Source of the DNA: Ensifer sp. IC3342
GTDB lineage: Bacteria > Pseudomonadota > Alphaproteobacteria > Rhizobiales > Rhizobiaceae
Direction of reading: 5' to 3'
Length of the DNA: 64,000 bases
Assembly: GCF_020193655.1 (NCBI RefSeq)
Contig: NZ_JADYVE010000003.1
Coordinates: forward strand, 248,001-312,000
Part shown: in pieces, positions 1-64,000 of the stretch
How positions within the stretch are numbered: position 1 is the first letter of the stretch
Layout: each line of letters starts with the position of its first letter
The notes under the pieces: model-generated
The model's input: only the letters and a program-made list of their open reading frames with translations
The model's database searches: none
What the model was told of the DNA's origin: nothing
Made by a program: the position numbers and the translations under genes

Positions 1-319
1 GGCGGTGCAACGGATTGACCTGGCCAGCGCGCGTGATCATCAGCTTCTCGGCATAGACCATGCCCTTGCCGGTGCCGAGATTGGCTGCAGCACCGTTCCT
101 CACGGTGAAAAGGACGAGGCCGAACTCGCCGAAGCGCCCCTTGCCGTAATCCGTGATGTCCCAACCGAGCCGCGCCTCCAGAATCGTCGGGCTGTCGGAC
201 GCGACCCGCGCCTTCAACTCCTCCGGCGACCAGTAGGCAAAAGGCGGCAGCACGAAGCCGTGACCGCGCATGAAGGCGTCGCTTTCGCGGATGATCTCAT
301 TGACGTGACTACGTTTCAT
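1..319 (-). CDS. D-lyxose isomerase family protein (5' part, cut by window edge)
   Basis: The first 106 codons of a gene that runs off the left edge. The ATG at 319 opens with MKRSHVNEIIRESDAFM, and the stretch around residues 24-34 contains FVLPPFAYWSP. This start resembles the D-lyxose ketol-isomerase family (formerly DUF1498), cupin-fold metal enzymes of about 225 residues that interconvert aldoses and ketoses such as lyxose/xylulose and mannose/fructose. The metal-binding half is outside the window. It begins 4 nt after the stop of the beta-mannosidase gene on the same strand, so it is probably the last gene of that sugar operon. A role after mannoside hydrolysis (mannose to fructose) would fit but is inference. 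Confidence 0.7.
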   Translation of the reverse strand, partial: MKRSHVNEIIRESDAFMRGHGFVLPPFAYWSPEELKARVASDSPTILEARLGWDITDYGKGRFGEFGLVLFTVRNGAAANLGTGKGMVYAEKLMITRAGQVNPLHR

Positions 320-323
320 CCGC

Positions 324-2798
324 TCACCCCTTTCCCTGGCAGGATTCGAGGTCATAGGCGATGAAGCTTGGCACGATGCCTTCGGCGAGCGGCGCCTTCG
401 GCATGAAGCGGATTACCTTCGTCTCGCCGGCCGTCAGGTCGAAGGCATTGTCGGAATAGCGCCCCTCGACATCCCCCTCGACCATCACGTGCAGCGCGAG
501 ACCGCTCGCCGCGACAATCACGTCGAAGGCGCCATCCAGTCGCGGCACGGTCTCCAGCGTTAGGCCGGGTGGCGAAAGATCGAGCGCCTTGTAGGTGCCC
601 TGCACATGATGTCCCTCGCCGCCCATGCCGTTGGAGGCTTCGAACGACCAGAAAAGCAATGTTCCCTCTGGGACGTCGCCGCTCGCGATGGTGACGAGCG
701 TGGCGGCGCGGTCCGGCACGCAGGCACCGGCGGCCGCTGCCAGCGGGCGACGCTCGCCGTCGAGTGAAACGAGGAAGATCTGGAGCTCGACCGTCACGGT
801 CTCGGCGGTGTCGTTCACCATCGAGAAGCTGATTTCCTTTCCGTCCGCAGAGGGAATGGCGGCGATGGCGACCGGCTGGAAGAAGCGACGGGCCATGTAA
901 TGAATGGCCTTCCAGTTGCCGCCGTAGTCCAGGCTCGACCAGGAGGCGACCGGCCAGGTGTCGTTGAGCTGCCAATAAAGCGTGCCCATACAATGCGGTT
1001 TCAGCGATCGCCAATAATCGACCGCAGTGCGGATCGCGAGCCCCTGCTGGATCTGGCTCAGATAGACGAAGCTCGGGAAATCCTTCGGAAAGCGGAAATA
1101 GCGGAACATGGTTCCGGCGATCCGCTCGTTACCGCCGGCATTCTTCTGATGCGCCTCCATCACCGGCGAGGCGATGTTGAGATCGCGCGTCTCGGCGAAT
1201 TGCCGAACGATCGGCATCGAGGTGTAGGACTGGAAACCGAATTCCGAGCAGAAGCGCGGGCGCACGGTGCGATAATTGTCGAATGACTTGTTCTCGTGCC
1301 AGACGGACCAATAGTGCATGTCGCCCGCACCGTCCGCATGCCAGGCATCGCCGAAATTGAGGTAGCCGACAGATGGGCTCGAAGGCCACCAGATCGCTTC
1401 CGGGCAGGCCGCCTTCATCGCCGTCTCGATCGTGCGGTTCAGCCGGTCATAAGCGACGAGGTAACGGTCGCGATCCTTGCGGCTTTCTTCGAACCAAGTG
1501 AGCGCGCCGACAAGCTCGTTGTCGCCACACCAAAGCGCAATCGACGGGTGGGACGACAGGCGCTTGACCTGATAGTCCACCTCGGCCGCGACGTTGTCGA
1601 GGAAGTCCGGCGTTGAGGGGTAGAGATTGCAGGCGAACATGAAGTCCTGCCAGACGAGCAATCCCAGCCGGTCGCAGAGATCATAGAACCAGTCGGGCTC
1701 GTAGAAGCCGCCGCCCCATACGCGGATCATGTTCATGTTGGCATCGACGGCGGATTGCAGCAGATCTTCGACCCCCTTCGACGTCACGCGCGACACCAGC
1801 GCATCTGCCGGGATCCAGTTCGCTCCGCGGCAGAAGATCTCGCGGCCGTTGATGCGAAAGGCAAAACGGCTGCCCGCCTCGTCCTTGTCGGTAACGAGAT
1901 CGGTCGTGCGGAAACCGATCTGGCGTGTCACGCTCTCGTCCGGCAGCTCGACGTTAAGGATGGAAAGCGCCTGCTCGCCGCTGCCTGCCGGCCACCACAA
2001 TCTCGGCTTTGCGACCGTGAAGACGTGGGTGATCCGGGTCTCGCCGGCGGCGACCGCGCAGTCCAACCGCTCCCGCATGCCATCGAGTTCGAAATGAATG
2101 GGTACGATGCCGGGTTCGCGGGCAAAAAGTGTGACCGTCACCTGCAGGTCGATCGAGCCGTCGGTAAGCCAAAGCTGACGTGTGGTGACGTGTTCGATGC
2201 GCGCTGTCTCGAGCCGGCGAAGCGCCAACGAGCCGTAGATGCCGAGCGGCGCGATGGCGATGTTCCAGTCCCAGCCGAAATGGCACTGGGGCTTGCGCAG
2301 CATGTTGCCGTTGGCGATTGGCGAATTCCCATCGTGATAAGGCACGTAAAAGGGCTGCGCCGCTTGCCGGCGCGCACCCTCGGCAATCGAGGAATGCAGC
2401 ACGATGCGGATGCGGTTCTCGCCGACGACAAGTGCGCTTGATACGTCCGGGCGATAGCAGCGAAAGCAATTTTCCGCCTGCAGCACCAATTGATCGTTGA
2501 CGAAGACCGAGGCGATCGTGTCGATGCTTTCGAAATCGAGATACCAGCACCCGTCGAGATCGTCCGCATCGATGACGACCGTGCGCTCCAGAACCCAGTC
2601 CTTGTGTGCGACCCATTGCACATCAGCCTCGTTTCGGCCGGCATAGGGATCCGCGATGATTCCCGCCTGCTGCAACGCGCTATGCACATCGCCCGGAAGC
2701 GCAATGGTAAGCGCGTGGCTATTGTCCGTCGAGGCAAGCAGCCAGTCACCGGACAAGTCGATGCGGATAGCGTCGCGGTTCAAGGTTTCGGGAGGCAT
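324..2798 (-). CDS. Beta-mannosidase, glycoside hydrolase family 2
   Basis: An 824-residue GH2 enzyme, normal length for the beta-mannosidase branch. It hydrolyses terminal beta-mannose residues from manno-oligosaccharides or glycans. Visible features: N-terminal jelly-roll region with QWVAHKDW near residue 61, WGGGFYEPDW at 361-370, general acid/base E428 in ALWCGDNELVG, and the nucleophile candidate E519 in RFCSEFGFQS. No signal peptide is present, so it should act in the cytoplasm on sugar imported by the adjacent ABC transporter. The start at 2798 gives MPPETLNRDAIRIDLSGDW, the usual family N-terminus. It follows the transporter ATPase gene by 110 nt, which hold a GC hairpin and a tandem repeat. 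Confidence 0.92.
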   Translation of the reverse strand: MPPETLNRDAIRIDLSGDWLLASTDNSHALTIALPGDVHSALQQAGIIADPYAGRNEADVQWVAHKDWVLERTVVIDADDLDGCWYLDFESIDTIASVFVNDQLVLQAENCFRCYRPDVSSALVVGENRIRIVLHSSIAEGARRQAAQPFYVPYHDGNSPIANGNMLRKPQCHFGWDWNIAIAPLGIYGSLALRRLETARIEHVTTRQLWLTDGSIDLQVTVTLFAREPGIVPIHFELDGMRERLDCAVAAGETRITHVFTVAKPRLWWPAGSGEQALSILNVELPDESVTRQIGFRTTDLVTDKDEAGSRFAFRINGREIFCRGANWIPADALVSRVTSKGVEDLLQSAVDANMNMIRVWGGGFYEPDWFYDLCDRLGLLVWQDFMFACNLYPSTPDFLDNVAAEVDYQVKRLSSHPSIALWCGDNELVGALTWFEESRKDRDRYLVAYDRLNRTIETAMKAACPEAIWWPSSPSVGYLNFGDAWHADGAGDMHYWSVWHENKSFDNYRTVRPRFCSEFGFQSYTSMPIVRQFAETRDLNIASPVMEAHQKNAGGNERIAGTMFRYFRFPKDFPSFVYLSQIQQGLAIRTAVDYWRSLKPHCMGTLYWQLNDTWPVASWSSLDYGGNWKAIHYMARRFFQPVAIAAIPSADGKEISFSMVNDTAETVTVELQIFLVSLDGERRPLAAAAGACVPDRAATLVTIASGDVPEGTLLFWSFEASNGMGGEGHHVQGTYKALDLSPPGLTLETVPRLDGAFDVIVAASGLALHVMVEGDVEGRYSDNAFDLTAGETKVIRFMPKAPLAEGIVPSFIAYDLESCQGKG

Positions 2799-2842
2799 TT
2801 CCTCAATCCATTTATAGGCCGGCGGTCGAGGGCCGACATCAT

Positions 2843-2872
2843 TATCGTTTGTTGCGACTATCGTTTATTGCG
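2843..2872. repeat. Tandem 14-mer TATCGTTTRTTGCG
   Basis: Two copies, TATCGTTTGTTGCG at 2843-2856 and TATCGTTTATTGCG at 2859-2872, match at 13 of 14 positions with a 16-nt period. They lie between the ATPase stop and the beta-mannosidase start. They could be a regulatory repeat for internal expression of the beta-mannosidase gene; no function is demonstrated. Confidence 0.5.
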
Positions 2873-2896
2873 GGCCCGGACGACATCGCCCGGGCT
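2873..2896 (-). terminator. GC hairpin after the ATPase gene
   Basis: Stem GCCCGG/CCGGGC about a dozen nt past the ATPase stop (2909). No U-tract follows on the minus strand, so it may be an attenuator or mRNA-stabilising hairpin rather than a full terminator. Confidence 0.35.
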
Positions 2897-2908
2897 CGTT
2901 ATTGGTTC

Positions 2909-3994
2909 TTAAAGACGGTTTTCGCTGGCAGCGTCGAAGATTGAGGCGACCCCCATGTCGAAAGAAAGGCGCACTGCCGTGCCGGGCTTGTAGCGCCGTT
3001 GGCCGGCGATGCGCACAGACATCGATTGACCGGCCAAGGTCAGCCACAAAAGGTTATCGGCGCCCATCGGCTCTTCGATGTCGACGACAGCCTGATGTGC
3101 TGCATCCCCTGCCCCGGCTTCGTCGACCTTGACGTGCTCCGGCCGAAGCCCGAGCACGACCTTCTGGCCCGGCTGCAACCTTGTGCGCGCCGGATAGGCC
3201 GTGACGTCGAAGGCCACACCGCCGGCCTGCACGAAGCTGCGGCCGTCCCTGGCGGCGACCTCGCCACGGAAAAAGTTCATCGATGGCGAGCCGATGAAGC
3301 CGGCGACGAACAGATTCTCCGGCGCGTTGTAAATGGTCATCGGATCGGCGAGCTGCTGGATGACGCCACCCTTCATGACCGCGATGCGGTCGGCCAAGGT
3401 CAACGCCTCGATCTGGTCGTGCGTGACATAGATCATCGTATTTTTCAGCGACTGGTGCAGGCGCTTGATCTCGACGCGCAATTCCGAACGCAGCTTGGCG
3501 TCGAGGTTCGACAGGGGCTCGTCGAAGAGGAAGACATCGACGTCGCGCACGAGTGCTCGCCCGATCGCCACGCGCTGGCGCTGGCCGCCGGAAAGCTCGG
3601 CAGGCTTGCGCCTCAAAAGCGGCTGGATCTGCAGGATTTCCGCGGCTCGTGCGACACGCTTGTCGATTTCGGCCTGCGGCACCCTGGCAACCTGGAGCCC
3701 GAAGGAAAGGTTCTTCTCGACCGACATCTGCGGGTAGAGGGCGTAGGACTGAAACACCATGCCGATGCCCCGGTCCTTCGGCTCCTCCCATGTGACATTG
3801 CGGTCCTTGATGAAGATCTGTCCTTCGGAGACGTCAAGCAGGCCGGCGATGCAGTTCAAGAGCGTGGACTTGCCGCATCCGGACGAGCCGAGCAGGACAA
3901 GGAACTCGCCATGATTGATGTCGAGATTGAGCTTGTCGAGAACGGTGACGGCGCCGAAGTTCAGCGACAGGTCCCTGACTGAAACACTGGTCAT
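2909..3994 (-). CDS. Carbohydrate ABC transporter ATP-binding protein (UgpC/MsmK-like)
   Basis: A 361-residue ABC ATPase. Walker A GSSGCGKST at residues 36-44, Q-loop FQSYALYP near 81-88, signature LSGGQ at 134-138, Walker B FLFDEP at 155-160, and a C-terminal TOBE-type region (VVLGLRPEHVKV), as in the sugar-importer MalK/UgpC group. It powers uptake by the two permeases encoded 6 nt upstream in the same operon (permeases 4001-4945 and 4938-5846). The substrate is unproven; linkage to a cytoplasmic beta-mannosidase and a lyxose/mannose-type isomerase suggests a mannoside or related oligosaccharide. Confidence 0.93.
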   Translation of the reverse strand: MTSVSVRDLSLNFGAVTVLDKLNLDINHGEFLVLLGSSGCGKSTLLNCIAGLLDVSEGQIFIKDRNVTWEEPKDRGIGMVFQSYALYPQMSVEKNLSFGLQVARVPQAEIDKRVARAAEILQIQPLLRRKPAELSGGQRQRVAIGRALVRDVDVFLFDEPLSNLDAKLRSELRVEIKRLHQSLKNTMIYVTHDQIEALTLADRIAVMKGGVIQQLADPMTIYNAPENLFVAGFIGSPSMNFFRGEVAARDGRSFVQAGGVAFDVTAYPARTRLQPGQKVVLGLRPEHVKVDEAGAGDAAHQAVVDIEEPMGADNLLWLTLAGQSMSVRIAGQRRYKPGTAVRLSFDMGVASIFDAASENRL

Positions 3995-4000
3995 GCTTGC

Positions 4001-4945
4001 TTATCCTTTCACTGCGCCGGCGGCGATGCCGCGCACGAACAGCCGGCCGGAGATGAAGTAGATCGTCAACGGCACGAGGCCGGTCAGCAGGGTCGCCGCC
4101 ATGTTGACGTTGTATTCCTTCACGCCCTGCACCGAGTTGACGATGTTGTTGAGCTGCACAGTCATCGGGTAGTACTCCGGTCGGGTGAAGACCACGCCGA
4201 ACAGGAAGTCGTTCCAGATGCCGGTCACCTGCAGGATCATCGCAACGACGAAGATCGGCAGCGACATCGGCAGCATGATCTTGAGATAGATCGTCCAGAA
4301 TCCGGCGCCGTCGACGCGTGCCGCCTTGAACAGTTCCTCGGGCAACCCGGCGAAATAGTTGCGGAACAAGAGGGTCAGGATCGGCATGCCGAAGATCGTG
4401 TGCACGATGATGAGGCCTGTCAGCGTTCCGTAGACGCCCATTTCCCTGAGCACGATCACGATCGGGTAGATCATCACCTGATAGGGGATGAAGGCGCCGA
4501 CGATGAGGATGGTGAAAAACAGGTCGGCCCCTTTGAAGCGCCAGTTGGCGAGCGCGTAGCCATTGATCGAGGCGATCGCGATCGAGATGATCACCGAGGG
4601 AACGGTGATGCGCACCGAATTCCAGAACCCGCGCGAAAGCCCGTCGCAATTGAGGCCGGTGCAGGCCTGGGCCCAGGCCTTTACCCAGGGCTCGAAAGTG
4701 ATTTCGACCGGAGGCGCGAAGATGTTGCCGACACGGATTTCTGGCATCCCCTTGAGCGACGTCATGATCATCACGTAGAGCGGTAGCAGATAATAGAGGG
4801 CGACCACGATCAACGTACCGTACACGACGATGTTGCGGCGGGAGAGTGTCCGGCGCGGCTTGGGACCGCGCGGGCCGGACGTGATTCTGTCGGGAGCCGC
4901 TTCGTGCTCGGTAACCATGCTGTTGTTGGCGACGAGATTAAGCAC
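4001..4945 (-). CDS. Carbohydrate ABC transporter permease (MalG type)
   Basis: A 314-residue inner-membrane protein of the MalG family. A basic N-terminal tail is followed by the first membrane segment (IVVYGTLIVVALYYLLPLYV). The cytoplasmic coupling loop near residues 205-235 (LPEELFKAARVDGAG, then a Leu/Pro-rich segment) is the EAA-type contact site for the ATPase. It overlaps the other permease gene by 8 nt, so translation is probably coupled. It partners the MalF-type permease to form the sugar channel. Confidence 0.92.
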   Translation of the reverse strand: MLNLVANNSMVTEHEAAPDRITSGPRGPKPRRTLSRRNIVVYGTLIVVALYYLLPLYVMIMTSLKGMPEIRVGNIFAPPVEITFEPWVKAWAQACTGLNCDGLSRGFWNSVRITVPSVIISIAIASINGYALANWRFKGADLFFTILIVGAFIPYQVMIYPIVIVLREMGVYGTLTGLIIVHTIFGMPILTLLFRNYFAGLPEELFKAARVDGAGFWTIYLKIMLPMSLPIFVVAMILQVTGIWNDFLFGVVFTRPEYYPMTVQLNNIVNSVQGVKEYNVNMAATLLTGLVPLTIYFISGRLFVRGIAAGAVKG

Positions 4946-5846
4946 GCTTGCGACCTCCTCCGAATTCCAGATACGCCCACGGCACGATGATGATCGCGAC
5001 GGTCACGAGCATCATGGTGGAGGCGGCAAAGCCCTGGCCCAGGTTCTGCGCCTGGAACATGTAATCGTAGACGTATTTGGCAGGCACTTCGGAGGCGATG
5101 CCGGGGCCGCCGCTCGTCTGCGCCACGACGAGGTCGTAGACCTTGACGATGCCGCTCGCGATGATGACGAGCGTCGTGATGAAGACGCCGCGCATCATTG
5201 GTATGATGACGAGCACATATGTCTTCCACATCGGGATGCCATCGACCCGCGCAGCCTTCCAGATATCCTCGTCGATGCCGCGCAGGCCGGCAAGCATCAG
5301 GCACATGACGAGGCCGGTGCCCTGCCAGAGGGCCGCGATCAAAATGCCGTAGATGACGATGTCGGAATTATAGAGCGGGTCGAAGTTGAAGCTCGTCCAG
5401 CCAAGGGACCGTACGATCGACTGTATTCCGTACTGCGGATTGAGGAGCCACTGCCAAACCAGGCCCGTGACGATGAACGACAGGGCGAAGGGATAGAGCA
5501 TGATCGTTCGAAATGTATTCTCGAAACGGATCTTCTGATCCATCAGAGCGGCAAGCACAAAGCCGATCACGAGGCTGAAAACCAGTGAGAAAAAGCCGTA
5601 GATCGCGAGATTTTCGATCGAGACGAGCCAACGCGGTGCCGCCCATAGCCGCTCATATTGGTCGAGACCGACGAAGGAAAGCCGTGGCAACAGCTTCGAG
5701 TTGGTGAAGGAATAGAGAACCGTCCAGGCTGTGCCGCCGACGAAGATGACCACGGCTGTCAGGATCATCGGAATAGAGGCGATCTTCGCATTCAGGTTCC
5801 GCAACCACTGATTCGGGCGAGCCGAGCCGCGTGTTTGGCCTGTCAT
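4938..5846 (-). CDS. Carbohydrate ABC transporter permease (MalF type)
   Basis: A 302-residue multi-spanning permease. First membrane helix near residues 20-40 (MILTAVVIFVGGTAWTVLYS) and an EAA loop containing GIDEDIWKAARVDGIPMW about 80 residues before the C-terminus. It lies 312 nt downstream of the substrate-binding protein gene, with a strong hairpin between them, so the permease and ATPase genes may be expressed below the binding protein, a common arrangement in sugar ABC operons. Confidence 0.92.
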   Translation of the reverse strand: MTGQTRGSARPNQWLRNLNAKIASIPMILTAVVIFVGGTAWTVLYSFTNSKLLPRLSFVGLDQYERLWAAPRWLVSIENLAIYGFFSLVFSLVIGFVLAALMDQKIRFENTFRTIMLYPFALSFIVTGLVWQWLLNPQYGIQSIVRSLGWTSFNFDPLYNSDIVIYGILIAALWQGTGLVMCLMLAGLRGIDEDIWKAARVDGIPMWKTYVLVIIPMMRGVFITTLVIIASGIVKVYDLVVAQTSGGPGIASEVPAKYVYDYMFQAQNLGQGFAASTMMLVTVAIIIVPWAYLEFGGGRKRA

Positions 5847-6121
5847 GTTTGCTCCTCCGGAACTGCAATGTATTCGATGGGCGGTACTCGCAGCAAAACA
5901 CGCCGCCGATACCCGGCCGCCTCACCATCGTAATGGCCCCCTGCTCGGCATTCCGCGTTCAAGCGAACGTATAACGAACGCTCAGAACACCTTGATTCTG
6001 GAACATCTTGTCCGCGTTCGTCATTCAGCTCGAAGGCGGGATGCTCCTCTTGTGCCGACGCCAGCAGGCGTCGTCACGGGTGCCCGGCGCGAACGCGTCG
6101 TGCCGAAGGGGGCATGAGAGC

Positions 6122-6143
6122 GGCCCCGCGAATGCGCGGGGCC
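6122..6143 (-). terminator. Intra-operon hairpin after the substrate-binding protein gene
   Basis: Perfect 9-bp stem GGCCCCGCG / CGCGGGGCC with a 4-nt loop, 16 nt past the binding-protein stop. It lacks a long U-run, so partial termination or 3' stabilisation of the binding-protein mRNA is likely. The remainder of 5847-6121 shows no gene; it contains the inverted repeat CGTTC-N4-GAACG near 5959. Confidence 0.6.
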
Positions 6144-6158
6144 TTCAAGCGGCAACTA

Positions 6159-7394
6159 TCAGTCTGCCGCCGCGATGATCTCGGCGAAGCGCTTCTGCGC
6201 ATCCTCCGGCGTCATCGACGGGTTTGCGAAGAACTCGGAGAAGAGATCCTCCTTCTGCTTCTGGCTGTCGGCAGACAGGAGCTGGTCGGTGCCCTTGATC
6301 ACATTGCCCTTGGCAAGGATCTCGAGCCCCTTTTTCATGCAATCATTGGCGGTTGCCAGGTCGACGTCGCCACGCACCGGCAGCGAGCCCTTCTTCAGGT
6401 TGAAGGCAACCTGCGTCTCCGGCTTCAGCAGGGTCGATGCCAACGCCTCTTGCGCCTTCGACTTTTCCTCATCCTCCAGCAGCGGGAAGTAGAATGCGTC
6501 ACCGCCGGTCGAGATCACCTCGTTGACGCCAAGCCCCGGAAGGCAGGTGTAGTCGACGCCGGCCTTCTGGCCAGCAAGTTGGAATTCGCCTTGGGCCCAG
6601 TCGCCCATGATCTGGCCGCCGGCCTTGCCGGTGATGACGAGGTTCGTTGCCTGGTTCCAGTCTTGGACGTTGCTGCCCTTCGACATGCGGCGGGCATCGT
6701 CGGCAGCCTTGAAGACCTTGGCGATCTCCGGCCCGGCAGCCACTTCCTCGTCCTTCTGGGCGAAGACCTTCTCGAACGTGTCTTTCCCGGCGATCGCCAC
6801 CATCAGCACGTCAAACGCACCGGCCGCCTGCCACGGCTGACCACCGACGGCAAGCGGCACGATACCGGCCTTTTCCAGCGCCGGTGCTGCCGCGACAAAT
6901 TCCTCCCAGTTCTTCGGCACGGGAACGCCAGCCTGCTTGAAGGCCGCATTCGAAAGCCACAGCCACTGCCAGGAATGGATGTTGACGGGCGCGCAATAGA
7001 TCTTGCCCTCGATGGTGCAGGACTCAAGCAGGCTTGCCGGCTTGACGATCTCCTTCCAGTTCTCGCGGGTGGCGAGATCCGTGAGGTCGCGCATCAGGCC
7101 CGACTGCACCAGTTCCTCCGCCTGACGGCCGTGGTTGAACTGGGTCGCAGCCATCGGATCGCCGCCGGTGATGCGGCTGATCATGATCGGACGCGCGGTC
7201 CCGCCCGAGCCGGCGATTGCACCGTCGACCCACTTGTTGCCGGTCGCATCGAAAGCCTTGGCCAGTTCGGCGACCGCCGCGGCTTCGCCGCCCGAGGTCC
7301 ACCAATGCGTGACCTCCAGATCGGTGGCATTGGCCACGCCGAATGGCAGGGCGACGGTTGCGGCCAATGCGGCGGCCATGGAACGCAATTTCAT
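6159..7394 (-). CDS. Sugar ABC transporter periplasmic substrate-binding protein
   Basis: A 411-residue family 1 solute-binding protein. Sec signal peptide at residues 1-23 (MKLRSMAAALAATVALPFGVANA) precedes the mature start TDLEVTHWWTSGGE, a typical sugar-binding N-terminus. Internal segments such as NIHSWQWLWLSNAAFKQAG resemble oligosaccharide-binding proteins. A GGAGGAG Shine-Dalgarno lies just upstream of the ATG at 7394. First gene of the minus-strand operon and divergent from the LacI regulator, with two LacI-like palindromes in the shared intergenic region. Confidence 0.93.
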   Translation of the reverse strand: MKLRSMAAALAATVALPFGVANATDLEVTHWWTSGGEAAAVAELAKAFDATGNKWVDGAIAGSGGTARPIMISRITGGDPMAATQFNHGRQAEELVQSGLMRDLTDLATRENWKEIVKPASLLESCTIEGKIYCAPVNIHSWQWLWLSNAAFKQAGVPVPKNWEEFVAAAPALEKAGIVPLAVGGQPWQAAGAFDVLMVAIAGKDTFEKVFAQKDEEVAAGPEIAKVFKAADDARRMSKGSNVQDWNQATNLVITGKAGGQIMGDWAQGEFQLAGQKAGVDYTCLPGLGVNEVISTGGDAFYFPLLEDEEKSKAQEALASTLLKPETQVAFNLKKGSLPVRGDVDLATANDCMKKGLEILAKGNVIKGTDQLLSADSQKQKEDLFSEFFANPSMTPEDAQKRFAEIIAAAD

Positions 7395-7410
7395 GAGTTC
7401 TCCTCCCTCA

Positions 7411-7424
7411 CTGTAACGTTGCCG
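7411..7424. promoter_or_regulatory. Candidate LacI-family operator, binding-protein side
   Basis: CTGTAACGTTGCCG, an imperfect palindrome around a central CG, lies directly upstream of the Shine-Dalgarno of the substrate-binding protein gene. It resembles the better palindrome at 7732-7745, suggesting both are bound by the adjacent LacI regulator. Confidence 0.4.
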
Positions 7425-7731
7425 TAAAAACTTAGTTCAAACAATTTTCCGAAGCAACACCCACAACGGACAATTCCAGACATTATTTCGTTTACGCCTT
7501 ATGCGTGTAAAGGCCGCGCGTTAAAAGAAGACGATAGAGAACCGCGGCGTAGTCGCGCGACGTTCCAGTTCTAAGTCATAACGCATTGATTCGCAGACGC
7601 TTTGGCTCAATATCGATCGCCAAGCACTTGGGCTTCGCTTCGCAAACGCAACATCTCGCTTCGCGACTGCGGGATTCAACCAGATGGTTATGTTCTTCGC
7701 AGTGCAGCAACGAAAATGCTCGACATCGCCA

Positions 7732-7745
7732 CTGTATCGTTACAG
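7732..7745. promoter_or_regulatory. Candidate LacI-family operator, regulator side
   Basis: CTGTATCGTTACAG has perfect 5-nt arms around a central TCGT. It lies 166 nt upstream of the LacI gene within the 516-nt divergent intergenic region (7395-7910). Apart from this site, the site at 7411 and a TATAAG box near 7799, I see no gene in that region. Confidence 0.4.
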
Positions 7746-7910
7746 ATTTTGTCCCGCGACACGGCTCCGACAAAACTGGTCACCGGTTACAATTCGTATA
7801 TAAGGCGGGGACCGAGACGGATCGGGCGTGTTCGTATCGAAGCTGCGGGTCAAAGCGGGGGCGCTTGACCGTGGCGGTTCGCGCAAAGGTCTCAAAAGGG
7901 GACAGGGCTG

Positions 7911-8981
7911 GTGACGGGGATGGACGGCAAGACGAAGAACAGGGCGGCGGCAGTGCCGCCACCGGACGGCGCTAGGCCGACGCTGAAAACGATCGCCTTC
8001 ATGACCGGTCTTGGGATCACCACGGTTTCACGAGCACTGAAGGATGCGCCCGATATCGGCGCTGAAACCAAGGAAAGGGTGCGCCTCGTCGCCAAGCAGA
8101 TCGGCTACCAGCCGAACCGTGCCGGCGTGCGCCTCAGGACCGGCAAGACGAATGTCATCAGCCTCGTGCTGACGCTGGAGGAAGAGATCATGGGCATCAC
8201 TAGCCCCATGGTCGTCGGCATCACCGAAATTCTCGCCGGCACGCCGTATCATCTGGTGGTCACCCCTTACAGCTCCACAAAGGATCCGCTGGGGCCGATC
8301 CGCTACATTCTCGACACGGGCGCCGCCGATGGGGTAATCATCTCGCGAACTGAGCCGCACGACCCGCGTGTGACACTGATGACCGAGCGCCACCTGCCCT
8401 TCGTCACCCATGGCCGCACGGAAATGGGAATCGTCCACCCTTTCCATGACTTCGACAACGAGCGTTTCGCCTATGAGGCGGTGCGCCGGCTCACCGAGCG
8501 CGGCAGGCGGCGGCTGGTGCTGTTGGAGCCGCCACCGAATCTCACCTTCCACTCCCACATGCGCACGGGCTTCGAGCGCGGGCTTAAGGATTTCGGTGCG
8601 GAAGCGGTGAGCTTCCACCATGTCAACATCGACCACAGCCTCGTCGCCATCCGCGACGCCTTCGAGCAACTGATGCGCTCGGTTGACGCCCCGGACGGCA
8701 TCGTTTCCGGCAGCGGTTCTGGCGCGATTGCGTTGATCGCGGGGATCGAATCAGCCGGAAAGAAGGTCGGGCAGGATGTCGACATGGTCTCCAAGGTGCC
8801 GAGCGACTTTCTGCGCTGGCTGCGCCCCGAAGTCATGACCATGTACGAGGACATCCGGCTTGCCGGTCGCGAGCTCGCCAAGGCTGTGATCGGCCACATC
8901 GAAGGCAAGCCACCCGAGACGCTGCAAAGCCTCAGTCAGCCGGAATTCCAGCGGCCCATGTCGAAGTCGCCAAAGGTGTAG
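7911..8981 (+). CDS. LacI-family transcriptional regulator
   Basis: A 356-residue regulator. The N-terminal HTH and hinge run from about residue 24 to 70 (LKTIAFMTGLGITTVSRAL, then the RVRLVAKQIGYQPN hinge start), followed by a periplasmic-binding-protein-like sensor domain (TNVISLVLTLEEEIMGI onward). GTG 7911 has a GGGG box 9-10 nt upstream and is preferred; ATG 7920 is an alternative that removes only three residues. It is divergent from the sugar transporter operon and is its probable local repressor. Confidence 0.9.
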   Translation: MTGMDGKTKNRAAAVPPPDGARPTLKTIAFMTGLGITTVSRALKDAPDIGAETKERVRLVAKQIGYQPNRAGVRLRTGKTNVISLVLTLEEEIMGITSPMVVGITEILAGTPYHLVVTPYSSTKDPLGPIRYILDTGAADGVIISRTEPHDPRVTLMTERHLPFVTHGRTEMGIVHPFHDFDNERFAYEAVRRLTERGRRRLVLLEPPPNLTFHSHMRTGFERGLKDFGAEAVSFHHVNIDHSLVAIRDAFEQLMRSVDAPDGIVSGSGSGAIALIAGIESAGKKVGQDVDMVSKVPSDFLRWLRPEVMTMYEDIRLAGRELAKAVIGHIEGKPPETLQSLSQPEFQRPMSKSPKV

Positions 8982-9037
8982 CAGAGACGGCCGACAGAAC
9001 CTCGCTGCGCCACCCGCGTTTTGATTGGTGCGACGCC

Positions 9038-9394
9038 TTACTGCCCCGGAAGCGGTAGACATTCCATGATTTCCACGGAGTCACCTGGGAAGATCGTGAA
9101 ATGCGGATGATTCTCGAACAGCCTTGCGGCAGCTTCGTGCGATTCCGCTTGAACGATCACATAACCGGTCATGCTGTTCTTGATGTCGGAAATCCCTTCC
9201 GGGCACACGCGCTTCGTCTTGCTGAGGGGGCTGCCCTGCTCGATGATCGAGGCCCCATTCACCCTTCCCCATTCCATCCAGGCCTCGATGCCCGCAACCT
9301 CACGCGCCTTGCGCTCTTCGTCGCCCATCTTTCGCCACTGTGATCGCTCGAGCGCGGCTTCCGTTCCCATGTAGATGGCCAGAAATCTCTTCAT
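9038..9394 (-). CDS. YCII-related domain protein
   Basis: A 118-residue protein starting MKRFLAIYMGTEAALERSQW. The overall pattern (short hydrophobic N-terminal strand, central EAWMEWGRVNGASIIEQGSPL, and C-terminal GYVIVQAESHEAAARLFENH) fits the small YCII/DGPF ferredoxin-like fold seen in proteins of unclear enzymology. The longer reading frame from 9439 would add 15 poorly conserved-looking residues; the ATG at 9394 is preferred. Stand-alone gene, convergent with the LacI regulator. Substrate unknown. Confidence 0.7.
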   Translation of the reverse strand: MKRFLAIYMGTEAALERSQWRKMGDEERKAREVAGIEAWMEWGRVNGASIIEQGSPLSKTKRVCPEGISDIKNSMTGYVIVQAESHEAAARLFENHPHFTIFPGDSVEIMECLPLPGQ

Positions 9395-9515
9395 CGATCG
9401 CTCCGCCTCTCCTTTGGTTAAGCCGCCCTCTGCGGGCAATCATACAATGAGAGTGTCGCGGCCGGCGAGATTTTGGCCACCGATCTCGGTAAAATTGAGC
9501 ACTGGGACAACCTCC

Positions 9516-9527
9516 ACCATTAATGGT
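9516..9527. promoter_or_regulatory. Perfect 12-bp palindrome ACCATTAATGGT
   Basis: Lies 36 nt upstream of the small gene at 9564, in the divergent region with the YCII-like gene. Symmetric AT-centred sites of this size are typical dimeric-regulator operators; the regulator is unknown. Confidence 0.3.
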
Positions 9528-9563
9528 ATTGTAGGGCCCGAAAGCTGTGTACGGGGGTGCATC

Positions 9564-9869
9564 ATGACAGCATACAATGTAGTTCGTTTCCGTGCGAAGC
9601 CTGGCTCGGAGGACGAATTCGAGGAGTGGTTCCGTAAACTCCGTCGCGATTTTGAGGGATTACGGAAAATGGCGCTCATCAAGACGGGCGAACGTTCCTA
9701 CTGCTCGATCGGCGAATGGGAGAGTTTCGATCATATCGTTGCTGCGCGGCCCAAAATGATCAGCAATCTGGACAAGTTCCGCCACTCTCTCGAGGCGCAG
9801 GGAGAGGGCATAGATGTCACGGATGCCGTTTCCGGTGAGGCAATCTACGAGAGCGCGCCGACCAAATAG
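9564..9869 (+). CDS. Small antibiotic-biosynthesis-monooxygenase-like (ABM fold) protein
   Basis: A 101-residue protein, MTAYNVVRFRAKPGSEDEFEEWF at the N-terminus. The pattern of a first beta-strand followed by PGSEDEFEEWFRKL and a central YCSIGEWESFD resembles dimeric alpha/beta-barrel ABM domain proteins. Start chosen at the ATG at 9564, where the ABM-like strand begins; the frame is open further upstream from 9375, but that extension has no domain character and crosses the palindrome at 9516. Function unknown; some relatives are heme-degrading or quinol monooxygenases, others are not enzymes. Confidence 0.6.
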   Translation: MTAYNVVRFRAKPGSEDEFEEWFRKLRRDFEGLRKMALIKTGERSYCSIGEWESFDHIVAARPKMISNLDKFRHSLEAQGEGIDVTDAVSGEAIYESAPTK

Positions 9870-9973
9870 CGACGAAGGCGCACTGAGGAGATCCACCTGC
9901 CTCTGCTGTCGCGGGCCCGATTTCATTTGCAACTCTCGCCTACCGCGCCGGCATGTCGCGGCAGGCGCCGAGA

Positions 9974-10240
9974 TTACGCGCCGATAGTTGGCCAGTATTT
10001 GTCGTCGGTGAAATCACCGGGAACAGGATTGAGCTGCTCGAGTTTCTCGGCGACGAATTCGATCTGCATCTTCAAATATTGGATGGACCTGGGGATCGGC
10101 GAGCCGGTTGCGAGACTGCGAACCCGCCATTGCTCGTAGCCGGTTGCCATTATGCGTCGCTCCGCTTCGGCACGGATCGTCGGCCTATCGGCCGACATGG
10201 CTCCATTGGCTTTGCCGCCGTCGATGACTTTGAACTTCAT
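9974..10240 (-). CDS. Conserved-looking hypothetical protein, 88 residues
   Basis: Begins MKFKVIDGGKANGAMSADRP and ends DDKYWPTIGA. Charged, with a probable helix in the middle (PTIRAEAERRIMATGYEQW) and another near residues 52-70 (IQYLKMQIEFVAEKLEQL); no membrane segment or signal peptide. The open frame continues upstream to 10390 but that extension crosses two hairpins downstream of gnd, so the ATG at 10240 is preferred. I do not recognise the family. Confidence 0.55.
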   Translation of the reverse strand: MKFKVIDGGKANGAMSADRPTIRAEAERRIMATGYEQWRVRSLATGSPIPRSIQYLKMQIEFVAEKLEQLNPVPGDFTDDKYWPTIGA

Positions 10241-10278
10241 ACCGGTATTTCGATGAATTTTCTGATTGGAACTTAGGA

Positions 10279-10298
10279 GCAATTCCGTCGGGAATTGC
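10279..10298 (-). terminator. Perfect hairpin between gnd and the 88-residue gene
   Basis: Stem GCAATTCC / GGAATTGC with a 4-nt loop. Together with the GC hairpin at 10318-10339 it lies just beyond the gnd stop; either may end or trim the gnd transcript. Neither has a clear U-run on the minus strand. Confidence 0.4.
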
Positions 10299-10317
10299 GC
10301 AGTTTCAAAAGCTTCGA

Positions 10318-10339
10318 GGGGCGGCCGCGACGCCGCCCC
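10318..10339 (-). terminator. GC hairpin directly after gnd
   Basis: Perfect 8-bp stem GGGGCGGC / GCCGCCCC, 26 nt past the gnd stop on the minus strand. Position suggests terminator or RNase barrier; U-tract absent. Confidence 0.45.
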
Positions 10340-10365
10340 ATCCTTTATATGAAGATCGATACGGC

Positions 10366-11796
10366 CTATGCGTTCAGTCCACTGCCCCATGGGCCGTGGT
10401 GGCTGTCGGCGCCGTCGACGCGGTCGAAGCCGTGGGCGCCGAAGAAGTCGCGCTGCGCCTGAATGACGTTGGCCGTGCCGCGGCCGCGGCGGTAGCTGTC
10501 GAAATAGCCGAGTGCGGAGGCGAGCGCCGGTACGGGCAGACCGCCGAGCACGGCGGCGGAAACGACGCGGCGAAGCGCCCCATCTGTCTCCTTAACCATT
10601 GCCGCAAAGGCCGGCGTCACAATCAGGTTGGCGGCGTCCGGCGCCTTGGTAAAGGCGGTGGTGATCTCGTCGAGGAACTGCGAGCGGATAATGCAGCCGG
10701 CGCGCCAGATCCTGGCGATTGTCGGCATCGGCAGGTTCCAGCCGAACTCCTTCGAGGCGGCCGACATCACAGCGAAGCCTTGCGCATAGGCGCCAATCTT
10801 GGCGGCGAGCAGCGCATTTTCGAGGTCCTTGAGGAAGGCGCCCCTGTCGGCCACCGTGAAGTCGCCGACCGACGGCAGACCGAGGATCTTCTCGGCTGCT
10901 TCACGTTCCTCCTTCATCGAAGAGATGCTGCGGGCGGCGACGGCCGCCTCGATGCCGGTCGCCGGAATGCCCATATTCTGCGCCTCAATGACCGACCATT
11001 TGCCCGTGCCCTTCTGGCCGGCCTTGTCGAGGATCAGGTCGACGATCGGCTTGCCGGTCAACGGATCGGCGGCTTTCAGCACCTTTTCGGTGATCTCGAT
11101 CAGGTAGGAGTTGAGCCGGCCCTTGTTCCAGGCGCCGAAGACCTCGCCGATCTCGGCGGCGCTCATCTTCAGGCCGTCGCGCAGGATGCCGTAGATCTCG
11201 GCGATCATCTGCATGTCGGCGTATTCGATGCCGTTGTGGATCGTCTTGACGAAGTGGCCGGCGCCGTTTTCACCGAGCCAGGCGACACACGGGTCGTTCT
11301 CGTATTTCGCGGCGATCGAAGTCAGCACCTTCTCGACGCGGCGGTAGGACTCTTCGGTACCGCCGACCATGATCGACGGACCGTGACGCGCGCCCTCCTC
11401 GCCGCCGGAGACGCCCATGCCGATGAAGGTGAGGCCAGAATCCTTCAGCGCCTCGAAGCGGCGCATCGTGTCGCGGAAATTGGCGTTGCCGGCGTCGATC
11501 ATGATGTCGCCCTTGGCAAGGTAGGGCTTCAGGATTTCCATCTGCTGGTCGACGGCTTCGCCGGCCTTGATCATGATGATGATCGGCCGCGGCGGGCGGA
11601 TCGCTGCGACAAACTCCTCGATCGTCTCGCAGGGAACGATCTGCTCCTTGAGCGCGCCGGCCTCGGCATAGAACTTGCGCGTCGCCTCGACCGTGCGGTT
11701 GAATACCGCGATCTTGTTGCCCTTTTCAGCGATGTTGAGCGCGAGGTTCGACCCCATGACGCCGAGGCCGATAAGCCCGATTTCCGCCTGTGACAC
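10366..11796 (-). CDS. gnd: 6-phosphogluconate dehydrogenase (decarboxylating)
   Basis: A 476-residue enzyme that oxidises and decarboxylates 6-phosphogluconate to ribulose 5-phosphate with NADP+, in the pentose phosphate pathway. N-terminal Rossmann motif GLGVMG at residues 10-15, HGPSIMVGG substrate loop, HNGIEYADMQ catalytic-helix segment and the C-terminal YFDSYRRGRGTANVIQAQRD signature are all visible. Start chosen at GTG 11796 because GGAGGC lies 7 nt upstream; the frame extends 55 codons further but without homologous character. It follows fixS on the same strand by 176 nt and is probably separately transcribed. Confidence 0.95.
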   Translation of the reverse strand: MSQAEIGLIGLGVMGSNLALNIAEKGNKIAVFNRTVEATRKFYAEAGALKEQIVPCETIEEFVAAIRPPRPIIIMIKAGEAVDQQMEILKPYLAKGDIMIDAGNANFRDTMRRFEALKDSGLTFIGMGVSGGEEGARHGPSIMVGGTEESYRRVEKVLTSIAAKYENDPCVAWLGENGAGHFVKTIHNGIEYADMQMIAEIYGILRDGLKMSAAEIGEVFGAWNKGRLNSYLIEITEKVLKAADPLTGKPIVDLILDKAGQKGTGKWSVIEAQNMGIPATGIEAAVAARSISSMKEEREAAEKILGLPSVGDFTVADRGAFLKDLENALLAAKIGAYAQGFAVMSAASKEFGWNLPMPTIARIWRAGCIIRSQFLDEITTAFTKAPDAANLIVTPAFAAMVKETDGALRRVVSAAVLGGLPVPALASALGYFDSYRRGRGTANVIQAQRDFFGAHGFDRVDGADSHHGPWGSGLNA

Positions 11797-11972
11797 GTGA
11801 TTGCCTCCGTTGGAAGAAGAGCCGCCGCGATCGGAACAAACGCGCGGAGAGCCCCTCGATATTGATCTGCGCATGTTCGGCCGCTCCGGAAGAGGCTGGG
11901 CGGCTGGGACATGCGGCGGCGGAGGTTCTTTTGGCACCCAAATCGATTTACGACAAGCCACTCGTGATAAAA

Positions 11973-12131
11973 TCAGTCCTTTTCAGGCCTGCCGTCGCCA
12001 TCATCGAGGACACGCCAGGAGGCTCCATCCAGGTCCTCGTATTGCCCGCTCTTCAGCGCCCAGAGAAACGCCGCAAGCCCAAGGCCTCCGAGGAAGAGCG
12101 CGATCGGGATGAGATAGACGAGTGTGTTCAT
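11973..12131 (-). CDS. fixS: cbb3 oxidase maturation protein FixS/CcoS
   Basis: A 52-residue protein beginning MNTLVYLIPIALFLGG with one membrane helix (about residues 4-26) and a short acidic tail (SGQYEDLDGA). This is the CcoS pattern; CcoS is needed for cofactor (heme/copper) insertion into the cbb3 oxidase catalytic subunit. It overlaps the fixI stop by 4 nt (ATGA), the typical last gene of fixGHIS. Confidence 0.9.
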   Translation of the reverse strand: MNTLVYLIPIALFLGGLGLAAFLWALKSGQYEDLDGASWRVLDDGDGRPEKD

Positions 12132-14416
12132 GGCACGCTCCTGGCCGGCCTCAGGCCCGCCGCATGCGGCGGCGATGCTGGAGCCGTGGCGGTTCCGAGC
12201 CCCTTCAGCCGCAGAGCATTGAACACAACGATCAGCGACGAGGTGGACATGGCGACGGCGGCAACGAGCGGCGTCGCATAACCGAGCATCGCGACTGGCA
12301 CGGCGATGACGTTATAGCCGATCGCCAGCCCGAAATTCTGCCGGATCAGCCGGCCCGCGCGACGCGAGGTCTCGATGGCGAAGGGAACGGCGTTGAGGCT
12401 CTGATGCATGAAGACGAAATCCGCGGCCTGCCGGCCGACATCGGCCGCGGTCGCCGGCGCCATCGAGACGTGGGCCGCCCGCAGGGCCGGCGCGTCGTTA
12501 ATACCGTCGCCGACCATCAAAACCCTGTGCCCGCCTTCCGCGGCAGCGGCACAGGCCTCGACCTTGCCGCGCGGCGAAAGCTCGGCGCGCCATTTCGCGA
12601 TACCGAGCCTGCGGGCCAGTGCGGCGACGACCGGCTCGCGGTCGCCGGAAAGGATGCCCGTCGCAAGCCCCAGACGCGAGAGGGCTTCGACGCTTTCGCG
12701 GGCGGCGGGACGCAGCCGGTCCTCGAAGCGGAAGCTGGCAAGTTCGCAGCCGTCGAGCGACAGGATCGCTTCCGACTGGCCGCTGGCCGCGGCCGCATCG
12801 CCGCAGGCAAAGGCGCGACTGCCGAGCCGATAGACGCCGTCGCTCGTCTCCGCCTCGATGCCCGCGCCCGGTATTTCGCGGATCTCGCCGACGAGCGGCT
12901 GCACCGCGCCCGACACCTCGTGCAGCGCTATCGCTATCGGGTGACGAGAATGAACAGCGAGTGCGGCGGCCGTCACCAGCGCGGCGCGATCGATCTCGCC
13001 TGCATTGACTAGCCGCGGCTCGCCCATGGTGAGCGTGCCGGTCTTATCGAGCAGCACGGTGTCGATTTCGGCAAGTCGCTCCATCGCCGATCCGTCCTTG
13101 ACCATGACGCCGTCCTGAAACAGCCGGCCGGCGGCAACGACTTGAACCACCGGCACCGCGAGGCCGAGTGCGCAGGGGCAAGTGATGATGAGAACCGCAA
13201 CCGCGATCAACATGGCGTGGCGAACATCGCCCTCAATCAGCATCCAGCCAATGAAGGAAAGCAGCGCCAACAGGTGGACGGCCGGCGAGTAATAGCGTGC
13301 GGCACGGTCGGCAATTCGGCGATAGCGCGCCCTGCCCCCTTCGGCCGCCTCCATCAGCCCCGTGATCTCGGCCAGGAACGAGTCACGCGCCGCTGCCGTC
13401 GCCTCGAGCATCAGCGGGCCGGTGAGATTGAGCGTGCCGGCCTGCACGGCGTCACCCGCGTTTACCGCGACCGGCGCGCTTTCGCCATTGACGACCGAAC
13501 GGTCGAGATCGCTCGCGCCCGAAAGCACGCGCCCGTCGACCGGGATGCGCTCGCCAGCGGCGACCAGCAGGCGCTCGCCGGGCCTGATCTCGTCGACGGG
13601 TCGATAGTCGCGCGAGCCGTCAGGGTTGACGACCGTCGCGCCGCGCGGCGAGAGCCGGGCAAGTCCGCTGATCGCCGAGCGCGCGCGCCCGCGCATCATG
13701 TGATCGAGCGTGCGGCCGATCAGCAGGAAGAAGAGCAGCGTCACAGAGGCATCGAACCAGGCGTGCGCGCCATGGCCGATCGTCTCATGGAGCGACATGC
13801 CGTAGGAAAGCGTCACCGCGAGCGCGATCGGCACATCCATGTTGGTGCGGCCATGGCGAAGCGCATTCCAGGCCGACTGATAGAAGAACCGTCCGGAATA
13901 GATCATCGCCGGCGCCGCGATCATTGCAGAGATCCAGTGAAACAGGTCGCGGGTCGCTGCATCCGCGCCAGACCAGACGGAAACCGACAGCAGCATGATG
14001 TTGGTCGCCGCGAAACCGGAGACGGCGACGGCACGGATCAGTTGCTTGAGGAGGACGTCGCCCTCCTCTTCGCCCGCGGCGAAGAGATGCGCTTCGTAGC
14101 CACAATCCCTGATAGCGCGCGCGATATCACGCGGGTCGCTCCGCCGGCCGGCAACCTCCTCCTTCCAGACGACGGACACACGCCGCGACGAGAGATTGAC
14201 GCGCGCCCGCTCGACCTCGGGCCTCTTGCGGAGCGCCCCTTCGATTGTCGTGATGCAGGCACCGCAGTGGACGCCGGGGACGCTGAGATCGGTCTGGCGC
14301 AGGCCCTCTCCAAGCGCGCGGCTCGCGAGCCACAGTTCTTCAGAAGCAGGTAGCAGCCCCTGTCCTGTCCGTTCGATGTCCAGCGCGCCTTCGACGCCTG
14401 TAGCGCAGCAACTCAT
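12128..14416 (-). CDS. fixI: Copper-translocating P-type ATPase FixI/CcoI
   Basis: A 762-residue P1B ATPase that exports copper for cbb3 oxidase assembly. N-terminal Cys-rich start (MSCC) and a heavy-metal domain with CGAC at residues 51-54, membrane CPC at 413-415, phosphorylation motif DKTGTLT at 457-463, and the C-terminal hinge GDGINDAPAL. The ATG at 14416 is preferred; it overlaps the fixH stop by 4 nt. The frame continues 28 codons upstream inside fixH. Operon fixG-fixH-fixI-fixS. Confidence 0.95.
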   Translation of the reverse strand: MSCCATGVEGALDIERTGQGLLPASEELWLASRALGEGLRQTDLSVPGVHCGACITTIEGALRKRPEVERARVNLSSRRVSVVWKEEVAGRRSDPRDIARAIRDCGYEAHLFAAGEEEGDVLLKQLIRAVAVSGFAATNIMLLSVSVWSGADAATRDLFHWISAMIAAPAMIYSGRFFYQSAWNALRHGRTNMDVPIALAVTLSYGMSLHETIGHGAHAWFDASVTLLFFLLIGRTLDHMMRGRARSAISGLARLSPRGATVVNPDGSRDYRPVDEIRPGERLLVAAGERIPVDGRVLSGASDLDRSVVNGESAPVAVNAGDAVQAGTLNLTGPLMLEATAAARDSFLAEITGLMEAAEGGRARYRRIADRAARYYSPAVHLLALLSFIGWMLIEGDVRHAMLIAVAVLIITCPCALGLAVPVVQVVAAGRLFQDGVMVKDGSAMERLAEIDTVLLDKTGTLTMGEPRLVNAGEIDRAALVTAAALAVHSRHPIAIALHEVSGAVQPLVGEIREIPGAGIEAETSDGVYRLGSRAFACGDAAAASGQSEAILSLDGCELASFRFEDRLRPAARESVEALSRLGLATGILSGDREPVVAALARRLGIAKWRAELSPRGKVEACAAAAEGGHRVLMVGDGINDAPALRAAHVSMAPATAADVGRQAADFVFMHQSLNAVPFAIETSRRAGRLIRQNFGLAIGYNVIAVPVAMLGYATPLVAAVAMSTSSLIVVFNALRLKGLGTATAPASPPHAAGLRPARSVP

Positions 14417-14907
14417 TTGTGCTCTCCTGGCACCATGAAGCGAATGGCCTGGCGATAGACGACTTCCTCGCCCGCCATTGCCGTAATGTCGGCGATCCAC
14501 TGGCCGGGCTTCAACGCCTGCGCGGCAACAAAGGCGCCGGGAGCCTGGCTATCGAGTTCGACGCGCACGTCCTCATGTTCTTCGACGGGGCGCTTGAATA
14601 CTGCGACCACCCTCTCGGCCGTCCGCTCCGCCTCGCCATTGCGCGTCAAGGTATAGCGGATGGTGTCTGCATCGGCGGCAAGCGCGCCCGCGATGCCGCT
14701 CGCCGCAAAAGCACGCGTCTGGGCTACCTTGCCGTTGAACTGCTGGCTGGCGATATAGGTGTTCTCGACGACAAGGCCGCTCCAACTACGGCTGGCGTTC
14801 CAGGCCATGACCAGATTGACGGAAATGATGGTGCCGAAGAAAAGCCCCATCACGCCCACCATATGCCAGCCAGTAAATCCCCGCGGCGCGCGCTGCTCCT
14901 TTCTCAT
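14413..14907 (-). CDS. fixH: cbb3 oxidase assembly protein FixH/CcoH
   Basis: A 164-residue protein with a basic N-terminus and one membrane helix near residues 14-34 (WHMVGVMGLFFGTIISVNLVM), followed by a periplasmic domain containing NTYIASQQFN, as in FixH/CcoH. It supports assembly or stability of the cbb3 oxidase. Overlaps fixG and fixI by 4 nt each, consistent with translational coupling. Confidence 0.92.
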   Translation of the reverse strand: MRKEQRAPRGFTGWHMVGVMGLFFGTIISVNLVMAWNASRSWSGLVVENTYIASQQFNGKVAQTRAFAASGIAGALAADADTIRYTLTRNGEAERTAERVVAVFKRPVEEHEDVRVELDSQAPGAFVAAQALKPGQWIADITAMAGEEVVYRQAIRFMVPGEHK

Positions 14908-16478
14908 CTTGCTGCTCCAGGACGGTTGAAATTGGCCTGATAGACGTCACGTTCATGACTGGACGGATCTTCGGCCCTCAGTATGAAGCCCTCGTCCGCC
15001 TCGGCAAGATTTTCCTTCGGCAGGGTGACGAAAACCTTGAGCGCGGTGACCTTGTCCGGATCGACGCCGACCGTAAAACGGCGACCGTCACCCGAAGCCT
15101 GTCCGGCTATTCGCATCGTCGCTGAAGGTATGCCGTCGAGCGTCAGTGTAATCGTGCGCTGCTCCGGTATCATGTTGAGAAGCTTGACCATGTAGCCATT
15201 GCGTATCGAGCCGTCCGATTCGATCACGAATTGCGGATTGCGGTCGTGCAACACGTTGAGTTCCAGTCGGTCGCGCGACACCAGCGCATAAAGCAGGCCG
15301 ATGCCGACCAGCGTCCAGACACCGAAATAGAGAAGCACGCGCGGCCGGAAGATGATGTGCCAGTTGAAGTGGCGCACCTTGTCGACGAAGGCGCCGTCCG
15401 CGTCGCGCACGCGGGTCGGGTCGATCGCCGTAGTACCGTTGTTTGTGGCGAGTGCCATGTTCGACGCGTAGTCGCTGAGCGTTGCGTAGGCGATCAGGCC
15501 GCGTTCACGCCCGAGCTTCTCCATCACGCCATCGCACGCGTCGATGCAGAGCGCGCAGGTAATGCATTCAAGCTGCTGGCCGTCGCGAATATCGATTCCC
15601 ATCGGACAGACGGCGACGCAGGCGTTGCAATCGACGCAATCGCCGACCACCTCACCGGCTGCCGCCGCCTTCTTGGCATGGCGCGAGCGCGGTTCGCCGC
15701 GCCAGTCGTTATAGGTGACGACGAGCGAATTCTCGTCCAACATCGCCGCCTGGATGCGCGGCCATGGGCACATGTAGGTGCAGACCTGCTCGCGCATCAG
15801 ACCACCGAACACATAGGTCGTCGCCGTCAGGATCGCGACCGTAATGTAGGCGACCGGTGGCGCTTCCAGCGTGACGAAGCTCTTCAGCAGCGAGGGCGCG
15901 TCGGCGAAATAGAAGATCCACGCGCCACCGGTGGCGATCCCGATCATGAGCCATATCGCGTGCTTTACGACTCGTTTCCAGATCTTGTCGAGCGTCCAAG
16001 GCCCCGCGTCGAGGCGCATGCGCGCATTGCGGTCGCCCTCGATGAAGCGCTCGACGACGAGGAAAAGATCGACCCAGACGGTCTGCGGGCAGGTGTAGCC
16101 GCACCAGGCACGCCCGACCGCAGTGGTGACGAGGAAGAGGCCGAATCCCGCCATGACGAGCAGACCGGCGACGAAGAAGAACTCCTGCGGCCAGATCTCG
16201 ATGAAGAAAAAATAGAAGCGACGACCGGCAAGATCGACAAGCACGGCCTGGTCCGGCGCATGCGCACCCCGATCCCAACGGATCCACGGCGTCAGATAAT
16301 AGATGCTCAGCGTGACCAGCATCACCAGCCACTTGAAGCGGCGAAAGCGGCCCTCGGCTCTCTTCGGAAAGATCTTGCGGCGCTTTTCGTAAAGCGGCTT
16401 GCGCATATGCGCGGCATTGACCGGTTCGGCTTCGAGCCGTTCGACGGACGCAGCTTTGGTGACGGGCTGGGGACGCAT
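14904..16478 (-). CDS. fixG: Polyferredoxin-like cbb3 accessory protein FixG/CcoG
   Basis: A 524-residue membrane protein with several helices in the first 230 residues and two [4Fe-4S] binding clusters of Cys: 281, 284, 287, 291 and 305, 308, 311, 315. CcoG relatives act in copper reduction/redox support for cbb3 assembly. First gene of fixGHIS; an anaerobox lies centred about 71 nt upstream of the ATG, so FnrN/FixK-type activation is expected. Confidence 0.95.
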   Translation of the reverse strand: MRPQPVTKAASVERLEAEPVNAAHMRKPLYEKRRKIFPKRAEGRFRRFKWLVMLVTLSIYYLTPWIRWDRGAHAPDQAVLVDLAGRRFYFFFIEIWPQEFFFVAGLLVMAGFGLFLVTTAVGRAWCGYTCPQTVWVDLFLVVERFIEGDRNARMRLDAGPWTLDKIWKRVVKHAIWLMIGIATGGAWIFYFADAPSLLKSFVTLEAPPVAYITVAILTATTYVFGGLMREQVCTYMCPWPRIQAAMLDENSLVVTYNDWRGEPRSRHAKKAAAAGEVVGDCVDCNACVAVCPMGIDIRDGQQLECITCALCIDACDGVMEKLGRERGLIAYATLSDYASNMALATNNGTTAIDPTRVRDADGAFVDKVRHFNWHIIFRPRVLLYFGVWTLVGIGLLYALVSRDRLELNVLHDRNPQFVIESDGSIRNGYMVKLLNMIPEQRTITLTLDGIPSATMRIAGQASGDGRRFTVGVDPDKVTALKVFVTLPKENLAEADEGFILRAEDPSSHERDVYQANFNRPGAAR

Positions 16479-16542
16479 TTATGAGAATCCGAAAATGGCT
16501 TGCTATCGACCCGCGTTTTGCCGGATCTGACGGCGCCAAACC

Positions 16543-16556
16543 TTGATCTGCGTCAA
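16543..16556. promoter_or_regulatory. Anaerobox (FNR/FixK-type site) upstream of fixG
   Basis: TTGATCTGCGTCAA matches TTGAT-N4-RTCAA on both half sites. It lies between fixG (minus) and the AraC-family gene (plus); spacing to fixG fits class II activation with a transcription start near 16508. Confidence 0.85.
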
Positions 16557-16689
16557 GTTTGCGCCCTATTGCCGCACGGTGCGTCGAAACGTCCAAATCC
16601 GCGCACCACTATTATTGTCGGCACGCTTTGGGCCCCATTCCCAGTATAAGGTTAATGGGGATTGAGCTCCGAACGACGGATCACTTCGC

Positions 16690-17529
16690 ATGAAGGAAAT
16701 CACGCAAGAGCCGCCCGACTGTCCCGGCCTCGCCCAGAGCCGAGGCATCTATCGTGAGCAGGCGTCATCCGGCGCATTAGCCGGCGACGTGAAGTGCTTC
16801 TGGACGCATCACTTGCCGGAGCCAGCGCGGGTGGCGGTGGTGCCGGATGGCTGCGTCGACATCATCTGGATTTCCGGCGGTCTTGCGGTGGTCGGGCCAG
16901 ACAAGGTGGCTGCCTTTCCCCAGCTCGTCGCCGGCGAAACTGTCGTTGGCGCCCGCTTCCGCGTTGGTTCGGCCGCCTCTTGGCTCAACACCCCGCTCGA
17001 CGGGATCACCGGCAAGACGGTTCCGCTCGATGCTTTCTGGGGTCGCGCGGCGCGCACGCTGGAGACCCAGATGGCGGAAGCAACCCATGCCGCGGCCAGG
17101 ATTGCCATTCTCCGGACGACCCTGCAAAGCCGACTCCCGGCGGTGAAGCCGCCATCGGCCGAGATCGCCGCCTGTGTCTCGCTTCTCCAAAGCCACCGGT
17201 TGAGCTCCGTCGAGCCGATCCACGCGCTCGTGCAAGAAACCGGAACCAGCGAACGGACGCTACGTCGTCGCTGTCGCGAGCATTTTGGCTACGGCGCCAA
17301 GACGCTCGACCGCATCCTCCGGCTGCAGCGCTTTCTCGTCGCCTGTCGGGCCTCGCCGCAATCCACATTGGCGACGCTCGCACTCGATGCAGGCTATGCC
17401 GATCAGGCTCATCTCAGCCGCGAGGCAAGGCAACTGACGTCATTGACCCCCCGCGATATTCAGAAGCAGCTCGCATACGTGATGCAGGACTTTAGAAAAA
17501 GCAGGCAACCCATTTATCAGGAACGGTGA
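16690..17529 (+). CDS. AraC-family transcriptional regulator
   Basis: A 279-residue regulator. The N-terminal half carries the VPDGCVDIIWISGG motif typical of AraC regulators with a DUF6597-type sensor domain; the C-terminal double HTH is visible in TSERTLRRRCREHFGYGAKTLDRILRLQRF and LATLALDAGYADQAHLSREA segments. It is followed at 110 nt by an SRPBCC and a VOC gene, a combination common in small stress or detoxification units, so local regulation is plausible but unproven. A TATAAG-like box lies near 16645. Confidence 0.85.
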   Translation: MKEITQEPPDCPGLAQSRGIYREQASSGALAGDVKCFWTHHLPEPARVAVVPDGCVDIIWISGGLAVVGPDKVAAFPQLVAGETVVGARFRVGSAASWLNTPLDGITGKTVPLDAFWGRAARTLETQMAEATHAAARIAILRTTLQSRLPAVKPPSAEIAACVSLLQSHRLSSVEPIHALVQETGTSERTLRRRCREHFGYGAKTLDRILRLQRFLVACRASPQSTLATLALDAGYADQAHLSREARQLTSLTPRDIQKQLAYVMQDFRKSRQPIYQER

Positions 17530-17638
17530 ATTCTCAAGGCGCCGCTCGGAACAACCTCGCCGTTGACGGAGGTTGGCCGTTTCGTTCAAGACGGCTCCCT
17601 CGGAATGTGGTAGCCGTGGCGCCAAAGGGAGTGAACGC

Positions 17639-18040
17639 ATGGCAACCATGGCGGCAAAAATCATCCACACATCGATCGCGCGCGACTGGCGCGAAGTCTA
17701 CGCCTTTATGGCCGATCACGAGAAGATGCCACTTTGGGCCGCCGGGCTTTCCACGGGACTCACTCGCGACGGCGACGAATGGATCGCGCCCGGTCCGCTT
17801 GGCAACGCCCGCGTGCGCTTTGCGCCGGATAATAATTTCGGCGTGGTCGACCATCTCGTGACGCTCGAAAGCGGGCTCAAGGTGCACAACGCTTTACGCG
17901 TAGTCCCGAACGGCGACGGCGCCGAGGTCATGTTTACGCTGCTCCGGCAGCCGAACATGAGCGACGAGGAGTTCGCCGCCGATGCGGCGGCCGTCGAAAA
18001 GGACCTCGCGATGCTCAAGTCCATCATGGAATCCAGATAG
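17639..18040 (+). CDS. SRPBCC (START-like) domain protein
   Basis: A 133-residue polyketide-cyclase/dehydrase-like protein beginning MATMAAKIIHTSIARDWREVYAFMADHEKMPLW. The pattern of an N-terminal strand, DWREVYAFMAD helix and long C-terminal helix (DEEFAADAAAVEKDLAMLKSIME) fits the SRPBCC hydrophobic-ligand fold. GGGAGTG lies upstream of the chosen ATG. Ligand unknown; 23 nt before the VOC gene and probably cotranscribed. Confidence 0.8.
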   Translation: MATMAAKIIHTSIARDWREVYAFMADHEKMPLWAAGLSTGLTRDGDEWIAPGPLGNARVRFAPDNNFGVVDHLVTLESGLKVHNALRVVPNGDGAEVMFTLLRQPNMSDEEFAADAAAVEKDLAMLKSIMESR

Positions 18041-18063
18041 CGAACAGGAGGAGCGGGACGCAG

Positions 18064-18417
18064 ATGAGTAACAAGGACAACGATCGCCGCATCGACTACA
18101 TCGAGTTCAACGTAGCGAACATCGAGGCGAGCAAGGCCTTTTACGGCGGATCCTTCGGTTGGACCTTCACCGACTACGGCCCGGAATATTGCGAATTCGC
18201 CGACGGCCGCCTGAAGGGCGGCTTCACGACGCTTGGTCCGGTCAGAAGCGGCGGGCCGCTCGTCATCGTCTACGCCGATGATCTCGAAAACGCAGCACGG
18301 CGAGTCGAGGCAGCCGGGGCCAAAATCGTCAAGCCGATCTACTCCTTCCCCGGTGGTCGCCGCTTCCACTTCGCCGACCCGGACGGATACGAGCTCGCGG
18401 TCTGGTCGGCCCAGTAA
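18064..18417 (+). CDS. VOC (glyoxalase/bleomycin-resistance) superfamily protein
   Basis: A 117-residue single-domain VOC protein. IDYIEFNVANIEASKAFYGGSFGW opens the first beta-alpha-beta-beta-beta module and GRRFHFADPDGYELAVW closes the second, the hallmark FxDPDGxxL pattern. Preceded by AGGAGGAG. Substrate unknown. Third gene of the AraC-SRPBCC-VOC unit that separates fixNOQP from fixGHIS. Confidence 0.85.
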   Translation: MSNKDNDRRIDYIEFNVANIEASKAFYGGSFGWTFTDYGPEYCEFADGRLKGGFTTLGPVRSGGPLVIVYADDLENAARRVEAAGAKIVKPIYSFPGGRRFHFADPDGYELAVWSAQ

Positions 18418-18425
18418 GAGGGATA

Positions 18426-18512
18426 CTACTCGCCGAACCGGATGAACAGCGCGCTGACGAGGCCGAAGACGACGATGCACTGTAGAATGAACATTGGCCA
18501 CTCTGGTGACAT
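18426..18512 (-). CDS. 28-residue putative single-span membrane peptide
   Basis: A short ORF with AGGAGAAATCGAG immediately before its ATG. It reads MSPEWPMFILQCIVVFGLVS then ALFIRFGE: about 18 hydrophobic residues flanked by an acidic N-terminus and Arg/Glu C-terminus, suited to one membrane helix. It lies 205 nt beyond the fixP stop and after the fixP terminator, so it needs its own promoter or read-through. Small single-helix subunits are known for cbb3 and bd oxidases (for example CcoM, CydX), which makes an oxidase-associated role an attractive inference, but no homology is claimed. Confidence 0.5.
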   Translation of the reverse strand: MSPEWPMFILQCIVVFGLVSALFIRFGE

Positions 18513-18655
18513 CTCGATTTCTCCTCTCGAGCATCACTAAGGTACCGCCTTCCGGCGCATAGCCAGAACGCCCAGCCCCAGCGAGGGTTCCCATTGATGA
18601 TGGACCGAACCGGCAACAATAGCGAGTCCAACCTCCGAGTGACCTTGACAGCAAA

Positions 18656-18686
18656 AGGCCCCGCGTCCTTGTAGGACGCGAGGCCT
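18656..18686 (-). terminator. Rho-independent terminator of fixNOQP
   Basis: Long stem (AGGCCTCGCGTCC on the minus strand pairing with GGACGCGGGGCCT, one G-T type mismatch) followed by TTTTG on the minus strand, 31 nt past the fixP stop. Confidence 0.8.
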
Positions 18687-18716
18687 CTTGCCCTTCTCCC
18701 CCCAAAATGGGCCCCC

Positions 18717-19580
18717 TTATTCCCCGCCGCCAAGCGAGTGAACAAAGACCGCAAGCTGCTTGACCGTCGTATCGCCGATGCGAGGCAGCCAGGCCGGCAT
18801 GACGCCGTGTTTCGGAGCCTTCATCTGGTCGATAATCGCCTGCTCGCCCTCGCCTTTCAGCCAGATGGCGTCGGCAAGATCAGGTGCGCCCATCTCGCGG
18901 CTCCCTTTCGCGTCGGCGCCGTGGCACGAAGCGCAATTGTCAGCGAAGAGCTGTTTGCCCGGCTCGACCAGCGCCGGGTTCGACGGCGTGCCGGTGAGGC
19001 TGACGACATAGGCCGCCGTCTGCTTCATCTGCTCGTGGTCCAGCATCTCCGCCAAGGACGGCATCTCCGAGACGCGGGTCTCGCCGTCGGCGGCATGACG
19101 AATACCGTGCGCGATCGTCTGGTAGATCTCATCCGGCTTGCCGCCCCACAGCCAGTCGTCGTCGTTGAGGTTCGGGAAGCCTTGCCCGCCGGCGGCACCC
19201 GAGCCATGGCACTGCGCACAGTTGACCTTGAAGGCCGAAGCGCCGGCGGAAACAGCAAACTGCTGCAATTGCGGATCCGCAATGATCTCGTCGAGCGTAC
19301 TCGAAGCGATCCGCTCCAGGTTGCCGGCCTGTGCCGCCTTGGCGTTGGCGAGCTCCACGCTCACCTCGGAGCGGCTCGAATAGCCGAGCACACCCTTGGT
19401 CGCTTCGGTCAGCATCGGCCATGAGGGATACGCGATTGCGTACCCGATTGCCCAGATGATCGTCGCGTAGAAGGTGTAGACCCACCAGCGCGGCATTGGG
19501 TTGTTAAGTTCGCGAATGCCGTCCCACTCGTGACCGGTGGTTTCGACGCCGCTGATCTCGTCAATGTGTTTGTCCGCCAT
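18717..19580 (-). CDS. fixP: cbb3 oxidase diheme cytochrome c subunit FixP/CcoP
   Basis: A 287-residue membrane-anchored diheme cytochrome c. One N-terminal helix (about residues 32-54, RWWVYTFYATIIWAIGYAIA) and two heme c sites, CAQCH at 121-125 and CASCH at 216-220, with distal Met-containing segments (SEMPSLAEM; KHGVMPAW). It passes electrons from periplasmic donors to FixO/FixN. Three nt separate it from fixQ; last gene of fixNOQP, followed by a strong terminator. Confidence 0.96.
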   Translation of the reverse strand: MADKHIDEISGVETTGHEWDGIRELNNPMPRWWVYTFYATIIWAIGYAIAYPSWPMLTEATKGVLGYSSRSEVSVELANAKAAQAGNLERIASSTLDEIIADPQLQQFAVSAGASAFKVNCAQCHGSGAAGGQGFPNLNDDDWLWGGKPDEIYQTIAHGIRHAADGETRVSEMPSLAEMLDHEQMKQTAAYVVSLTGTPSNPALVEPGKQLFADNCASCHGADAKGSREMGAPDLADAIWLKGEGEQAIIDQMKAPKHGVMPAWLPRIGDTTVKQLAVFVHSLGGGE

Positions 19581-19583
19581 GGA

Positions 19584-19736
19584 TCAGTCCTCCTTCAGAG
19601 GTATGGAAGCGGCCTGATCGGCGGCATTCTTGGCGCCCGGCCGGAAGATGAAAGCGACGACGCCGAGGAAGAAGAGCGTCATGGCGAGGAGGCCCCAGCT
19701 GTCGGCGAAATGACGCATGAGCGTGTAGGTTTCCAT
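19584..19736 (-). CDS. fixQ: cbb3 oxidase small subunit FixQ/CcoQ
   Basis: A 50-residue protein, METYTLMRHFADSWGLLAMT at the start, one membrane helix (about residues 14-31) and the FRPGAK cytoplasmic boundary that is characteristic of CcoQ. It stabilises the assembled cbb3 oxidase. Spaced 11 nt after fixO and 3 nt before fixP. Confidence 0.93.
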   Translation of the reverse strand: METYTLMRHFADSWGLLAMTLFFLGVVAFIFRPGAKNAADQAASIPLKED

Positions 19737-19747
19737 GTCAGCCCTCC

Positions 19748-20479
19748 TCAGCGATAGCCGGTAGTGTCGTCGTAGCTGGAGAAGTCGACGAGCGTGCCGA
19801 GCATCTGGAGATAGGCGATGAGCGCATCCATCTCCGTCAGCCTTTGCGCGTCACCGTCGAAATCGCCGAGCTTGGCCTTCGGGTAGCGCGCCTCGACGCC
19901 AGCCGTGTCGGCATTGGGATCGGCCTGCGCCCTAAGGTCCTGAGCCGCGTTGTCGATCATCTCGTCCGTATAGGGGACACCGACTGCCCTGTTGGCCCTG
20001 AGGTTCATGGCAACGTTCGTCACCTCGAGCGGCGTTTCCTTGAGGAACGCATAGCTCGGCATGACCGATTCCGGCACCACCGAGCGCGGCTCGATCATGT
20101 GCTGGACGTGCCACTCGTTGGAGTAGCGATCGCCGACGCGGGCGAGATCCGGTCCGGTACGCTTCGAGCCCCACTGGAACGGGTGGTCGTACATCGACTC
20201 CGCGGCCAGCGAGTAGTGCCCGTAGCGCTCGACCTCGTCGCGGAAGGGCCGGATCATCTGGCTGTGGCAGACATAGCAGCCTTCGCGGATGTAGATGTTG
20301 CGTCCGGCAAGCTCCAGCGGCGAATAGGGCCGCATGCCTTCGACCTTCTCGATCGTGTTTTCGAGATAGAAGAGCGGCGCGATTTCCACGATGCCGCCGA
20401 CCGAGACAACGAGCAGCGAACCGACCAGCAGGAGCGTGGCGTTACGTTCGAGTATGGCGTGTTTGTCGAGAATGGACAT
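19748..20479 (-). CDS. fixO: cbb3 oxidase monoheme cytochrome c subunit FixO/CcoO
   Basis: A 243-residue subunit beginning [20 protein letters not shown], with an N-terminal membrane anchor (about 13-35) and a single heme c site CYVCH at residues 68-72; ESVMPSYAF supplies the likely distal Met. Start chosen at ATG 20479, 14 nt after the fixN stop; the frame extends 87 codons upstream as an artefact inside fixN. It receives electrons from FixP and passes them to the FixN heme-copper centre. Confidence 0.95.
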
Positions 20480-20493
20480 AGGGTAATGCCCTC

Positions 20494-22113
20494 CTATTCC
20501 GCTGCCTGCGGCGCTGGCGCTGCACCGAGGATCGGGGCTTCGTCGCGTACGCGTCCGAGGATCGTCATTGTTACGTTGAAGGCCATGAGCAGCGCTCCGG
20601 CGAGGAACAGGCCACCGCCGACGGCGCGCAGCACATAGTAGGGGAACATCGCCGCGACCGATTCCGCGAAGGAATAGACGAGGAAGCCCTGGTCGTCGTA
20701 TTCGCGCCACATCAGGCCCTGCTGGATGCCGGCGACCCACATGACGGCGGCGTAGACGACGATGCCGAGGGTGGCGAGCCAGAAGTGCCAGTTGACCATG
20801 CGCACGCTATACAGCCGCTCGCGGTTCCACAGCTTCGGGACGAGATAGTAGATCGCGCCGAAGGTGATGAGCCCGTTCCAGCCGAGCGCGCCGGAATGCA
20901 CGTGACCAATCGTCCAGTCGGTGTAGTGGCTGAGGGAGTTGACCGTCTTGATCGACATCATCGGTCCTTCGAAGGTCGCCATGCCGTAGAAGGCGACAGC
21001 CATGACCATCATGCGGACGATCGGGTCGGTGCGGACCTTGTCCCAGGCGCCCGAGAGCGTCATCAGACCGTTGATCATGCCGCCCCACGAGGGCATCCAA
21101 AGCATCACGGAGAAGACCATGCCGAGGGTCTGCGCCCAATCGGGCAGCGCCGTGTAGTGGAGGTGGTGGGGCCCCGCCCAGATGTACATGAAGATCAGCG
21201 CCCAGAAGTGAATGATCGACAGCCGGTAGGAATAGATGGGGCGATTCACCTGCTTGGGGATGAAGTAGTACATCATCGCCAGGAAGCCGGCCGTCAGGAA
21301 GAAGCCGACCGCGTTGTGCCCGTACCACCATTGCGTCAGCGCATCCTGGACGCCCGAGAAGGCCGAATAGCTCTTCGAGCCGAGGAAGGAGACCGGCACC
21401 GCCAGATTGTTGACGATGTGCAGCATGGCGATGGTGACGATGAAGGCGAGATAGAACCAGTTCGCCACGTAGATGTGCGGCTCCTTGCGCACGAGGATCG
21501 TGCCCAGGAAGGTGATGAGATAGGCGACCCAGACGATCGTCAGCCAGAGGTCGACATACCACTCCGGCTCGGCGTATTCGCGGCTCTGGGTGATGCCGAG
21601 CAGGTAGCCGGTTGCCGCCAGCACGATGAAGAGTTGATAGCCCCAGAATACGAACCAACCGAGATTGCCACCGAAGAGGCGTGCACGGCTGGTGCGCTGG
21701 ACGACATAGAAGGACGTCGCGATCAGCGCATTGCCGCCGAAGGCGAAGATGACGGCCGAGGTGTGCAGCGGCCGCATGCGGCCGAAATTGAACCAGGGCT
21801 CGATATTGAGGTCCGGAAAGGCAAGCTGCAGCGCCACGACGACGCCGACCAGAAAGCCGACGACACCCCAGAAGACCGTGGCGATGACGCCGTATTTCAC
21901 GACCTCGTCGAAATATTCCGACCGCGGGGGTGCCGCGCCTGCGACAGCCGGGCGGAACTCCATCCTTTGCAGGAGCACGACCGTGCCGCCAAGCAGCACG
22001 AAGAACAGCACCCACATATGCGCGCCGAAGAGGCGGTCCTGGGCGAAGCCGGCCCCAACCAGCGCCAGGAAGGCGCCGAGCCCGAGCACGATCATCTCGA
22101 ATGTATATTTCAT
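20494..22113 (-). CDS. fixN: cbb3 oxidase catalytic subunit FixN/CcoN
   Basis: A 539-residue heme-copper oxidase subunit I, twelve-helix type. Recognisable blocks include [20 protein letters not shown] (low-spin heme ligand region), [17 protein letters not shown] (CuB His and Tyr region), HIVNNLAVP and the C-terminal [14 protein letters not shown] with heme-ligand His residues. It reduces O2 to water with very high affinity. ATG 22113 is used because [13 protein letters not shown] begins the first helix. An anaerobox lies about 107 nt upstream. First gene of fixNOQP. Confidence 0.96.
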
Positions 22114-22213
22114 GGTTGGGTCCCCAACTTTCTCAAATCGCTGACGACGGCGCACCGAACGACGCGTGCCACCGCAACCTCCCCTGATCTGGCAGAATCG
22201 CTCATCGTCAACC

Positions 22214-22227
22214 TTGATCCAGATCAA
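22214..22227. promoter_or_regulatory. Anaerobox (FNR/FixK-type site) between fixN and the hemerythrin gene
   Basis: TTGATCCAGATCAA is a perfect TTGAT-N4-ATCAA palindrome. It is about 107 nt upstream of fixN and about 151 nt upstream of the divergent hemerythrin-like gene, so it can serve fixN and may influence both directions. Confidence 0.9.
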
Positions 22228-22371
22228 GGCTGGTCCTGCCGCGTTGACGCATCTTGCGAGCGTGGAGCGCTGCACGTGAGGCGATTGTGGGAAGGGCCGG
22301 AGCGCATGAGAGTAAAGATCAACGGCCGAACGCTATCGAGCGGGGCGCGGCCCCCTGTATCAGGAGAGCCG

Positions 22372-22818
22372 ATGGAACCGCTGGCCTGGCTGGCCGGCGC
22401 TCATCGTGAACAGCTGGCGCTCTGCGACAGTCTCGAAGCGATTGCCGACAGCCTCCCGGAAGAGATCAACCGCGAGACCTGCGCCTACGCGGCAAAGGTG
22501 ATCGGCCCGATGATGCGGGCTCTCCATGCCGGCGAGGAACAGCGGGTTTTTGCCTGGATCGAGCAACGTTTTGCCGACGACGCTTCCGTGCATGCCCTGC
22601 TGGAGCGCCTGAAATACGAGCACTGCGAAGACGAGTGTTTCGCCGAAGAACTGACCGAAATGCTCGACCGCCTGGGCGCGGCCGACCGGACCGTCAATGC
22701 CGAGACCGCCGGCTACATGCTGCGCGGCTTCTTCACCAGCGTGCGACGGCACATCAGCTTCGAGCAGGAATGCCTTCGCAGCATATTTGTCCGGCGTCTA
22801 GGCGAAACGCCCTGCTAA
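22372..22818 (+). CDS. Hemerythrin HHE-domain-like protein
   Basis: A 148-residue all-helical protein. Putative diiron ligands form a regular set: H11, then H52-x3-E56, H84-x3-E88 and H127-x3-E131. Start at ATG 22372 is preferred because CAGGAGAGCCG precedes it; an in-frame ATG at 22306 would add 22 residues. It is divergent from fixN and shares its anaerobox region. Hemerythrin-like proteins bind O2 or NO or help repair iron centres; a microaerobic sensor, scavenger or oxidase-supporting role is inference from context. Confidence 0.75.
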   Translation: MEPLAWLAGAHREQLALCDSLEAIADSLPEEINRETCAYAAKVIGPMMRALHAGEEQRVFAWIEQRFADDASVHALLERLKYEHCEDECFAEELTEMLDRLGAADRTVNAETAGYMLRGFFTSVRRHISFEQECLRSIFVRRLGETPC

Positions 22819-22838
22819 TCCTCTCGCAACAAGTCTGC

Positions 22839-22944
22839 TACTGCATGTTTTCTTAAATCGTTGCCGATTTAAGGACAAAAACATGCAGCAATTCAAAGTG
22901 CTACAGCGACCTTTGTGCGTCTGAAAAGACGCACGGCGCTGTAG
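22839..22944. repeat. RIME1-like intergenic mosaic element, copy 1
   Basis: Two consecutive palindromes: one built on TGCATGTTTT ... ACATGCA with CTTAAATCG/CGATTTAAG arms, and one on CTACAGCG ... CGCTGTAG with GTGCGTCT/AGACGCAC arms. The second palindrome recurs at 41955 and 58127. Lies between the hemerythrin and GNAT genes (convergent), where it could also act as a bidirectional 3' structure. Confidence 0.75.
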
Positions 22945-22947
22945 AGC

Positions 22948-23406
22948 TCAAGCCAATTTGGAGTAGATATCGAGTTTGTCGCTGGAGACAAACCCATTAC
23001 GACGGTAGAACTCGGATACTCTGCCCGAGCGTTGCGATACAAGCCATACTTTGTGACATCCCGCCGCTTTTGCCGCCTCGACGATGGCGCCAAGCAGTGC
23101 CGTTCCAACACCGGCCCCCTGCTCGCTTGGAAGCACCGCAACCTCCTCCAAGTACAGCAGCTGGCCCGCATAGTGTCGATGTCGCGTGCCGATTGTAATC
23201 CCAACGAGATTATCTGCGTCCCGGGCAGCTAACGCTATTCGCTTTGGCGCGGCCAAAAGCTGCGAAACACGTTCAGTTGCGGCTTCGATCGACCAGTCCT
23301 CATTCCAAGGAGGCGCGGCATATGCGCGAGAAATGATGGTTGCTGCCGGTTCGACGTCTGCCTCGCTCATCTGCGTGATCAAAAACGACATGCGTTCAGA
23401 TTTCAT
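22948..23406 (-). CDS. GNAT-family N-acetyltransferase
   Basis: A 152-residue GNAT protein. LYLEEVAVLPSEQGAGVGTA carries the beta4 and the acetyl-CoA pyrophosphate-binding loop (Q-x-x-G-x-G/A type), and the C-terminal VSQRSGRVSEFYRRNGFV is the usual motif B region. It transfers an acetyl group from acetyl-CoA to an unknown amine. Stand-alone, with its 3' end abutting a RIME-like element. Confidence 0.85.
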   Translation of the reverse strand: MKSERMSFLITQMSEADVEPAATIISRAYAAPPWNEDWSIEAATERVSQLLAAPKRIALAARDADNLVGITIGTRHRHYAGQLLYLEEVAVLPSEQGAGVGTALLGAIVEAAKAAGCHKVWLVSQRSGRVSEFYRRNGFVSSDKLDIYSKLA

Positions 23407-23562
23407 CGATGACCTTCCACACTATGTCTCTCGAACATCAGCGATGTGAGCGTTTCGAAAGGACGGCTCCGGCCGTCTGCAATCGATCGTGCGCAGCATC
23501 CGTGATGTGCAAGAGTCGCAAACATCTCGAAATCGTCGCCCGATTTGCTTCCGACATCTACC

Positions 23563-23572
23563 CTAACGTTAG
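23563..23572. promoter_or_regulatory. Palindrome CTAACGTTAG upstream of the SARP-like regulator
   Basis: Perfect 10-bp palindrome in the 295-nt region between the GNAT gene and the regulator gene, about 130 nt before the chosen start. Possible operator; nothing else coding is seen in 23407-23701. Confidence 0.25.
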
Positions 23573-23701
23573 CTAGCTCAGAAATGAACGCAGTTGTTGA
23601 AGTTTATGCGCAGTTGGAACACACTGCCGCTGATACACAGTCGGCAGTTTGCCGCCGGCCTGGGCACATCTTCTACATCGTGTCGCGCCGTAAAGGACAA
23701 G

Positions 23702-25621
23702 ATGGCTTTCTTTCTGCAGACCTTTGGAGGCTTGAGGCTTGTCGACTCGGAAAGCAACCACGTTGCTTTTCCCGAAAAGGGGTTGCTGCTTCTCGTCTAT
23801 TTGCTCACGACCCCAAACGGTTCTGCGTATCGTCAGGAGCTAGCTACATTTTTGTGGAGCAACGAGGATAAGGCCGTTTCGCTTTCGAACTTGCGTAAGA
23901 CCGTTTCGAGAATAAAGACTCGCCAAAATGAACTCGGAGCGCAGTTCCTTTCCTTCACGGAAACCATGATTTACGTTGACCGGGCGTCTTTGTCCTCCGA
24001 TGTCTTGTCGATTGACGAGGAGAGTGTGGCAGAGCCCGTTTCCCAGCTCAGGCACCTCATGGGCCTACTGAAGCAGCCTTTCATCGGCACGGTTGACTGC
24101 GATAGCCCCGATTTTAAGAGCTGGCTTGCGGAGCGCAGAAATCAGCACAAGGGTCTTCTCAAAGATGCGCTGGAAAGAGCGGCACCCTTGGCCCGCACCC
24201 AAGCGGAATCTGAAGTCGTCAACGATGCGGCTATCCTCCTCTTCCGGGCCGAACCCGCGGATCCAGATACGCTCCAATTCCTCGTAAAAATATTTGGCGC
24301 GGAAAGAGAAGTTGAGGACCTGCGACGGTTTTTTGAGCAGAGGAGCAGTTCAATTTCGCGGCGCATCGATGCTCTTAGCTCCGCCATCGATAAGAAATCG
24401 GCAAAAATCCCCGCTAAGGCACGAGCGCACGCATCTGATGCCGGCATATCCGGCATCAAAGCAGCAATTCCTCGCCTTGTGTTGCTGCCTCCGACCAATC
24501 AATCCAGCCGTCCCGACGCCGGCCTCATCGCCGCATCGTTGATCGAAGATATTACGATCGGATTTTGTGCCCTCAACAGTCTCCAGGTTATACCCCCCCA
24601 TTCAGCCGTTCGAATTGGCCACGATATCGAAGACCAGGTTGCGTTCTTCGAGCACCATTCGGTCACCTACGTTCTTGACACCCGGATCAGCAGTCTGGGA
24701 GACGAAGTGACGTTATTCGCCCAGCTAATCTTCCTTCCCGATAGCGAGGTTATCTGGGCGGAGAGATTCGGCCTCGGTCATCTTGACCTTGTTCGCGATC
24801 GCAGAGTGATTTCGCGACGCATCGCACTTTCTGTTTCCAGTGAGATCGAGCAGCATGAAACGACACGCTCCTATCTTGAACTGAATCCGATTGCGTACCA
24901 TCGATATCTCGTCGGCAGACCTCACCTGAATCGACTCACGCTTCCAAACTTGCGGCGTGCGCGCAAGGAGATGAAGGCCGCGCTGCAAGCAAGTCCCGAT
25001 TTTGCACCGGCGCTGAGCGCCATGGCCCGAACCTATTCAAAGGAGTGGCTGTTAACGGCACGAGGCGATATCGACCTTTTGAAGACGGCGGAGACTTTCG
25101 CAGCGCAGGCCATGGGAGCGCGCGCGGACCTAGCCGATGGCTATCGCGAATATGGCGTTGCCAAATTGTTGCAGGGTGCATTCGATGAAAGCGCTGAAGC
25201 GATGGAACTGGCAGAGACGCTTGGTCCGCATTATGCGGATGTCATTGCCGATCACGCGGATACGTTGGTTCATTGTTCGCGCCCTGCTATGGCGTTGCAG
25301 AAGATTGAGCGCGCGATCGAGTTTAACCCTCTCAGCCCGGACACTTATCTCTGGACCGCTGCGGGGGCCAGCTACGCTCTCAGCCATTTCGAGGCATCGC
25401 TGGATTATATTAGCCAGATGGAAGATCCCAGCTTGGCGGACAGGCTTTCAGCCGCCAACTGGGCGATGTTGAACCACATGGATAAGGCGCGCTTTTTTGT
25501 GCGCAGAGTTCGCGAAGCCAATCCCGCTTTCGACGTCGACAAGTGGCTGGCCGCCGTTCCAACTAAGGAGCGATGGCACAAGGAACTCTACCGTGAAGGA
25601 CTAAAGAAGGCAGGATTTTAG
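23702..25621 (+). CDS. SARP-like winged-HTH plus TPR transcriptional regulator
   Basis: A 639-residue protein from ATG 23702 (AAGGACAAG precedes it); the frame is open from 23594. The first 90 residues, from MAFFLQTFGGLRLVD through LVYLLTTPNGSAYRQELATFLWSNEDKAVSLSNLRKTVSRIKT, look like an OmpR/SARP winged helix: the LW.. and NLRKTVSRI pattern is diagnostic. The middle and C-terminal parts (LVLLPPTN, VTYVLDTRISSLGDEVTL, LNPIAYHRYLVGRPHLNRLT, then helical repeats) resemble the C-terminal TolB-like and TPR region attached to class III cyclases such as 48965-50722 here. Slightly lower GC than neighbours. Target genes unknown; the downstream 72-residue gene is the nearest candidate partner. Confidence 0.75.
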   Translation: MAFFLQTFGGLRLVDSESNHVAFPEKGLLLLVYLLTTPNGSAYRQELATFLWSNEDKAVSLSNLRKTVSRIKTRQNELGAQFLSFTETMIYVDRASLSSDVLSIDEESVAEPVSQLRHLMGLLKQPFIGTVDCDSPDFKSWLAERRNQHKGLLKDALERAAPLARTQAESEVVNDAAILLFRAEPADPDTLQFLVKIFGAEREVEDLRRFFEQRSSSISRRIDALSSAIDKKSAKIPAKARAHASDAGISGIKAAIPRLVLLPPTNQSSRPDAGLIAASLIEDITIGFCALNSLQVIPPHSAVRIGHDIEDQVAFFEHHSVTYVLDTRISSLGDEVTLFAQLIFLPDSEVIWAERFGLGHLDLVRDRRVISRRIALSVSSEIEQHETTRSYLELNPIAYHRYLVGRPHLNRLTLPNLRRARKEMKAALQASPDFAPALSAMARTYSKEWLLTARGDIDLLKTAETFAAQAMGARADLADGYREYGVAKLLQGAFDESAEAMELAETLGPHYADVIADHADTLVHCSRPAMALQKIERAIEFNPLSPDTYLWTAAGASYALSHFEASLDYISQMEDPSLADRLSAANWAMLNHMDKARFFVRRVREANPAFDVDKWLAAVPTKERWHKELYREGLKKAGF

Positions 25622-25652
25622 ACCGCAGATCTGCAACGGGGGAAATAGCGCA

Positions 25653-25871
25653 ATGGCTAGAGTTGTTGTGATCAGGATAGCAGATGAAGAGGGGCTGTGG
25701 GTGGTCGATCTGGATGCTCGCAGTGTCGTGCCTCTCGATCCGCCCAACGCAGGGGGGCTCAAGGCGGTGATGGACCATCGTGCGAGCGGCACGATCGTAA
25801 CGAAGGGCGTGGACGTGGCGGTGGTCGTTAAGTCCGCGGAGGCCGCATTCTCAGGTCACTATGATGGCTAG
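25653..25871 (+). CDS. 72-residue hypothetical protein after the SARP-like regulator
   Basis: Begins MARVVVIRIADEEGLWVVDL and ends AAFSGHYDG. A GGGGGAAATAGCGCA leader lies before the ATG, 31 nt past the regulator stop. Predicted mostly beta-strand with alternating Val/Ile; no membrane helix, Cys or signal peptide. Likely cotranscribed with the regulator. I do not recognise the family; possible roles are a co-regulator or modulator of the SARP-like protein. Confidence 0.55.
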   Translation: MARVVVIRIADEEGLWVVDLDARSVVPLDPPNAGGLKAVMDHRASGTIVTKGVDVAVVVKSAEAAFSGHYDG

Positions 25872-25999
25872 CCCATACATCCAGCACGGCCCTTGAAACC
25901 GGCAGCGCCGTCGCCGCGCTGCGTTTCTCTTGCCGTGGATTATCGATGTCCTGGAGGCATGACGCCGACATCGGCGCGCTACAGCCCTGCCCTCAGCGC

Positions 26000-27148
26000 T
26001 CAGGCCGCAATCGCCCGGCGCCGGTCTGCATGTTCCTGGATTACCAGGATCGCGCCGATGAGCTTGCCGTTGCTGGACTGGCACGGTGTCATGCGGCAGC
26101 GAACGACAACGGTGCGCGCATCGACGGTCTTTGCAAATGTATAGTCGACGACTTCGCCGCTGAAGCAACGGTCCAGATAGGCCTTCACGCGCTGTTCGAA
26201 GCGTTGGAGACCGATGAACTCGACGATATGCCGGCCGATGAGGTCCATCGGCCGGCTTTCCAGATGGCTCGCATTCGCCGGGTTGGTGTAGAGATACCGG
26301 TAGTCCGGCGTGATGACGGCGATCCGGTCGGTAAGGCAGTCGAGAATCGCTTCGTTAAGCAGTCCCTCGTCGGCGATCCCCTTGCTGGGTAATCTCGCCG
26401 GGCGCTCGAGATCAAGACCGGCGAGATCCGCCAACCCGGTCGCCGCGAAATACCGATCGATCAGCGATTGCAGCAACTTCGAATGGCGTAGCACGCAGGC
26501 CATGTCTGCCGCCTCGGCGCGCAAGATATCGATAAGGAAGTGGAACTGCAGGCGGGCATCTTCGACGCTCACGGCCTTCTGCTCGTAAACTGCTTTCAGG
26601 ATGGGATCGAGCTCACGATCCAGAATCCCGATCAGATGTTCGTCCGCCACTTTCACGGCATACTGCAACTGTGAATACTTGAACCAGAACAGCTCAATCA
26701 GTGCGTTCAATTCGAATCCCCATTCCCCCCACGGCCAAGCCGCGTCGATGCACTTCAAGACAGGCGGTGTTGCAGACAGACTCAGATTTTGACGATTTCC
26801 CCTCAATGCACGCATAACCGCGCTGCGCTCGTCACCCAAAGCGCTTGCAGTAGCCCCAAACCACAACGATGAGTTTACACGCATTGCCGTATCGTTCAAC
26901 AGCAGAAAGCCGGAACCATCGAGTCCCGGGCGTCCCCGGATGACGGCGAGATGTTCTTTCACCCCCTCCGACTGAATATCACTGCTGGCGCGCGTGCTGG
27001 ACCGGCGCCACGAGGCCCGTTTCGAGCCGCTGCTGGCCAAGTCGCGAGCGACGCTCCCGTCCGCGGCAGGTGACACCGTGACACACGTTTCCTGGAATTG
27101 CTCTAAAGACTGCGCTTGATGTTCCAGCGATCGTGATACCAGAGCCAC
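26000..27148 (-). CDS. PAS-domain sensory protein with helical N-terminal region
   Basis: Up to 382 residues. The last ~125 residues are a PAS domain: LTDRIAVITPDYRYLYTNPA, a central GRHIVEFIG, and closing RCRMTPCQSSNGKLIGAILVIQ strands. Before it lies a helical module (ELFWFKYSQLQYAVKVADEHL, then LQFHFLIDILRAEAADMACV). No kinase, cyclase or HTH domain follows the PAS, so it may act through protein contacts. The start is uncertain: GTG 27148 overlaps the lpxXL end by 46 nt and has no clear ribosome site; GTG 26962 with GGAGG 2 nt away is an alternative. Convergent with the small gene at 25653. Confidence 0.65.
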   Translation of the reverse strand: MALVSRSLEHQAQSLEQFQETCVTVSPAADGSVARDLASSGSKRASWRRSSTRASSDIQSEGVKEHLAVIRGRPGLDGSGFLLLNDTAMRVNSSLWFGATASALGDERSAVMRALRGNRQNLSLSATPPVLKCIDAAWPWGEWGFELNALIELFWFKYSQLQYAVKVADEHLIGILDRELDPILKAVYEQKAVSVEDARLQFHFLIDILRAEAADMACVLRHSKLLQSLIDRYFAATGLADLAGLDLERPARLPSKGIADEGLLNEAILDCLTDRIAVITPDYRYLYTNPANASHLESRPMDLIGRHIVEFIGLQRFEQRVKAYLDRCFSGEVVDYTFAKTVDARTVVVRCRMTPCQSSNGKLIGAILVIQEHADRRRAIAA

Positions 27149-28032
27149 TGGCCCGGATATTCACGGACCCAGCTCTCGACCTTGTCGTTCAGCATCTGCG
27201 CGGTCGCATTGACGTCGACGCTGCCATCCGTCCTGCGCGGGATCGTAATCGCCGGTTCGAGCTCCAGCCGGAACCGGCTGCCGGGCAGACGAATGCAGCG
27301 GGCCGGATAGACCTCGCAGTTGAACTGACGGACGAGCTTGGCGAGCAGCGGATTGGTCTGCACGTCTCGGCCGAAGAACTTCGTCTTCAACCCCTTGCGA
27401 AACTTCTGGTCGACGAGAACGCCGACACCGCCGCCGCGCTCAAGCTGGCGGGCGAGCGCGAAGGAGGAACCGGCATGCGAGGGCACGAGATTGCCCATCC
27501 GCGCCTTGCGGAACTCGAAGACCTTGTCGGCCATGTAGGGGTTGTTCGGCGGGCGGAAGAGGACCGTGACGTCGAGGCCAAAGGCTGAGCCGGCTACGGG
27601 CAGCATCTCGAAATTGCCGCTGTGGGCGGTGAAGACGATGAAGGGCCGCGGATTGTCGCGCAGGTTCAGGAACAGCGGAATACCGGAGACCTCCACCCTG
27701 CCCGGCTCCGGCCGGTATGGATCGAAATCGAAGAGCTGGTCGAGGAAGACGTATTCCGCCGCCATCCGGCCCATATTGCCCCAGCTCTCGAGCGCGATCT
27801 CCTGAAGCTCCGCCTCGCTCTTTTCCGGAAAGGCGTTACGCAGATTGGTAAGCGTCAGCTTGTAGCGCCCGGTCTTCGGGCCGATCCACCGGGCGACGCG
27901 ATCCATAAAGTTGATCGCTGTATCCGCCGGAAAGAGCTTAAGCACCGTCAGCAGCAGGAATACGAACTGCGCAATCGCCCATTGCCGAAAATGGTTGGCG
28001 GCCAGCACCAGCCGTGTGATCAGCATCCGCAC
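27103..28032 (-). CDS. lpxXL: Lipid A very-long-chain fatty acid acyltransferase LpxXL
   Basis: A 309-residue LpxL/HtrB-family inner-membrane acyltransferase. N-terminal hydrophobic helix, catalytic FTAHSGNFEML (H-x4-E) near residue 135, and the VLVDQKFRKG and YPARCIRL blocks. In rhizobia LpxXL transfers the 27-hydroxyoctacosanoyl-type chain from AcpXL to lipid A. It is last in the acpXL-fabZXL-fabFXL-fabFXL-adhXL-lpxXL order seen here, which supports the specific assignment. Confidence 0.9.
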   Translation of the reverse strand: MRMLITRLVLAANHFRQWAIAQFVFLLLTVLKLFPADTAINFMDRVARWIGPKTGRYKLTLTNLRNAFPEKSEAELQEIALESWGNMGRMAAEYVFLDQLFDFDPYRPEPGRVEVSGIPLFLNLRDNPRPFIVFTAHSGNFEMLPVAGSAFGLDVTVLFRPPNNPYMADKVFEFRKARMGNLVPSHAGSSFALARQLERGGGVGVLVDQKFRKGLKTKFFGRDVQTNPLLAKLVRQFNCEVYPARCIRLPGSRFRLELEPAITIPRRTDGSVDVNATAQMLNDKVESWVREYPGQWLWYHDRWNIKRSL

Positions 28033-28037
28033 GATGT

Positions 28038-29066
28038 TCAGTCCATCCGAAGGATGATCTTGCCGAAGACCTGGCGCGATTCCATGCGCTCCAAGGCGCG
28101 GTCGATATCGTTGAAGCCGACCTCCGTATCGATCACCGGATGCACGAGGCCGCGGCCCATCTTCTGCATCGCGTTCGCCATGTTTTCCATGCGGCAGCCG
28201 AAGGAACCGAGCAACTTCAACTGCTGCTGGAAGAGCATCATTAGGTTCATGTCGGTCGAAACGCCGGAGGTCGAGCCACAGGTGACGAGACGCCCGCCCC
28301 GCTTCATCGACAGCATGGAGCCTGCCCAGGTGTCCTTGCCGACATGTTCGAAGACGACGTCGACGCCCTTCTTCTTGGTGAGTTTGCGCACCACGCCCTC
28401 AAAGCGGTCGGTGCGGTAGTTGATCACATGATCGGCGCCGAGCGCCTTTGCCTTCTCGATCTTGTCGTCCGAGCCGACGGTGGTGATCACCGTGCAGCCG
28501 ATCTTCTTGGCAAGCTGGATCGCCGCCGTGCCGATCCCGGAGCCGCCGGCATGGACGAGAATCGTTTCGCCGGGTTCAAGCTTGGCGTTGTCGAAGAGCA
28601 TGTGCTCGACCGTGCCGAAGGTCACCGGTGCGAGCGCAGCACCGATCGCATCGACACCCGGAGGCGCCGGAACGAGAAGGCGCGCCGGGAGGTTCACCAG
28701 TTCCTGCGCGAAACCGTCGAGGTGGAAGCCGTGCACGCCGCCCACATGTTCGCAGAGATTGTCGCGACCCTCGCGGCAGGGGCGGCAGAGCCCGCAGGTG
28801 CGCGCGCCGTAGATCGAGACGAGTTGGCCGGGCAGAACATTGGCGACGCCGGGACCGATGTTCTCGATCACGCCCGAGGCTTCCGCGCCGATCACCAGCG
28901 GCATCTTGCGCTTGGCAAAGGCCATGCCACGCCAGCCCCAGACGTCGATATGATTGAGCGCGACGGCCTTGACGCGGAGCGTGACTTCACCGGGACCCGG
29001 CGCTTCCGGTTCCGGAAGATCGGTGATTTCAAGCTTGCGGTCATCGAGCAGTTGCAGGGCGCGCAT
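28038..29066 (-). CDS. Zinc-type alcohol dehydrogenase of the acpXL cluster
   Basis: A 342-residue medium-chain dehydrogenase/reductase. Structural-zinc-type Cys cluster CGLCRPCREGRDNLC, nucleotide-binding GGSGIGTAAIQLAKKIG, and a C-terminal RQVFGKIILRMD as in quinone-oxidoreductase-like members. Start at ATG 29066 (AAGGAAAC upstream) removes a 28-codon extension that lies in a repeat. It lies 5 nt before lpxXL. Corresponds to the adh2XL position of rhizobial VLCFA clusters; likely reduces or oxidises an intermediate of the long acyl chain, exact step unproven. Confidence 0.85.
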   Translation of the reverse strand: MRALQLLDDRKLEITDLPEPEAPGPGEVTLRVKAVALNHIDVWGWRGMAFAKRKMPLVIGAEASGVIENIGPGVANVLPGQLVSIYGARTCGLCRPCREGRDNLCEHVGGVHGFHLDGFAQELVNLPARLLVPAPPGVDAIGAALAPVTFGTVEHMLFDNAKLEPGETILVHAGGSGIGTAAIQLAKKIGCTVITTVGSDDKIEKAKALGADHVINYRTDRFEGVVRKLTKKKGVDVVFEHVGKDTWAGSMLSMKRGGRLVTCGSTSGVSTDMNLMMLFQQQLKLLGSFGCRMENMANAMQKMGRGLVHPVIDTEVGFNDIDRALERMESRQVFGKIILRMD

Positions 29067-29117
29067 GATGTTTCCTTTGCCGAAGGCGGCATCGAGTCCA
29101 ATAGTTTTGGAGCAGGA

Positions 29118-29155
29118 GGCGGGCGGAAAACCGCCCACACTTTTCCTCATCCCGC
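29118..29155. repeat. RIME2-like palindromic repeat, copy 1
   Basis: GCGGGCGGAAAACCGC followed by CACACTTTTCCTCATCCCGC-type sequence, between adh and fabF in the lipid A operon. Nearly the same block occurs at 32347-32395 and a diverged form at 48929-48968. Confidence 0.65.
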
Positions 29156-29178
29156 CCTATTCGTTGTGGGCCGCGTGT

Positions 29179-30462
<1,284 letters not shown>

Positions 30463-30475
30463 GGTTCGAGCCCCC

Positions 30476-31678
30476 TTATTCCGCAGCAAGCACGGCGACG
30501 CCTTCGCCGCGCGCGTGGCCGATCGTCGTTACGATGGCCGTCTTGGCCGGTGCCGTCATCACCGCCTCGGCCTCAGGATCGAAGGGCGGGACTTTGGCAG
30601 CGTGGCCGAGCGAAAGCGCCGCGAGCGCCAGGCCGACCGGAAACTGTGCCTCGATGCCATGCCCGAGGAGACCGCCATAGGCGCGAACAGGCCTGCCGGC
30701 GAGTGCCGTTTCAAGGAAGGCCTTCTCGCGGCGGGCGAGATCGTGGAAGCCGGAAGTGCCAGAAAAGACGACGGTCGACTGCGGCTCGAAGGCGGCCGCT
30801 GGTGCCGCGAGATCGGCAAGACGTGCCTCGATCCGACCGTCCTGACGGCTACCGCGATCGCCGCCGATTGCCTGGATCGAGGCATAGATGCGGGCGCCGC
30901 GCGCCTCGGCATATTGGCGCGATTCGAGCACGAGGAAGGCGCCGACCGAACCGAGGATGAGGCCGCCGCCGTGCTCCGGTTTACGCGACCAGATCGGATG
31001 CCAATCGCCGAGCGCGCAGCCCTGGATGGCTTCGATCAGAAGGATGATGTCCATACGCTCGGCCGAGAACGCGCCGCCGACGAGCGTATGCGTCGACTGG
31101 CCGGCCTTGATGCGCGCAAACGCAGTTTCGAAAGCCGAAATGCCGGCAGCCTCCTCCCCCATGAAAGTGCGCGATGAGCCCGTCACCTTGTGGACGATGG
31201 AAATATTGCCGGCGAGCAGGTTGGAAAGCTGGGCCAGAAAGAGCGTCGGACGCAGTTCGGTCGTCAGCTTCTCATTCAGGAGCTGCTCGCGGTCGTTGCG
31301 CTTCAGTCCCTCGTCGACGATCAGCGAATCGACGTTGATGTCGCGCTCGCCACCGCCAGCGGCCACGATCATATCCATGCTGCCGCAGGCTTCGAGATTG
31401 TCTTTGAGCCCCGCGTCGTCGAGTGCCAAGCCGGCGGCAAAGACGCCGAGACGCTGCCAGTTTTCCATCTGGCGCTGGTCGCCACGCTTGGCGATCTGCT
31501 GGGACCAGTCGATCTCCGGCAGTGGATGGACCGGATAAGGCGCGAAGCGTTCGGTCTCGATGCGCACTTTCGGCGGCTCGGCGGCGCTCAACAGCGCGAC
31601 ATGCGGCTCGACGCCAACGCCCTGGCTCGTCACGATGCCGACGCCAGTGATCACCACGTCGTTTGCGGATTTCGTCAT
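30476..31678 (-). CDS. fabF2XL: FabF-like protein lacking the active-site Cys (chain-length-factor-like)
   Basis: A 400-residue thiolase-fold KAS homologue starting MTKSANDVVITGVGIVTSQG. At the nucleophile position the sequence reads SSRTFMGEEAAGISAFE, with no Cys where the partner has TACASGATAI, and the first catalytic His motif is not preserved (VVFSGTSGFHDLARREK). A GGLLGHGIEAQFPVG block remains near the C-terminus. This looks like the non-catalytic half of a KAS/chain-length-factor heterodimer. Operon context assigns it to the second fabF of rhizobial acpXL clusters. Confidence 0.82.
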   Translation of the reverse strand: MTKSANDVVITGVGIVTSQGVGVEPHVALLSAAEPPKVRIETERFAPYPVHPLPEIDWSQQIAKRGDQRQMENWQRLGVFAAGLALDDAGLKDNLEACGSMDMIVAAGGGERDINVDSLIVDEGLKRNDREQLLNEKLTTELRPTLFLAQLSNLLAGNISIVHKVTGSSRTFMGEEAAGISAFETAFARIKAGQSTHTLVGGAFSAERMDIILLIEAIQGCALGDWHPIWSRKPEHGGGLILGSVGAFLVLESRQYAEARGARIYASIQAIGGDRGSRQDGRIEARLADLAAPAAAFEPQSTVVFSGTSGFHDLARREKAFLETALAGRPVRAYGGLLGHGIEAQFPVGLALAALSLGHAAKVPPFDPEAEAVMTAPAKTAIVTTIGHARGEGVAVLAAE

Positions 31679-31680
31679 CT

Positions 31681-32157
31681 TCACTTCTCCGAACCGGCCG
31701 TCGCGGCCAACAGTCCAAGCTCTTCGGCGCGCTTCCGAACGATATCGCCGAGCGGCACCTGGTCGAACGGCATCGTCCTCAGCTTCAGCTGGGCGTCGCA
31801 TATCTTCTTGCCGCCCGAGGTGATCTTCGCCTTGGTCACGGCAAAGCCGGACCCTTCATGCTCCAGCAGCGCTTCGATCTCAAGCTCGGTGGAAGGCTCT
31901 ACGAAGGTGCGCATCTTGGCGCCGTCGACCGACATCAGGAAGGGCATCGCCGCAAATTTCGTCGCAGCCAACACGAGGAAGCCCGAGGCCTGCGCCATGG
32001 TCTCGATCAGGAGCACGCCCGGAACCAAGGGATAGCCCGGAAAATGCCCCTCGAACACGGGGCTCTTTTCCGGAACGACGGACCGTGCCGTCAGGCGGCC
32101 CGCCGCAAGATCCACCGTTTCGACGCGGTCGATCATCTGGAAGTATTCAAGGAGCAT
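31681..32157 (-). CDS. fabZXL: 3-hydroxyacyl-ACP dehydratase FabZ of the VLCFA cluster
   Basis: A 158-residue hot-dog-fold protein. The catalytic region reads EGHFPGYPLVPGVLLIETMAQASG, with His and the downstream Glu as in FabZ. It dehydrates 3-hydroxyacyl-AcpXL intermediates. Two nt separate it from the Cys-less fabF; 224 nt of repeat-rich sequence separate it from acpXL. Confidence 0.9.
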   Translation of the reverse strand: MLLEYFQMIDRVETVDLAAGRLTARSVVPEKSPVFEGHFPGYPLVPGVLLIETMAQASGFLVLAATKFAAMPFLMSVDGAKMRTFVEPSTELEIEALLEHEGSGFAVTKAKITSGGKKICDAQLKLRTMPFDQVPLGDIVRKRAEELGLLAATAGSEK

Positions 32158-32283
32158 GAAGGCTGATCCCCGTTGGTTTCGGGCTCAAGTAAAAACGCCG
32201 ATGCCGCCTGTCAAGCGCGGGACGCGACAGGCGGCATCGTGAAACGGGTCGAACCGCATGAGCGGAAGGTCAATCAGGATTTA

Positions 32284-32328
32284 GATCACGTGATTTTGGT
32301 TTGAAAAACCAAAATCATAAACGTGATC
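32284..32328. repeat. 45-nt near-perfect palindrome between acpXL and fabZXL
   Basis: Outer arms GATCACGT/ACGTGATC and inner arms GATTTTGGTTT/AACCAAAATC with a GAAA-type loop. It is adjacent to the RIME2-like block at 32347 and would form a strong hairpin in the acpXL mRNA; possible attenuation or processing. Confidence 0.55.
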
Positions 32329-32346
32329 GATTCCAGCAAAGTAAAG

Positions 32347-32395
32347 CGGGATGCGGGCGGAAAACCGCTTCACACTTTTCCTCATCCCGCTTTGG
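32347..32395. repeat. RIME2-like palindromic repeat, copy 2
   Basis: GCGGGATGCGGGCGGAAAAC followed by a TTTTCCTCATCCCGC arm. Same family as 29118-29155. Its right end touches the acpXL stop codon region (32382). Confidence 0.65.
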
Positions 32396-32663
32396 CGGCC
32401 CGAAGTTCATCGATCTTCGCACAGAGGTTCTTCAGCACGAAGTATTCCTCGGTCGACACCTTGCCTTCGTTGACTTCCTGGGTCCATTGCTCGAGCGGGA
32501 TCTTGATCCCGAATTCCTTATCGATCGCAAAAACGATGTCGAGGAAGTCCAGGCTGTCAATGCCGAGATCATCGATCGTGTGGCTTTCCGGCTTGATCGT
32601 CTCGCGATCGATCTCGCTGGTTTCCGCAATAATATCGGCGACCTTGTCGAATGTTGCTGTCAC
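32382..32663 (-). CDS. acpXL: Specialised acyl carrier protein AcpXL
   Basis: A 93-residue ACP carrying the very-long-chain hydroxy fatty acid of rhizobial lipid A. Phosphopantetheine site DSL at residues 36-38 within [18 protein letters not shown] 32663 is preferred over ATG 32669: AGAGG lies 7 nt from the GTG but only 1 nt from the ATG, and the GTG start gives the family N-terminus [11 protein letters not shown]. Acidic and highly charged. First gene of the lipid A long-chain cluster. Confidence 0.93.
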
Positions 32664-32780
32664 GCGCATACCTCTTGAAAATCGAGTCTTGGCGATCCCT
32701 ATAGAAAAATGCACGGCAAAAGCCAATGCCTCTTGGCTTTTGCCATAGCGATTGCCGTGGCGATTAAAAATGCGGTGTTG

Positions 32781-34130
32781 CTAAACAGCGACCGAGTGGC
32801 GGCCGCGCCCGCTCGAAAGATGGGCGTCGAATGCGGCTGCAACTGAGCGGGCGAAGGGCCGTCCGCGCACTGTGAGCTTGAACACGCCAGCCTCTATCGT
32901 CGAAAGGCCGTCGGCATCGCGCGCACGAAAGCGCCGTGCCTCCTCGATCACCGAGGCAGCGAGCGCCGGGAATTCCGCCTCGATGCGCGCGAAGGAGAAG
33001 CCGAACTCACACATGACGAGCGAGATCACCCGTGCGCGCAGCCGATCCTCCGCGGTCAGCGCATAACCGCGAACGGCGGCAAGGCCGCCCTGCTCCACCC
33101 GGCGCAGATATTCACCGGTCGCCGGCATGTTTTGCACATAGCCCTGGCGGAACTGGCCGATCGCCGAAGCGCCGAGACCGATCAGGGTTTCAGCAGTGTC
33201 GTCGGTGTAGCCCTGGAAATTTCGCCGCAACCGGCCTTCCCGACTGGCGACGGCGAGGGTGTCGGAAGGCCGCGCGAAATGGTCGATGCCGATGGCCTCG
33301 TAACCGGCGGCAACGAGCATCTCCGTTGCCCGCGCCATCTGAGCGTAGCGCGCGAGTACGCCCGGCAGGCTCTCCTCCGGGATCATCTGCTGATGCTTCT
33401 TCATCCATGGCACATGGGCATAGCCGAACAGCGCAACACGGTCGGGGCCGAGCGACAACACCGCCTCGATGGTCCGCTCAAGCGTCGCCATCGTTTGGTG
33501 TGGCAGGCCGTAGAGCACATCGCAATTGACGGAACGCACGCCGCGCGCCCGCGACGCCTCGATCGCGTCGCGCGTCTGCTCATAGGTCTGGATGCGGTTG
33601 ATGGCCTTCTGCACGACCGGATCAAAATCCTGGATACCGAAGCTCGCCCGGGTCATGCCGATCGCGGCCAGCGCGTCATGGCGCGCCTCGTCGAGGTCGT
33701 TCGGATCCATCTCGACGCTGATCTCGCAATCTTCGACAAACGTGAAATGCCGCGAGAACCGGCTCTTAAGCGCGACGAGATCGTCCGGCCGGACGAGCGT
33801 CGGCGAGCCGCCGCCGAGGTGCAAGGCAGTGACGCGTGCACCGCCTGTCACCCGTTTACCGATAGCCTCGATCTCCCGATGAAGGCCCGTCAAATAGTCG
33901 GCCACCGGATCATAACGCAGCGTCTGTTTCGTATGGCAGGCGCAGAACCAGCAAAGGCGGTCGCAATAGGGAACATGTGCATAAAGCGACAGGCTCTCGC
34001 TCTCGCCGATCGCGCCAAGCCAGCGCTCATATTCCTCGTTGCCGATCGCTTCGGAAAAGTGCGGCGCCGTCGGATAGCTGGTGTAGCGCGGAACCGGCGC
34101 CGCATATTTGAGAACGAGTGCGTCTTCCAT
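32781..34130 (-). CDS. hemN: Oxygen-independent coproporphyrinogen III oxidase
   Basis: A 449-residue radical-SAM enzyme converting coproporphyrinogen III to protoporphyrinogen IX without O2, for heme synthesis in microaerobiosis. The SAM cluster motif C-x3-C-x2-C is visible in YCDRLCWFCACH near residue 54. GGAGAGAAAG precedes ATG 34130. An anaerobox is centred about 59 nt upstream. Divergent from fnrN; supplies heme for the cbb3 oxidase encoded at 18.7-22.1 kb. Confidence 0.94.
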   Translation of the reverse strand: MEDALVLKYAAPVPRYTSYPTAPHFSEAIGNEEYERWLGAIGESESLSLYAHVPYCDRLCWFCACHTKQTLRYDPVADYLTGLHREIEAIGKRVTGGARVTALHLGGGSPTLVRPDDLVALKSRFSRHFTFVEDCEISVEMDPNDLDEARHDALAAIGMTRASFGIQDFDPVVQKAINRIQTYEQTRDAIEASRARGVRSVNCDVLYGLPHQTMATLERTIEAVLSLGPDRVALFGYAHVPWMKKHQQMIPEESLPGVLARYAQMARATEMLVAAGYEAIGIDHFARPSDTLAVASREGRLRRNFQGYTDDTAETLIGLGASAIGQFRQGYVQNMPATGEYLRRVEQGGLAAVRGYALTAEDRLRARVISLVMCEFGFSFARIEAEFPALAASVIEEARRFRARDADGLSTIEAGVFKLTVRGRPFARSVAAAFDAHLSSGRGRHSVAV

Positions 34131-34182
34131 CTTTCTCTCCAAGCAGGTCACGAAGAGATACGCGGGAGTGGCGCGGGCGCCT

Positions 34183-34196
34183 TTGATTTTGATCAA
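34183..34196. promoter_or_regulatory. Anaerobox between hemN and fnrN
   Basis: TTGATTTTGATCAA is a perfect TTGAT-N4-ATCAA site centred about 59 nt before the hemN ATG and about 146 nt before the fnrN ATG. Expected target of FnrN itself. A degenerate second site, TTGACAATTTGCAA, lies at 34221-34234. Confidence 0.9.
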
Positions 34197-34335
34197 GTGA
34201 GCAGCGGAAACACTCAAAAATTGACAATTTGCAATTTTGTCTGAGACATAGTTTCGCGGTTCAGGAATTGGCAGCCGTCAACTCTTGCTTTGCCGGCGTC
34301 AATCCTCTTTGGTCTTTTGGGCACACAAGCGGGGC

Positions 34336-35082
34336 ATGGAAGAATTGCAAATCGTGAGCGAACAAAGCCGCAAGGACATCCATAATTCGGACATTCCGGT
34401 CGTCTGCGCCGCCTGCGAGGCGCGGCACGGCGGCGTCTGCAGCACACTCACGCCGAGCCAGTTGACCGAACTCAGCCGGCATTCGACGCGCCGGCGCGTC
34501 GATCCCGGCAGCGAAATGGTCGGCCAGGGCGAGACGACCAACAATTACGCGAACATCATTCGCGGCGTGGTGAAGCTCAGCAAGATGCTCTCCGACGGCC
34601 GCCAGCAAATCGTCGGCCTGCAGTTCGCGCCCGACTTCATGGGCCGGCCCTTCACCCGCGAAAGTGCGCTCAGCGCCGAGGCGGCGACCGGCATCGACAT
34701 CTGCGCCTTCCCGCGTGCGGTCGTCGAGCGCCTGGTCTCGGAAGCCCCGGGCCTCGAACATCGGCTGCACGAGCAGGCGCTGAAGGAACTCGACGAGGCG
34801 CGCGACTGGATGCTGACGCTCGGCCGCAAGACCGCGCAGGAAAAGGTCGCGAGCTTCCTCTACCTCATCGCCACCCACATCGATCCGGAGCACGGCGCCG
34901 CAAGCGAATTCGACCTGCCGCTGTCGCGTACCGATATCGCCGACTATCTCGGCCTTACCATCGAAACCGTAAGTCGCCAGATCACCAAGCTGCGCAAGGA
35001 CGGCGTGATCCGTGTGGAGAACAGCCGTCGGGTGATTGTGCCCGACATCGACCGATTGATGCGCTTCGCCGGCATGGATTGA
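34336..35082 (+). CDS. fnrN: Oxygen-responsive Crp/Fnr regulator FnrN
   Basis: A 248-residue FNR-type activator. Candidate [4Fe-4S] ligands C24, C27, C35 and C123 (VVCAACEARHGGVC; GIDICAFP). The C-terminal HTH contains LTIETVSRQITKLRK, with the E-x2-S-R recognition pattern that reads TTGAT half sites. ATG 34336 gives MEELQIVSEQS; a longer frame from 34285 is less likely. It probably activates fixNOQP, fixGHIS and hemN through the anaeroboxes here and may regulate itself. Confidence 0.92.
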   Translation: MEELQIVSEQSRKDIHNSDIPVVCAACEARHGGVCSTLTPSQLTELSRHSTRRRVDPGSEMVGQGETTNNYANIIRGVVKLSKMLSDGRQQIVGLQFAPDFMGRPFTRESALSAEAATGIDICAFPRAVVERLVSEAPGLEHRLHEQALKELDEARDWMLTLGRKTAQEKVASFLYLIATHIDPEHGAASEFDLPLSRTDIADYLGLTIETVSRQITKLRKDGVIRVENSRRVIVPDIDRLMRFAGMD

Positions 35083-35116
35083 TGCAACGGCACCGCGTTG
35101 CATCCCAATCAGCCCT

Positions 35117-35860
35117 CTATCTGTAGGCGCCTGCCGCTGCCAAACGCGGATCATCGAGAAGAATTGCGTCTGGTGCTATCGTTCGCAGCCTTTCAAGCCC
35201 TTCCCGGTCGACCTGACCGACAGGAAACGGCGGGTACTCGGCACGAGGGATCGTCCGCGGTTGACCAACCATTACGGCAAGACGCATGCCCGCGTTGCGC
35301 ACGGCTGCAGCGCGTTCCGCCGTCGCATCACCCTGCCACAGCCTAAACCAGCTTGCTCCCGCTCGCCGCGCCTCAGGCGCAGAGTCTGGCTTCTCCAGGA
35401 AGGCAAGAACGGCGATATCCGCCATTATATCTTGAGCGGCACCAATAAGCCGAATGTCACGCAATCCAAGCAGCGTTCGCTCAACCGCGTCCATGAGCAC
35501 GATTTCGCCGATCACCTGACAAAGGTGCCGTTCCTCCATCAGCTTGACGTCGAGCAGAATGCCCAGTGGATGGGAAGCAGAAAGGGCGTCCCTTAATACC
35601 ATTACCGCCGGCACCAAATTCCGGAGTGTCGCCAGATCGAGATCTGCCACGGCACGCGTGTCACCGCACAGCCGCCGAAGATCGGCATCGTGCACGCACA
35701 CAAGGGCTCCATCTCTCGTTCGGCGGACATCTGTCTCGATAGCATCGGCGCCGGCAGCCGCCGCTGCACGGAGCGTGCCGACGGTATTCTCGTCGCCTAA
35801 GGCTGCGCCCGCGCGATGAGCGATGATCAGCGGCCTGCGTCTGGATGCCTTGTTCCACAT
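35117..35860 (-). CDS. Glycerophosphodiester phosphodiesterase family protein
   Basis: A 247-residue GDPD-fold enzyme without signal peptide. Active-site residues H15, R16, E42, D44 and H57 are visible (IIAHRAGAALGDEN; AIETDVRRTRDGALVCVHD). It cleaves glycerophosphodiesters to glycerol 3-phosphate and an alcohol. ATG 35860 is chosen over a frame from 35941 because MWNKASRRRPLIIAHRAG is a normal family N-terminus. Convergent with fnrN, 46 nt downstream of the cobD stop on the same strand; no functional link to cobalamin is apparent. Confidence 0.85.
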   Translation of the reverse strand: MWNKASRRRPLIIAHRAGAALGDENTVGTLRAAAAAGADAIETDVRRTRDGALVCVHDADLRRLCGDTRAVADLDLATLRNLVPAVMVLRDALSASHPLGILLDVKLMEERHLCQVIGEIVLMDAVERTLLGLRDIRLIGAAQDIMADIAVLAFLEKPDSAPEARRAGASWFRLWQGDATAERAAAVRNAGMRLAVMVGQPRTIPRAEYPPFPVGQVDREGLERLRTIAPDAILLDDPRLAAAGAYR

Positions 35861-35906
35861 GCCGTCACCACTCTGGGACAAACGGGATCGGAGAAATAGA
35901 AGAAAT

Positions 35907-36890
35907 CTAGAACAGCGACGCAACCAGCGCGGCGACAGCAAAGACCAGGATCATCGCCGAGCAGGCTCCATAAAAAAGGGAGACGGCGGCATCGATATCC
36001 TCCGGCGTCGCGATCGATCGGCCGGGCTCGTTGATCATCGGCTCGTCGACCTTCACACCCCCATAGGTCCGCGGCCCGGCAAGTTGGATATTCAGCGCCC
36101 CCGCCATGGCCGCCTCGGGCCAGCCGGAATTCGGCGAACGATGGAGGCCGTGGTCGCGCCGTGCGACATCGATTGCCGCCCGCGCTGCTTCCGCACCCCG
36201 CTTGAAATAGGCTCCTGTGGCAACCAGCAGGATCGAGAGGCGCGCAGCGGGCCAGTTGGCAAGGTCGTCCAGCCGTGCCGAGGCCCAGCCGAAATGCAGA
36301 TATTTCGGGCTCTTGTGGCCAATCATCGAATCCGCCGTGTTCAGCATCTTGTAGGCGAACAGGCCCGGAAGCCCGGCGATTGCGTACCAGAAGGCGGGCG
36401 CAACGACGCCATCGGAGAAATTTTCCGCAAGGCTTTCGATGGCGGCCCGGCAGACGCCCGGCTCGTCGAGCGTCTTCGGATCGCGGCCAACGATCATCGA
36501 CACGGCGGCCCTGCCGCCTTCAAGCCCGTCTTGACGCAGAGCGTCCGCCACACGCTTCACGTGATCGGCGAGGCTCTTCTGTGCAAGAAAGACGGCAACG
36601 ACGATGGCTTCCAGCACGAAGCCAATGGCACCCAGCACGTCGAACAAACGATGAAAGACGACGCCGACCACGATGCTTGCCGCGAGCAGGACGAGGATCG
36701 CCGCCAGCCCCCTCATCTTCAGGGCGGCCGCTCCCGCGCTGCCGCGATTGAGCGCTTGGTCGAAAAGCCCGATCCCCTTGCCGAAAAAGACGACCGGATG
36801 CGTCACGCGCTCCCAGAGCCAGTCGGGATCGCCAATCAGACGGTCGATTACCAGTGCCACAACGAGGATGAGGAAAATTTCAAAGGTCAA
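35907..36890 (-). CDS. cobD: Adenosylcobinamide-phosphate synthase CobD/CbiB
   Basis: A 327-residue integral membrane protein that attaches the aminopropanol arm to cobyric acid. N-terminal helix followed by DRLIGDPDWLWERVTHPVVFFGKGI, the CbiB signature, and WYAIAGLPGLFAYKMLNTADSMIGH in the middle. The start appears to be TTG 36890, directly abutting the cobC stop (TAA at 36891-36893), a tightly coupled and slightly unusual start. Confidence 0.92.
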   Translation of the reverse strand: MTFEIFLILVVALVIDRLIGDPDWLWERVTHPVVFFGKGIGLFDQALNRGSAGAAALKMRGLAAILVLLAASIVVGVVFHRLFDVLGAIGFVLEAIVVAVFLAQKSLADHVKRVADALRQDGLEGGRAAVSMIVGRDPKTLDEPGVCRAAIESLAENFSDGVVAPAFWYAIAGLPGLFAYKMLNTADSMIGHKSPKYLHFGWASARLDDLANWPAARLSILLVATGAYFKRGAEAARAAIDVARRDHGLHRSPNSGWPEAAMAGALNIQLAGPRTYGGVKVDEPMINEPGRSIATPEDIDAAVSLFYGACSAMILVFAVAALVASLF

Positions 36891-37892
36891 TTACACACGT
36901 GTCCGCTGCAAAGCTTCGGCAAGGCGCCGATCGCCGTTTTCGTCCGGGGTGAGTCCGATCCTGAGCCAGTGCGGGTCGTAGTCGAACTTGCGCGTCAGGA
37001 TGTGCGCTTCGCAAAGCGCGGTATGAAGTTCGCATGCCCACTCGTTCTCGACCAGAGTGAAAAGGCCCGTGCCGCCCGCAATCTTCAGGCCGGCCGCACT
37101 GAGTACCGTATCGAGCCCGGCCTTGCGTGCGGCGATGCCCCTTGCGGTTGCCTCGGTGTCGCCTTCCATGAGTTTCGCCGAAACGGCAAGCGCGGGGCCC
37201 GAAACCGCCCAGGGACCAAGCCATTCGCGAAACGCAGCAAGCACAGAGGCGCGAGCGATGACAAAGCCGAGCCTCAGCCCTGCGAGGCCGAAGAACTTGC
37301 CGAAGGAGCGGAAGACGATGAGATTGTCAGAGGTCGCTGCGTAGCGGGCGACGCTCGCATCCGGCTCGAGGTCGCCGAAGGCCTCGTCGACCACGAGCAA
37401 GCCGTCATGCGCTCTCATGGCCCCCGCCATGGCAAGGATTTCCTCCGGGGACAAGAGCCGCCCGGTCGGGTTGTTGGGGTTGACGACCACGGCGAGACCG
37501 TGCGCGGCGGCAAGGTCGTCGGCGCGCAGGACGGGATCGACCGCGAAACCGGCAACGGAAAGCACGCGGGCGTATTCGCCATAGGTGGGCGCGAAGACGG
37601 CGACACGTCTTCCGGCGTCGACGAGCCGCGGCAGCATCTGGATCGCGGCCTGGGTGCCGGGCACCGGCAGGGGCATGGCATCACCGGTGCCATAGTAGCA
37701 GCGCGCGGCAAGACGCGCCGCCTCCTCGACATGTCGGTCCGGGAGGCGATGCCAGACGCTGGGATCGATTTCCGGCAACGGAACCGGGCACGGGTTGATG
37801 CCGGTCGAAAGGTCGAGCCATTCGGCTGGCGTACCACCGAAACACGCGGCGGCCTCGGTGATTCCGCCGCCATGAAGGATGGGCGCGCTCAT
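36891..37892 (-). CDS. cobC: CobC, PLP-dependent aminotransferase-like L-threonine-O-3-phosphate decarboxylase-type protein
   Basis: A 333-residue fold-type I PLP enzyme. Lys of the Schiff base is expected in VFRSFGKFFGLAGLRLGF; the N-terminal LDLSTGINPCPVPLP and the VVVNPNNPTGRLLSPEE block are typical of CobC. It supplies the (R)-1-amino-2-propanol (phosphate) arm. ATG 37892 overlaps cobB by 4 nt. The long frame to 38558 is an artefact within cobB. Confidence 0.9.
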   Translation of the reverse strand: MSAPILHGGGITEAAACFGGTPAEWLDLSTGINPCPVPLPEIDPSVWHRLPDRHVEEAARLAARCYYGTGDAMPLPVPGTQAAIQMLPRLVDAGRRVAVFAPTYGEYARVLSVAGFAVDPVLRADDLAAAHGLAVVVNPNNPTGRLLSPEEILAMAGAMRAHDGLLVVDEAFGDLEPDASVARYAATSDNLIVFRSFGKFFGLAGLRLGFVIARASVLAAFREWLGPWAVSGPALAVSAKLMEGDTEATARGIAARKAGLDTVLSAAGLKIAGGTGLFTLVENEWACELHTALCEAHILTRKFDYDPHWLRIGLTPDENGDRRLAEALQRTRV

Positions 37893-39193
37893 TGTCTGCC
37901 CGAAAGATCGATGAGATGCATGAAGGAGCCGGCGACATTCCTGCGCCGGAGCCCGGCCCGGCCGAGATTGTTGCCCGCGGCGTCGTGGACCGCAAAGAGC
38001 GGTTCGGCCGCCCCTTCGGATACAATAGTTGCGTAGTGGAACTCGTGCGCCGTCATCGGTCCATCGAAAAATGCGTTGTCGAGCGGCGCGACGCGCCGAT
38101 AGCCGAGATGCCGCTTGCGCTCGGCAAAGCTGGTCACCAGTGGCAAAAGGCCAAGCATTTCGTAGCGCCTGCCATCCGCGGCGACAAGCCCTTCGCCGAG
38201 GGTCATGTAGCCGCCGCACTCGCCGAAGATATGCACGCCCGCCTCTGCGGCGCTTTGCAAGCCCTTGCGGAACCACGTCGCCCCGGCCAGTTTTTCGGCG
38301 TGGAGTTCGGGATAGCCCCCGGGGAGATAAATCGCGTCCACGCCGCCTTCGGGCGCTTCGTCCTGGAGCGGCGAGAAGAAAGAAACTTCCGCACCCTGCC
38401 CGCGCCAGCCGGAAACGAGGTGCGCGTAGCAAAAGGCGAAGGCGACGTCGCGGGCGATGGCGATTCGCTGACCGAGCGGCTTTAGAGTGGTGATTTCGGA
38501 TTTGGCCGCCTGCGTTGGCGAGAGTGTCGGAGCAGCCAGGATCCCGTCGAGATCGCAATTCGTCTCGATGAGGTCCGCGGCGTGGTCGATGAAAGGTTCA
38601 AGGCTCCCATGTTCGCCCGCTTGCACCAGGCCCAGGTGACGCTCCGGAAGCTTCAGTGTGCCCTCCTGTCGAAGCACGCCGAAAATCGGCACGCCGGCCC
38701 GGTCGAGCGCATCGCGCAACATCATCTCATGGCGGTCGCTGCCGACCTTGTTGAGGATGACGCCGGCGACGCGGATATCGTCGCGGTAGTCGGCGTAACC
38801 GCGCACCAGCGCCGCTACCGAATGGGACATGCGGGCGCAATCGACGACGAGAACCACGGCGAGACCGAGCGTCGCGGCGAGATCGGCCGGCGCGCCCTTG
38901 CCGTCGGCGGCGCCGTCGTGAAGCCCCATCATCGCCTCGACGACAAGCGTGCGACCACCGACCACCGCCCGTTCAGCATTGGCGACAAGCAGTTCGGGGC
39001 GCATCGCCCAGGGGTCATAGTTGAGGCAAGGTTCACCGCTTGCCGCGGTGTGGAAGGCCGGATCGATGTAATCGGGCCCGGCCTTACCGGGTGCGATGGG
39101 GATCCCGCGCCGCCTCACGGCCCGCATAAGCCCGAGCGTCACCGTCGTTTTGCCCGCGCCGGAACTCGGGGCGGCAATCAAGAGACCGCTCAT
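37889..39193 (-). CDS. cobB: Hydrogenobyrinic (cobyrinic) acid a,c-diamide synthase
   Basis: A 434-residue amidotransferase that converts hydrogenobyrinic acid to the a,c-diamide using glutamine and ATP. N-terminal P-loop APSSGAGKTTVTLG near residues 8-21, DYIDPAFH nearby, and a C-terminal class I glutaminase-like domain with the Cys-containing FGECGGYMTLGEGL. Overlaps cobC and cobA by 4 nt each. Confidence 0.93.
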   Translation of the reverse strand: MSGLLIAAPSSGAGKTTVTLGLMRAVRRRGIPIAPGKAGPDYIDPAFHTAASGEPCLNYDPWAMRPELLVANAERAVVGGRTLVVEAMMGLHDGAADGKGAPADLAATLGLAVVLVVDCARMSHSVAALVRGYADYRDDIRVAGVILNKVGSDRHEMMLRDALDRAGVPIFGVLRQEGTLKLPERHLGLVQAGEHGSLEPFIDHAADLIETNCDLDGILAAPTLSPTQAAKSEITTLKPLGQRIAIARDVAFAFCYAHLVSGWRGQGAEVSFFSPLQDEAPEGGVDAIYLPGGYPELHAEKLAGATWFRKGLQSAAEAGVHIFGECGGYMTLGEGLVAADGRRYEMLGLLPLVTSFAERKRHLGYRRVAPLDNAFFDGPMTAHEFHYATIVSEGAAEPLFAVHDAAGNNLGRAGLRRRNVAGSFMHLIDLSGRQ

Positions 39194-40032
39194 GCGCGAT
39201 CCCGGAGAACGCGGTCTGCAAAGGGGTCCACCGCCAGCACGCGGCCATCGCGCGCCCCGAGCCAGTCGAGAGCCGCGCGCAGGCGGACGACCTCGCCGAC
39301 GATGACGATTGCCGGCGGCTCGAGGCCGGAGGCGGCGACATCGGCTTCGGCGCGCAAAAGGGTCGTCTCCAGCACCACCTGCTCAGGCGTCGCGGCATTG
39401 CAAACGAAGGCCACCGGCTCTTCCGGCGAGCGGCCACCGGCGATGAGGTTGGCTGCGATCTGGCCGATATGCTTCATCGCCATGTACATGACGATCACCG
39501 GCGAGCCCTTGGCGATGCCTTCCCAATTGATCCGATCCGGCACGACGCCCGAGGAATCATGCCCAGTCAGGAACGTGACCGCATGGTTCACCTCGCGGTG
39601 GGTCACCGGAATGCCGGCATAGGCAAGCCCGCCGATGCCGGCGGTGATACCGGGAACGATGCGGAACGGAATGCCATGCTCGACGAGCGTCAAGGCCTCC
39701 TCGCCGCCACGGCCGAACACGAAAGGATCGCCGCCCTTGAGGCGGAGCACACGGTTTCCGGCGCGCGCCAGTTCGACGAGGCGCAGCGAGATATCGCGCT
39801 GCTTCGGCGAAGGTTTGCCGCCGCGCTTTCCTGCGAATTCGAGCGTTGCATCGGGTTTCGCAAGTTTCAGGCAGTCGCCATTCACCAGCGCATCGTGAAC
39901 GATCACATCCGCATGGCGTAGCGCATTGGCGGCGTGCAGCGTCAAAAGCCCGGGGTCGCCCGGCCCAGCCCCGACCAGCCAGACGGAACCGGGTTCCAGT
40001 TCGGGCAGACCGGCGAAAATTGCATCCGTCAT
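39190..40032 (-). CDS. cobA: Uroporphyrinogen III C-methyltransferase (SUMT)
   Basis: A 280-residue SAM-dependent methyltransferase making precorrin-2 from uroporphyrinogen III, the branch point to cobalamin and siroheme. GAGPGDPGLLTLHAANAL near residues 21-38 is the SUMT P-loop-like motif; RLKGGDPFVFGRGGEE is also diagnostic. Preceded by cobE on the same strand across 136 nt; coupled by a 4-nt overlap to cobB. Confidence 0.94.
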   Translation of the reverse strand: MTDAIFAGLPELEPGSVWLVGAGPGDPGLLTLHAANALRHADVIVHDALVNGDCLKLAKPDATLEFAGKRGGKPSPKQRDISLRLVELARAGNRVLRLKGGDPFVFGRGGEEALTLVEHGIPFRIVPGITAGIGGLAYAGIPVTHREVNHAVTFLTGHDSSGVVPDRINWEGIAKGSPVIVMYMAMKHIGQIAANLIAGGRSPEEPVAFVCNAATPEQVVLETTLLRAEADVAASGLEPPAIVIVGEVVRLRAALDWLGARDGRVLAVDPFADRVLRDRA

Positions 40033-40168
40033 GGCATAATCCTTGAAGTCTCGCTGGACAGCAGACCTGGCGCAACCTGCGAGGCAGGTAATTCACTTTG
40101 ATAGAAATCGCCGATAGAGCATTGAATCTGCTCTTCAAACGAAACATACAGACGAGCAGATAAAGCCA

Positions 40169-40624
40169 TCAGGCGGCCCCCGCACGCTTCGTTCGCGTCG
40201 AGGCTTCTCCGGCTACGCGCGCGGGACCGGCAATTGCCGCTGTGGCGCGGACCGAACGGATTTTCGGGACGATCAGCACCGCATCCAGGCCCGCGCCGGC
40301 GAGCGCAGCACCTTCCGCCACGCCGTGGCAGCCGGTATGGGCAAAGACGATGTCCGAGGGGTTCTGCAGCCGCGCGGATTCCGCCTCCAGCGTGGGGGCG
40401 TCGAAGAAGTGTACCGGCACGGACAAATGACAGGCGGCGGCATGGATTGCAGGCTCCTCGGCACGGGCATCGAGCGAAGCGACCAGAGCGACATCACCCC
40501 GGTCGACGCCAGCCTCGGCAAGTGCCTGTTCGGCAAGTGCAATCACTTCCTCGGGCTCCGCGTTTCGCTCGCAGCCGAGGCCGAGTACAATTTTGGTGAT
40601 AGTTGGTCCATTGACCGAAGGCAT
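40169..40624 (-). CDS. cobE: Cobalamin biosynthesis protein CobE
   Basis: A 151-residue CobE/GbiG C-terminal domain protein. KIVLGLGCERNAEPEEVIALA at the N-terminus, VALVASLDARAEEPAIHAAA and a PVHFFDAPTLEAE strand are typical. Its biochemical step in the aerobic pathway is not settled. The open frame extends to 40867 but ATG 40624 fits the family. Partners such as cobF-cobM are not in the window. Confidence 0.85.
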   Translation of the reverse strand: MPSVNGPTITKIVLGLGCERNAEPEEVIALAEQALAEAGVDRGDVALVASLDARAEEPAIHAAACHLSVPVHFFDAPTLEAESARLQNPSDIVFAHTGCHGVAEGAALAGAGLDAVLIVPKIRSVRATAAIAGPARVAGEASTRTKRAGAA

Positions 40625-41067
40625 ATGCTGTACGGCTCCCCTGCAGCGCCACGCATCCGCCTCGATACGCAAAGCTGCTCTGTGATTTGCTGCACAGCTT
40701 CCGGAAACGTCCGGATACGGGCAGCGGTCGGCGTTCCATACGAAGCGCCGGCCTGGGCAGATAGCCGCACCGGTCTGGACAGCACCGGATCGAGCCCCCT
40801 GCATGGGTCGGCCGCACCGGACGCTCTTACAGTCCGCTCGAAGCAGACGCCGTCGCATGATCGTCATTTTTACCGGAGCCCGTCGGGGCGGTCAAACCGG
40901 ATTACGCCACCGGTATGTCGCAATCGGCGCAGAGTGCCGGGCGGGGCGCGAGCGCGAACGTGGCAGCGGTTCGTGGAAAAACCCGCGGTGCGCCCTTTGC
41001 ATTTCCCGCCAAGCTCTGACACAAGGCGGAAACCATTCCGCTGCCACTCCGCTTTCCTGAGCCCCCC
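40625..41067. other. Intergenic region between cobE and the TSUP permease gene
   Basis: 443 nt between divergent genes. I see open frames only as weak shadows, no B12-box (GCCACTG type) on either strand, and no strong terminator. It presumably holds both promoters. Confidence 0.5.
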
Positions 41068-41853
41068 GTGCACGACATCGCCCTTCACATCCTGCTCTTC
41101 CTCTTCGCCGCCGCCTTCATTGCAGGATTCATCGATTCGATAGCCGGCGGCGGAGGAATGATCACCATTCCCGCCATGCTGATCGCCGGCATTCCGCCGC
41201 TCGAAACACTCGGCACCAACAAGCTGCAATCGCTCTTCGGCTCCAGTTCCGCAAGTCTCGCCTATGCGCGGCACGGCCATGTGAGCCTGAAGGAGCAATT
41301 GCCGATGGCGGCGATGGCGGCGTTTGGCTCCGTTCTCGGGGCCCTGCTCGCGACCCTCGTTCCCGCCGACGCGCTGAAGACCGTTCTGCCCTTCCTGCTC
41401 ATCGCGATCGCTGTCTATTTCGGTTGCAAGCCCAATATCGGCGACGTCGAAAGGCATCACCGTATCTCGAAGCTCGCCTTCACCCTCAGCTTCGTGCCGC
41501 TAATCGGCTTCTATGACGGGGTCTTCGGTCCCGGGACCGGATCCTTCTTCATGCTCGGCTTCGTCATGCTCGGCGGCTTCGGCATCATCAAGGCGACCGC
41601 CCACACGAAGTTCCTGAATTTCGGCTCCAATCTCGGCGCCTTCCTCGTTTTCCTTGCCTATGGCGTGGTGCTCTGGAAGGTCGGCCTGACGATGGGCGCC
41701 GGTCAGTTCCTCGGCGCGCAGGTCGGCTCGCGCTTCGCGATGGCGAAGGGCGCCAAGATCATCAAGCCGCTGCTCATCATCACCTCGATCGCGTTGGCGA
41801 TCCGGCTGCTTGCCGACCCGGCGCATCCGCTGTGGATCTGGCTGGGCATGTGA
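41068..41853 (+). CDS. TSUP (TauE/SafE) family membrane permease
   Basis: A 261-residue polytopic protein. FIDSIAGGGGMITIPAML near residues 22-39 and the second-half repeat IGFYDGVFGPGTGSFFMLGF near 143-162 are the paired TSUP signatures. Family members export or import sulfite, sulfonates and other small organosulfur or organic anions; the substrate here is unknown. The start is GTG 41068; no ATG upstream in frame. It sits alone between cob groups and could relate to sulfur or cobalt supply, but nothing shows that. Confidence 0.85.
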   Translation: MHDIALHILLFLFAAAFIAGFIDSIAGGGGMITIPAMLIAGIPPLETLGTNKLQSLFGSSSASLAYARHGHVSLKEQLPMAAMAAFGSVLGALLATLVPADALKTVLPFLLIAIAVYFGCKPNIGDVERHHRISKLAFTLSFVPLIGFYDGVFGPGTGSFFMLGFVMLGGFGIIKATAHTKFLNFGSNLGAFLVFLAYGVVLWKVGLTMGAGQFLGAQVGSRFAMAKGAKIIKPLLIITSIALAIRLLADPAHPLWIWLGM

Positions 41854-41930
41854 CGGTTCTGCGGCCGCGCTAAAACACCGTCAGCAGCAACGCGCTCACT
41901 GCGGACAAGCCGGCCCCGAGCTACTGCATG

Positions 41931-41995
41931 TTTCCTTAGATCGTAGCAGTGCTACAGCGTCCTTTGCGCGTCTGATAAGACGCGCGGCGCTGTAG
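41931..41995. repeat. RIME1-like intergenic mosaic element, copy 2
   Basis: CTACTGCATGTTTCCTTAGA then CTACAGCG ... GCGCGTCT/AGACGCGC ... CGCTGTAG. The second palindrome is intact while the first is shortened relative to copy 1. Lies between the convergent TSUP and cobO genes. Confidence 0.7.
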
Positions 41996-42055
41996 TTCAT
42001 CAGGGCGCGGCGAACACGGCCGAATGCAGCGCCCAGGACTGCCAAGTTTGAACCA

Positions 42056-42700
42056 TCAGAACTCAACGCCCTTCTGCGCCTTGATGCCGGACCGGAAGGG
42101 ATGCTTCACGAGTTCCATCTCGGTCACCAGATCGGCGATCTCGATCAGACCTTCCTTGGCGTTGCGGCCGGTCAGCACGACGTGCGTCATATGGGGCTTT
42201 TCCTCTTTCAGGAACTGCACGACCTCGGCGATATCGATGTAGTCATAGCGCAACGCGATGTTGATTTCGTCGAGCAGCACCATGGAGTTGCGCTCGTCGC
42301 GGATCAGTTCCTTGGCCTTTTCCCAGGCCTTTTCCGCCGCAGCCACGTCGCGCGCGCGGTCCTGCGTTTCCCAGGTGAAACCCTCACCGAGCGTGTAGAA
42401 CCGGCAGATGTCGCCGAAATGCTTCTCGATCAGCTCGCGTTCGCCAGTCTGCATGGCGCCCTTGATGAACTGCACAACGGCGCAAGGCATTCCGTGGGCG
42501 ATGTGACGGAAGATCATGCCGAAGCCGGCGGTCGACTTGCCTTTGCCCTTGCCTGTGTGGACGATGATCAGGCCCTTTTCGTCCGTCTTCGTCGCCATGA
42601 TCTTTTCGCGCGCGGTTTTCTTCTTCGCCATCTTCATGGCGTGGCGAGCTTCGTCCTTTTCCGGCCCGACTTCGCCGCTGTTTACTGTTTCATCGCTCAT
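42056..42700 (-). CDS. cobO: Cob(I)yrinic acid a,c-diamide adenosyltransferase
   Basis: A 214-residue CobO/BtuR-type enzyme adenosylating the corrinoid cobalt with ATP. P-loop-like HTGKGKGKSTAGFG at residues 48-61, EGFTWETQDRARDVAAAE and VLLDEINIALRYDY are diagnostic. Twelve nt downstream of cobN; last of the riboswitch-controlled group cobU-cobW-cobN-cobO. Confidence 0.95.
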   Translation of the reverse strand: MSDETVNSGEVGPEKDEARHAMKMAKKKTAREKIMATKTDEKGLIIVHTGKGKGKSTAGFGMIFRHIAHGMPCAVVQFIKGAMQTGERELIEKHFGDICRFYTLGEGFTWETQDRARDVAAAEKAWEKAKELIRDERNSMVLLDEINIALRYDYIDIAEVVQFLKEEKPHMTHVVLTGRNAKEGLIEIADLVTEMELVKHPFRSGIKAQKGVEF

Positions 42701-42712
42701 GGTGTTCTCTCC

Positions 42713-45700
42713 CTATTCGTTTCCGGTACGCAGCCGAGGGGCGGCCGCTTCACCGGACAGGCTGTTCAGTTCAAAACGTGCCGAGTTGGAGCGCGGATTC
42801 CAGAGGCCGCGATCGATCGCTTCCAGGAAGCGTTCCGACATTTCGGCAAGGGCGGCCGGGTTCTTGTCGCGCAGGAAATCAAGGACCCTCTCGTCGGTGA
42901 TGAATGCGCGGTAGGCGGCCTCGAAATGATGGTCACGGACGGCGCCGGTGGTCGCGGCGAAGGCGAACATGTAATCGACCGTCGCGGCTATCTCGAAGGC
43001 GCCCTTGTAGCCGTGGCGCATGACGCCATCGATCCATTTCGGGTTGACGACGCGGGCACGCACGACGCGGCCGATCTCTTCCTCCAACGAGCGGATCACC
43101 GGCTTTTCCGGGCGCGAATGATCGTTGTGATAGATCGCGGGGCGCCGGTCGCTAAGGTGCTCCGCCGCAGCACTCATGCCGCCCTCGAACTGATAGTAGT
43201 CGTCGCTGTCGAGCAGGTCGTGTTCGCGATTGTCCTGGTTCTGCACGACGGCCTCGATCGACCGCAGCCGTTCCTCGAAAAGTCCGCGCTCGGCCTTGCC
43301 GTCCTCGCCGGCGCCATAGGCATAGCCGCCCCAGGTGAGATAGGCATCGGCGAGATCGTCGCGCTTTTCCCAGCCCCTCTCGTCGATCAGCGCCTGCAGG
43401 CCGGCGCCGTAGGCTCCGGGCTTGGCGCCGAAGACGCGATAGGAGGCGCGCCGCGCCGCTTCCTTCGCCTGGACGCCCTTCTCTTCGAGTCGCTTCGTCT
43501 CGGAACGCATGCGTGCGGCGATCATGTTGTCGGCGTCATCTTCCTCCAAAGCCCCGACAGCGCGGATCGCCTTGTCGAACAGAGCGATCTGCTCCGGAAA
43601 CGCGTCGCGGAAGAAGCCGGAAATGCGGAGCGTGACATCGACGCGCGGACGACCGAGCACCGCCAGCGGCACGATCTCGTAGCCCGTTACACGGCGCGAG
43701 GCCATGTCCCAGACCGGCTTCGCGCCGATCAGCGCCAGCGCCTGGGCGATGTCGTCGCCGCCGGTGCGCATGTTGGAAGTTCCCCAGGCAGTGAGCCCGA
43801 AAGAAGACGGCCATTCGCCATGGTCCTGCAAATAACGGCGGATAAGCAAGTCGGCCGATTTTTTGCCGAGTTCATAGGCCGCCGGCGTCGGCACGGCGCG
43901 GCTGTCGACGGAATAGAAATTGCGACCGGTCGGCAGCACGTCCGGCCGCCCACGCGTCGGAGCGCCGGACGGCCCGGGCGCCACGAAGCGGCCGTCGAGC
44001 CCTGTGAGCAGGCCCTTGATTTCCGCTTCCCCGGAGCCTTCGATCGCGGGTTTTAGCCGCATGTCGATCTCGTCAAGCACAGCGCGGGTGGCCGGCCAGT
44101 CATCAGGACAGGCGATGTCGCCGGAGACCAGCTTCGCCGCGAGGAGTTCGACACGCTCGACCGTATCGCCGGCCGTGCGCCAGGGTGCATCCAAGAGCGA
44201 GACGAGAAGCGCGGGTCTCGGGCCGGTCCACGGTGTAGACATGACGCAGTCGAGGGGATCGAAGGGTTGTGGCTGCGGTACTTGCGCCGAAGCACCTAGC
44301 CCCAAGTCTAACGCAATGGCCCGCTGCAGGCTCTGGTCACCGCCCTCGCCCAGGCCGCGCGGGACGCGGGCGAGCGCCACTGTGAGGTCCGTCAGCAGAC
44401 GCCCTTCCGGCGCCACGCCGAAGATGTGCAGTCCGTCGCGGATCTGCATCTCCTTCAAGTCGCAGAGATAGGCGTCGAGCTTTTCCAGCGCCTTGTCGTC
44501 GCTGTCGGCCTTTTCGATCCCGGCATCATGGTCGAGGCCGATGTCGCAGACGAGGTCGAGGATCTGTCGGCTCAACAGCCTGAGCCGTCGCGGGTCACCG
44601 CCCGCCGCCTCGTAATATTCGTCGACCAGTGCCTCCAGATCCTTGAGCGGCCCATAGGATTCCGCCCGCGTCAAAGGCGGCGTCAGATGGTCGATGATAA
44701 CGGCGCTGGTGCGGCGCTTGGCCTGTGTGCCCTCGCCCGGATCGTTGACGATGAAGGGGTAAAGATGCGGCGTCGGGCCGAAGACCGCCTCGGGATAACA
44801 ATTCTCCGAAAGCGCCAGTGCCTTGCCGGGCAGCCATTCGAGATTGCCGTGCTTGCCCATGTGGATGATGGCGTCGGCTTTGAAGACATGCCGCAGGAAG
44901 GCGTAGAAGGCGAGATAGCCATGCGGCGGCACGAGGTCCGGCGCGTGGTAGGTTTCCTTCGGATCGATGTTATAGCCGCGCGCCGGCTGGATGCCGACGA
45001 GGACGTCGCCGAAGCGCGCGAGTGGCAGCCCGAAGGCGCCGTCAAGGAAGGATGGATCGGCTTCGGGATCGCCCCAGCGCGCCGTTACCTCCTCCTGAAT
45101 CTGCCGCGGAAGAGAGCCGAGGAAGTCTTGGTATTGCGCGAGCGAAATGACCTCGCGGATTTCGCGGTCGCGGCTTGCCGCATTGGTCGGCCCGGCCATC
45201 AGAAAACGCATAAGCGCGTCGCCGTCCTCGGGAAGGTCACCGACGGGATAGCCTTCCGCCGCCATTGCCTTCAGAACCTCGATGGTGCCGGCCGGCGTGT
45301 CGAGGCCGACGCCGTTGCCGAGGCGTCCGTCGCGGTTGGGATAATTGGCCATGACGATGGCAACGCGGCGCGCCTCGGGCCTTGCCCGACGCAGCCGCGC
45401 CCAGTTGGCGGCAAGCCGCGCGGCAAAGCGGACGCGATCGGCAAGCGGTTCGTGGCCGACGATGTTGGCTTCCACCGCCGGATCGTAGACGGACGCCGCT
45501 TTGAACGAGACGGCACGGGAGAGAATGCGGCCATCCACCTCGGGCAGTGCGACGTTCATGCCGAGATCGCGCGCCATCAGCCCCTGCGGCGAAGCCTCCC
45601 AGGCGGCGCGAGAGGAACCGGAAAAGATCACCTGCAATACTGGCGCGCCGGTCGATTCGAGCACCGTCGGCTGACGATCGGCACCGGGCGCGGAAACCGC

Positions 45701-46729
45701 AAAGCCGGTTGCGTTCATCACCACGTCCGGTGCGGATTCGGCGAAGATCGCCTGCAGCGTGCCGATCGAGACCTGATCCTTGAGGCTCGAAACGAAGACC
45801 GGCAGCGCCCGCATGCCTTCGACAGCAAGCGCCTCGATCAAGGCCTCGACGGGTTTCGTTTCGCCGCTCTGGACGAGGGCGCGGTAGAAGCAGATGGCAA
45901 CGGTGGGTTTGCCGGCATCCGCTTGAGGGATACCCCCCACAAGGGGGGAGATCGGCAAGCGGCGGCCGCTCGTTTCTCCAACTCCGTCGCTCGTTTCCTT
46001 AATGCCGTCGGAAATGGCGCCTCCTTGAGCAACCGGCCGCTTCTCCGTGATTTCGACCGCCGTTAAGGAACCAGCTTCAGCATCCCGGTTCTCCCCCCTG
46101 GTGGGGGGGATGTCCGGCAGGACAGAGGGGGGTGTTCCCGGCAGACCCGCAATCGCACGCCACCGGTCAACTCCGATCACACCCTCGCCCGGCCACCAGA
46201 TGCCTGCCTTCAAAAGCGGCCTTGCCGGCTGCGGCTTCTCGCTGCCGGCAATCAGCGCCTCGGCATAGTCGAGGAAGAGCCCGGCATTATCGGCGCCGCC
46301 CTCGGTGAAATAGGCCCAGACGCGCTCGCGGTCTTCCGCTGATACCGTGGAAAACGGATGGAGGCCCGGGTCCGGCTTGTCATCGCCTGGAAGCACCGCA
46401 ATCTGGAACTTGCCCATCACCGCCGCCGCATGCAGCGCCTCCAGCACGTAGCGGAAATAGCTGGCGCCGCCGAGCGGGCGCACGACGATCAGCTTCGCAT
46501 GCCGCGCCGTGCGCTCGACATAGGTGTCGACCGACATCGGATGCATCAGGTTCATCAGGCTGGCGATGCGCAGCGTTTTCGCCCACGTCCGCCGCCCGTA
46601 GGCCGCGGCAATCGAGGCAAGCTCGGTGTCGGCGGCCGACAGGAACAGGATGTCGGCCGGGCTTTGCCCGAGATCGATCGCCTCGTTGCCATCGGCGATC
46701 GTGCCTTTCTGGGCGAGAAGCAGATGCAT
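42713..46729 (-). CDS. cobN: Aerobic cobaltochelatase subunit CobN, with an in-frame repeat-derived insertion
   Basis: A 1338-residue large subunit of the ATP-dependent cobaltochelatase (with CobS and CobT, not in the window) that inserts cobalt into hydrogenobyrinic acid a,c-diamide. Recognisable: IWWPGEGVIGVDRWRAI near 177-192, TVAICFYRALVQSGE at 276-290, HMGKHGNLEWLPGKALALS in the middle. Relatives are about 1275 residues, so this one is roughly 60 longer. The extra part is residues ~196-272, low in family character and encoded by palindromic repeats also found between genes at 59.9-60.1 kb. The frame is intact throughout, and the flanking blocks join smoothly. Confidence 0.93.
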   Translation of the reverse strand: MHLLLAQKGTIADGNEAIDLGQSPADILFLSAADTELASIAAAYGRRTWAKTLRIASLMNLMHPMSVDTYVERTARHAKLIVVRPLGGASYFRYVLEALHAAAVMGKFQIAVLPGDDKPDPGLHPFSTVSAEDRERVWAYFTEGGADNAGLFLDYAEALIAGSEKPQPARPLLKAGIWWPGEGVIGVDRWRAIAGLPGTPPSVLPDIPPTRGENRDAEAGSLTAVEITEKRPVAQGGAISDGIKETSDGVGETSGRRLPISPLVGGIPQADAGKPTVAICFYRALVQSGETKPVEALIEALAVEGMRALPVFVSSLKDQVSIGTLQAIFAESAPDVVMNATGFAVSAPGADRQPTVLESTGAPVLQVIFSGSSRAAWEASPQGLMARDLGMNVALPEVDGRILSRAVSFKAASVYDPAVEANIVGHEPLADRVRFAARLAANWARLRRARPEARRVAIVMANYPNRDGRLGNGVGLDTPAGTIEVLKAMAAEGYPVGDLPEDGDALMRFLMAGPTNAASRDREIREVISLAQYQDFLGSLPRQIQEEVTARWGDPEADPSFLDGAFGLPLARFGDVLVGIQPARGYNIDPKETYHAPDLVPPHGYLAFYAFLRHVFKADAIIHMGKHGNLEWLPGKALALSENCYPEAVFGPTPHLYPFIVNDPGEGTQAKRRTSAVIIDHLTPPLTRAESYGPLKDLEALVDEYYEAAGGDPRRLRLLSRQILDLVCDIGLDHDAGIEKADSDDKALEKLDAYLCDLKEMQIRDGLHIFGVAPEGRLLTDLTVALARVPRGLGEGGDQSLQRAIALDLGLGASAQVPQPQPFDPLDCVMSTPWTGPRPALLVSLLDAPWRTAGDTVERVELLAAKLVSGDIACPDDWPATRAVLDEIDMRLKPAIEGSGEAEIKGLLTGLDGRFVAPGPSGAPTRGRPDVLPTGRNFYSVDSRAVPTPAAYELGKKSADLLIRRYLQDHGEWPSSFGLTAWGTSNMRTGGDDIAQALALIGAKPVWDMASRRVTGYEIVPLAVLGRPRVDVTLRISGFFRDAFPEQIALFDKAIRAVGALEEDDADNMIAARMRSETKRLEEKGVQAKEAARRASYRVFGAKPGAYGAGLQALIDERGWEKRDDLADAYLTWGGYAYGAGEDGKAERGLFEERLRSIEAVVQNQDNREHDLLDSDDYYQFEGGMSAAAEHLSDRRPAIYHNDHSRPEKPVIRSLEEEIGRVVRARVVNPKWIDGVMRHGYKGAFEIAATVDYMFAFAATTGAVRDHHFEAAYRAFITDERVLDFLRDKNPAALAEMSERFLEAIDRGLWNPRSNSARFELNSLSGEAAAPRLRTGNE
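45914..46144. repeat. Palindromic-repeat insertion inside cobN
   Basis: About 231 nt in-frame within cobN. The left end carries CACAAGGGGGGAGATCGGCA; the right end carries GTCCGGCAGGACAGAGGGG after a CCCCCC/GGGGGG hairpin. The same unit in the same orientation lies at 60067-60120 and its inverse at 59939-59985. Contributes ~77 residues to CobN, including TPPSVLPDIPPTRGEN and RRLPISPLVGGIP. Confidence 0.8.
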
Positions 46730-46740
46730 TTTCTATCCGA

Positions 46741-47805
46741 TCACACCAACGCCGAGATCGCAGCGCGTATGGCGGCCTCGTCCATGTCGTGGAGGCCGAT
46801 GACGACGAGGCGCGTGCCGCGCGCTTCGCCCGCCGCCCAGGCCCGGTCGTAATATTGATCGATACGGCTGCCGACCGCCTGGATCAGGAGGCGCATCGGC
46901 TTGCCGGGAACGTCGGCGAAGCCCTTGAGGCGCAGCACATCGTGCTCGGTGATCACGCCCTTCAGCCGGTCGATGAAGGCGGCCGGATCGCTGACTGCTC
47001 CGAGTTCGACGACAAAACTGTCGAATTCGTCGTGGTCGTGCTCCTCGCCGGCCTCGTGCTCCATCTCGTGATGCGACTTGCGGTTGGCGATCTCCCCCTC
47101 GGTGCCGACGCCGAGGCCGAGCAGAATGGCGGCGGCCACCTCGCCGTTCTTCGCCTCGATCATCGTCGGCTTGCGGCTGATACGGGAAGCCACCTCGTCG
47201 CGCACCGACTTCAAGCCCGAGGCGTCGATCAGGTCGGTCTTGTTGAGAACGATGAGGTCGGCGGCGGTGAGCTGGTCCTCGAAAAGCTCTTCGAGCGGGC
47301 TTTCGTGGTCGAGGTTGTCGTCGTTGACGCGCAGCGCATCGACCTTATCGTGGTCGTCCGCAAAGCGGCCGGCGGCAACCGCCGCACTGTCGACGACGGT
47401 CACGACGCCATCGACCGTCACTTCGCTGCGGATATCCGGCCAGTTGAAGGCGGCAACCAGCGGCTGCGGCAGGGCGAGCCCCGAGGTTTCGATAACGATG
47501 TGGTCGGGCCGGTTCTCTCGCTCGAGCAGTTTCGTCATGGTCGGGATGAAATCATCGGCGACCGTGCAGCAGATGCAGCCATTGGTGAGTTCAATGATAT
47601 CTTCCTCGGAGCAGGCCTCCGCACCGCAGCCCTTCAGCACATCGCCGTCTACGCCGAGATCGCCGAACTCGTTGATGATCAGCGCGATGCGCTTGCCGTC
47701 GGCATTCTGCAGCAGATTGCGGATCATCGTTGTCTTGCCGGCGCCGAGAAACCCGGTGATGACGGTGGCCGGGATCTTGCCCTGCTGGGCCTTTGCGAGT
47801 GTCAT
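46741..47805 (-). CDS. cobW: CobW, COG0523-type GTPase metallochaperone
   Basis: A 354-residue G3E GTPase. Walker A GFLGAGKT at residues 18-25, the metal-binding CICC at 77-80 and an acidic/His-rich stretch (EHEAGEEHDHDEFD) in the middle. CobW is thought to deliver Co(II) for corrin ring metallation by CobNST. Eleven nt before cobN and 3 nt after cobU, so tightly in the operon. Confidence 0.94.
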   Translation of the reverse strand: MTLAKAQQGKIPATVITGFLGAGKTTMIRNLLQNADGKRIALIINEFGDLGVDGDVLKGCGAEACSEEDIIELTNGCICCTVADDFIPTMTKLLERENRPDHIVIETSGLALPQPLVAAFNWPDIRSEVTVDGVVTVVDSAAVAAGRFADDHDKVDALRVNDDNLDHESPLEELFEDQLTAADLIVLNKTDLIDASGLKSVRDEVASRISRKPTMIEAKNGEVAAAILLGLGVGTEGEIANRKSHHEMEHEAGEEHDHDEFDSFVVELGAVSDPAAFIDRLKGVITEHDVLRLKGFADVPGKPMRLLIQAVGSRIDQYYDRAWAAGEARGTRLVVIGLHDMDEAAIRAAISALV

Positions 47806-47808
47806 GGA

Positions 47809-48336
47809 TCAACCCTTCATTTTCAGCGGCAATCCGGCCGCGACAAAGTAAACTTCGGCGGATTTCTCCGCTACGATCTGGTGGAGGCGGCCGGCATGGT
47901 CGCGGAAATCGCGCGCCATCCGGTTTTCCGGAACGATGCCAAGGCCGACTTCGTTGGAAACGAAGATGAGGCGCGCCCGCGCCTCGGGCAGGAAGGCGGC
48001 GAGCGCCGCGAATTCGGCAGCCATGTCGCGCTCTTCCATCATCAGGTTGGTGACCCAAAGCGTCAGGCAATCGACGAGGATCGCGCGCGCCGGATCGTCG
48101 ATCCGGCGAAGCAGGGCGACGAGATCGAGAGGCTCCTCATGCGTCGTCCAGCCTTTGCCGCGCCGCGTGTCCTGGTGATGGCGGATGCGATCGCGCATTT
48201 CGTCGTCCCAGGCCCGCCCTGTGGCGACGTAATGCATCGGCAGCCCGGAGGCTTCGACGAGCTTTTCCGCGAAGGAGGATTTGCCGGAACGGGCGCCGCC
48301 AAGCACGATAATCGGCCCGGCACTGGAAATGGACAT
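47809..48336 (-). CDS. cobU: Adenosylcobinamide kinase / guanylyltransferase
   Basis: A 175-residue bifunctional enzyme (CobU, called CobP in Pseudomonas denitrificans) that phosphorylates adenosylcobinamide and then makes its GDP derivative. P-loop GGARSGKS at residues 13-20, [20 protein letters not shown] with the guanylylated His region, and [13 protein letters not shown] are typical. Ten nt after the stop of a 25-codon ORF and behind the B12 riboswitch. Confidence 0.94.
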
Positions 48337-48346
48337 GCGGCCAGCC

Positions 48347-48424
48347 TCAGTTCACCGACGGCTTCGACCGGAAACGGGCGTGCAACACGCCTGTCGCGCG
48401 TTCAAGAGAGAATTCGTAAGCCAC
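48347..48424 (-). CDS. 25-codon ORF between the cobalamin riboswitch and cobU
   Basis: GTG 48424 is preceded by CGGAGGTTGTC, an excellent ribosome site; the peptide starts [20 protein letters not shown] and ends KPSVN. Its stop is 10 nt before the cobU ATG, and cobU itself has only a weak GAGG within that gap. The geometry suggests that the riboswitch acts on this ORF and that cobU translation is coupled to it. Basic, no membrane helix. Not recognised; a coincidental ORF cannot be excluded. Confidence 0.5.
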
Positions 48425-48483
48425 GACAACCTCCGTGCTGGCATCGGGGATTGGTGCCCCCTTCGGGCGGAATGCCCTGACGG

Positions 48484-48830
48484 ATGGCAGGTCTCCTGGC
48501 TCACGGCGTCACGACTTCGAGGCGGCGTGCGTTCAAACCATTGCTGAACACAAGCGCCGGAAGCCGAACGGGTCCGCCTCGCCTTCCCGGCATATTCGGT
48601 ATCGTGAAAGGCGGACGATTCGTAGAAGAAGAGGCGTCCAGCCCGGCTGATCACGATGCCATGCCAGTGGCTTTTCCGGCCTGAAGTCCAATCCCGCGAG
48701 ACTGCCCCATGCAGCTCGTCGGGAAGAGGCGACAGATCCGATGGCGAACCCTGACCGTTCTACAGTCGCGGGGTCGGCTGTGATAAGGGCGCCCGGTGTG
48801 GGTCCGCCCCGTCACATTCCCATTTACTCC
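48484..48830 (-). promoter_or_regulatory. Cobalamin (adenosylcobalamin) riboswitch
   Basis: On the minus strand the conserved B12 box region GCCACTGGCAT is at 48661-48671 and the 3' element AGCCAGGAGACCTGCC lies at 48485-48501; upstream paired blocks including GGGCGCCCTTATCACAGCC fill 48770-48800. Order and spacing fit the class of riboswitches in front of cob operons. Boundaries are approximate. Binding of adenosylcobalamin would repress the following cobU-cobW-cobN-cobO group. Confidence 0.9.
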
Positions 48831-48928
48831 CCCGCTCCGCTCCGGCGCGGGGGAACCATCCATTGATGTTAATTATGAAGCGGCCCCGGCAAAGTCAATC
48901 GACGGCCTGCGACATACGCGGCCCTGAA

Positions 48929-48968
48929 AACGGAAAACCGTCACACGCTTTTCCTGGAGTTGCTTTAG
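48929..48968. repeat. Diverged RIME2-like repeat between riboswitch and cyclase gene
   Basis: ACGGAAAACCGTCACACGCT followed by TTTTCCTGGAGT resembles the ACCGC-CACACTTTTCCT block at 29118 and 32347. Just beyond the cyclase stop. Confidence 0.4.
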
Positions 48969-50722
48969 GCAACGAGCGGGAATCCCGCCTTGCGCAGCCC
49001 TTCGATGAGATGCGTATAGTGGTTGGGATCCACGTAGGGTGTCAGGATCTTCCAGTAATGGGCGATGTCAGCCGGCACGTTGGCCATGATTTCCGGAATG
49101 AGTTCGCGCGCCTCCTCGTCGCGGCCGAGTTGTCCGAGGCTTGCGAGAAGCACGACCCGGTTGAAGTAGGCGCGACGGAGTGAAATGCCGCGTTCCGAAT
49201 AGTGCAGCGCCTCCTCGTAATTGCCGAGATGATAGTGGGCAAGCGCGATGTGGTTGAGGAACAGATAGGTCAGCGGATCGTGCGGACTGAGCCTCAGAGC
49301 CATGTGGAGCGGGTCGAGCGCCTCGGCGAAATGTCCGGCGAAAATCCGGGCCCAGCCAAGTCCCATATGCGCAAGCGCCAGATTGGGGTTTAGGTCGATC
49401 GCCCGCTGTGCCTCCTCCACGGCCGCGGGCGCGCGGTGCGCCACGAAATGCGCAAGGCACATTGCATAGTGTGAATAGGGGTCGCGCTCTTCTAGCATGA
49501 CGGCACGTTCGGCCGCCGCATAGAGTTCGGCACTGTCGCGATCGACATCGTCGCTGAAGCCGTGGAAGCAACGCGCGTAAAGCGTGCGGGCGAGCATCAT
49601 GTGTGCGCGGCCGAAATCAGGATCGAGAGCGATAGCCCGGCGATGCCACATTATCGCTTCGTTGAAATGCTCGGCGGTGTCCTGCGCATTGTGCAGCCAG
49701 GTGCCGCGCATGTGGCATTCATAGGCGTCGAGATTGTGTGTCGGATTCAGAAGAGCGCGCCGGCTCTCGCCCAAAAGGATTTCCGGTTCGATGGCGCCGA
49801 CGACGTTCTGCGTGAGTTCGTCCTGGATGGCGAAGATATCCGCAAGTTCGCGGTCGTAACGTTGGGCCCAGAGGTGGACGCCTGTTTCGGCTTCGATGAG
49901 CTGACCGGTCACGCGTAGGCGCATCCCGGCGCGGCGCACGCTCCCCTCGACGATGTAGCGCACGCCGAGATCGCGGCCGACCTGCTTCACGTCGACGGCG
50001 CGCCCCTTGTAGGCGAAGGACGAGTTGCGGGCGATGACGAAAAACCAGCGGTAGAGCGAAAGCGCGGTGATGATATCTTCGGTCAGCCCGTCGGCGAAAT
50101 ATTCCTGCTCCGGGTCACCCGACATGTTGACGAAGGGAAGGACGACGATCGAGGGCTTGTCCGGAAGGACGAGCGACCCGCCGAGCACGCCGGCCTCGAC
50201 CGGGTCCTCGCGACGCCAGTCGACCCTGTGCACCGGCACGGGACGCGGAATGTTCTTGAGGTTGCGGTCGCCGAGGTGAATCAGCGGAAAATCGAGCTTG
50301 CCCTCGATCTGGTCGTGAAGCGCGCCCGAAATACAAATTCCTCCCGGCAGCGCGACTTCCTGCAGCCGGGCAGCCACGTTGACGCCGTCGCCGAGGAGAT
50401 TGTCGCCTTCGACGACGACGTCACCGAGGTTGAGGCCGATGCGGAACTCCATCCGGTGGTCGGGAGGAAGGTCGGCATTGCGGCGATAGAGCACGCGCTG
50501 GATGGCGACCGCGGCGCGCACCGCCTGCACGGCACTGTGGAACTCCGCCACGACGCTGTCGCCGGCCGAACCAAAAATGCGCCCGCCATGTTCGGCGACG
50601 AGATCGCGGATCGCGACACTGTAGGTGCTAAGCGTCGCAAGCGCCCCCTCCTCGTCGGCAGCGACAAGCCGGCTGTAGCCAGCGACGTCAGCGGCAAGGA
50701 TCACTGCGAGCTTCCGTTCCAC
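48965..50722 (-). CDS. Class III adenylate/guanylate cyclase with TolB-like and TPR region
   Basis: A 585-residue protein. Residues 1-170 form a class III cyclase catalytic domain (MERKLAVILAADVAGYSRLV with metal-binding Asp; EHGGRIFGSAGDSVVAEF; GLNLGDVVVEGDNLLGDGVN). From ~190, PDKPSIVVLPFVNMSGDPEQ and FADGLTEDIITALS begin a TolB-like region, then TPR helices to the C-terminus. Likely cytosolic or peripheral cAMP producer with protein-binding tail; rhizobial genomes hold many of these. The same C-terminal architecture is fused to a SARP-type HTH at 23702-25621. No link to cobalamin is apparent. Confidence 0.88.
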   Translation of the reverse strand: MERKLAVILAADVAGYSRLVAADEEGALATLSTYSVAIRDLVAEHGGRIFGSAGDSVVAEFHSAVQAVRAAVAIQRVLYRRNADLPPDHRMEFRIGLNLGDVVVEGDNLLGDGVNVAARLQEVALPGGICISGALHDQIEGKLDFPLIHLGDRNLKNIPRPVPVHRVDWRREDPVEAGVLGGSLVLPDKPSIVVLPFVNMSGDPEQEYFADGLTEDIITALSLYRWFFVIARNSSFAYKGRAVDVKQVGRDLGVRYIVEGSVRRAGMRLRVTGQLIEAETGVHLWAQRYDRELADIFAIQDELTQNVVGAIEPEILLGESRRALLNPTHNLDAYECHMRGTWLHNAQDTAEHFNEAIMWHRRAIALDPDFGRAHMMLARTLYARCFHGFSDDVDRDSAELYAAAERAVMLEERDPYSHYAMCLAHFVAHRAPAAVEEAQRAIDLNPNLALAHMGLGWARIFAGHFAEALDPLHMALRLSPHDPLTYLFLNHIALAHYHLGNYEEALHYSERGISLRRAYFNRVVLLASLGQLGRDEEARELIPEIMANVPADIAHYWKILTPYVDPNHYTHLIEGLRKAGFPLVA

Positions 50723-50841
50723 GGGGAGAGCCGCTCCTGCGGCGTATGGCCAGGATATTTCAACCGTAGCTTAAATGCCGAAGCCGGAGAAGCAACAAAA
50801 TGGCGCTGAGCGGCCTGGCTCTTCGGCTCTTTTCCGCGGCT

Positions 50842-52314
50842 TCACGCGGTCCTGTGCCCGCCGCCGAGCAGCCGGTCCAGCCAGATAGGATCGAGCACCG
50901 CCTCAAGTTCGCCGGCGATATCGTCGAGCGCCGCATCGACCGACCGGCGATAATTGCCTCCGCTACCCTCGATGCCGAAGCTTTTGAGCAGTGCGACCCG
51001 GTAGGGATCGCTGGCAAAAAGTCCGTGCAGGTAGGTGCCCATCACCTTGCCGTCGGCGGACATCGCCCCGTCACGGCGACCGTCGATCGAGACCGGCGCG
51101 CGGTCGCAATCGGTGCCGGTGGTCTTGCCGAGGTGGATCTCATAGCCGTCGAGCGGCACGTCATGTTCCAGCGACCAGGCGCGGCTGTTGCGCACGGTCT
51201 TTTCCGGCGCCATTTCCGTTTCGACCGCAAGCAGGCCAAGGCCGGCAATCTCGCGTTCGCTGCCTTCGATGCCGAGCGGATCGGTGACGCGCGCGCCGAG
51301 CATCTGGTAGCCGCCGCAAATTCCGATCACCCGGCCGCCGCGCCGCAGGTGGCGCTCGAGGTCCCGGTCCCAGCCCTCGGCGCGAAAATCCTTGAGGTCG
51401 GCAATCGTCGATTTGGAGCCGGGAATGACGACGAGCCCGGCATCGTCGGGAAGCGGTGTGCCGGGCCTGACGAAGACGAGATCGACCTCCGGCTCGGCCA
51501 TCAGCGGATCGAGATCGTCGAAATTCGCGATCCGCGACAAGACGGGCACCGCGACCTTCAGCGCCTTGCCGCCGCCGCGTGCAAGCTTTTCCAGCACGAC
51601 CGAATCCTCGGCAGGCAGCCGCGCGGCACTTTTCAGCCACGGGACCACGCCGAAACAAGGCCAGCCGGTGAACCGGTGAACCGCTTCAATGCCGTCGTCG
51701 AAGAGCGTCACGTCACCACGGAACTTGTTTATAAGATAGCCGCTGACCATGCGCCGGTCCTCTTCCGGCAGGATCGCGTGCGTGCCGACCAGCGAGGCGA
51801 TGACGCCGCCACGATCGATATCGCCGACAAGCACCACGGGGACACCTGCTCGCGTGGCAAATCCCATATTGGCGATGTCGCCGGCTCTCAAGTTGATTTC
51901 GGCGGGCGACCCTGCGCCCTCGACGATAACGAGATCGGCGCCGGCGGACACCAGTTCGAAGCTTTCCATCACCGCACCCATGAGCTTCGGCTTCAGCGCC
52001 TGGTATCCCCTGCCCTTCGCCTGCCCCGCCACCCTGCCCTGCAGAATGATCTGGCTGCCGATATCCGATTGCGGCTTCAAGAGTACCGGGTTCATGTGAA
52101 CGGAGGACGGCACGCGAGCGGCCAGCGACTGCAGCCACTGCGCCCGGCCGATCTCGCCACCGTCATCGGAAACGGCGGCATTGTTCGACATGTTCTGCGG
52201 CTTGAAGGGCCTGACCTTCAAGCCGCGATTGGAGGCGAGCCGGCAGAGCCCAGCCACCAATACCGATTTTCCGACATCCGAGCCGGTCCCCTGCAGCATG
52301 ATCCTCTGTGTCAT
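50842..52314 (-). CDS. cobQ: Cobyric acid synthase (glutamine-hydrolysing)
   Basis: A 490-residue amidotransferase that amidates the b, d, e and g carboxyls of adenosylcobyrinic acid a,c-diamide. N-terminal [20 protein letters not shown], then [21 protein letters not shown], and a C-terminal class I glutaminase domain with Cys in [10 protein letters not shown]. An internal Met six codons in ([12 protein letters not shown]) is an alternative start. Isolated from the other cob groups by the cyclase gene. Confidence 0.95.
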
Positions 52315-52540
52315 GCGACCTCCCGTAACATCGAAACCATCGCCGGCAAAGGCCTGTTTTCGACGGGATCCACCCTCATTTCGCCATGCGTGATCACAGC
52401 TCGTTTCGGACGCTCATGAAGCTTGTCCTAAATCGCGACAAGACTTGCGAAATTGCGACATGTGATGGCGACATTGGCATTTAAATTCAACCCGCTCGCG
52501 CCTATATCGACGGCATCGAAACAATCCCGGTAGAAAAGTC

Positions 52541-52684
52541 ATGCTGTTCGTCTTCAGCAAACCCAATTTCGTCCAGATCGCCTGGAACTCCAAGGCGCCG
52601 TCGAGCCAGTCCCGCGTGCGCAATGTCGAGATGGATGCGCCTCGCGGCCCGCTCGGTTTCATCCGCACGTTCAACATTGGATAA
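52541..52684 (+). CDS. 47-residue orphan protein with its own terminator
   Basis: ATG 52541 reads MLFVFSKPNFVQIAWNSKAP and ends GPLGFIRTFNIG; the stop is followed 20 nt later by a strong rho-independent terminator. The reading frame uses G/C-rich third positions like the neighbours. Weak ribosome site. Divergent from cobQ by 226 nt. Could instead be a small RNA carrying a fortuitous ORF. Not recognised. Confidence 0.5.
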   Translation: MLFVFSKPNFVQIAWNSKAPSSQSRVRNVEMDAPRGPLGFIRTFNIG

Positions 52685-52704
52685 TCAGGCGGTTTCCCGC
52701 TTCG

Positions 52705-52737
52705 GGCCGCTCCTTTCGGGGCGGCCTTTTTTTGTTT
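52705..52737 (+). terminator. Rho-independent terminator of the 47-codon gene
   Basis: Stem GGCCGCTCC / GGGGCGGCC with loop TTTC, followed by a TTTTTTTG run. A textbook plus-strand terminator, which argues that something is transcribed from the cobQ-divergent region. Confidence 0.85.
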
Positions 52738-53460
52738 GCCGGTTGAGTGAGCCCACAAAGCGAAAGCCGCACCCGACCTCCTGCGAGGGGATGCGGCCGC
52801 CAAAATAACGCATGGTCTCTCCGGTAGAACACACCGGAAATTGCTGCACTCTTCGTGTTCGAGAGCGCCTCCCCATACACAGCGCGGGATGTTCCAGGGT
52901 CCGGTACGCAACACCTGATCCGGACCTGCGACAGTCGCCCGCCGCAGGCAAACAATTAGCCTGACATCGTTACCGGATGGTTATTGATGGCTTAAGCAAT
53001 GGTGAATCGCGATTTTTTTTGATTTTTTTCGCGACATCGTCGGGCGAATACCGGACGCAATCGCGATAGGAAACGTCCCGATTAAAACAGGCGTCGGGGA
53101 GACATGGCTCCCCGAGCCGCATTTTGCGGCAATTCTGTCGTAAATGCTCAAATTTGCGGCCAGACAGAAAGAAGCGCCGCGCACGACGACGGCGCCGTCC
53201 CACACGGCCATCCGATTGAAGAGGTTGATTTCTCTTCGGGAATACTTAGGCTTGCCACAGCGGTGAAGAGGAGATCCAGCCGGCGACAGGGTTCCGCGGC
53301 CAGAATTGGAAAGAGCTCCCACGCTGCCGCAGCGGGGGCATGATGGGCCTGCCGATGTCGAACCTCAGGCTGCTCACTGAATAGTCGGGTGTCGGGACAG
53401 CGGTGACCCGCACGGCACCCTCGATCGTTGGCTGCACAAAGACTGGGAGGTCTTGCAAAC
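52738..53460. other. Intergenic region before the betaine-type transporter
   Basis: About 720 nt with only low-quality frames. It contains an AT-rich island at 53007-53034, TCGCGA then two T-runs then TCGCGA, unusual in this GC-rich sequence. Promoter of the transporter operon presumably lies here. Confidence 0.45.
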
Positions 53461-54459
53461 ATGAAGAAGCTCCTCGCGTCCACCTTTCTCGCCGTGGGCC
53501 TTTACGCCGTGGCGGGCTCGGCGCAAGCCGCGGAATGCGGCGAAGTCAGCATTGCCGAAATGAACTGGGCCTCGGCGGGCGTTGCTGCCCATGTAGACAA
53601 ATTCATTCTCGAAAACGGATATGGTTGCGCTGTGGAGCTCGTCACGGGCGACACGATGCCGACCTTTGCCTCGATGAACGAGAAGGCGCAGCCCGACATG
53701 GCACCTGAACTCTGGATCAACTCCGTGCGTACACCGCTTGACGCAGCGATCAAGGAAGGCCGGCTTATCCAGGCCGCGCCACTGCTCAGCGAGGGCGGTG
53801 TCGAGGGCTGGTGGATACCCAAGTTCCTCGCCGATGCGCACCCGGATATCAAGACGGTGCAGGACGCTCTGAAACACCCGGACCTGTTCCCTGCGCCGGA
53901 AGATCCGTCCAAGGGCGCAATCCACAACTGCCCCTCCGGATGGAACTGCCAGATTTCCACCGCAAATCTGTTCAAGGCGCTCGAAGCCGAAAAAGCCGGA
54001 TTCGAACTGGTCGACCCTGGCTCGGCCGCCGGCCTTGATGGCTCCATCGCCAACGCCTTCGAGAAGAAGACCGGCTGGCTCGGCTATTACTGGGCCCCTA
54101 CCGCCATTCTCGGCAAGTATGAAATGACCCGCCTCTCCTTCGGTGTCGATCATGACAAGAAGGAGTGGGACTCCTGCTCTGCCGTTCCCGATTGCCCGAA
54201 CCCGAAGGTCAATTCCTATCCGGTCTCGGATGTCTATACGGTCGTGACGAAGTCCTTCGCGGAGAAGGCGGGCGTCGCCATGGATTACGTCAAGGTACGC
54301 AAGTGGGATAACGGCACGGTCAACAAGGTTCTGGCCTGGATGGACCAGAATCAGGGCACCAACGAGGACGCGGCCAAGCACTTCCTCCAAGAGTTTCCCG
54401 AGATGTGGACCCAGTGGGTCAGTCCCGAGGTGGCCGAGAAGGTCAAGGCAGCGCTCTGA
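53461..54459 (+). CDS. Glycine/proline betaine-type ABC transporter substrate-binding protein
   Basis: A 332-residue OpuAC-type binding protein with a Sec signal peptide (MKKLLASTFLAVGLYAVAGS, cleavage after AQA). Mature region starts AECGEVSIAEMNWASAGVAAH; the GYYWAPTAILGKYEM block carries Trp/Tyr residues of the kind that form aromatic cages for quaternary amines. Start chosen at ATG 53461 (GGGAGG upstream); the frame begins 11 codons earlier. Binds betaine, proline betaine or a related compound, not resolved by sequence. Confidence 0.88.
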   Translation: MKKLLASTFLAVGLYAVAGSAQAAECGEVSIAEMNWASAGVAAHVDKFILENGYGCAVELVTGDTMPTFASMNEKAQPDMAPELWINSVRTPLDAAIKEGRLIQAAPLLSEGGVEGWWIPKFLADAHPDIKTVQDALKHPDLFPAPEDPSKGAIHNCPSGWNCQISTANLFKALEAEKAGFELVDPGSAAGLDGSIANAFEKKTGWLGYYWAPTAILGKYEMTRLSFGVDHDKKEWDSCSAVPDCPNPKVNSYPVSDVYTVVTKSFAEKAGVAMDYVKVRKWDNGTVNKVLAWMDQNQGTNEDAAKHFLQEFPEMWTQWVSPEVAEKVKAAL

Positions 54460-54498
54460 GAAGAAGTGTTGGAGTGGACGGCTGCCGGGCTCTCGGCC

Positions 54499-54514
54499 GC
54501 CGCGCTCGCGCGGC
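54499..54514 (+). terminator. GC-rich hairpin between binding-protein and permease genes
   Basis: GCCGCGC / GCGCGGC with a very short loop inside a larger GC-rich inverted sequence, about 40 nt past the binding-protein stop. Likely partial terminator or mRNA stabiliser giving excess binding protein. Confidence 0.35.
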
Positions 54515-54723
54515 TCGGCAAGCATTTGCCCGCCTGACTGGGCCCATAGCGGCGAAGTGCTTACTCTAACGTCGCAAACAGTAAAGCGGGATCGTCGTTC
54601 CACTGTCACATTTCTTACGCCGGGACACAAAGACGTCACAAACAAGTCTGTGCAGGACGGCCGCATGCGGTCGTTCCAAGACGCAGCCGGCGACATAAGA
54701 CTTCCGGACGGAAGGGGAAAAAC

Positions 54724-55632
54724 ATGGCTATCTGCAGTTTCTTGCCGGAACTGCTTTGCAAGTTCCCGGCCATCGACGATGGCACCATTCGCATGGCGCG
54801 CAAGAGCGTAGACGACGGGTTCAAGGGATTCGTGCGCAGCTACGGTGATGCGATCGATGCAGTGGTCCAGCCATTGCAATGGTTCCTGAACTACCTGGAA
54901 CGGGCGTTCGTCAGTTCGCCCTGGTTCCTGGTGCTGATCATCATGATCGCCGTTGTCTATCTCGGCAGCCGTCACGTAAAGATCACCATCGGCACGGCGC
55001 TGTCGATGCTGGCGATCGGGCTCGTCGGGCTCTGGAACGACACGATGATCACGCTCGCCATGGTCACCGTCTGCACGCTGATCTCGATCGTGATCGGCAT
55101 CCCGATCGGCATTCTGATGGCCCGCTCCGACCGCGTGCAGGGCCTCGTCAATCCGATCCTCGACGTCATGCAGACGATGCCGAGCTTCGTCTATCTCATC
55201 CCGGTGGTGATGATCTTCGGCATCGGTAAGGTGCCGGGGCTGATCGCCGTCGTCATTTACGCCGTGCCGCCAATGATCCGACTCACCAATCTCGGTATCC
55301 GGCTCGTCGACAAGGAAGTACTGGAGGCCGCCGACGCCTTCGGCTCCTCCGCCTGGCAGAAACTGAAGAACGTGCAGATGCCGCTGGCGCTGCCGACCAT
55401 CATGGCCGGCATCAACCAGACGATCATGATGTCGCTGGCAATGGTTGTCATCGCCTCGATGATCGGCGTCGGCGGGCTCGGCAAGAACGTGCTCCAGGCG
55501 ATCGCCAACCAGTTCTTCACCGTCGGTTTCCTGAACGGCTTTGCCCTCGTCGGCATCGCTATCATTTTCGATCGTACCAGCCAGGCCTTCGGAAGGCGGC
55601 TGCAAAAGCATTCGGAGGTTATTCATGGCTAG
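54724..55632 (+). CDS. Betaine-type ABC transporter permease (ProW/OpuAB family)
   Basis: A 302-residue permease with N-terminal cytoplasmic-like segment, then six or so helices; VDKEVLEAADAFGSSAWQKL is the EAA coupling loop and MAGINQTIMMSLAMVVIASMIG a conserved segment of ProW-like proteins. GGAAGGGG precedes ATG 54724. Overlaps the ATPase gene by 8 nt. Confidence 0.92.
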   Translation: MAICSFLPELLCKFPAIDDGTIRMARKSVDDGFKGFVRSYGDAIDAVVQPLQWFLNYLERAFVSSPWFLVLIIMIAVVYLGSRHVKITIGTALSMLAIGLVGLWNDTMITLAMVTVCTLISIVIGIPIGILMARSDRVQGLVNPILDVMQTMPSFVYLIPVVMIFGIGKVPGLIAVVIYAVPPMIRLTNLGIRLVDKEVLEAADAFGSSAWQKLKNVQMPLALPTIMAGINQTIMMSLAMVVIASMIGVGGLGKNVLQAIANQFFTVGFLNGFALVGIAIIFDRTSQAFGRRLQKHSEVIHG

Positions 55633-56671
55633 TCACGCAATCGAGGTAAAAAACCTCTACAAGATCTTCGGCCCCCGCGGCGAGGACTTCGTCGATGTCG
55701 TCAAAAAGGGCATGGGCAAGGCAGAACTCAACGAGAAGCACGGTCATGTGCTCGGCCTGCAGGACATCAATATCCTGATGCCTGGCGGCTGCATCACAGT
55801 TGTCATGGGTCTGTCCGGTTCCGGCAAGTCGACGCTGATCCGTCACATCAACCGGCTGATCGACCCGACCGCGGGCGAGGTGCTCTATGACGGCACCGAC
55901 GTCTGCAAGATGAGCGAAAACGACCTCCGCCAATTCCGTCGCCACAAGACGGCAATGGTGTTCCAGAAGTTCGCGCTGCTGCCGCACCGCACCGTCCTGG
56001 AGAACACGATATACGGCCTCGAAATCCAGGGCATCGAGCGGCGTGAAAGCGAAAAGCGGGCGCGCGGCTGGATCGAGCGCGTGGGGCTCAAGGGGTTCGA
56101 AAACCACTATCCGAACCAGCTTTCGGGCGGCATGCAGCAGCGCGTGGGCCTCGCCCGGGCGCTCACCAACGACGCCGACATCCTGCTGATGGACGAGGCC
56201 TATTCGGCACTCGATCCGCTGATCCGCATGGACATGCAGACGGTGCTGCTCGACCTGCAGAAGGAACTGAAAAAGACCGTCGTCTTCATCACCCACGACC
56301 TCGACGAAGCGCTGAGGCTGGGCGACAAGATCGCGATCCTGCGCGACGGCCGCGTCGTACAGCAGGGCACGGGCCAGCAGATCGTGCTTTCGCCGGCGGA
56401 CGACTACATCACCGCCTTCGTCAAGGAAGTGAACCGTGGCCGCGTCGTCCATGTCGAGACGATCATGCGGCCGCTCTCCGGCAATCCGGAGGGCGTGTCG
56501 CTTCCGGCCGGCATGGTTCTCGAAGCGGCTGCCCGCACGATGACTGGCGCGCATGTCGCCGCGGCCCACGTCGTCGATGAGAATGGCCGGCCGATCGGTG
56601 CAATCGACCTGCAGACGATCATAGCCGCCATGGTGACGCCGACGAGCCACGCCGACCGTCAGGCGGCGTAG
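55625..56671 (+). CDS. Betaine-type ABC transporter ATP-binding protein (ProV family)
   Basis: A 348-residue ATPase. Walker A GLSGSGKST, ProV-type HKTAMVFQKFALLPHRTVLENT, signature LSGGMQQRVGLARAL, Walker B ILLMDEAYSALDPL. The C-terminus has a single CBS-like unit (ARTMTGAHVAAAHVVDENGRPIGAIDL), associated with osmotic or ligand regulation in OpuA/ProV proteins. GGAGGTTATTC precedes ATG 55625. With the other two genes it forms a three-gene importer that could feed the betaine-homocysteine methyltransferase at 58273. Confidence 0.92.
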   Translation: MASHAIEVKNLYKIFGPRGEDFVDVVKKGMGKAELNEKHGHVLGLQDINILMPGGCITVVMGLSGSGKSTLIRHINRLIDPTAGEVLYDGTDVCKMSENDLRQFRRHKTAMVFQKFALLPHRTVLENTIYGLEIQGIERRESEKRARGWIERVGLKGFENHYPNQLSGGMQQRVGLARALTNDADILLMDEAYSALDPLIRMDMQTVLLDLQKELKKTVVFITHDLDEALRLGDKIAILRDGRVVQQGTGQQIVLSPADDYITAFVKEVNRGRVVHVETIMRPLSGNPEGVSLPAGMVLEAAARTMTGAHVAAAHVVDENGRPIGAIDLQTIIAAMVTPTSHADRQAA

Positions 56672-56697
56672 GCCGGATCGCATCGCGTACAATAGAC

Positions 56698-56725
56698 AGG
56701 GCGCTCGCGAGAGCGCCCTTTTTCC
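56698..56725 (+). terminator. Terminator between the transporter operon and the tautomerase gene
   Basis: Stem AGGGCGCTC / GAGCGCCCT with a GCGA loop followed by TTTTTCC. Serves the plus-strand operon; the convergent tautomerase gene stops at 56725. Confidence 0.85.
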
Positions 56726-57135
56726 TACGCAGCCGAAGCGAGCTTGCCGCTGATGAAGCGGAATTCCTGCGTTTTGCCGCCATAGCCATAGGCTGCTGCG
56801 GAGACTTCGTGAACGAGCACATAGCTCTCCGGATGCACTTTTCCGAGGAGTTTCCCGAAGCCGCTGTAGATCGCTTCGATGTAAGCGGCCATTTCCTGCT
56901 TGGTGTTGGTGCCGTCCACGACCTTGATGTCCAGCCAGAAGCTGCTGGTCTCCTGCGACGCGATCGACTTTCCGCCGGCGAACCAGTGCCGTGGGTCGAC
57001 ATAACCGACCGCAACTGCGGTGACGGTCGGATCCTTGCGGAGATGCGCTTGCGTCAGTTCGCTGATCTCCGCCGCGATCCTTGCGGACAGTTCCGGGTCC
57101 GGGCGTCCCGTGACGGTGGCATTGATGATGGGCAT
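56725..57135 (-). CDS. Tautomerase-superfamily protein (4-oxalocrotonate-tautomerase-like)
   Basis: A 136-residue double-length tautomerase. Pro2 of MPIINATVTGRPDPELSARI would be the catalytic base after Met removal. A TAVAVGYVDPRHWFAGG block lies near residues 39-55. Substrate unknown. Divergent from a LysR regulator with a symmetric site in the 105-nt gap, so probably its target. Confidence 0.85.
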   Translation of the reverse strand: MPIINATVTGRPDPELSARIAAEISELTQAHLRKDPTVTAVAVGYVDPRHWFAGGKSIASQETSSFWLDIKVVDGTNTKQEMAAYIEAIYSGFGKLLGKVHPESYVLVHEVSAAAYGYGGKTQEFRFISGKLASAA

Positions 57136-57222
57136 GGCAAGCTCCTTTCGATTCCATTTGTTCTTCAGGTTCAGCTTGCCATCGCCAACGCATCAATAAA
57201 ATCAAATTGTCTTGCATAAATA

Positions 57223-57239
57223 CTTCGATATCATCGAAG
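57223..57239. promoter_or_regulatory. LysR-type box between tautomerase and LysR genes
   Basis: CTTCGATATCATCGAAG is a perfect 7-3-7 inverted repeat containing a T-N11-A core, ending one nt before the LysR start codon. Expected autoregulatory and activation site. Confidence 0.65.
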
Positions 57240-57240
57240 C

Positions 57241-58110
57241 ATGAACGCAATCGATCCCGATCTCCTGCGCACTTTCCTCGCCTTCGCCGAAGGCGGTTCG
57301 CTTGCCCGTGCCGCGACGGCCGTCAATCGGTCCCCCTCCGCCGTGACGGCGCAGATGCAACGCCTCGAAACGCTGATCGGAGAACCGCTTCTGGCGCCGG
57401 CCGGGCGCGGGCGCGCGCTGACGCCGGTTGGCGAGGAACTCGTGGGTCACGCCCGCCGCATCCTCGACGCCCATCGCGACGCCTGGCTCAGCCTCCGGGG
57501 TGCGCGCGCCGACGGGCGGATCTCGCTCGGCAGCACGCAGGATTTCGCCGATACGACGCTGCCCGAGCTATTGCGCCGCTTCGCTCGCGCCCACCCGCGG
57601 GTTCGCCTCGACCTCAGGATCGGCAGGTCGAAGGAACTGACGACGACCTTCGATCAGGGCCAGCTCGACATTCTGCTTGCCATGCGACAGGCGCCTGCGG
57701 CCGACGAACTGCTCGTGCTGAAAGAAAAGATGATCTGGCTTTGCGCCGACAAGGGACTGGCGACGGTCGACGCGGAAGTGCCGCTGGCCGTGCTCGACCC
57801 GCCCTGCGGCTTCCGGGCAGCGGCGATCTCGGCGCTCGAAGCGGCAGGCCGCCCCTTCCGGATCGTGGCGACGAGCCCAAGCCTGTCGGGCCTGCGCGCC
57901 GCAGTCATGAGCGGAATCGCCGTCACGACGCGCACGGCGCGGTTCCTGGGGCCGGGAATAGAGCCGGCGCCCGCGCATCTCGACCTGCCGCCCCTGCCCG
58001 CAGCCGAATTCAGCCTGCGCTTGCGTGCGCACGCGGACAAGCCCGCGGCCGATCTCGCCGCTCTTCTGGCGGACGATTTGCCGTCGAGAGCCACCCAGAC
58101 GCAAGTGTAA
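57241..58110 (+). CDS. LysR-family transcriptional regulator
   Basis: A 289-residue LTTR. The HTH spans about residues 3-62 (DLLRTFLAFAEGGSLARAAT, VNRSPSAVTAQMQRLETLIG); the effector domain follows from RISLGSTQDFADTTLPE. Divergent from the tautomerase gene and directly next to a symmetric LysR box, so it likely regulates that gene and itself. Inducer unknown. Confidence 0.9.
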   Translation: MNAIDPDLLRTFLAFAEGGSLARAATAVNRSPSAVTAQMQRLETLIGEPLLAPAGRGRALTPVGEELVGHARRILDAHRDAWLSLRGARADGRISLGSTQDFADTTLPELLRRFARAHPRVRLDLRIGRSKELTTTFDQGQLDILLAMRQAPAADELLVLKEKMIWLCADKGLATVDAEVPLAVLDPPCGFRAAAISALEAAGRPFRIVATSPSLSGLRAAVMSGIAVTTRTARFLGPGIEPAPAHLDLPPLPAAEFSLRLRAHADKPAADLAALLADDLPSRATQTQV

Positions 58111-58126
58111 CAGCTCTATTGAAGGT

Positions 58127-58170
58127 GACAGCGTTCGTTTGCGCGTCCGATAAATCGCGCGGCGCTGCAG
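58127..58170. repeat. RIME1-like element, degenerate copy 3
   Basis: GACAGCG then TTGCGCGTCCGATAAATCGC, ending CGGCGCTGCAG. Matches the second palindrome of the copies at 22839 and 41931 with several changes. Confidence 0.5.
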
Positions 58171-58221
58171 ATCGGCTTTCCGACTTTTCCGCCGCGTGAT
58201 GGCAAAGTCGGTTGCAATCAC

Positions 58222-58237
58222 ATAAAGATATCTTTAT
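58222..58237. promoter_or_regulatory. Perfect 16-bp palindrome ATAAAGATATCTTTAT upstream of bmt
   Basis: Sits 35 nt before the bmt start codon, flanked by TTGCAA-type sequence on both sides. The size and symmetry fit a dimeric repressor site. ArsR-family regulators of methionine/SAH metabolism use AT-rich palindromes of this type, but the regulator here is unknown. Confidence 0.55.
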
Positions 58238-58272
58238 ATCTTGTTGCAATTTCATTCAGCCGGGAAAAACCG

Positions 58273-59292
58273 ATGTCCGCTTCCGCCAATGCCCTTTCCG
58301 ATCTCCTTGCCCAGAAGCGCGTTCTGCTTGCCGACGGCGCGACCGGGACGTCGCTCTTTGCCATGGGGCTGGAAGCCGGCGAAGCGCCGGAGCTTTGGAA
58401 CGAGGCAAAGCCGGAGAACATCACCAAACTGCATCAGGATTTTGTTGATGCGGGCGCCGACATCATTCTCACCAATTCCTTCGGCGGCACGCGCCATCGG
58501 CTGAAGCTGCACCAGGCCGAGGACCGCGTCCATGCGCTGAACAGGCGCGCGGCCGAAATCGCTCGCGCCGTTGCCGACAAGGCGCCGCGCAAGGTCATCA
58601 CCGCCGGCTCCGTCGGCCCTACCGGCGAACTGCTGATCCCGCTCGGCGCGCTTTCCTACGAGGATGCCGTTGCAGCCTTTGCCGAGCAGATCGAAGGCCT
58701 GAAGGCGGGCGGCGCGGAAGTCGCCTGGATCGAAACCATGTCCTCGCCGGACGAAATCCGCGCGGCCGCCGAGGCCGCCACCAAGGTCGGCCTGCCTTAC
58801 GTCTATACCGGCTCGTTCGATACCGCCGGCAAGACGATGATGGGTCTCCACCCCAAGGACATTCACACCGTCGCCGGCGATATCGGCGAGGGCCCGGTCG
58901 CCGTTGGCGCCAATTGCGGCGTCGGTGCCTCCGACATTCTGTCTTCGCTGCTCGACATGACCGCGGCGGACCCGGAGGCGACGGTCGTCGTCAAGGGCAA
59001 TTGCGGCATTCCGGAATTCCGGGGCTCCGAGATCCATTATTCCGGCACCCCGCCGCTGATGGCGGAATATGTGCGGCTCGCGGTCGATGCCGGTGCGAAA
59101 ATCATCGGCGGCTGCTGCGGCACCTCCTGCAACCATCTCGCCGCGATGCGCCTTGCGCTCGACAATCACGCTAAGGGCGAACGCCCGACGCTCGACGTCA
59201 TCGTCGAAAAGATCGGGCCTCTGCGCAACAAGACCGCCAACGAAGGCGCCTCCGCACCGACCCGCGAACGCGGCGGTCGCCGGCGCGCCTGA
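58273..59292 (+). CDS. bmt: Betaine--homocysteine S-methyltransferase
   Basis: A 339-residue homocysteine-binding methyltransferase. Zn/homocysteine ligand Cys residues: VAVGANCGVG and the C-terminal IIGGCCGTSCNHL. The N-terminal VLLADGATGTSLFAMGLEAG is typical of the family. It uses betaine to methylate homocysteine to methionine, giving dimethylglycine. It lies downstream of a betaine-type ABC transporter and behind a 16-bp palindrome; a terminator follows at 59324. Bmt is preferred over cobalamin-dependent MetH because cobalamin- and folate-binding modules are missing. Confidence 0.92.
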   Translation: MSASANALSDLLAQKRVLLADGATGTSLFAMGLEAGEAPELWNEAKPENITKLHQDFVDAGADIILTNSFGGTRHRLKLHQAEDRVHALNRRAAEIARAVADKAPRKVITAGSVGPTGELLIPLGALSYEDAVAAFAEQIEGLKAGGAEVAWIETMSSPDEIRAAAEAATKVGLPYVYTGSFDTAGKTMMGLHPKDIHTVAGDIGEGPVAVGANCGVGASDILSSLLDMTAADPEATVVVKGNCGIPEFRGSEIHYSGTPPLMAEYVRLAVDAGAKIIGGCCGTSCNHLAAMRLALDNHAKGERPTLDVIVEKIGPLRNKTANEGASAPTRERGGRRRA

Positions 59293-59323
59293 GACGGCGA
59301 ACCTGCACAGCACGAAGCGACAA

Positions 59324-59356
59324 CGCTCCGGAGCGCAATGGCCGGAGCGTTTTTCT
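59324..59356 (+). terminator. Rho-independent terminator of bmt
   Basis: Stem CGCTCCGG / CCGGAGCG with a ten-nt loop, then TTTTTCTTTT, 31 nt past the bmt stop. Confidence 0.8.
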
Positions 59357-59543
59357 TTTGCTGTCCGGCAAAGGTCATGCGTCGCGCCAGCGTCTCACGC
59401 ACATCGGCAATATCAAGCTGCCAGCGGTTTTCCGCCTACAAGGGCATGCCGGTCATTGCCGCGGCGATCGTTCCGGCAACGCTTGCAGGCGCCGGGTCGC
59501 TGCCCTATCCCGGGGAAACGTTTCGATTCGAGGGAGACGATTC

Positions 59544-59891
59544 ATGAACGCCGGGCCAGCCGCCTTTCCGGACAGGGACACGACCGCCGCGAAGCTTTCG
59601 AGCTTCGGCGAAGCGGATCAGGCTTTCGTCAAGCTGCTGATGGAAAATCCCGAGCAGGACGAAAACCTCATGGAGGGCCTGCACCGTTATCTCGATTTCG
59701 CCGCCCAGGCACGCCTGCTGAATTCGCTGAAGCTGGAGAAACTCGGTGAATGGCTCGGCAACGAGGCGCCCGCCCGCCTGCAGATGCGCCTCATGGAAGC
59801 CGCCCGCTCCAGCCAGCACCCCGCCTACCAGGCGTTCCGGGCGGGGCTGGCGAAGTCCGGCGGCTTGCAGCGGGCTTACCCGAACGCTTGA
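59544..59891 (+). CDS. 115-residue hypothetical protein
   Basis: ATG 59544 is preceded by GAGGGAGACGATTC. Sequence is helical and acidic in the first half (SSFGEADQAFVKLLMENPEQ; MEGLHRYLDFAAQARLLNSL) and basic in the second (QMRLMEAARSSQHPAYQAFR). No membrane helix or signal peptide. Followed by a repeat cluster. I do not recognise the family. Confidence 0.55.
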   Translation: MNAGPAAFPDRDTTAAKLSSFGEADQAFVKLLMENPEQDENLMEGLHRYLDFAAQARLLNSLKLEKLGEWLGNEAPARLQMRLMEAARSSQHPAYQAFRAGLAKSGGLQRAYPNA

Positions 59892-59938
59892 GCGCTGCGA
59901 AACCTGATCGGCTTGAAACGGCGAAGACCGGGAGCCGA

Positions 59939-60121
59939 TACCCCCCTCTGGCCTGCCGGCCCTCTCCCACACAGGGGGGAGATTCGCTGGATGCGCCGCC
60001 TGTGCGCCAGCCCATCTCCGGCTGAGAGGCTGGCGCGATCGAGAAGAGGAACCGAGGAGCTCGTGTCTTGCCGATCTCCCCCTTGTGGGGGAGATGGCCC
60101 GGCAGGCCAGAGGGGGGTGCC
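59939..60121. repeat. Inverted pair of palindromic repeat units (MITE-like)
   Basis: Left unit ends CACACAGGGGGGAGATTC and begins with CCCCCCTCTGGCCTGCCGG; right unit reads CTTGCCGATCTCCCCCTTGT and ends CCGGCAGGCCAGAGGGGGGT. They are inverted copies of about 45 nt separated by about 80 nt. Same family as the insertion inside cobN. Fills most of the 326-nt gap between the hypothetical gene and the VWA gene. Confidence 0.75.
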
Positions 60122-60217
60122 TCGATTGGCCGCCCTGAGATGCTTTCTAGCACCACCGAGGTCGAACTCCGCTCTAACGGCAACGCTCGTCATCCAGCCT
60201 AAGGTAGGCAGCCGCGC

Positions 60218-62224
60218 CTACTCTTTAGCGCCAGAAATCCCCTTTGCCAGCCGCACCAGATTGACGAACTCGGCGCGATAGCCGAAGGGATCGGCGCCCT
60301 TGGCGCCGGCCGCGAGATCAGCGATCGCCGCATAGGAGTAGTCGGCAAGCGCCGTATTTCCCGCAAGCTTCTGGCCGAAGGCGGCGACGGCTGTGGAGAA
60401 TCGGACGTCTGCCGAGGCTTCGCCGAGCGAGGCCAGCGCATTCGCCTCCGTGACCGGCGTGGTGATCAACTCGCTCTTGCCGCTATCTGGCTTCTTGTAG
60501 CGGATCTTGAGATAGGCGAGTTCGCCAGAATGCGCAGGCGCATCAGCTTCCGGCTTCTCCGCGGCCGCATAGCGCAGGTCGTCGTTGAGGACCGCCGGGC
60601 TGCCCTTCGGCGTCACTTCGTAGATCGCGGTGACGCTGTGGCCCGAACCGATATCGCCGGCGTCCACACGGTCGTTGTTGAAATCCTCGCGTTTCAGTTC
60701 CCGGGTCTCATAGCCGATGAGACGATACTCCGCGATCGCCGCCGGATTGAACTCCACTTGCAGCTTGACGTCCTTGGCGATCGGGAAGAGCGACGAGCTC
60801 GCCTCCTCGACCAATGTCTTCTGGGCTTCGGCAAGCGTGTCGATATAGGCGGCAACGCCGTTGCCGTTTTGGGCGACCGCCTGCATCAGCGCGTCGTTGT
60901 AGTTACCGCGGCCGAAGCCGAGCACCGAGAGGAAGATGCCGCTCTTGCGCTTTTCCTCGACCAGCCGCTTCAGTTCATCGTCGCTCGACGGGCCGACATT
61001 GAAGTCACCATCGGTCGCCAGCAGGATGCGGTTGACGCCGCCCTTGACGCGAGCCTTTTCGGCCAGTTGATAGGCCGCGTCGATGCCGGCAGCACCGGCC
61101 GTCGAGCCGCCCGGTGTCAGCGTATCGATCGCCGCCAGGATCTTCGCCTTGTCCTTGACCACCGTCGGCTCGAGCACGGTGCCGGCGTTCCCGGCATAGG
61201 TGATGATCGACACCGTGTCTTCCGATTTCAGCTTGTCGACGAGCAGCCGGAAAGCGTTCTTCAACAGCGGCAGCTTATCCGGCTGGTCCATCGAGCCGGA
61301 AACGTCGATCAGGAAGACGAGGTTGGCCTTCGGCGCCTCCGCCGGCACAACCTCATAGCCCTTGATCGCCACATGCATCAGGCGCGTACCGGCATTCCAC
61401 GGGGTCGGCGTGACGGTGACCATCGCCTTGAAGGGTTCCGCAGCCGAGGCCGGGCGGGGCCAGGCGTAGGGGAAATAATTGATCATCTCCTCGACACGCA
61501 CGGCATCTGGATTGGGCATCTCGCCCGCCATCAGCGAGCGGCGAACGAAAGAATAGGAGGCCGTATCGACATCAGCGGAGAAGGTCGAGACCGGCTCGCT
61601 CGCGACACTCTTCACCGGATTGGCATCGGCGTTGCCAAATCGCTCGCGGTTTTCGGCCGGCGGCGGAAGAATGTCGCCCGGTGCCGTCGGCGCCGGCAGG
61701 ATCTCCATGCGCCCGCGCGCAGCAAAGCCGACCGTTCCGCCGAGCGTGCTCATGGGAGCCGCGGTATCGGCGGCCATTCGGCTCGCCATTGCGTCGGCTT
61801 CCGCGGCCGCCGGCGCTTCGCTATCCACTTCTTCCGCAATTTTTGCAACAGCCTGAGCCTGCGAGCGGGCGAGCGGCGCGGCGTCCTCCGCGACCGGCTT
61901 CGGTTCGGTCTTTGCGGCAATCTCGGTTTGCTGCTCGTGCAGCCGATCGTTGCGGACGAATTCCAGCGTCAGGAAGGCAGCGGCGGGCACGACGATCAGC
62001 GTTGCCAGCGCCGATCCAGCAAGCAATTTCCGGTTCATGATGGGACTCCATATCCGGTTGAGGATGGAGCTTGGACGACCGCGCATTGCCGTTCCTTGGG
62101 CGGCACCCGAATTTTCCGCCGCCTCATCATAGGCTTCCATAGCCGCGGCGAGCGCGCGCGCCCGCGCCTCGCTCGAAGGCGTCGGCGGCAGCTTTCCGGC
62201 AAGCTTTTCGAAATCGTCTGTCAT
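60218..62224 (-). CDS. Membrane-anchored VWA-domain protein (YfbK/DUF3520 type)
   Basis: A 668-residue protein. A short cytosolic N-terminus of about 60 residues, one membrane helix (LLAGSALATLIVVPAAAFLT), a Pro/Ala-rich linker, and a VWA domain with the MIDAS-like DVSGSMDQPDK, then a YfbK-like C-terminal domain ending LVRLAKGISGAKE. ATG 62224 (MTDDFEKLAGKLPPTP) is two nt past the stop of the ECF sigma gene and has GGAGG ten nt upstream. The sigma/VWA pairing suggests that the N-terminal segment may bind the sigma factor; unproven. Confidence 0.85.
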   Translation of the reverse strand: MTDDFEKLAGKLPPTPSSEARARALAAAMEAYDEAAENSGAAQGTAMRGRPSSILNRIWSPIMNRKLLAGSALATLIVVPAAAFLTLEFVRNDRLHEQQTEIAAKTEPKPVAEDAAPLARSQAQAVAKIAEEVDSEAPAAAEADAMASRMAADTAAPMSTLGGTVGFAARGRMEILPAPTAPGDILPPPAENRERFGNADANPVKSVASEPVSTFSADVDTASYSFVRRSLMAGEMPNPDAVRVEEMINYFPYAWPRPASAAEPFKAMVTVTPTPWNAGTRLMHVAIKGYEVVPAEAPKANLVFLIDVSGSMDQPDKLPLLKNAFRLLVDKLKSEDTVSIITYAGNAGTVLEPTVVKDKAKILAAIDTLTPGGSTAGAAGIDAAYQLAEKARVKGGVNRILLATDGDFNVGPSSDDELKRLVEEKRKSGIFLSVLGFGRGNYNDALMQAVAQNGNGVAAYIDTLAEAQKTLVEEASSSLFPIAKDVKLQVEFNPAAIAEYRLIGYETRELKREDFNNDRVDAGDIGSGHSVTAIYEVTPKGSPAVLNDDLRYAAAEKPEADAPAHSGELAYLKIRYKKPDSGKSELITTPVTEANALASLGEASADVRFSTAVAAFGQKLAGNTALADYSYAAIADLAAGAKGADPFGYRAEFVNLVRLAKGISGAKE

Positions 62225-62226
62225 GA

Positions 62227-62754
62227 TCACACAGCCTCCTTGCCGAGCATTGTCCGCAGACGCTTGCGCGCCTCATGGACGTGCCAGGAGATGGTCGCCT
62301 CGGAGCAGCCGAGCACGTCTGCCGCGGCGGCATGGCTCAAGCCTTCGGCGTAGACGAGCAGGACGGCATCGCATTGCTTCTCCGGCAGCGCCCGGACTGC
62401 CGTCCAGAGCGCTTCCTGGCGGTCCTCGTCCTGCCCGTCCGGTATGCCCTGCGCCACTTGATCCGACGCATAGGCCGCGATCTTGCGCTCGTCACGCACT
62501 CGACGGCGGCGATGGTCGCGCGCGGCGTTGAGCGTCAGCGTATAGAGCCAGGTGTGGAAACGGCTGGTGCCACGAAAGCCGCGAATAGCCGAGCCGAGGC
62601 GAATGCAGACATCCTGCGCGATATCCTCCGCATCGGTCACGTTGCCGGACCAGCGCCAGGCAACCGCGTGGACGAAATCATAGTGGCGCTCGACCAGAAG
62701 GCCGAAGGCCTCCCTGTCACCCCTCACCGCCCTTTCAACGAGTTCCGCGTCCAA
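62227..62754 (-). CDS. ECF-family RNA polymerase sigma factor
   Basis: A 175-residue sigma-70 family protein with region 2 (YDFVHAVAWRWSGNVTDAEDIAQDV) and region 4 (LPEKQCDAVLLVYAEGLSHAAAADVLGCSEATISWHVHEARKRL). No sigma region 1.1 or 3. The start appears to be TTG 62754; no ATG with a good ribosome site is visible upstream. Directly upstream of, and two nt from, the VWA protein gene, so the pair is likely one regulatory unit. Confidence 0.87.
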   Translation of the reverse strand: MDAELVERAVRGDREAFGLLVERHYDFVHAVAWRWSGNVTDAEDIAQDVCIRLGSAIRGFRGTSRFHTWLYTLTLNAARDHRRRRVRDERKIAAYASDQVAQGIPDGQDEDRQEALWTAVRALPEKQCDAVLLVYAEGLSHAAAADVLGCSEATISWHVHEARKRLRTMLGKEAV

Positions 62755-62829
62755 GTCCGTGCCCGCTTTCGACCTGTTTCCCCGTTAGACGTCCGTCGGC
62801 GACCGTTCCTTGGGCTGCGTTGAAAAAAA

Positions 62830-63597
62830 TTATCGCGGGAACGAAGCGACGACGGCGATAATCGGCCCGAGTGGGAACAACCGATCGTGACGATTGATCT
62901 CCGGTGCATAGAGGCTCGAAATCGTGCCGTCGAGAAAGAGCGCATTCGGGCAATCGAGCGCGTCGCGAAATAGCGTCGCAAAATCATGGAAGCGCACCGG
63001 CCGTTTCGACACCGCGAAGACGACCTCGCCGCCTTTCGTCACGCCGACGCCGTTGCGGGTTTTCAAACTATCGCTGTTCGGCAGGAAGCGCGGATGCAGC
63101 GACTCGTCGATCACCAGCATCGGCCCCGACTGCGTCGCAAAGCGCGGTTTGATACCGGCGGCGTGATAGGCCTCCGCCGCCATCACGCCCGCCTTGCCGT
63201 CACCGATGTAGAAGACGCCGTTCGGTAGCAGATGGAAATTGCCCCATCCGGAATTGGTATTGAGCGACGCCTGCTCCATGCCCTCCTCCACGTGCAGCCC
63301 GACCGGCGACAGATCCTCGTGATACATGCCGCCATTCATGGCGAAGATAAGGTATTCGTCGCGGTGCCGCAGTTCGAGCGACAACGCCTTGAAGGATTTG
63401 AACGGCACGCCCGCGTGGTCCTTATTGTAGAGGCGAATGTCGCTCGCCGCCGGGTCGAATGAGCAGACGACATAGTCCTCGCCGAGATGCTTCACGTCGC
63501 GGCAGGCAGCATCTGCGGCGTCAGCCGGCGAGGGTTTGGCAAAGCCGGCCGTCAGGATGGCGGCGCCGACGAGGAAGGCTTTCGGAAACAGTGGCAT
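62830..63597 (-). CDS. Secreted phosphodiester glycosidase-like protein (DUF2233 / NAGPA-type fold)
   Basis: A 255-residue protein with signal peptide MPLFPKAFLVGAAILTAGFA. The core pattern FAMNGGMYHEDLSPVGLHVEEG, NSGWGNFHLLPNGVFYIGDG and CPNALFLDGTISSLYAPE fits the phosphodiester glycosidase family. Start at ATG 63597; an ATG-less extension to 63636 is unlikely. Likely periplasmic. Substrate unknown. Confidence 0.8.
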   Translation of the reverse strand: MPLFPKAFLVGAAILTAGFAKPSPADAADAACRDVKHLGEDYVVCSFDPAASDIRLYNKDHAGVPFKSFKALSLELRHRDEYLIFAMNGGMYHEDLSPVGLHVEEGMEQASLNTNSGWGNFHLLPNGVFYIGDGKAGVMAAEAYHAAGIKPRFATQSGPMLVIDESLHPRFLPNSDSLKTRNGVGVTKGGEVVFAVSKRPVRFHDFATLFRDALDCPNALFLDGTISSLYAPEINRHDRLFPLGPIIAVVASFPR

Positions 63598-63678
63598 GGT
63601 TCGCGACTCGAAGCGGATCGTGACGTAGCATCGCATGGATTGCGGCGAAAATTGCAGCTTGCGTTCGCGATCGCGGAA

Positions 63679-63730
63679 AGCCCCTCATCTGCCTGCCGGC
63701 ACCTTCTCCCCGCAAGCGGGGCGAAGGGAC
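63679..63730. repeat. REP-like palindrome unit A
   Basis: CCCCTCATCTGCCTGCCGGC followed by a TTCTCCCCGC / GCGGGGCGAA hairpin. Paired with the related hairpin at 63798. Confidence 0.55.
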
Positions 63731-63797
63731 CCTCCGCGGCGGCTCGCTCGGCTAGCCGAACTGGAAGAAGGGACAAGCCGCGCGCCCTTTTAAGTCC

Positions 63798-63821
63798 CCT
63801 CTCCCCGCGTGCGGGGAGAGG
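63798..63821. repeat. REP-like palindrome unit B
   Basis: Perfect CCTCTCCCCGC / GCGGGGAGAGG hairpin followed by GTCAGGGTGAGGGG. A widespread type of alphaproteobacterial intergenic hairpin; ends transcripts in the convergent or tandem gap before 63849. Confidence 0.6.
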
Positions 63822-63848
63822 GTCAGGGTGAGGGGCAATCCGGGTCGG

Positions 63849-64000
63849 CTACAAACTCAGCGCCGCCATATGGAAACGCAGTTGCTGACCCGAATAACGA
63901 TAATCCCTCCCCACCGGACAGGCATCGCGCGAAAGGCAGCCGTGAGCGAGACAGCCGGCCGCCCCCGCCTGCGCCCTCAAATGGGCACGACAGCGCCCGA
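63849..64000 (-). CDS. 3' end of a Cys-rich, probably Fe-S protein (cut by window edge)
   Basis: The last 50 codons of a minus-strand gene. They read CRAHLRAQAGAAGCLAHGCL, then SRDACPVG, then DYRYSGQQLRFHMAALSL before the stop. Four Cys, with a closing CPVG, resemble the cluster-binding end of ferredoxin-like or epoxyqueuosine-reductase-like proteins. Too little is visible to assign. Confidence 0.45.
   Translation of the reverse strand, partial: GRCRAHLRAQAGAAGCLAHGCLSRDACPVGRDYRYSGQQLRFHMAALSL

Follow-up and report, generated by a model that had tools for sequence, protein, structure and literature searches.

The cobN gene of Ensifer sp. IC3342, which encodes the cobaltochelatase subunit CobN, contains a decayed palindromic element that is read in frame as part of the protein. 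The reading we favour, with a probability of about 0.8, is that a non-autonomous palindromic element is tolerated in disordered linkers of CobN, from which it is lost in frame and in which it is sometimes inverted in place. The gene lies in a 64,000-nucleotide stretch of the genome, referred to here as the window, whose relevant features are collected in Table 1. An earlier interpretation of the same DNA (the sequence-only reading) had proposed a palindromic-repeat element inserted in frame inside cobN. Its repeat units are real, the in-frame element is confirmed and the interpretation is supported overall; a second loop, other element families, a fixed reading phase, inversions and in-frame decay go beyond it.

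Table 1. Features of the window that bear on the CobN element (positions are those of the window)
Feature	Position	Strand	Remarks
cobN, cobaltochelatase subunit CobN, host gene	42713..46729	-	1338 aa; PF02514, TIGR02257
In-frame palindromic element of family 1, CobN site A	45930..46134	-	residues ~199-267; ~205 bp, decayed
Left arm (coding sense)	46090..46134	-	reads TPPSVLPDIPPTRGE; R1 arm-model match G000:C49:294086-294134
Interior, 138 nt	45952..46089	-	akin to the interiors found at site A in L151, L154, L160 and others
Truncated right arm	45930..45951	-	weak R1 match 293916-293955, E 0.06
Intergenic two-armed relative of the CobN element	59939..60119	.	repeat matches and arm model
CobN site B, second loop	44240..44335	-	residues 799-830, ~811; long insert absent from the window, present in numerous relatives

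The host gene is a single, uninterrupted open frame, and its product matches the TIGR02257 equivalog with 1784.7 bits (cut-off 822.05); in Foldseek, the CobN of M. tuberculosis (7c6o) ranked first. As had been proposed, the inserted segment, described there as of low family character, lies between conserved CobN blocks. The NCBIfam TIGR02257 (CobN) match is split in two around it, the better stretch covering residues 274-1328, and the segment is extra relative to the solved CobN 9uk9, because 9uk9 aligns only to residues 1-186 and 270-1325. The sequence-only reading had thus placed the element correctly inside cobN, but the extent it gave (45914-46144) has to be narrowed to that of Table 1. 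Very long antisense ORFs are also present on the plus strand (42101-44056, 44426-46066 and 46789-48480), opposite cobN, cobW and their neighbours; such ORFs are a tendency of GC-rich codon usage.

The kinship with the intergenic copy is illustrated by two matches: positions 46090-46134 are 80% identical to 60075-60119 in direct orientation, and positions 46094-46133 are 83% identical to 59940-59979 in inverted orientation. Within cobN, 45930-45951 and 46090-46111 are 91% complementary. The right arm reads ISPLVGG in the window and ISPLVGEMSGRTEGG at locus L160, relative to which an in-frame gap of 8 codons (24 nt) has removed the outer half of the window's right arm. RNA folding of the window element gave a modest gain over shuffled sequences (z -1.9; 7 of 200 shuffles were equally good), and the copy at the same site of L144, with long, near-perfect arms, folds at -132.3 kcal/mol (z -13.3). 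The window copy is decayed.

We also considered whether the insert could be a known protein domain or a described RNA. The first was rejected, since the L144 insert peptide has no match in Pfam and neither it nor the window insert peptide has one in NCBIfam; the second was rejected since the window has no Rfam match at gathering scores. Instead, structure prediction, which had been suggested as a check, points to a disordered linker: in an AlphaFold2 model of residues 1-620 (37 sequences), the 10-residue mean pLDDT was 30-47 over residues 201-270, against 84 and 87 in the flanking blocks. In this model, the insert is placed between a helix (187-193) and a strand (276-282). For an insert at site B, pLDDT was 24-29 in a weaker model (pTM 0.48).

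To place the insert among its relatives, we gathered 113 CobN genes, namely that of the window, the best 80 named loci among the matches listed and those of 32 congeneric genomes. A start and motif filter removed L026, L042, L065 and L073, leaving 109 aligned CobNs, of which 105 were distinct after removal of identical proteins; a site was considered filled when it held at least 20 extra residues. Insertions of at least 12 residues among the 109 CobNs fall at core positions 193-203 (site A, main block in 41 sequences) and 738 (site B, 56 sequences), the sole other one being a 12-residue C-terminal extension. Site A is filled in 38 and site B in 48 of the 105 distinct proteins. Most of these CobNs lack the segment at site A (67/105 without an insert of at least 20 residues), and the filled copies evolve near-neutrally; protein-level conservation across the majority of homologues, which would have refuted the sequence-only reading, was therefore not observed. 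The length of rhizobial CobN varies between about 1240 and 1445 residues, and the element inserts account for much of this spread.

The presence or absence of an insert changed at least 26 times at site A and at least 24 times at site B on a quick maximum-likelihood CobN tree, built with insert columns excluded and with 28 of its 102 inner branches poorly supported. These are state changes and not insertions, because losses are common and one old insertion may underlie many filled sites of a genus. The 33 Sinorhizobium genomes contain 32 inserts with at least 40 extra residues, 16 at each site.

The inserts belong to several families, which were assigned from DNA and arm patterns with mismatches allowed, so that single assignments may be wrong. 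In family 1, the window's kind, ACCCCCCTCTG arms face inward, and a variant has the arms in reverse order; family 2 is characterized by CCCTCCCCAACCCCTCCCC. Mosaic inserts combine a family-2 left arm with a family-1 right arm, and arms of two families occur in the site-B inserts of L031, L032, L033, L035, L057 and L061. A further family is one that we presume to be, and label as, RIME-like. Family identity changed at least 7 times at site A (36 of 38 inserts classified) and at least 11 times at site B (44 of 48), and some loops hold two families next to each other. Different, unrelated palindromic families occupy the same two CobN loops. At site A of L082, the 160 extra residues are composed of adjoining RIME-like and family-1 segments. 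In L034, L036 and L038, the interiors at site A and site B resemble each other (75-82% within a genome), suggesting copying between both loops of one gene. Moreover, the window has a second palindromic pair at 63691-63823, of the CTTCTCCCCGC type with 30-nt arms that are 87% complementary, which resembles the RIME-like CobN inserts.

The element is present in many copies beyond cobN. A DNA search of the 7.42-Mb genome of the strain yielded 24 matches (23 when the query is not counted), with identities of 80-94% and E <= 2.5e-4 throughout, and the arm covariance model gave 39 matches at E <= 1. Grouped by eye, the latter resolve into 11 copies that clearly have two arms, four arms clustered in ftsY, a weak pair and isolated arms. 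The 11 two-armed copies of this genome, and the z of -13.3 for the intact copy of L144, mark a short palindromic element present in many copies, as RPE-type elements are. A profile of the insert peptides matched at E <= 1e-8 in 37 of 151 genomes drawn from the family, and the search of the genus gave a match in 32 of 33 genomes. In the best place in each of 47 plasmid records, the annotation was 'none' or the record was unannotated. The idea that small ORFs of the element are annotated as 'propionyl-coenzyme A carboxylase alpha polypeptide' was not supported and plays no part here.

The element has arms of ~45 nt and measures 110-299 bp from arm end to arm end, that is, terminal inverted repeats with no room for a transposase, as in MITEs. 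It has probably transposed, and such mobility, which we infer, would require that it be moved in trans by some transposase. No transposase-bearing partner was seen in the strain's own draft genome; among its R1 matches with E < 0.001, no pair of arms is separated by 0.7-3 kb, although diverged ends would escape this search. Flanks of family-1 copies read YA...TR by eye, possibly as part of the arm ends, and no longer target-site duplication was seen by eye in them. Just ahead of an ORF resembling a lytic transglycosylase (named by eye), we observed an element copy (L187, G000:C27:1305550-1305645) whose ATG, within GEMPGRAEGG, could be the start codon for the signal peptide of this ORF.

CobN is not the only protein concerned. 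Among the matches listed, stop-free frames of at least 500 residues belong at least 29 times to CobN, at least 10 times to PbpC, once to the strand opposite PbpC and once to another gene; it should be noted that this search favours CobN, because the profile was built from CobN inserts. We read 30 PbpC N-termini (L282-L311) from the 33 genomes, 3 of which were without the locus. The N-terminal tail carries the right arm in 15 of the 30 congeners, and 14 of these also carry the left arm (13 by a strict pattern and L283 by eye), ahead of the membrane segment. PbpC relatives free of the element keep similar flanks. The PbpC tails of L284 and L306 look like remnants of the element. Further coding copies in the strain's own genome, for which the sequence-only reading had proposed a search, were found in FtsY, where the N-terminal region of a 609-aa frame (L275, G000:C93:234400-238800) contains four family-1 arms ordered as two outward-facing pairs. 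The element is thus in frame in unrelated protein genes, at CobN sites A and B, in the PbpC tail and in the N-terminal region of FtsY, and the PbpC and FtsY segments are variable N-terminal parts, as tolerance predicts.

The long Sinorhizobium inserts are all read in one phase, PPSxLPxISPTRGE...ISPLVGEMPGRAEGG, and so is the N-terminal tail of PbpC. The pattern PS[VAG][LV]P is matched by 31 of the 32 inserts of the genus, and the exception, site B of L151, reads PLSALP in the same phase. Exceptions in phase are found outside the genus (e.g., site A of L064 and part of site B of L050). The reading phase is not dictated by stops, because the arm consensus and the arms checked contain none in any of the six frames. 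The arm peptides are proline-rich. From arm end to arm end, 28 of 28 measured CobN inserts of the genus leave a remainder of 2 modulo 3, whereas remainders 0, 1 and 2 are found in 3, 2 and 3 of the 8 non-coding copies that were identified in the strain's own genome by DNA alone (copies recovered through the peptide profile favour remainder 2 and were excluded from this comparison). Tolerance alone does not account for a single phase at site A, site B and PbpC, and this counts against our main reading.

The concentration on two loops could also reflect sequence-directed targeting, a possible but rather unlikely explanation, in which a DNA motif or remnants of old palindromes would be preferred and the loops would be hotspots of insertion, not only places of survival. 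Several families do share the two loops, sometimes as neighbours (site A of L082, L057 and L061), and palindrome remnants do occur. However, apart from YA...TR, which may belong to the arm ends, no common target was seen by eye in the flanks of family 1, and variable N-terminal segments are likewise the hosts in PbpC and FtsY, as expected under tolerance. We prefer tolerance of a short, non-autonomous rhizobial element, with two inverted arms of ~45 nt around an interior of about 70-195 nt, that lies in frame in a linker. CobN would then be a safe harbour, since reading through its two loops would cost little, and insertions that would be fatal to other genes may survive there.

The interiors of the elements occur in two orientations. 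They were readable in 82 of 94 elements and form a network of 32 copies and 119 matches, in which no match conflicts in sign; 26 copies are plus, including the window copy, copies from both CobN sites and six PbpC copies, and 6 are minus. The clearest case is site A of L057 and L061, neighbours on the tree. Their interiors are 45% identical in their present orientations but 76% once one of them is inverted, a value close to the neutral expectation (core dS 0.248), while their arms are identical and their flanks, including an adjoining RIME-like piece, near-identical (314 of 351 positions identical overall). On the tree, orientation changed at least 3 times among 12 A inserts and at least 2 times among 14 B inserts of Sinorhizobium, and at least once among 4 A inserts of the Ciceribacter group. 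The segment between the inverted repeats is thus found in both orientations at one locus, as in invertible DNA (invertons), but between species only. We infer a flip in place, which is simpler than replacement by another copy, and recombination or template switching between the arms may have produced it. For the window copy compared with L144, L152 and L161, the network sign is consistent and the pairwise signal weak; the inverted score of the window against L144 was equalled by 72 of 500 shuffles and is not significant alone.

We further wondered whether CobN carries an invertible selfish cassette, either strand of which is translated. The arms would recombine frequently, both orientations would be found within populations, possibly by switching, each locus would offer two loop peptides, and the two loops would be lasting landing places for several families. 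The repeated orientation changes on the tree, the network free of conflicts and the similarity of opposite-orientation interiors (77% for site B of L158 and L159, E 6e-22; 75% for site B of L141 and L142, 3e-20; 77% for site A of L057 and L061, 2e-19) are what such a cassette would leave behind. In addition, when inserts were inverted in silico, 38 of 51 retained an open frame, and nearly all of these kept their arm peptides (the comparison covers those of the 77 CobN inserts in which both arms could be located, which leaves aside 26, the window's included). Codon shuffles would, however, give 33.6 (sd 2.7), so that an excess is not clear, and selection for openness on both strands is not claimed for this reason. 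Given that the orientation data come from one genome per species and that the comparison of the window with L144 alone is not significant, we find frequent inversion within populations doubtful, and retain occasional inversion of a tolerated element.

The inserted peptide evolves with almost no constraint, in contrast to the strongly constrained remainder of CobN. The core has a dN/dS of 0.06-0.09 in 16 of 16 species pairs, and the inserts, whose values are noisy as they are short, have 0.39-1.44 over 22 comparisons (0.7-1.2 in 17 of them). Three of these values, for window/L144, window/L152 and L057/L061 at site A, are invalid since the interiors are mutually inverted, and the other 19 cover the same range. 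Loss has also left traces. In 9 of the 34 short sites of the genus, the arm match is longer than in 95% of control segments from the same gene, where ~2 would be expected; the other 25 show no arm trace above controls. The remnants point to in-frame deletion, and site A of L141 resembles by eye what a deletion bounded by short C-runs would leave of a filled site like that of L140.

A useful insert is accordingly very improbable. Here, the hairpins and proline-rich arms would slow the ribosome at domain boundaries of this 1300-residue protein, or the loop would bind a partner subunit. The very stable fold at site A of L144 and the proline-rich arm peptides would suit such a role, but evolution is near-neutral with many state changes and remnants, the window hairpin is decayed, and 67 of 105 homologues are without a long insert at site A. 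The data are explicable without any benefit to the enzyme. Finally, ordinary variation in linker length, to which the differences of several residues among short loops might be ascribed, can be practically dismissed, and assembly error and chance likeness to repeats are rejected as very unlikely, given the genome-wide matches at 80-94% identity, the long near-perfect arms of the intact L144 copy and the long inserts that 16 of the 33 CobNs of Sinorhizobium, that of the window among them, carry at this site; the frameshift considered by the sequence-only reading is very unlikely for the same reasons.

The best-known source of protein-coding palindromic elements is Rickettsia. As summarised in PMC10969869, the rickettsial elements (RPE; Ogata et al. 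2000, 2002) are palindromic, ~150 bp long and in frame in unrelated metabolic genes, comprise several families and, by prediction, can be accommodated by the protein fold. The resemblance to RPE that the sequence-only reading had pointed out holds for behaviour, by analogy: the CobN elements are likewise palindromic, present in many copies and several families, and in frame in unrelated genes. Unlike RPE as outlined there, they occur in Rhizobiaceae, are GC-rich, have two large inverted arms and an interior in both orientations, and in several genera cluster in the same two loops of a single protein. Delihas (2007, PMC2759123) presents MITEs and enterobacterial repeat units, which are also small and non-autonomous with inverted repeats, and are found inside ORFs or fused to them. 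Relative to that account, the repeated landing place in one enzyme and the inversion of the interior are features of the CobN elements.

Two further groups of repeats are comparable. The Rhizobium-specific intergenic mosaic element (RIME; Osteras 1995, as cited in PMC2245857 and PMC2873474) is rhizobial too, and some site-B inserts are mosaic in having arms of two families; RIME is named as intergenic, whereas the CobN elements lie within a protein. The REP elements with GTAG and CGTC tags described in PMC3733652 are short palindromic repeats, as are the arms of the CobN elements. In contrast, our arm consensus begins TACCCCCCTCTG, and each ~45-nt arm is part of a larger two-armed element; neither tag is present in the consensus TACCCCCCTCTGCCCTGCCGGGCATCTCCCCCACAAGGGGGGAGATCGG. 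Among the matches listed for open-licence PMC literature (titles and starts of abstracts; subscription papers lie outside this set), there is no report of such elements within CobN or any other rhizobial protein. What appears to be new is that different families in different genera reuse the same two loops, and that the interior is inverted between arms that are themselves coding.

In this case, DNA that looks parasitic is incorporated into a protein while the reading frame remains unbroken. The bacteria concerned are free-living and amenable to genetics, and the two loops of this enzyme have switched state dozens of times in them. How the element inserts, is tolerated, inverts and decays can therefore be compared between species, and is testable in the laboratory. 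Moreover, segments derived from the element should not be taken for domains of CobN, and the length that it confers on the protein matters for choosing CobN versions in B12 production.
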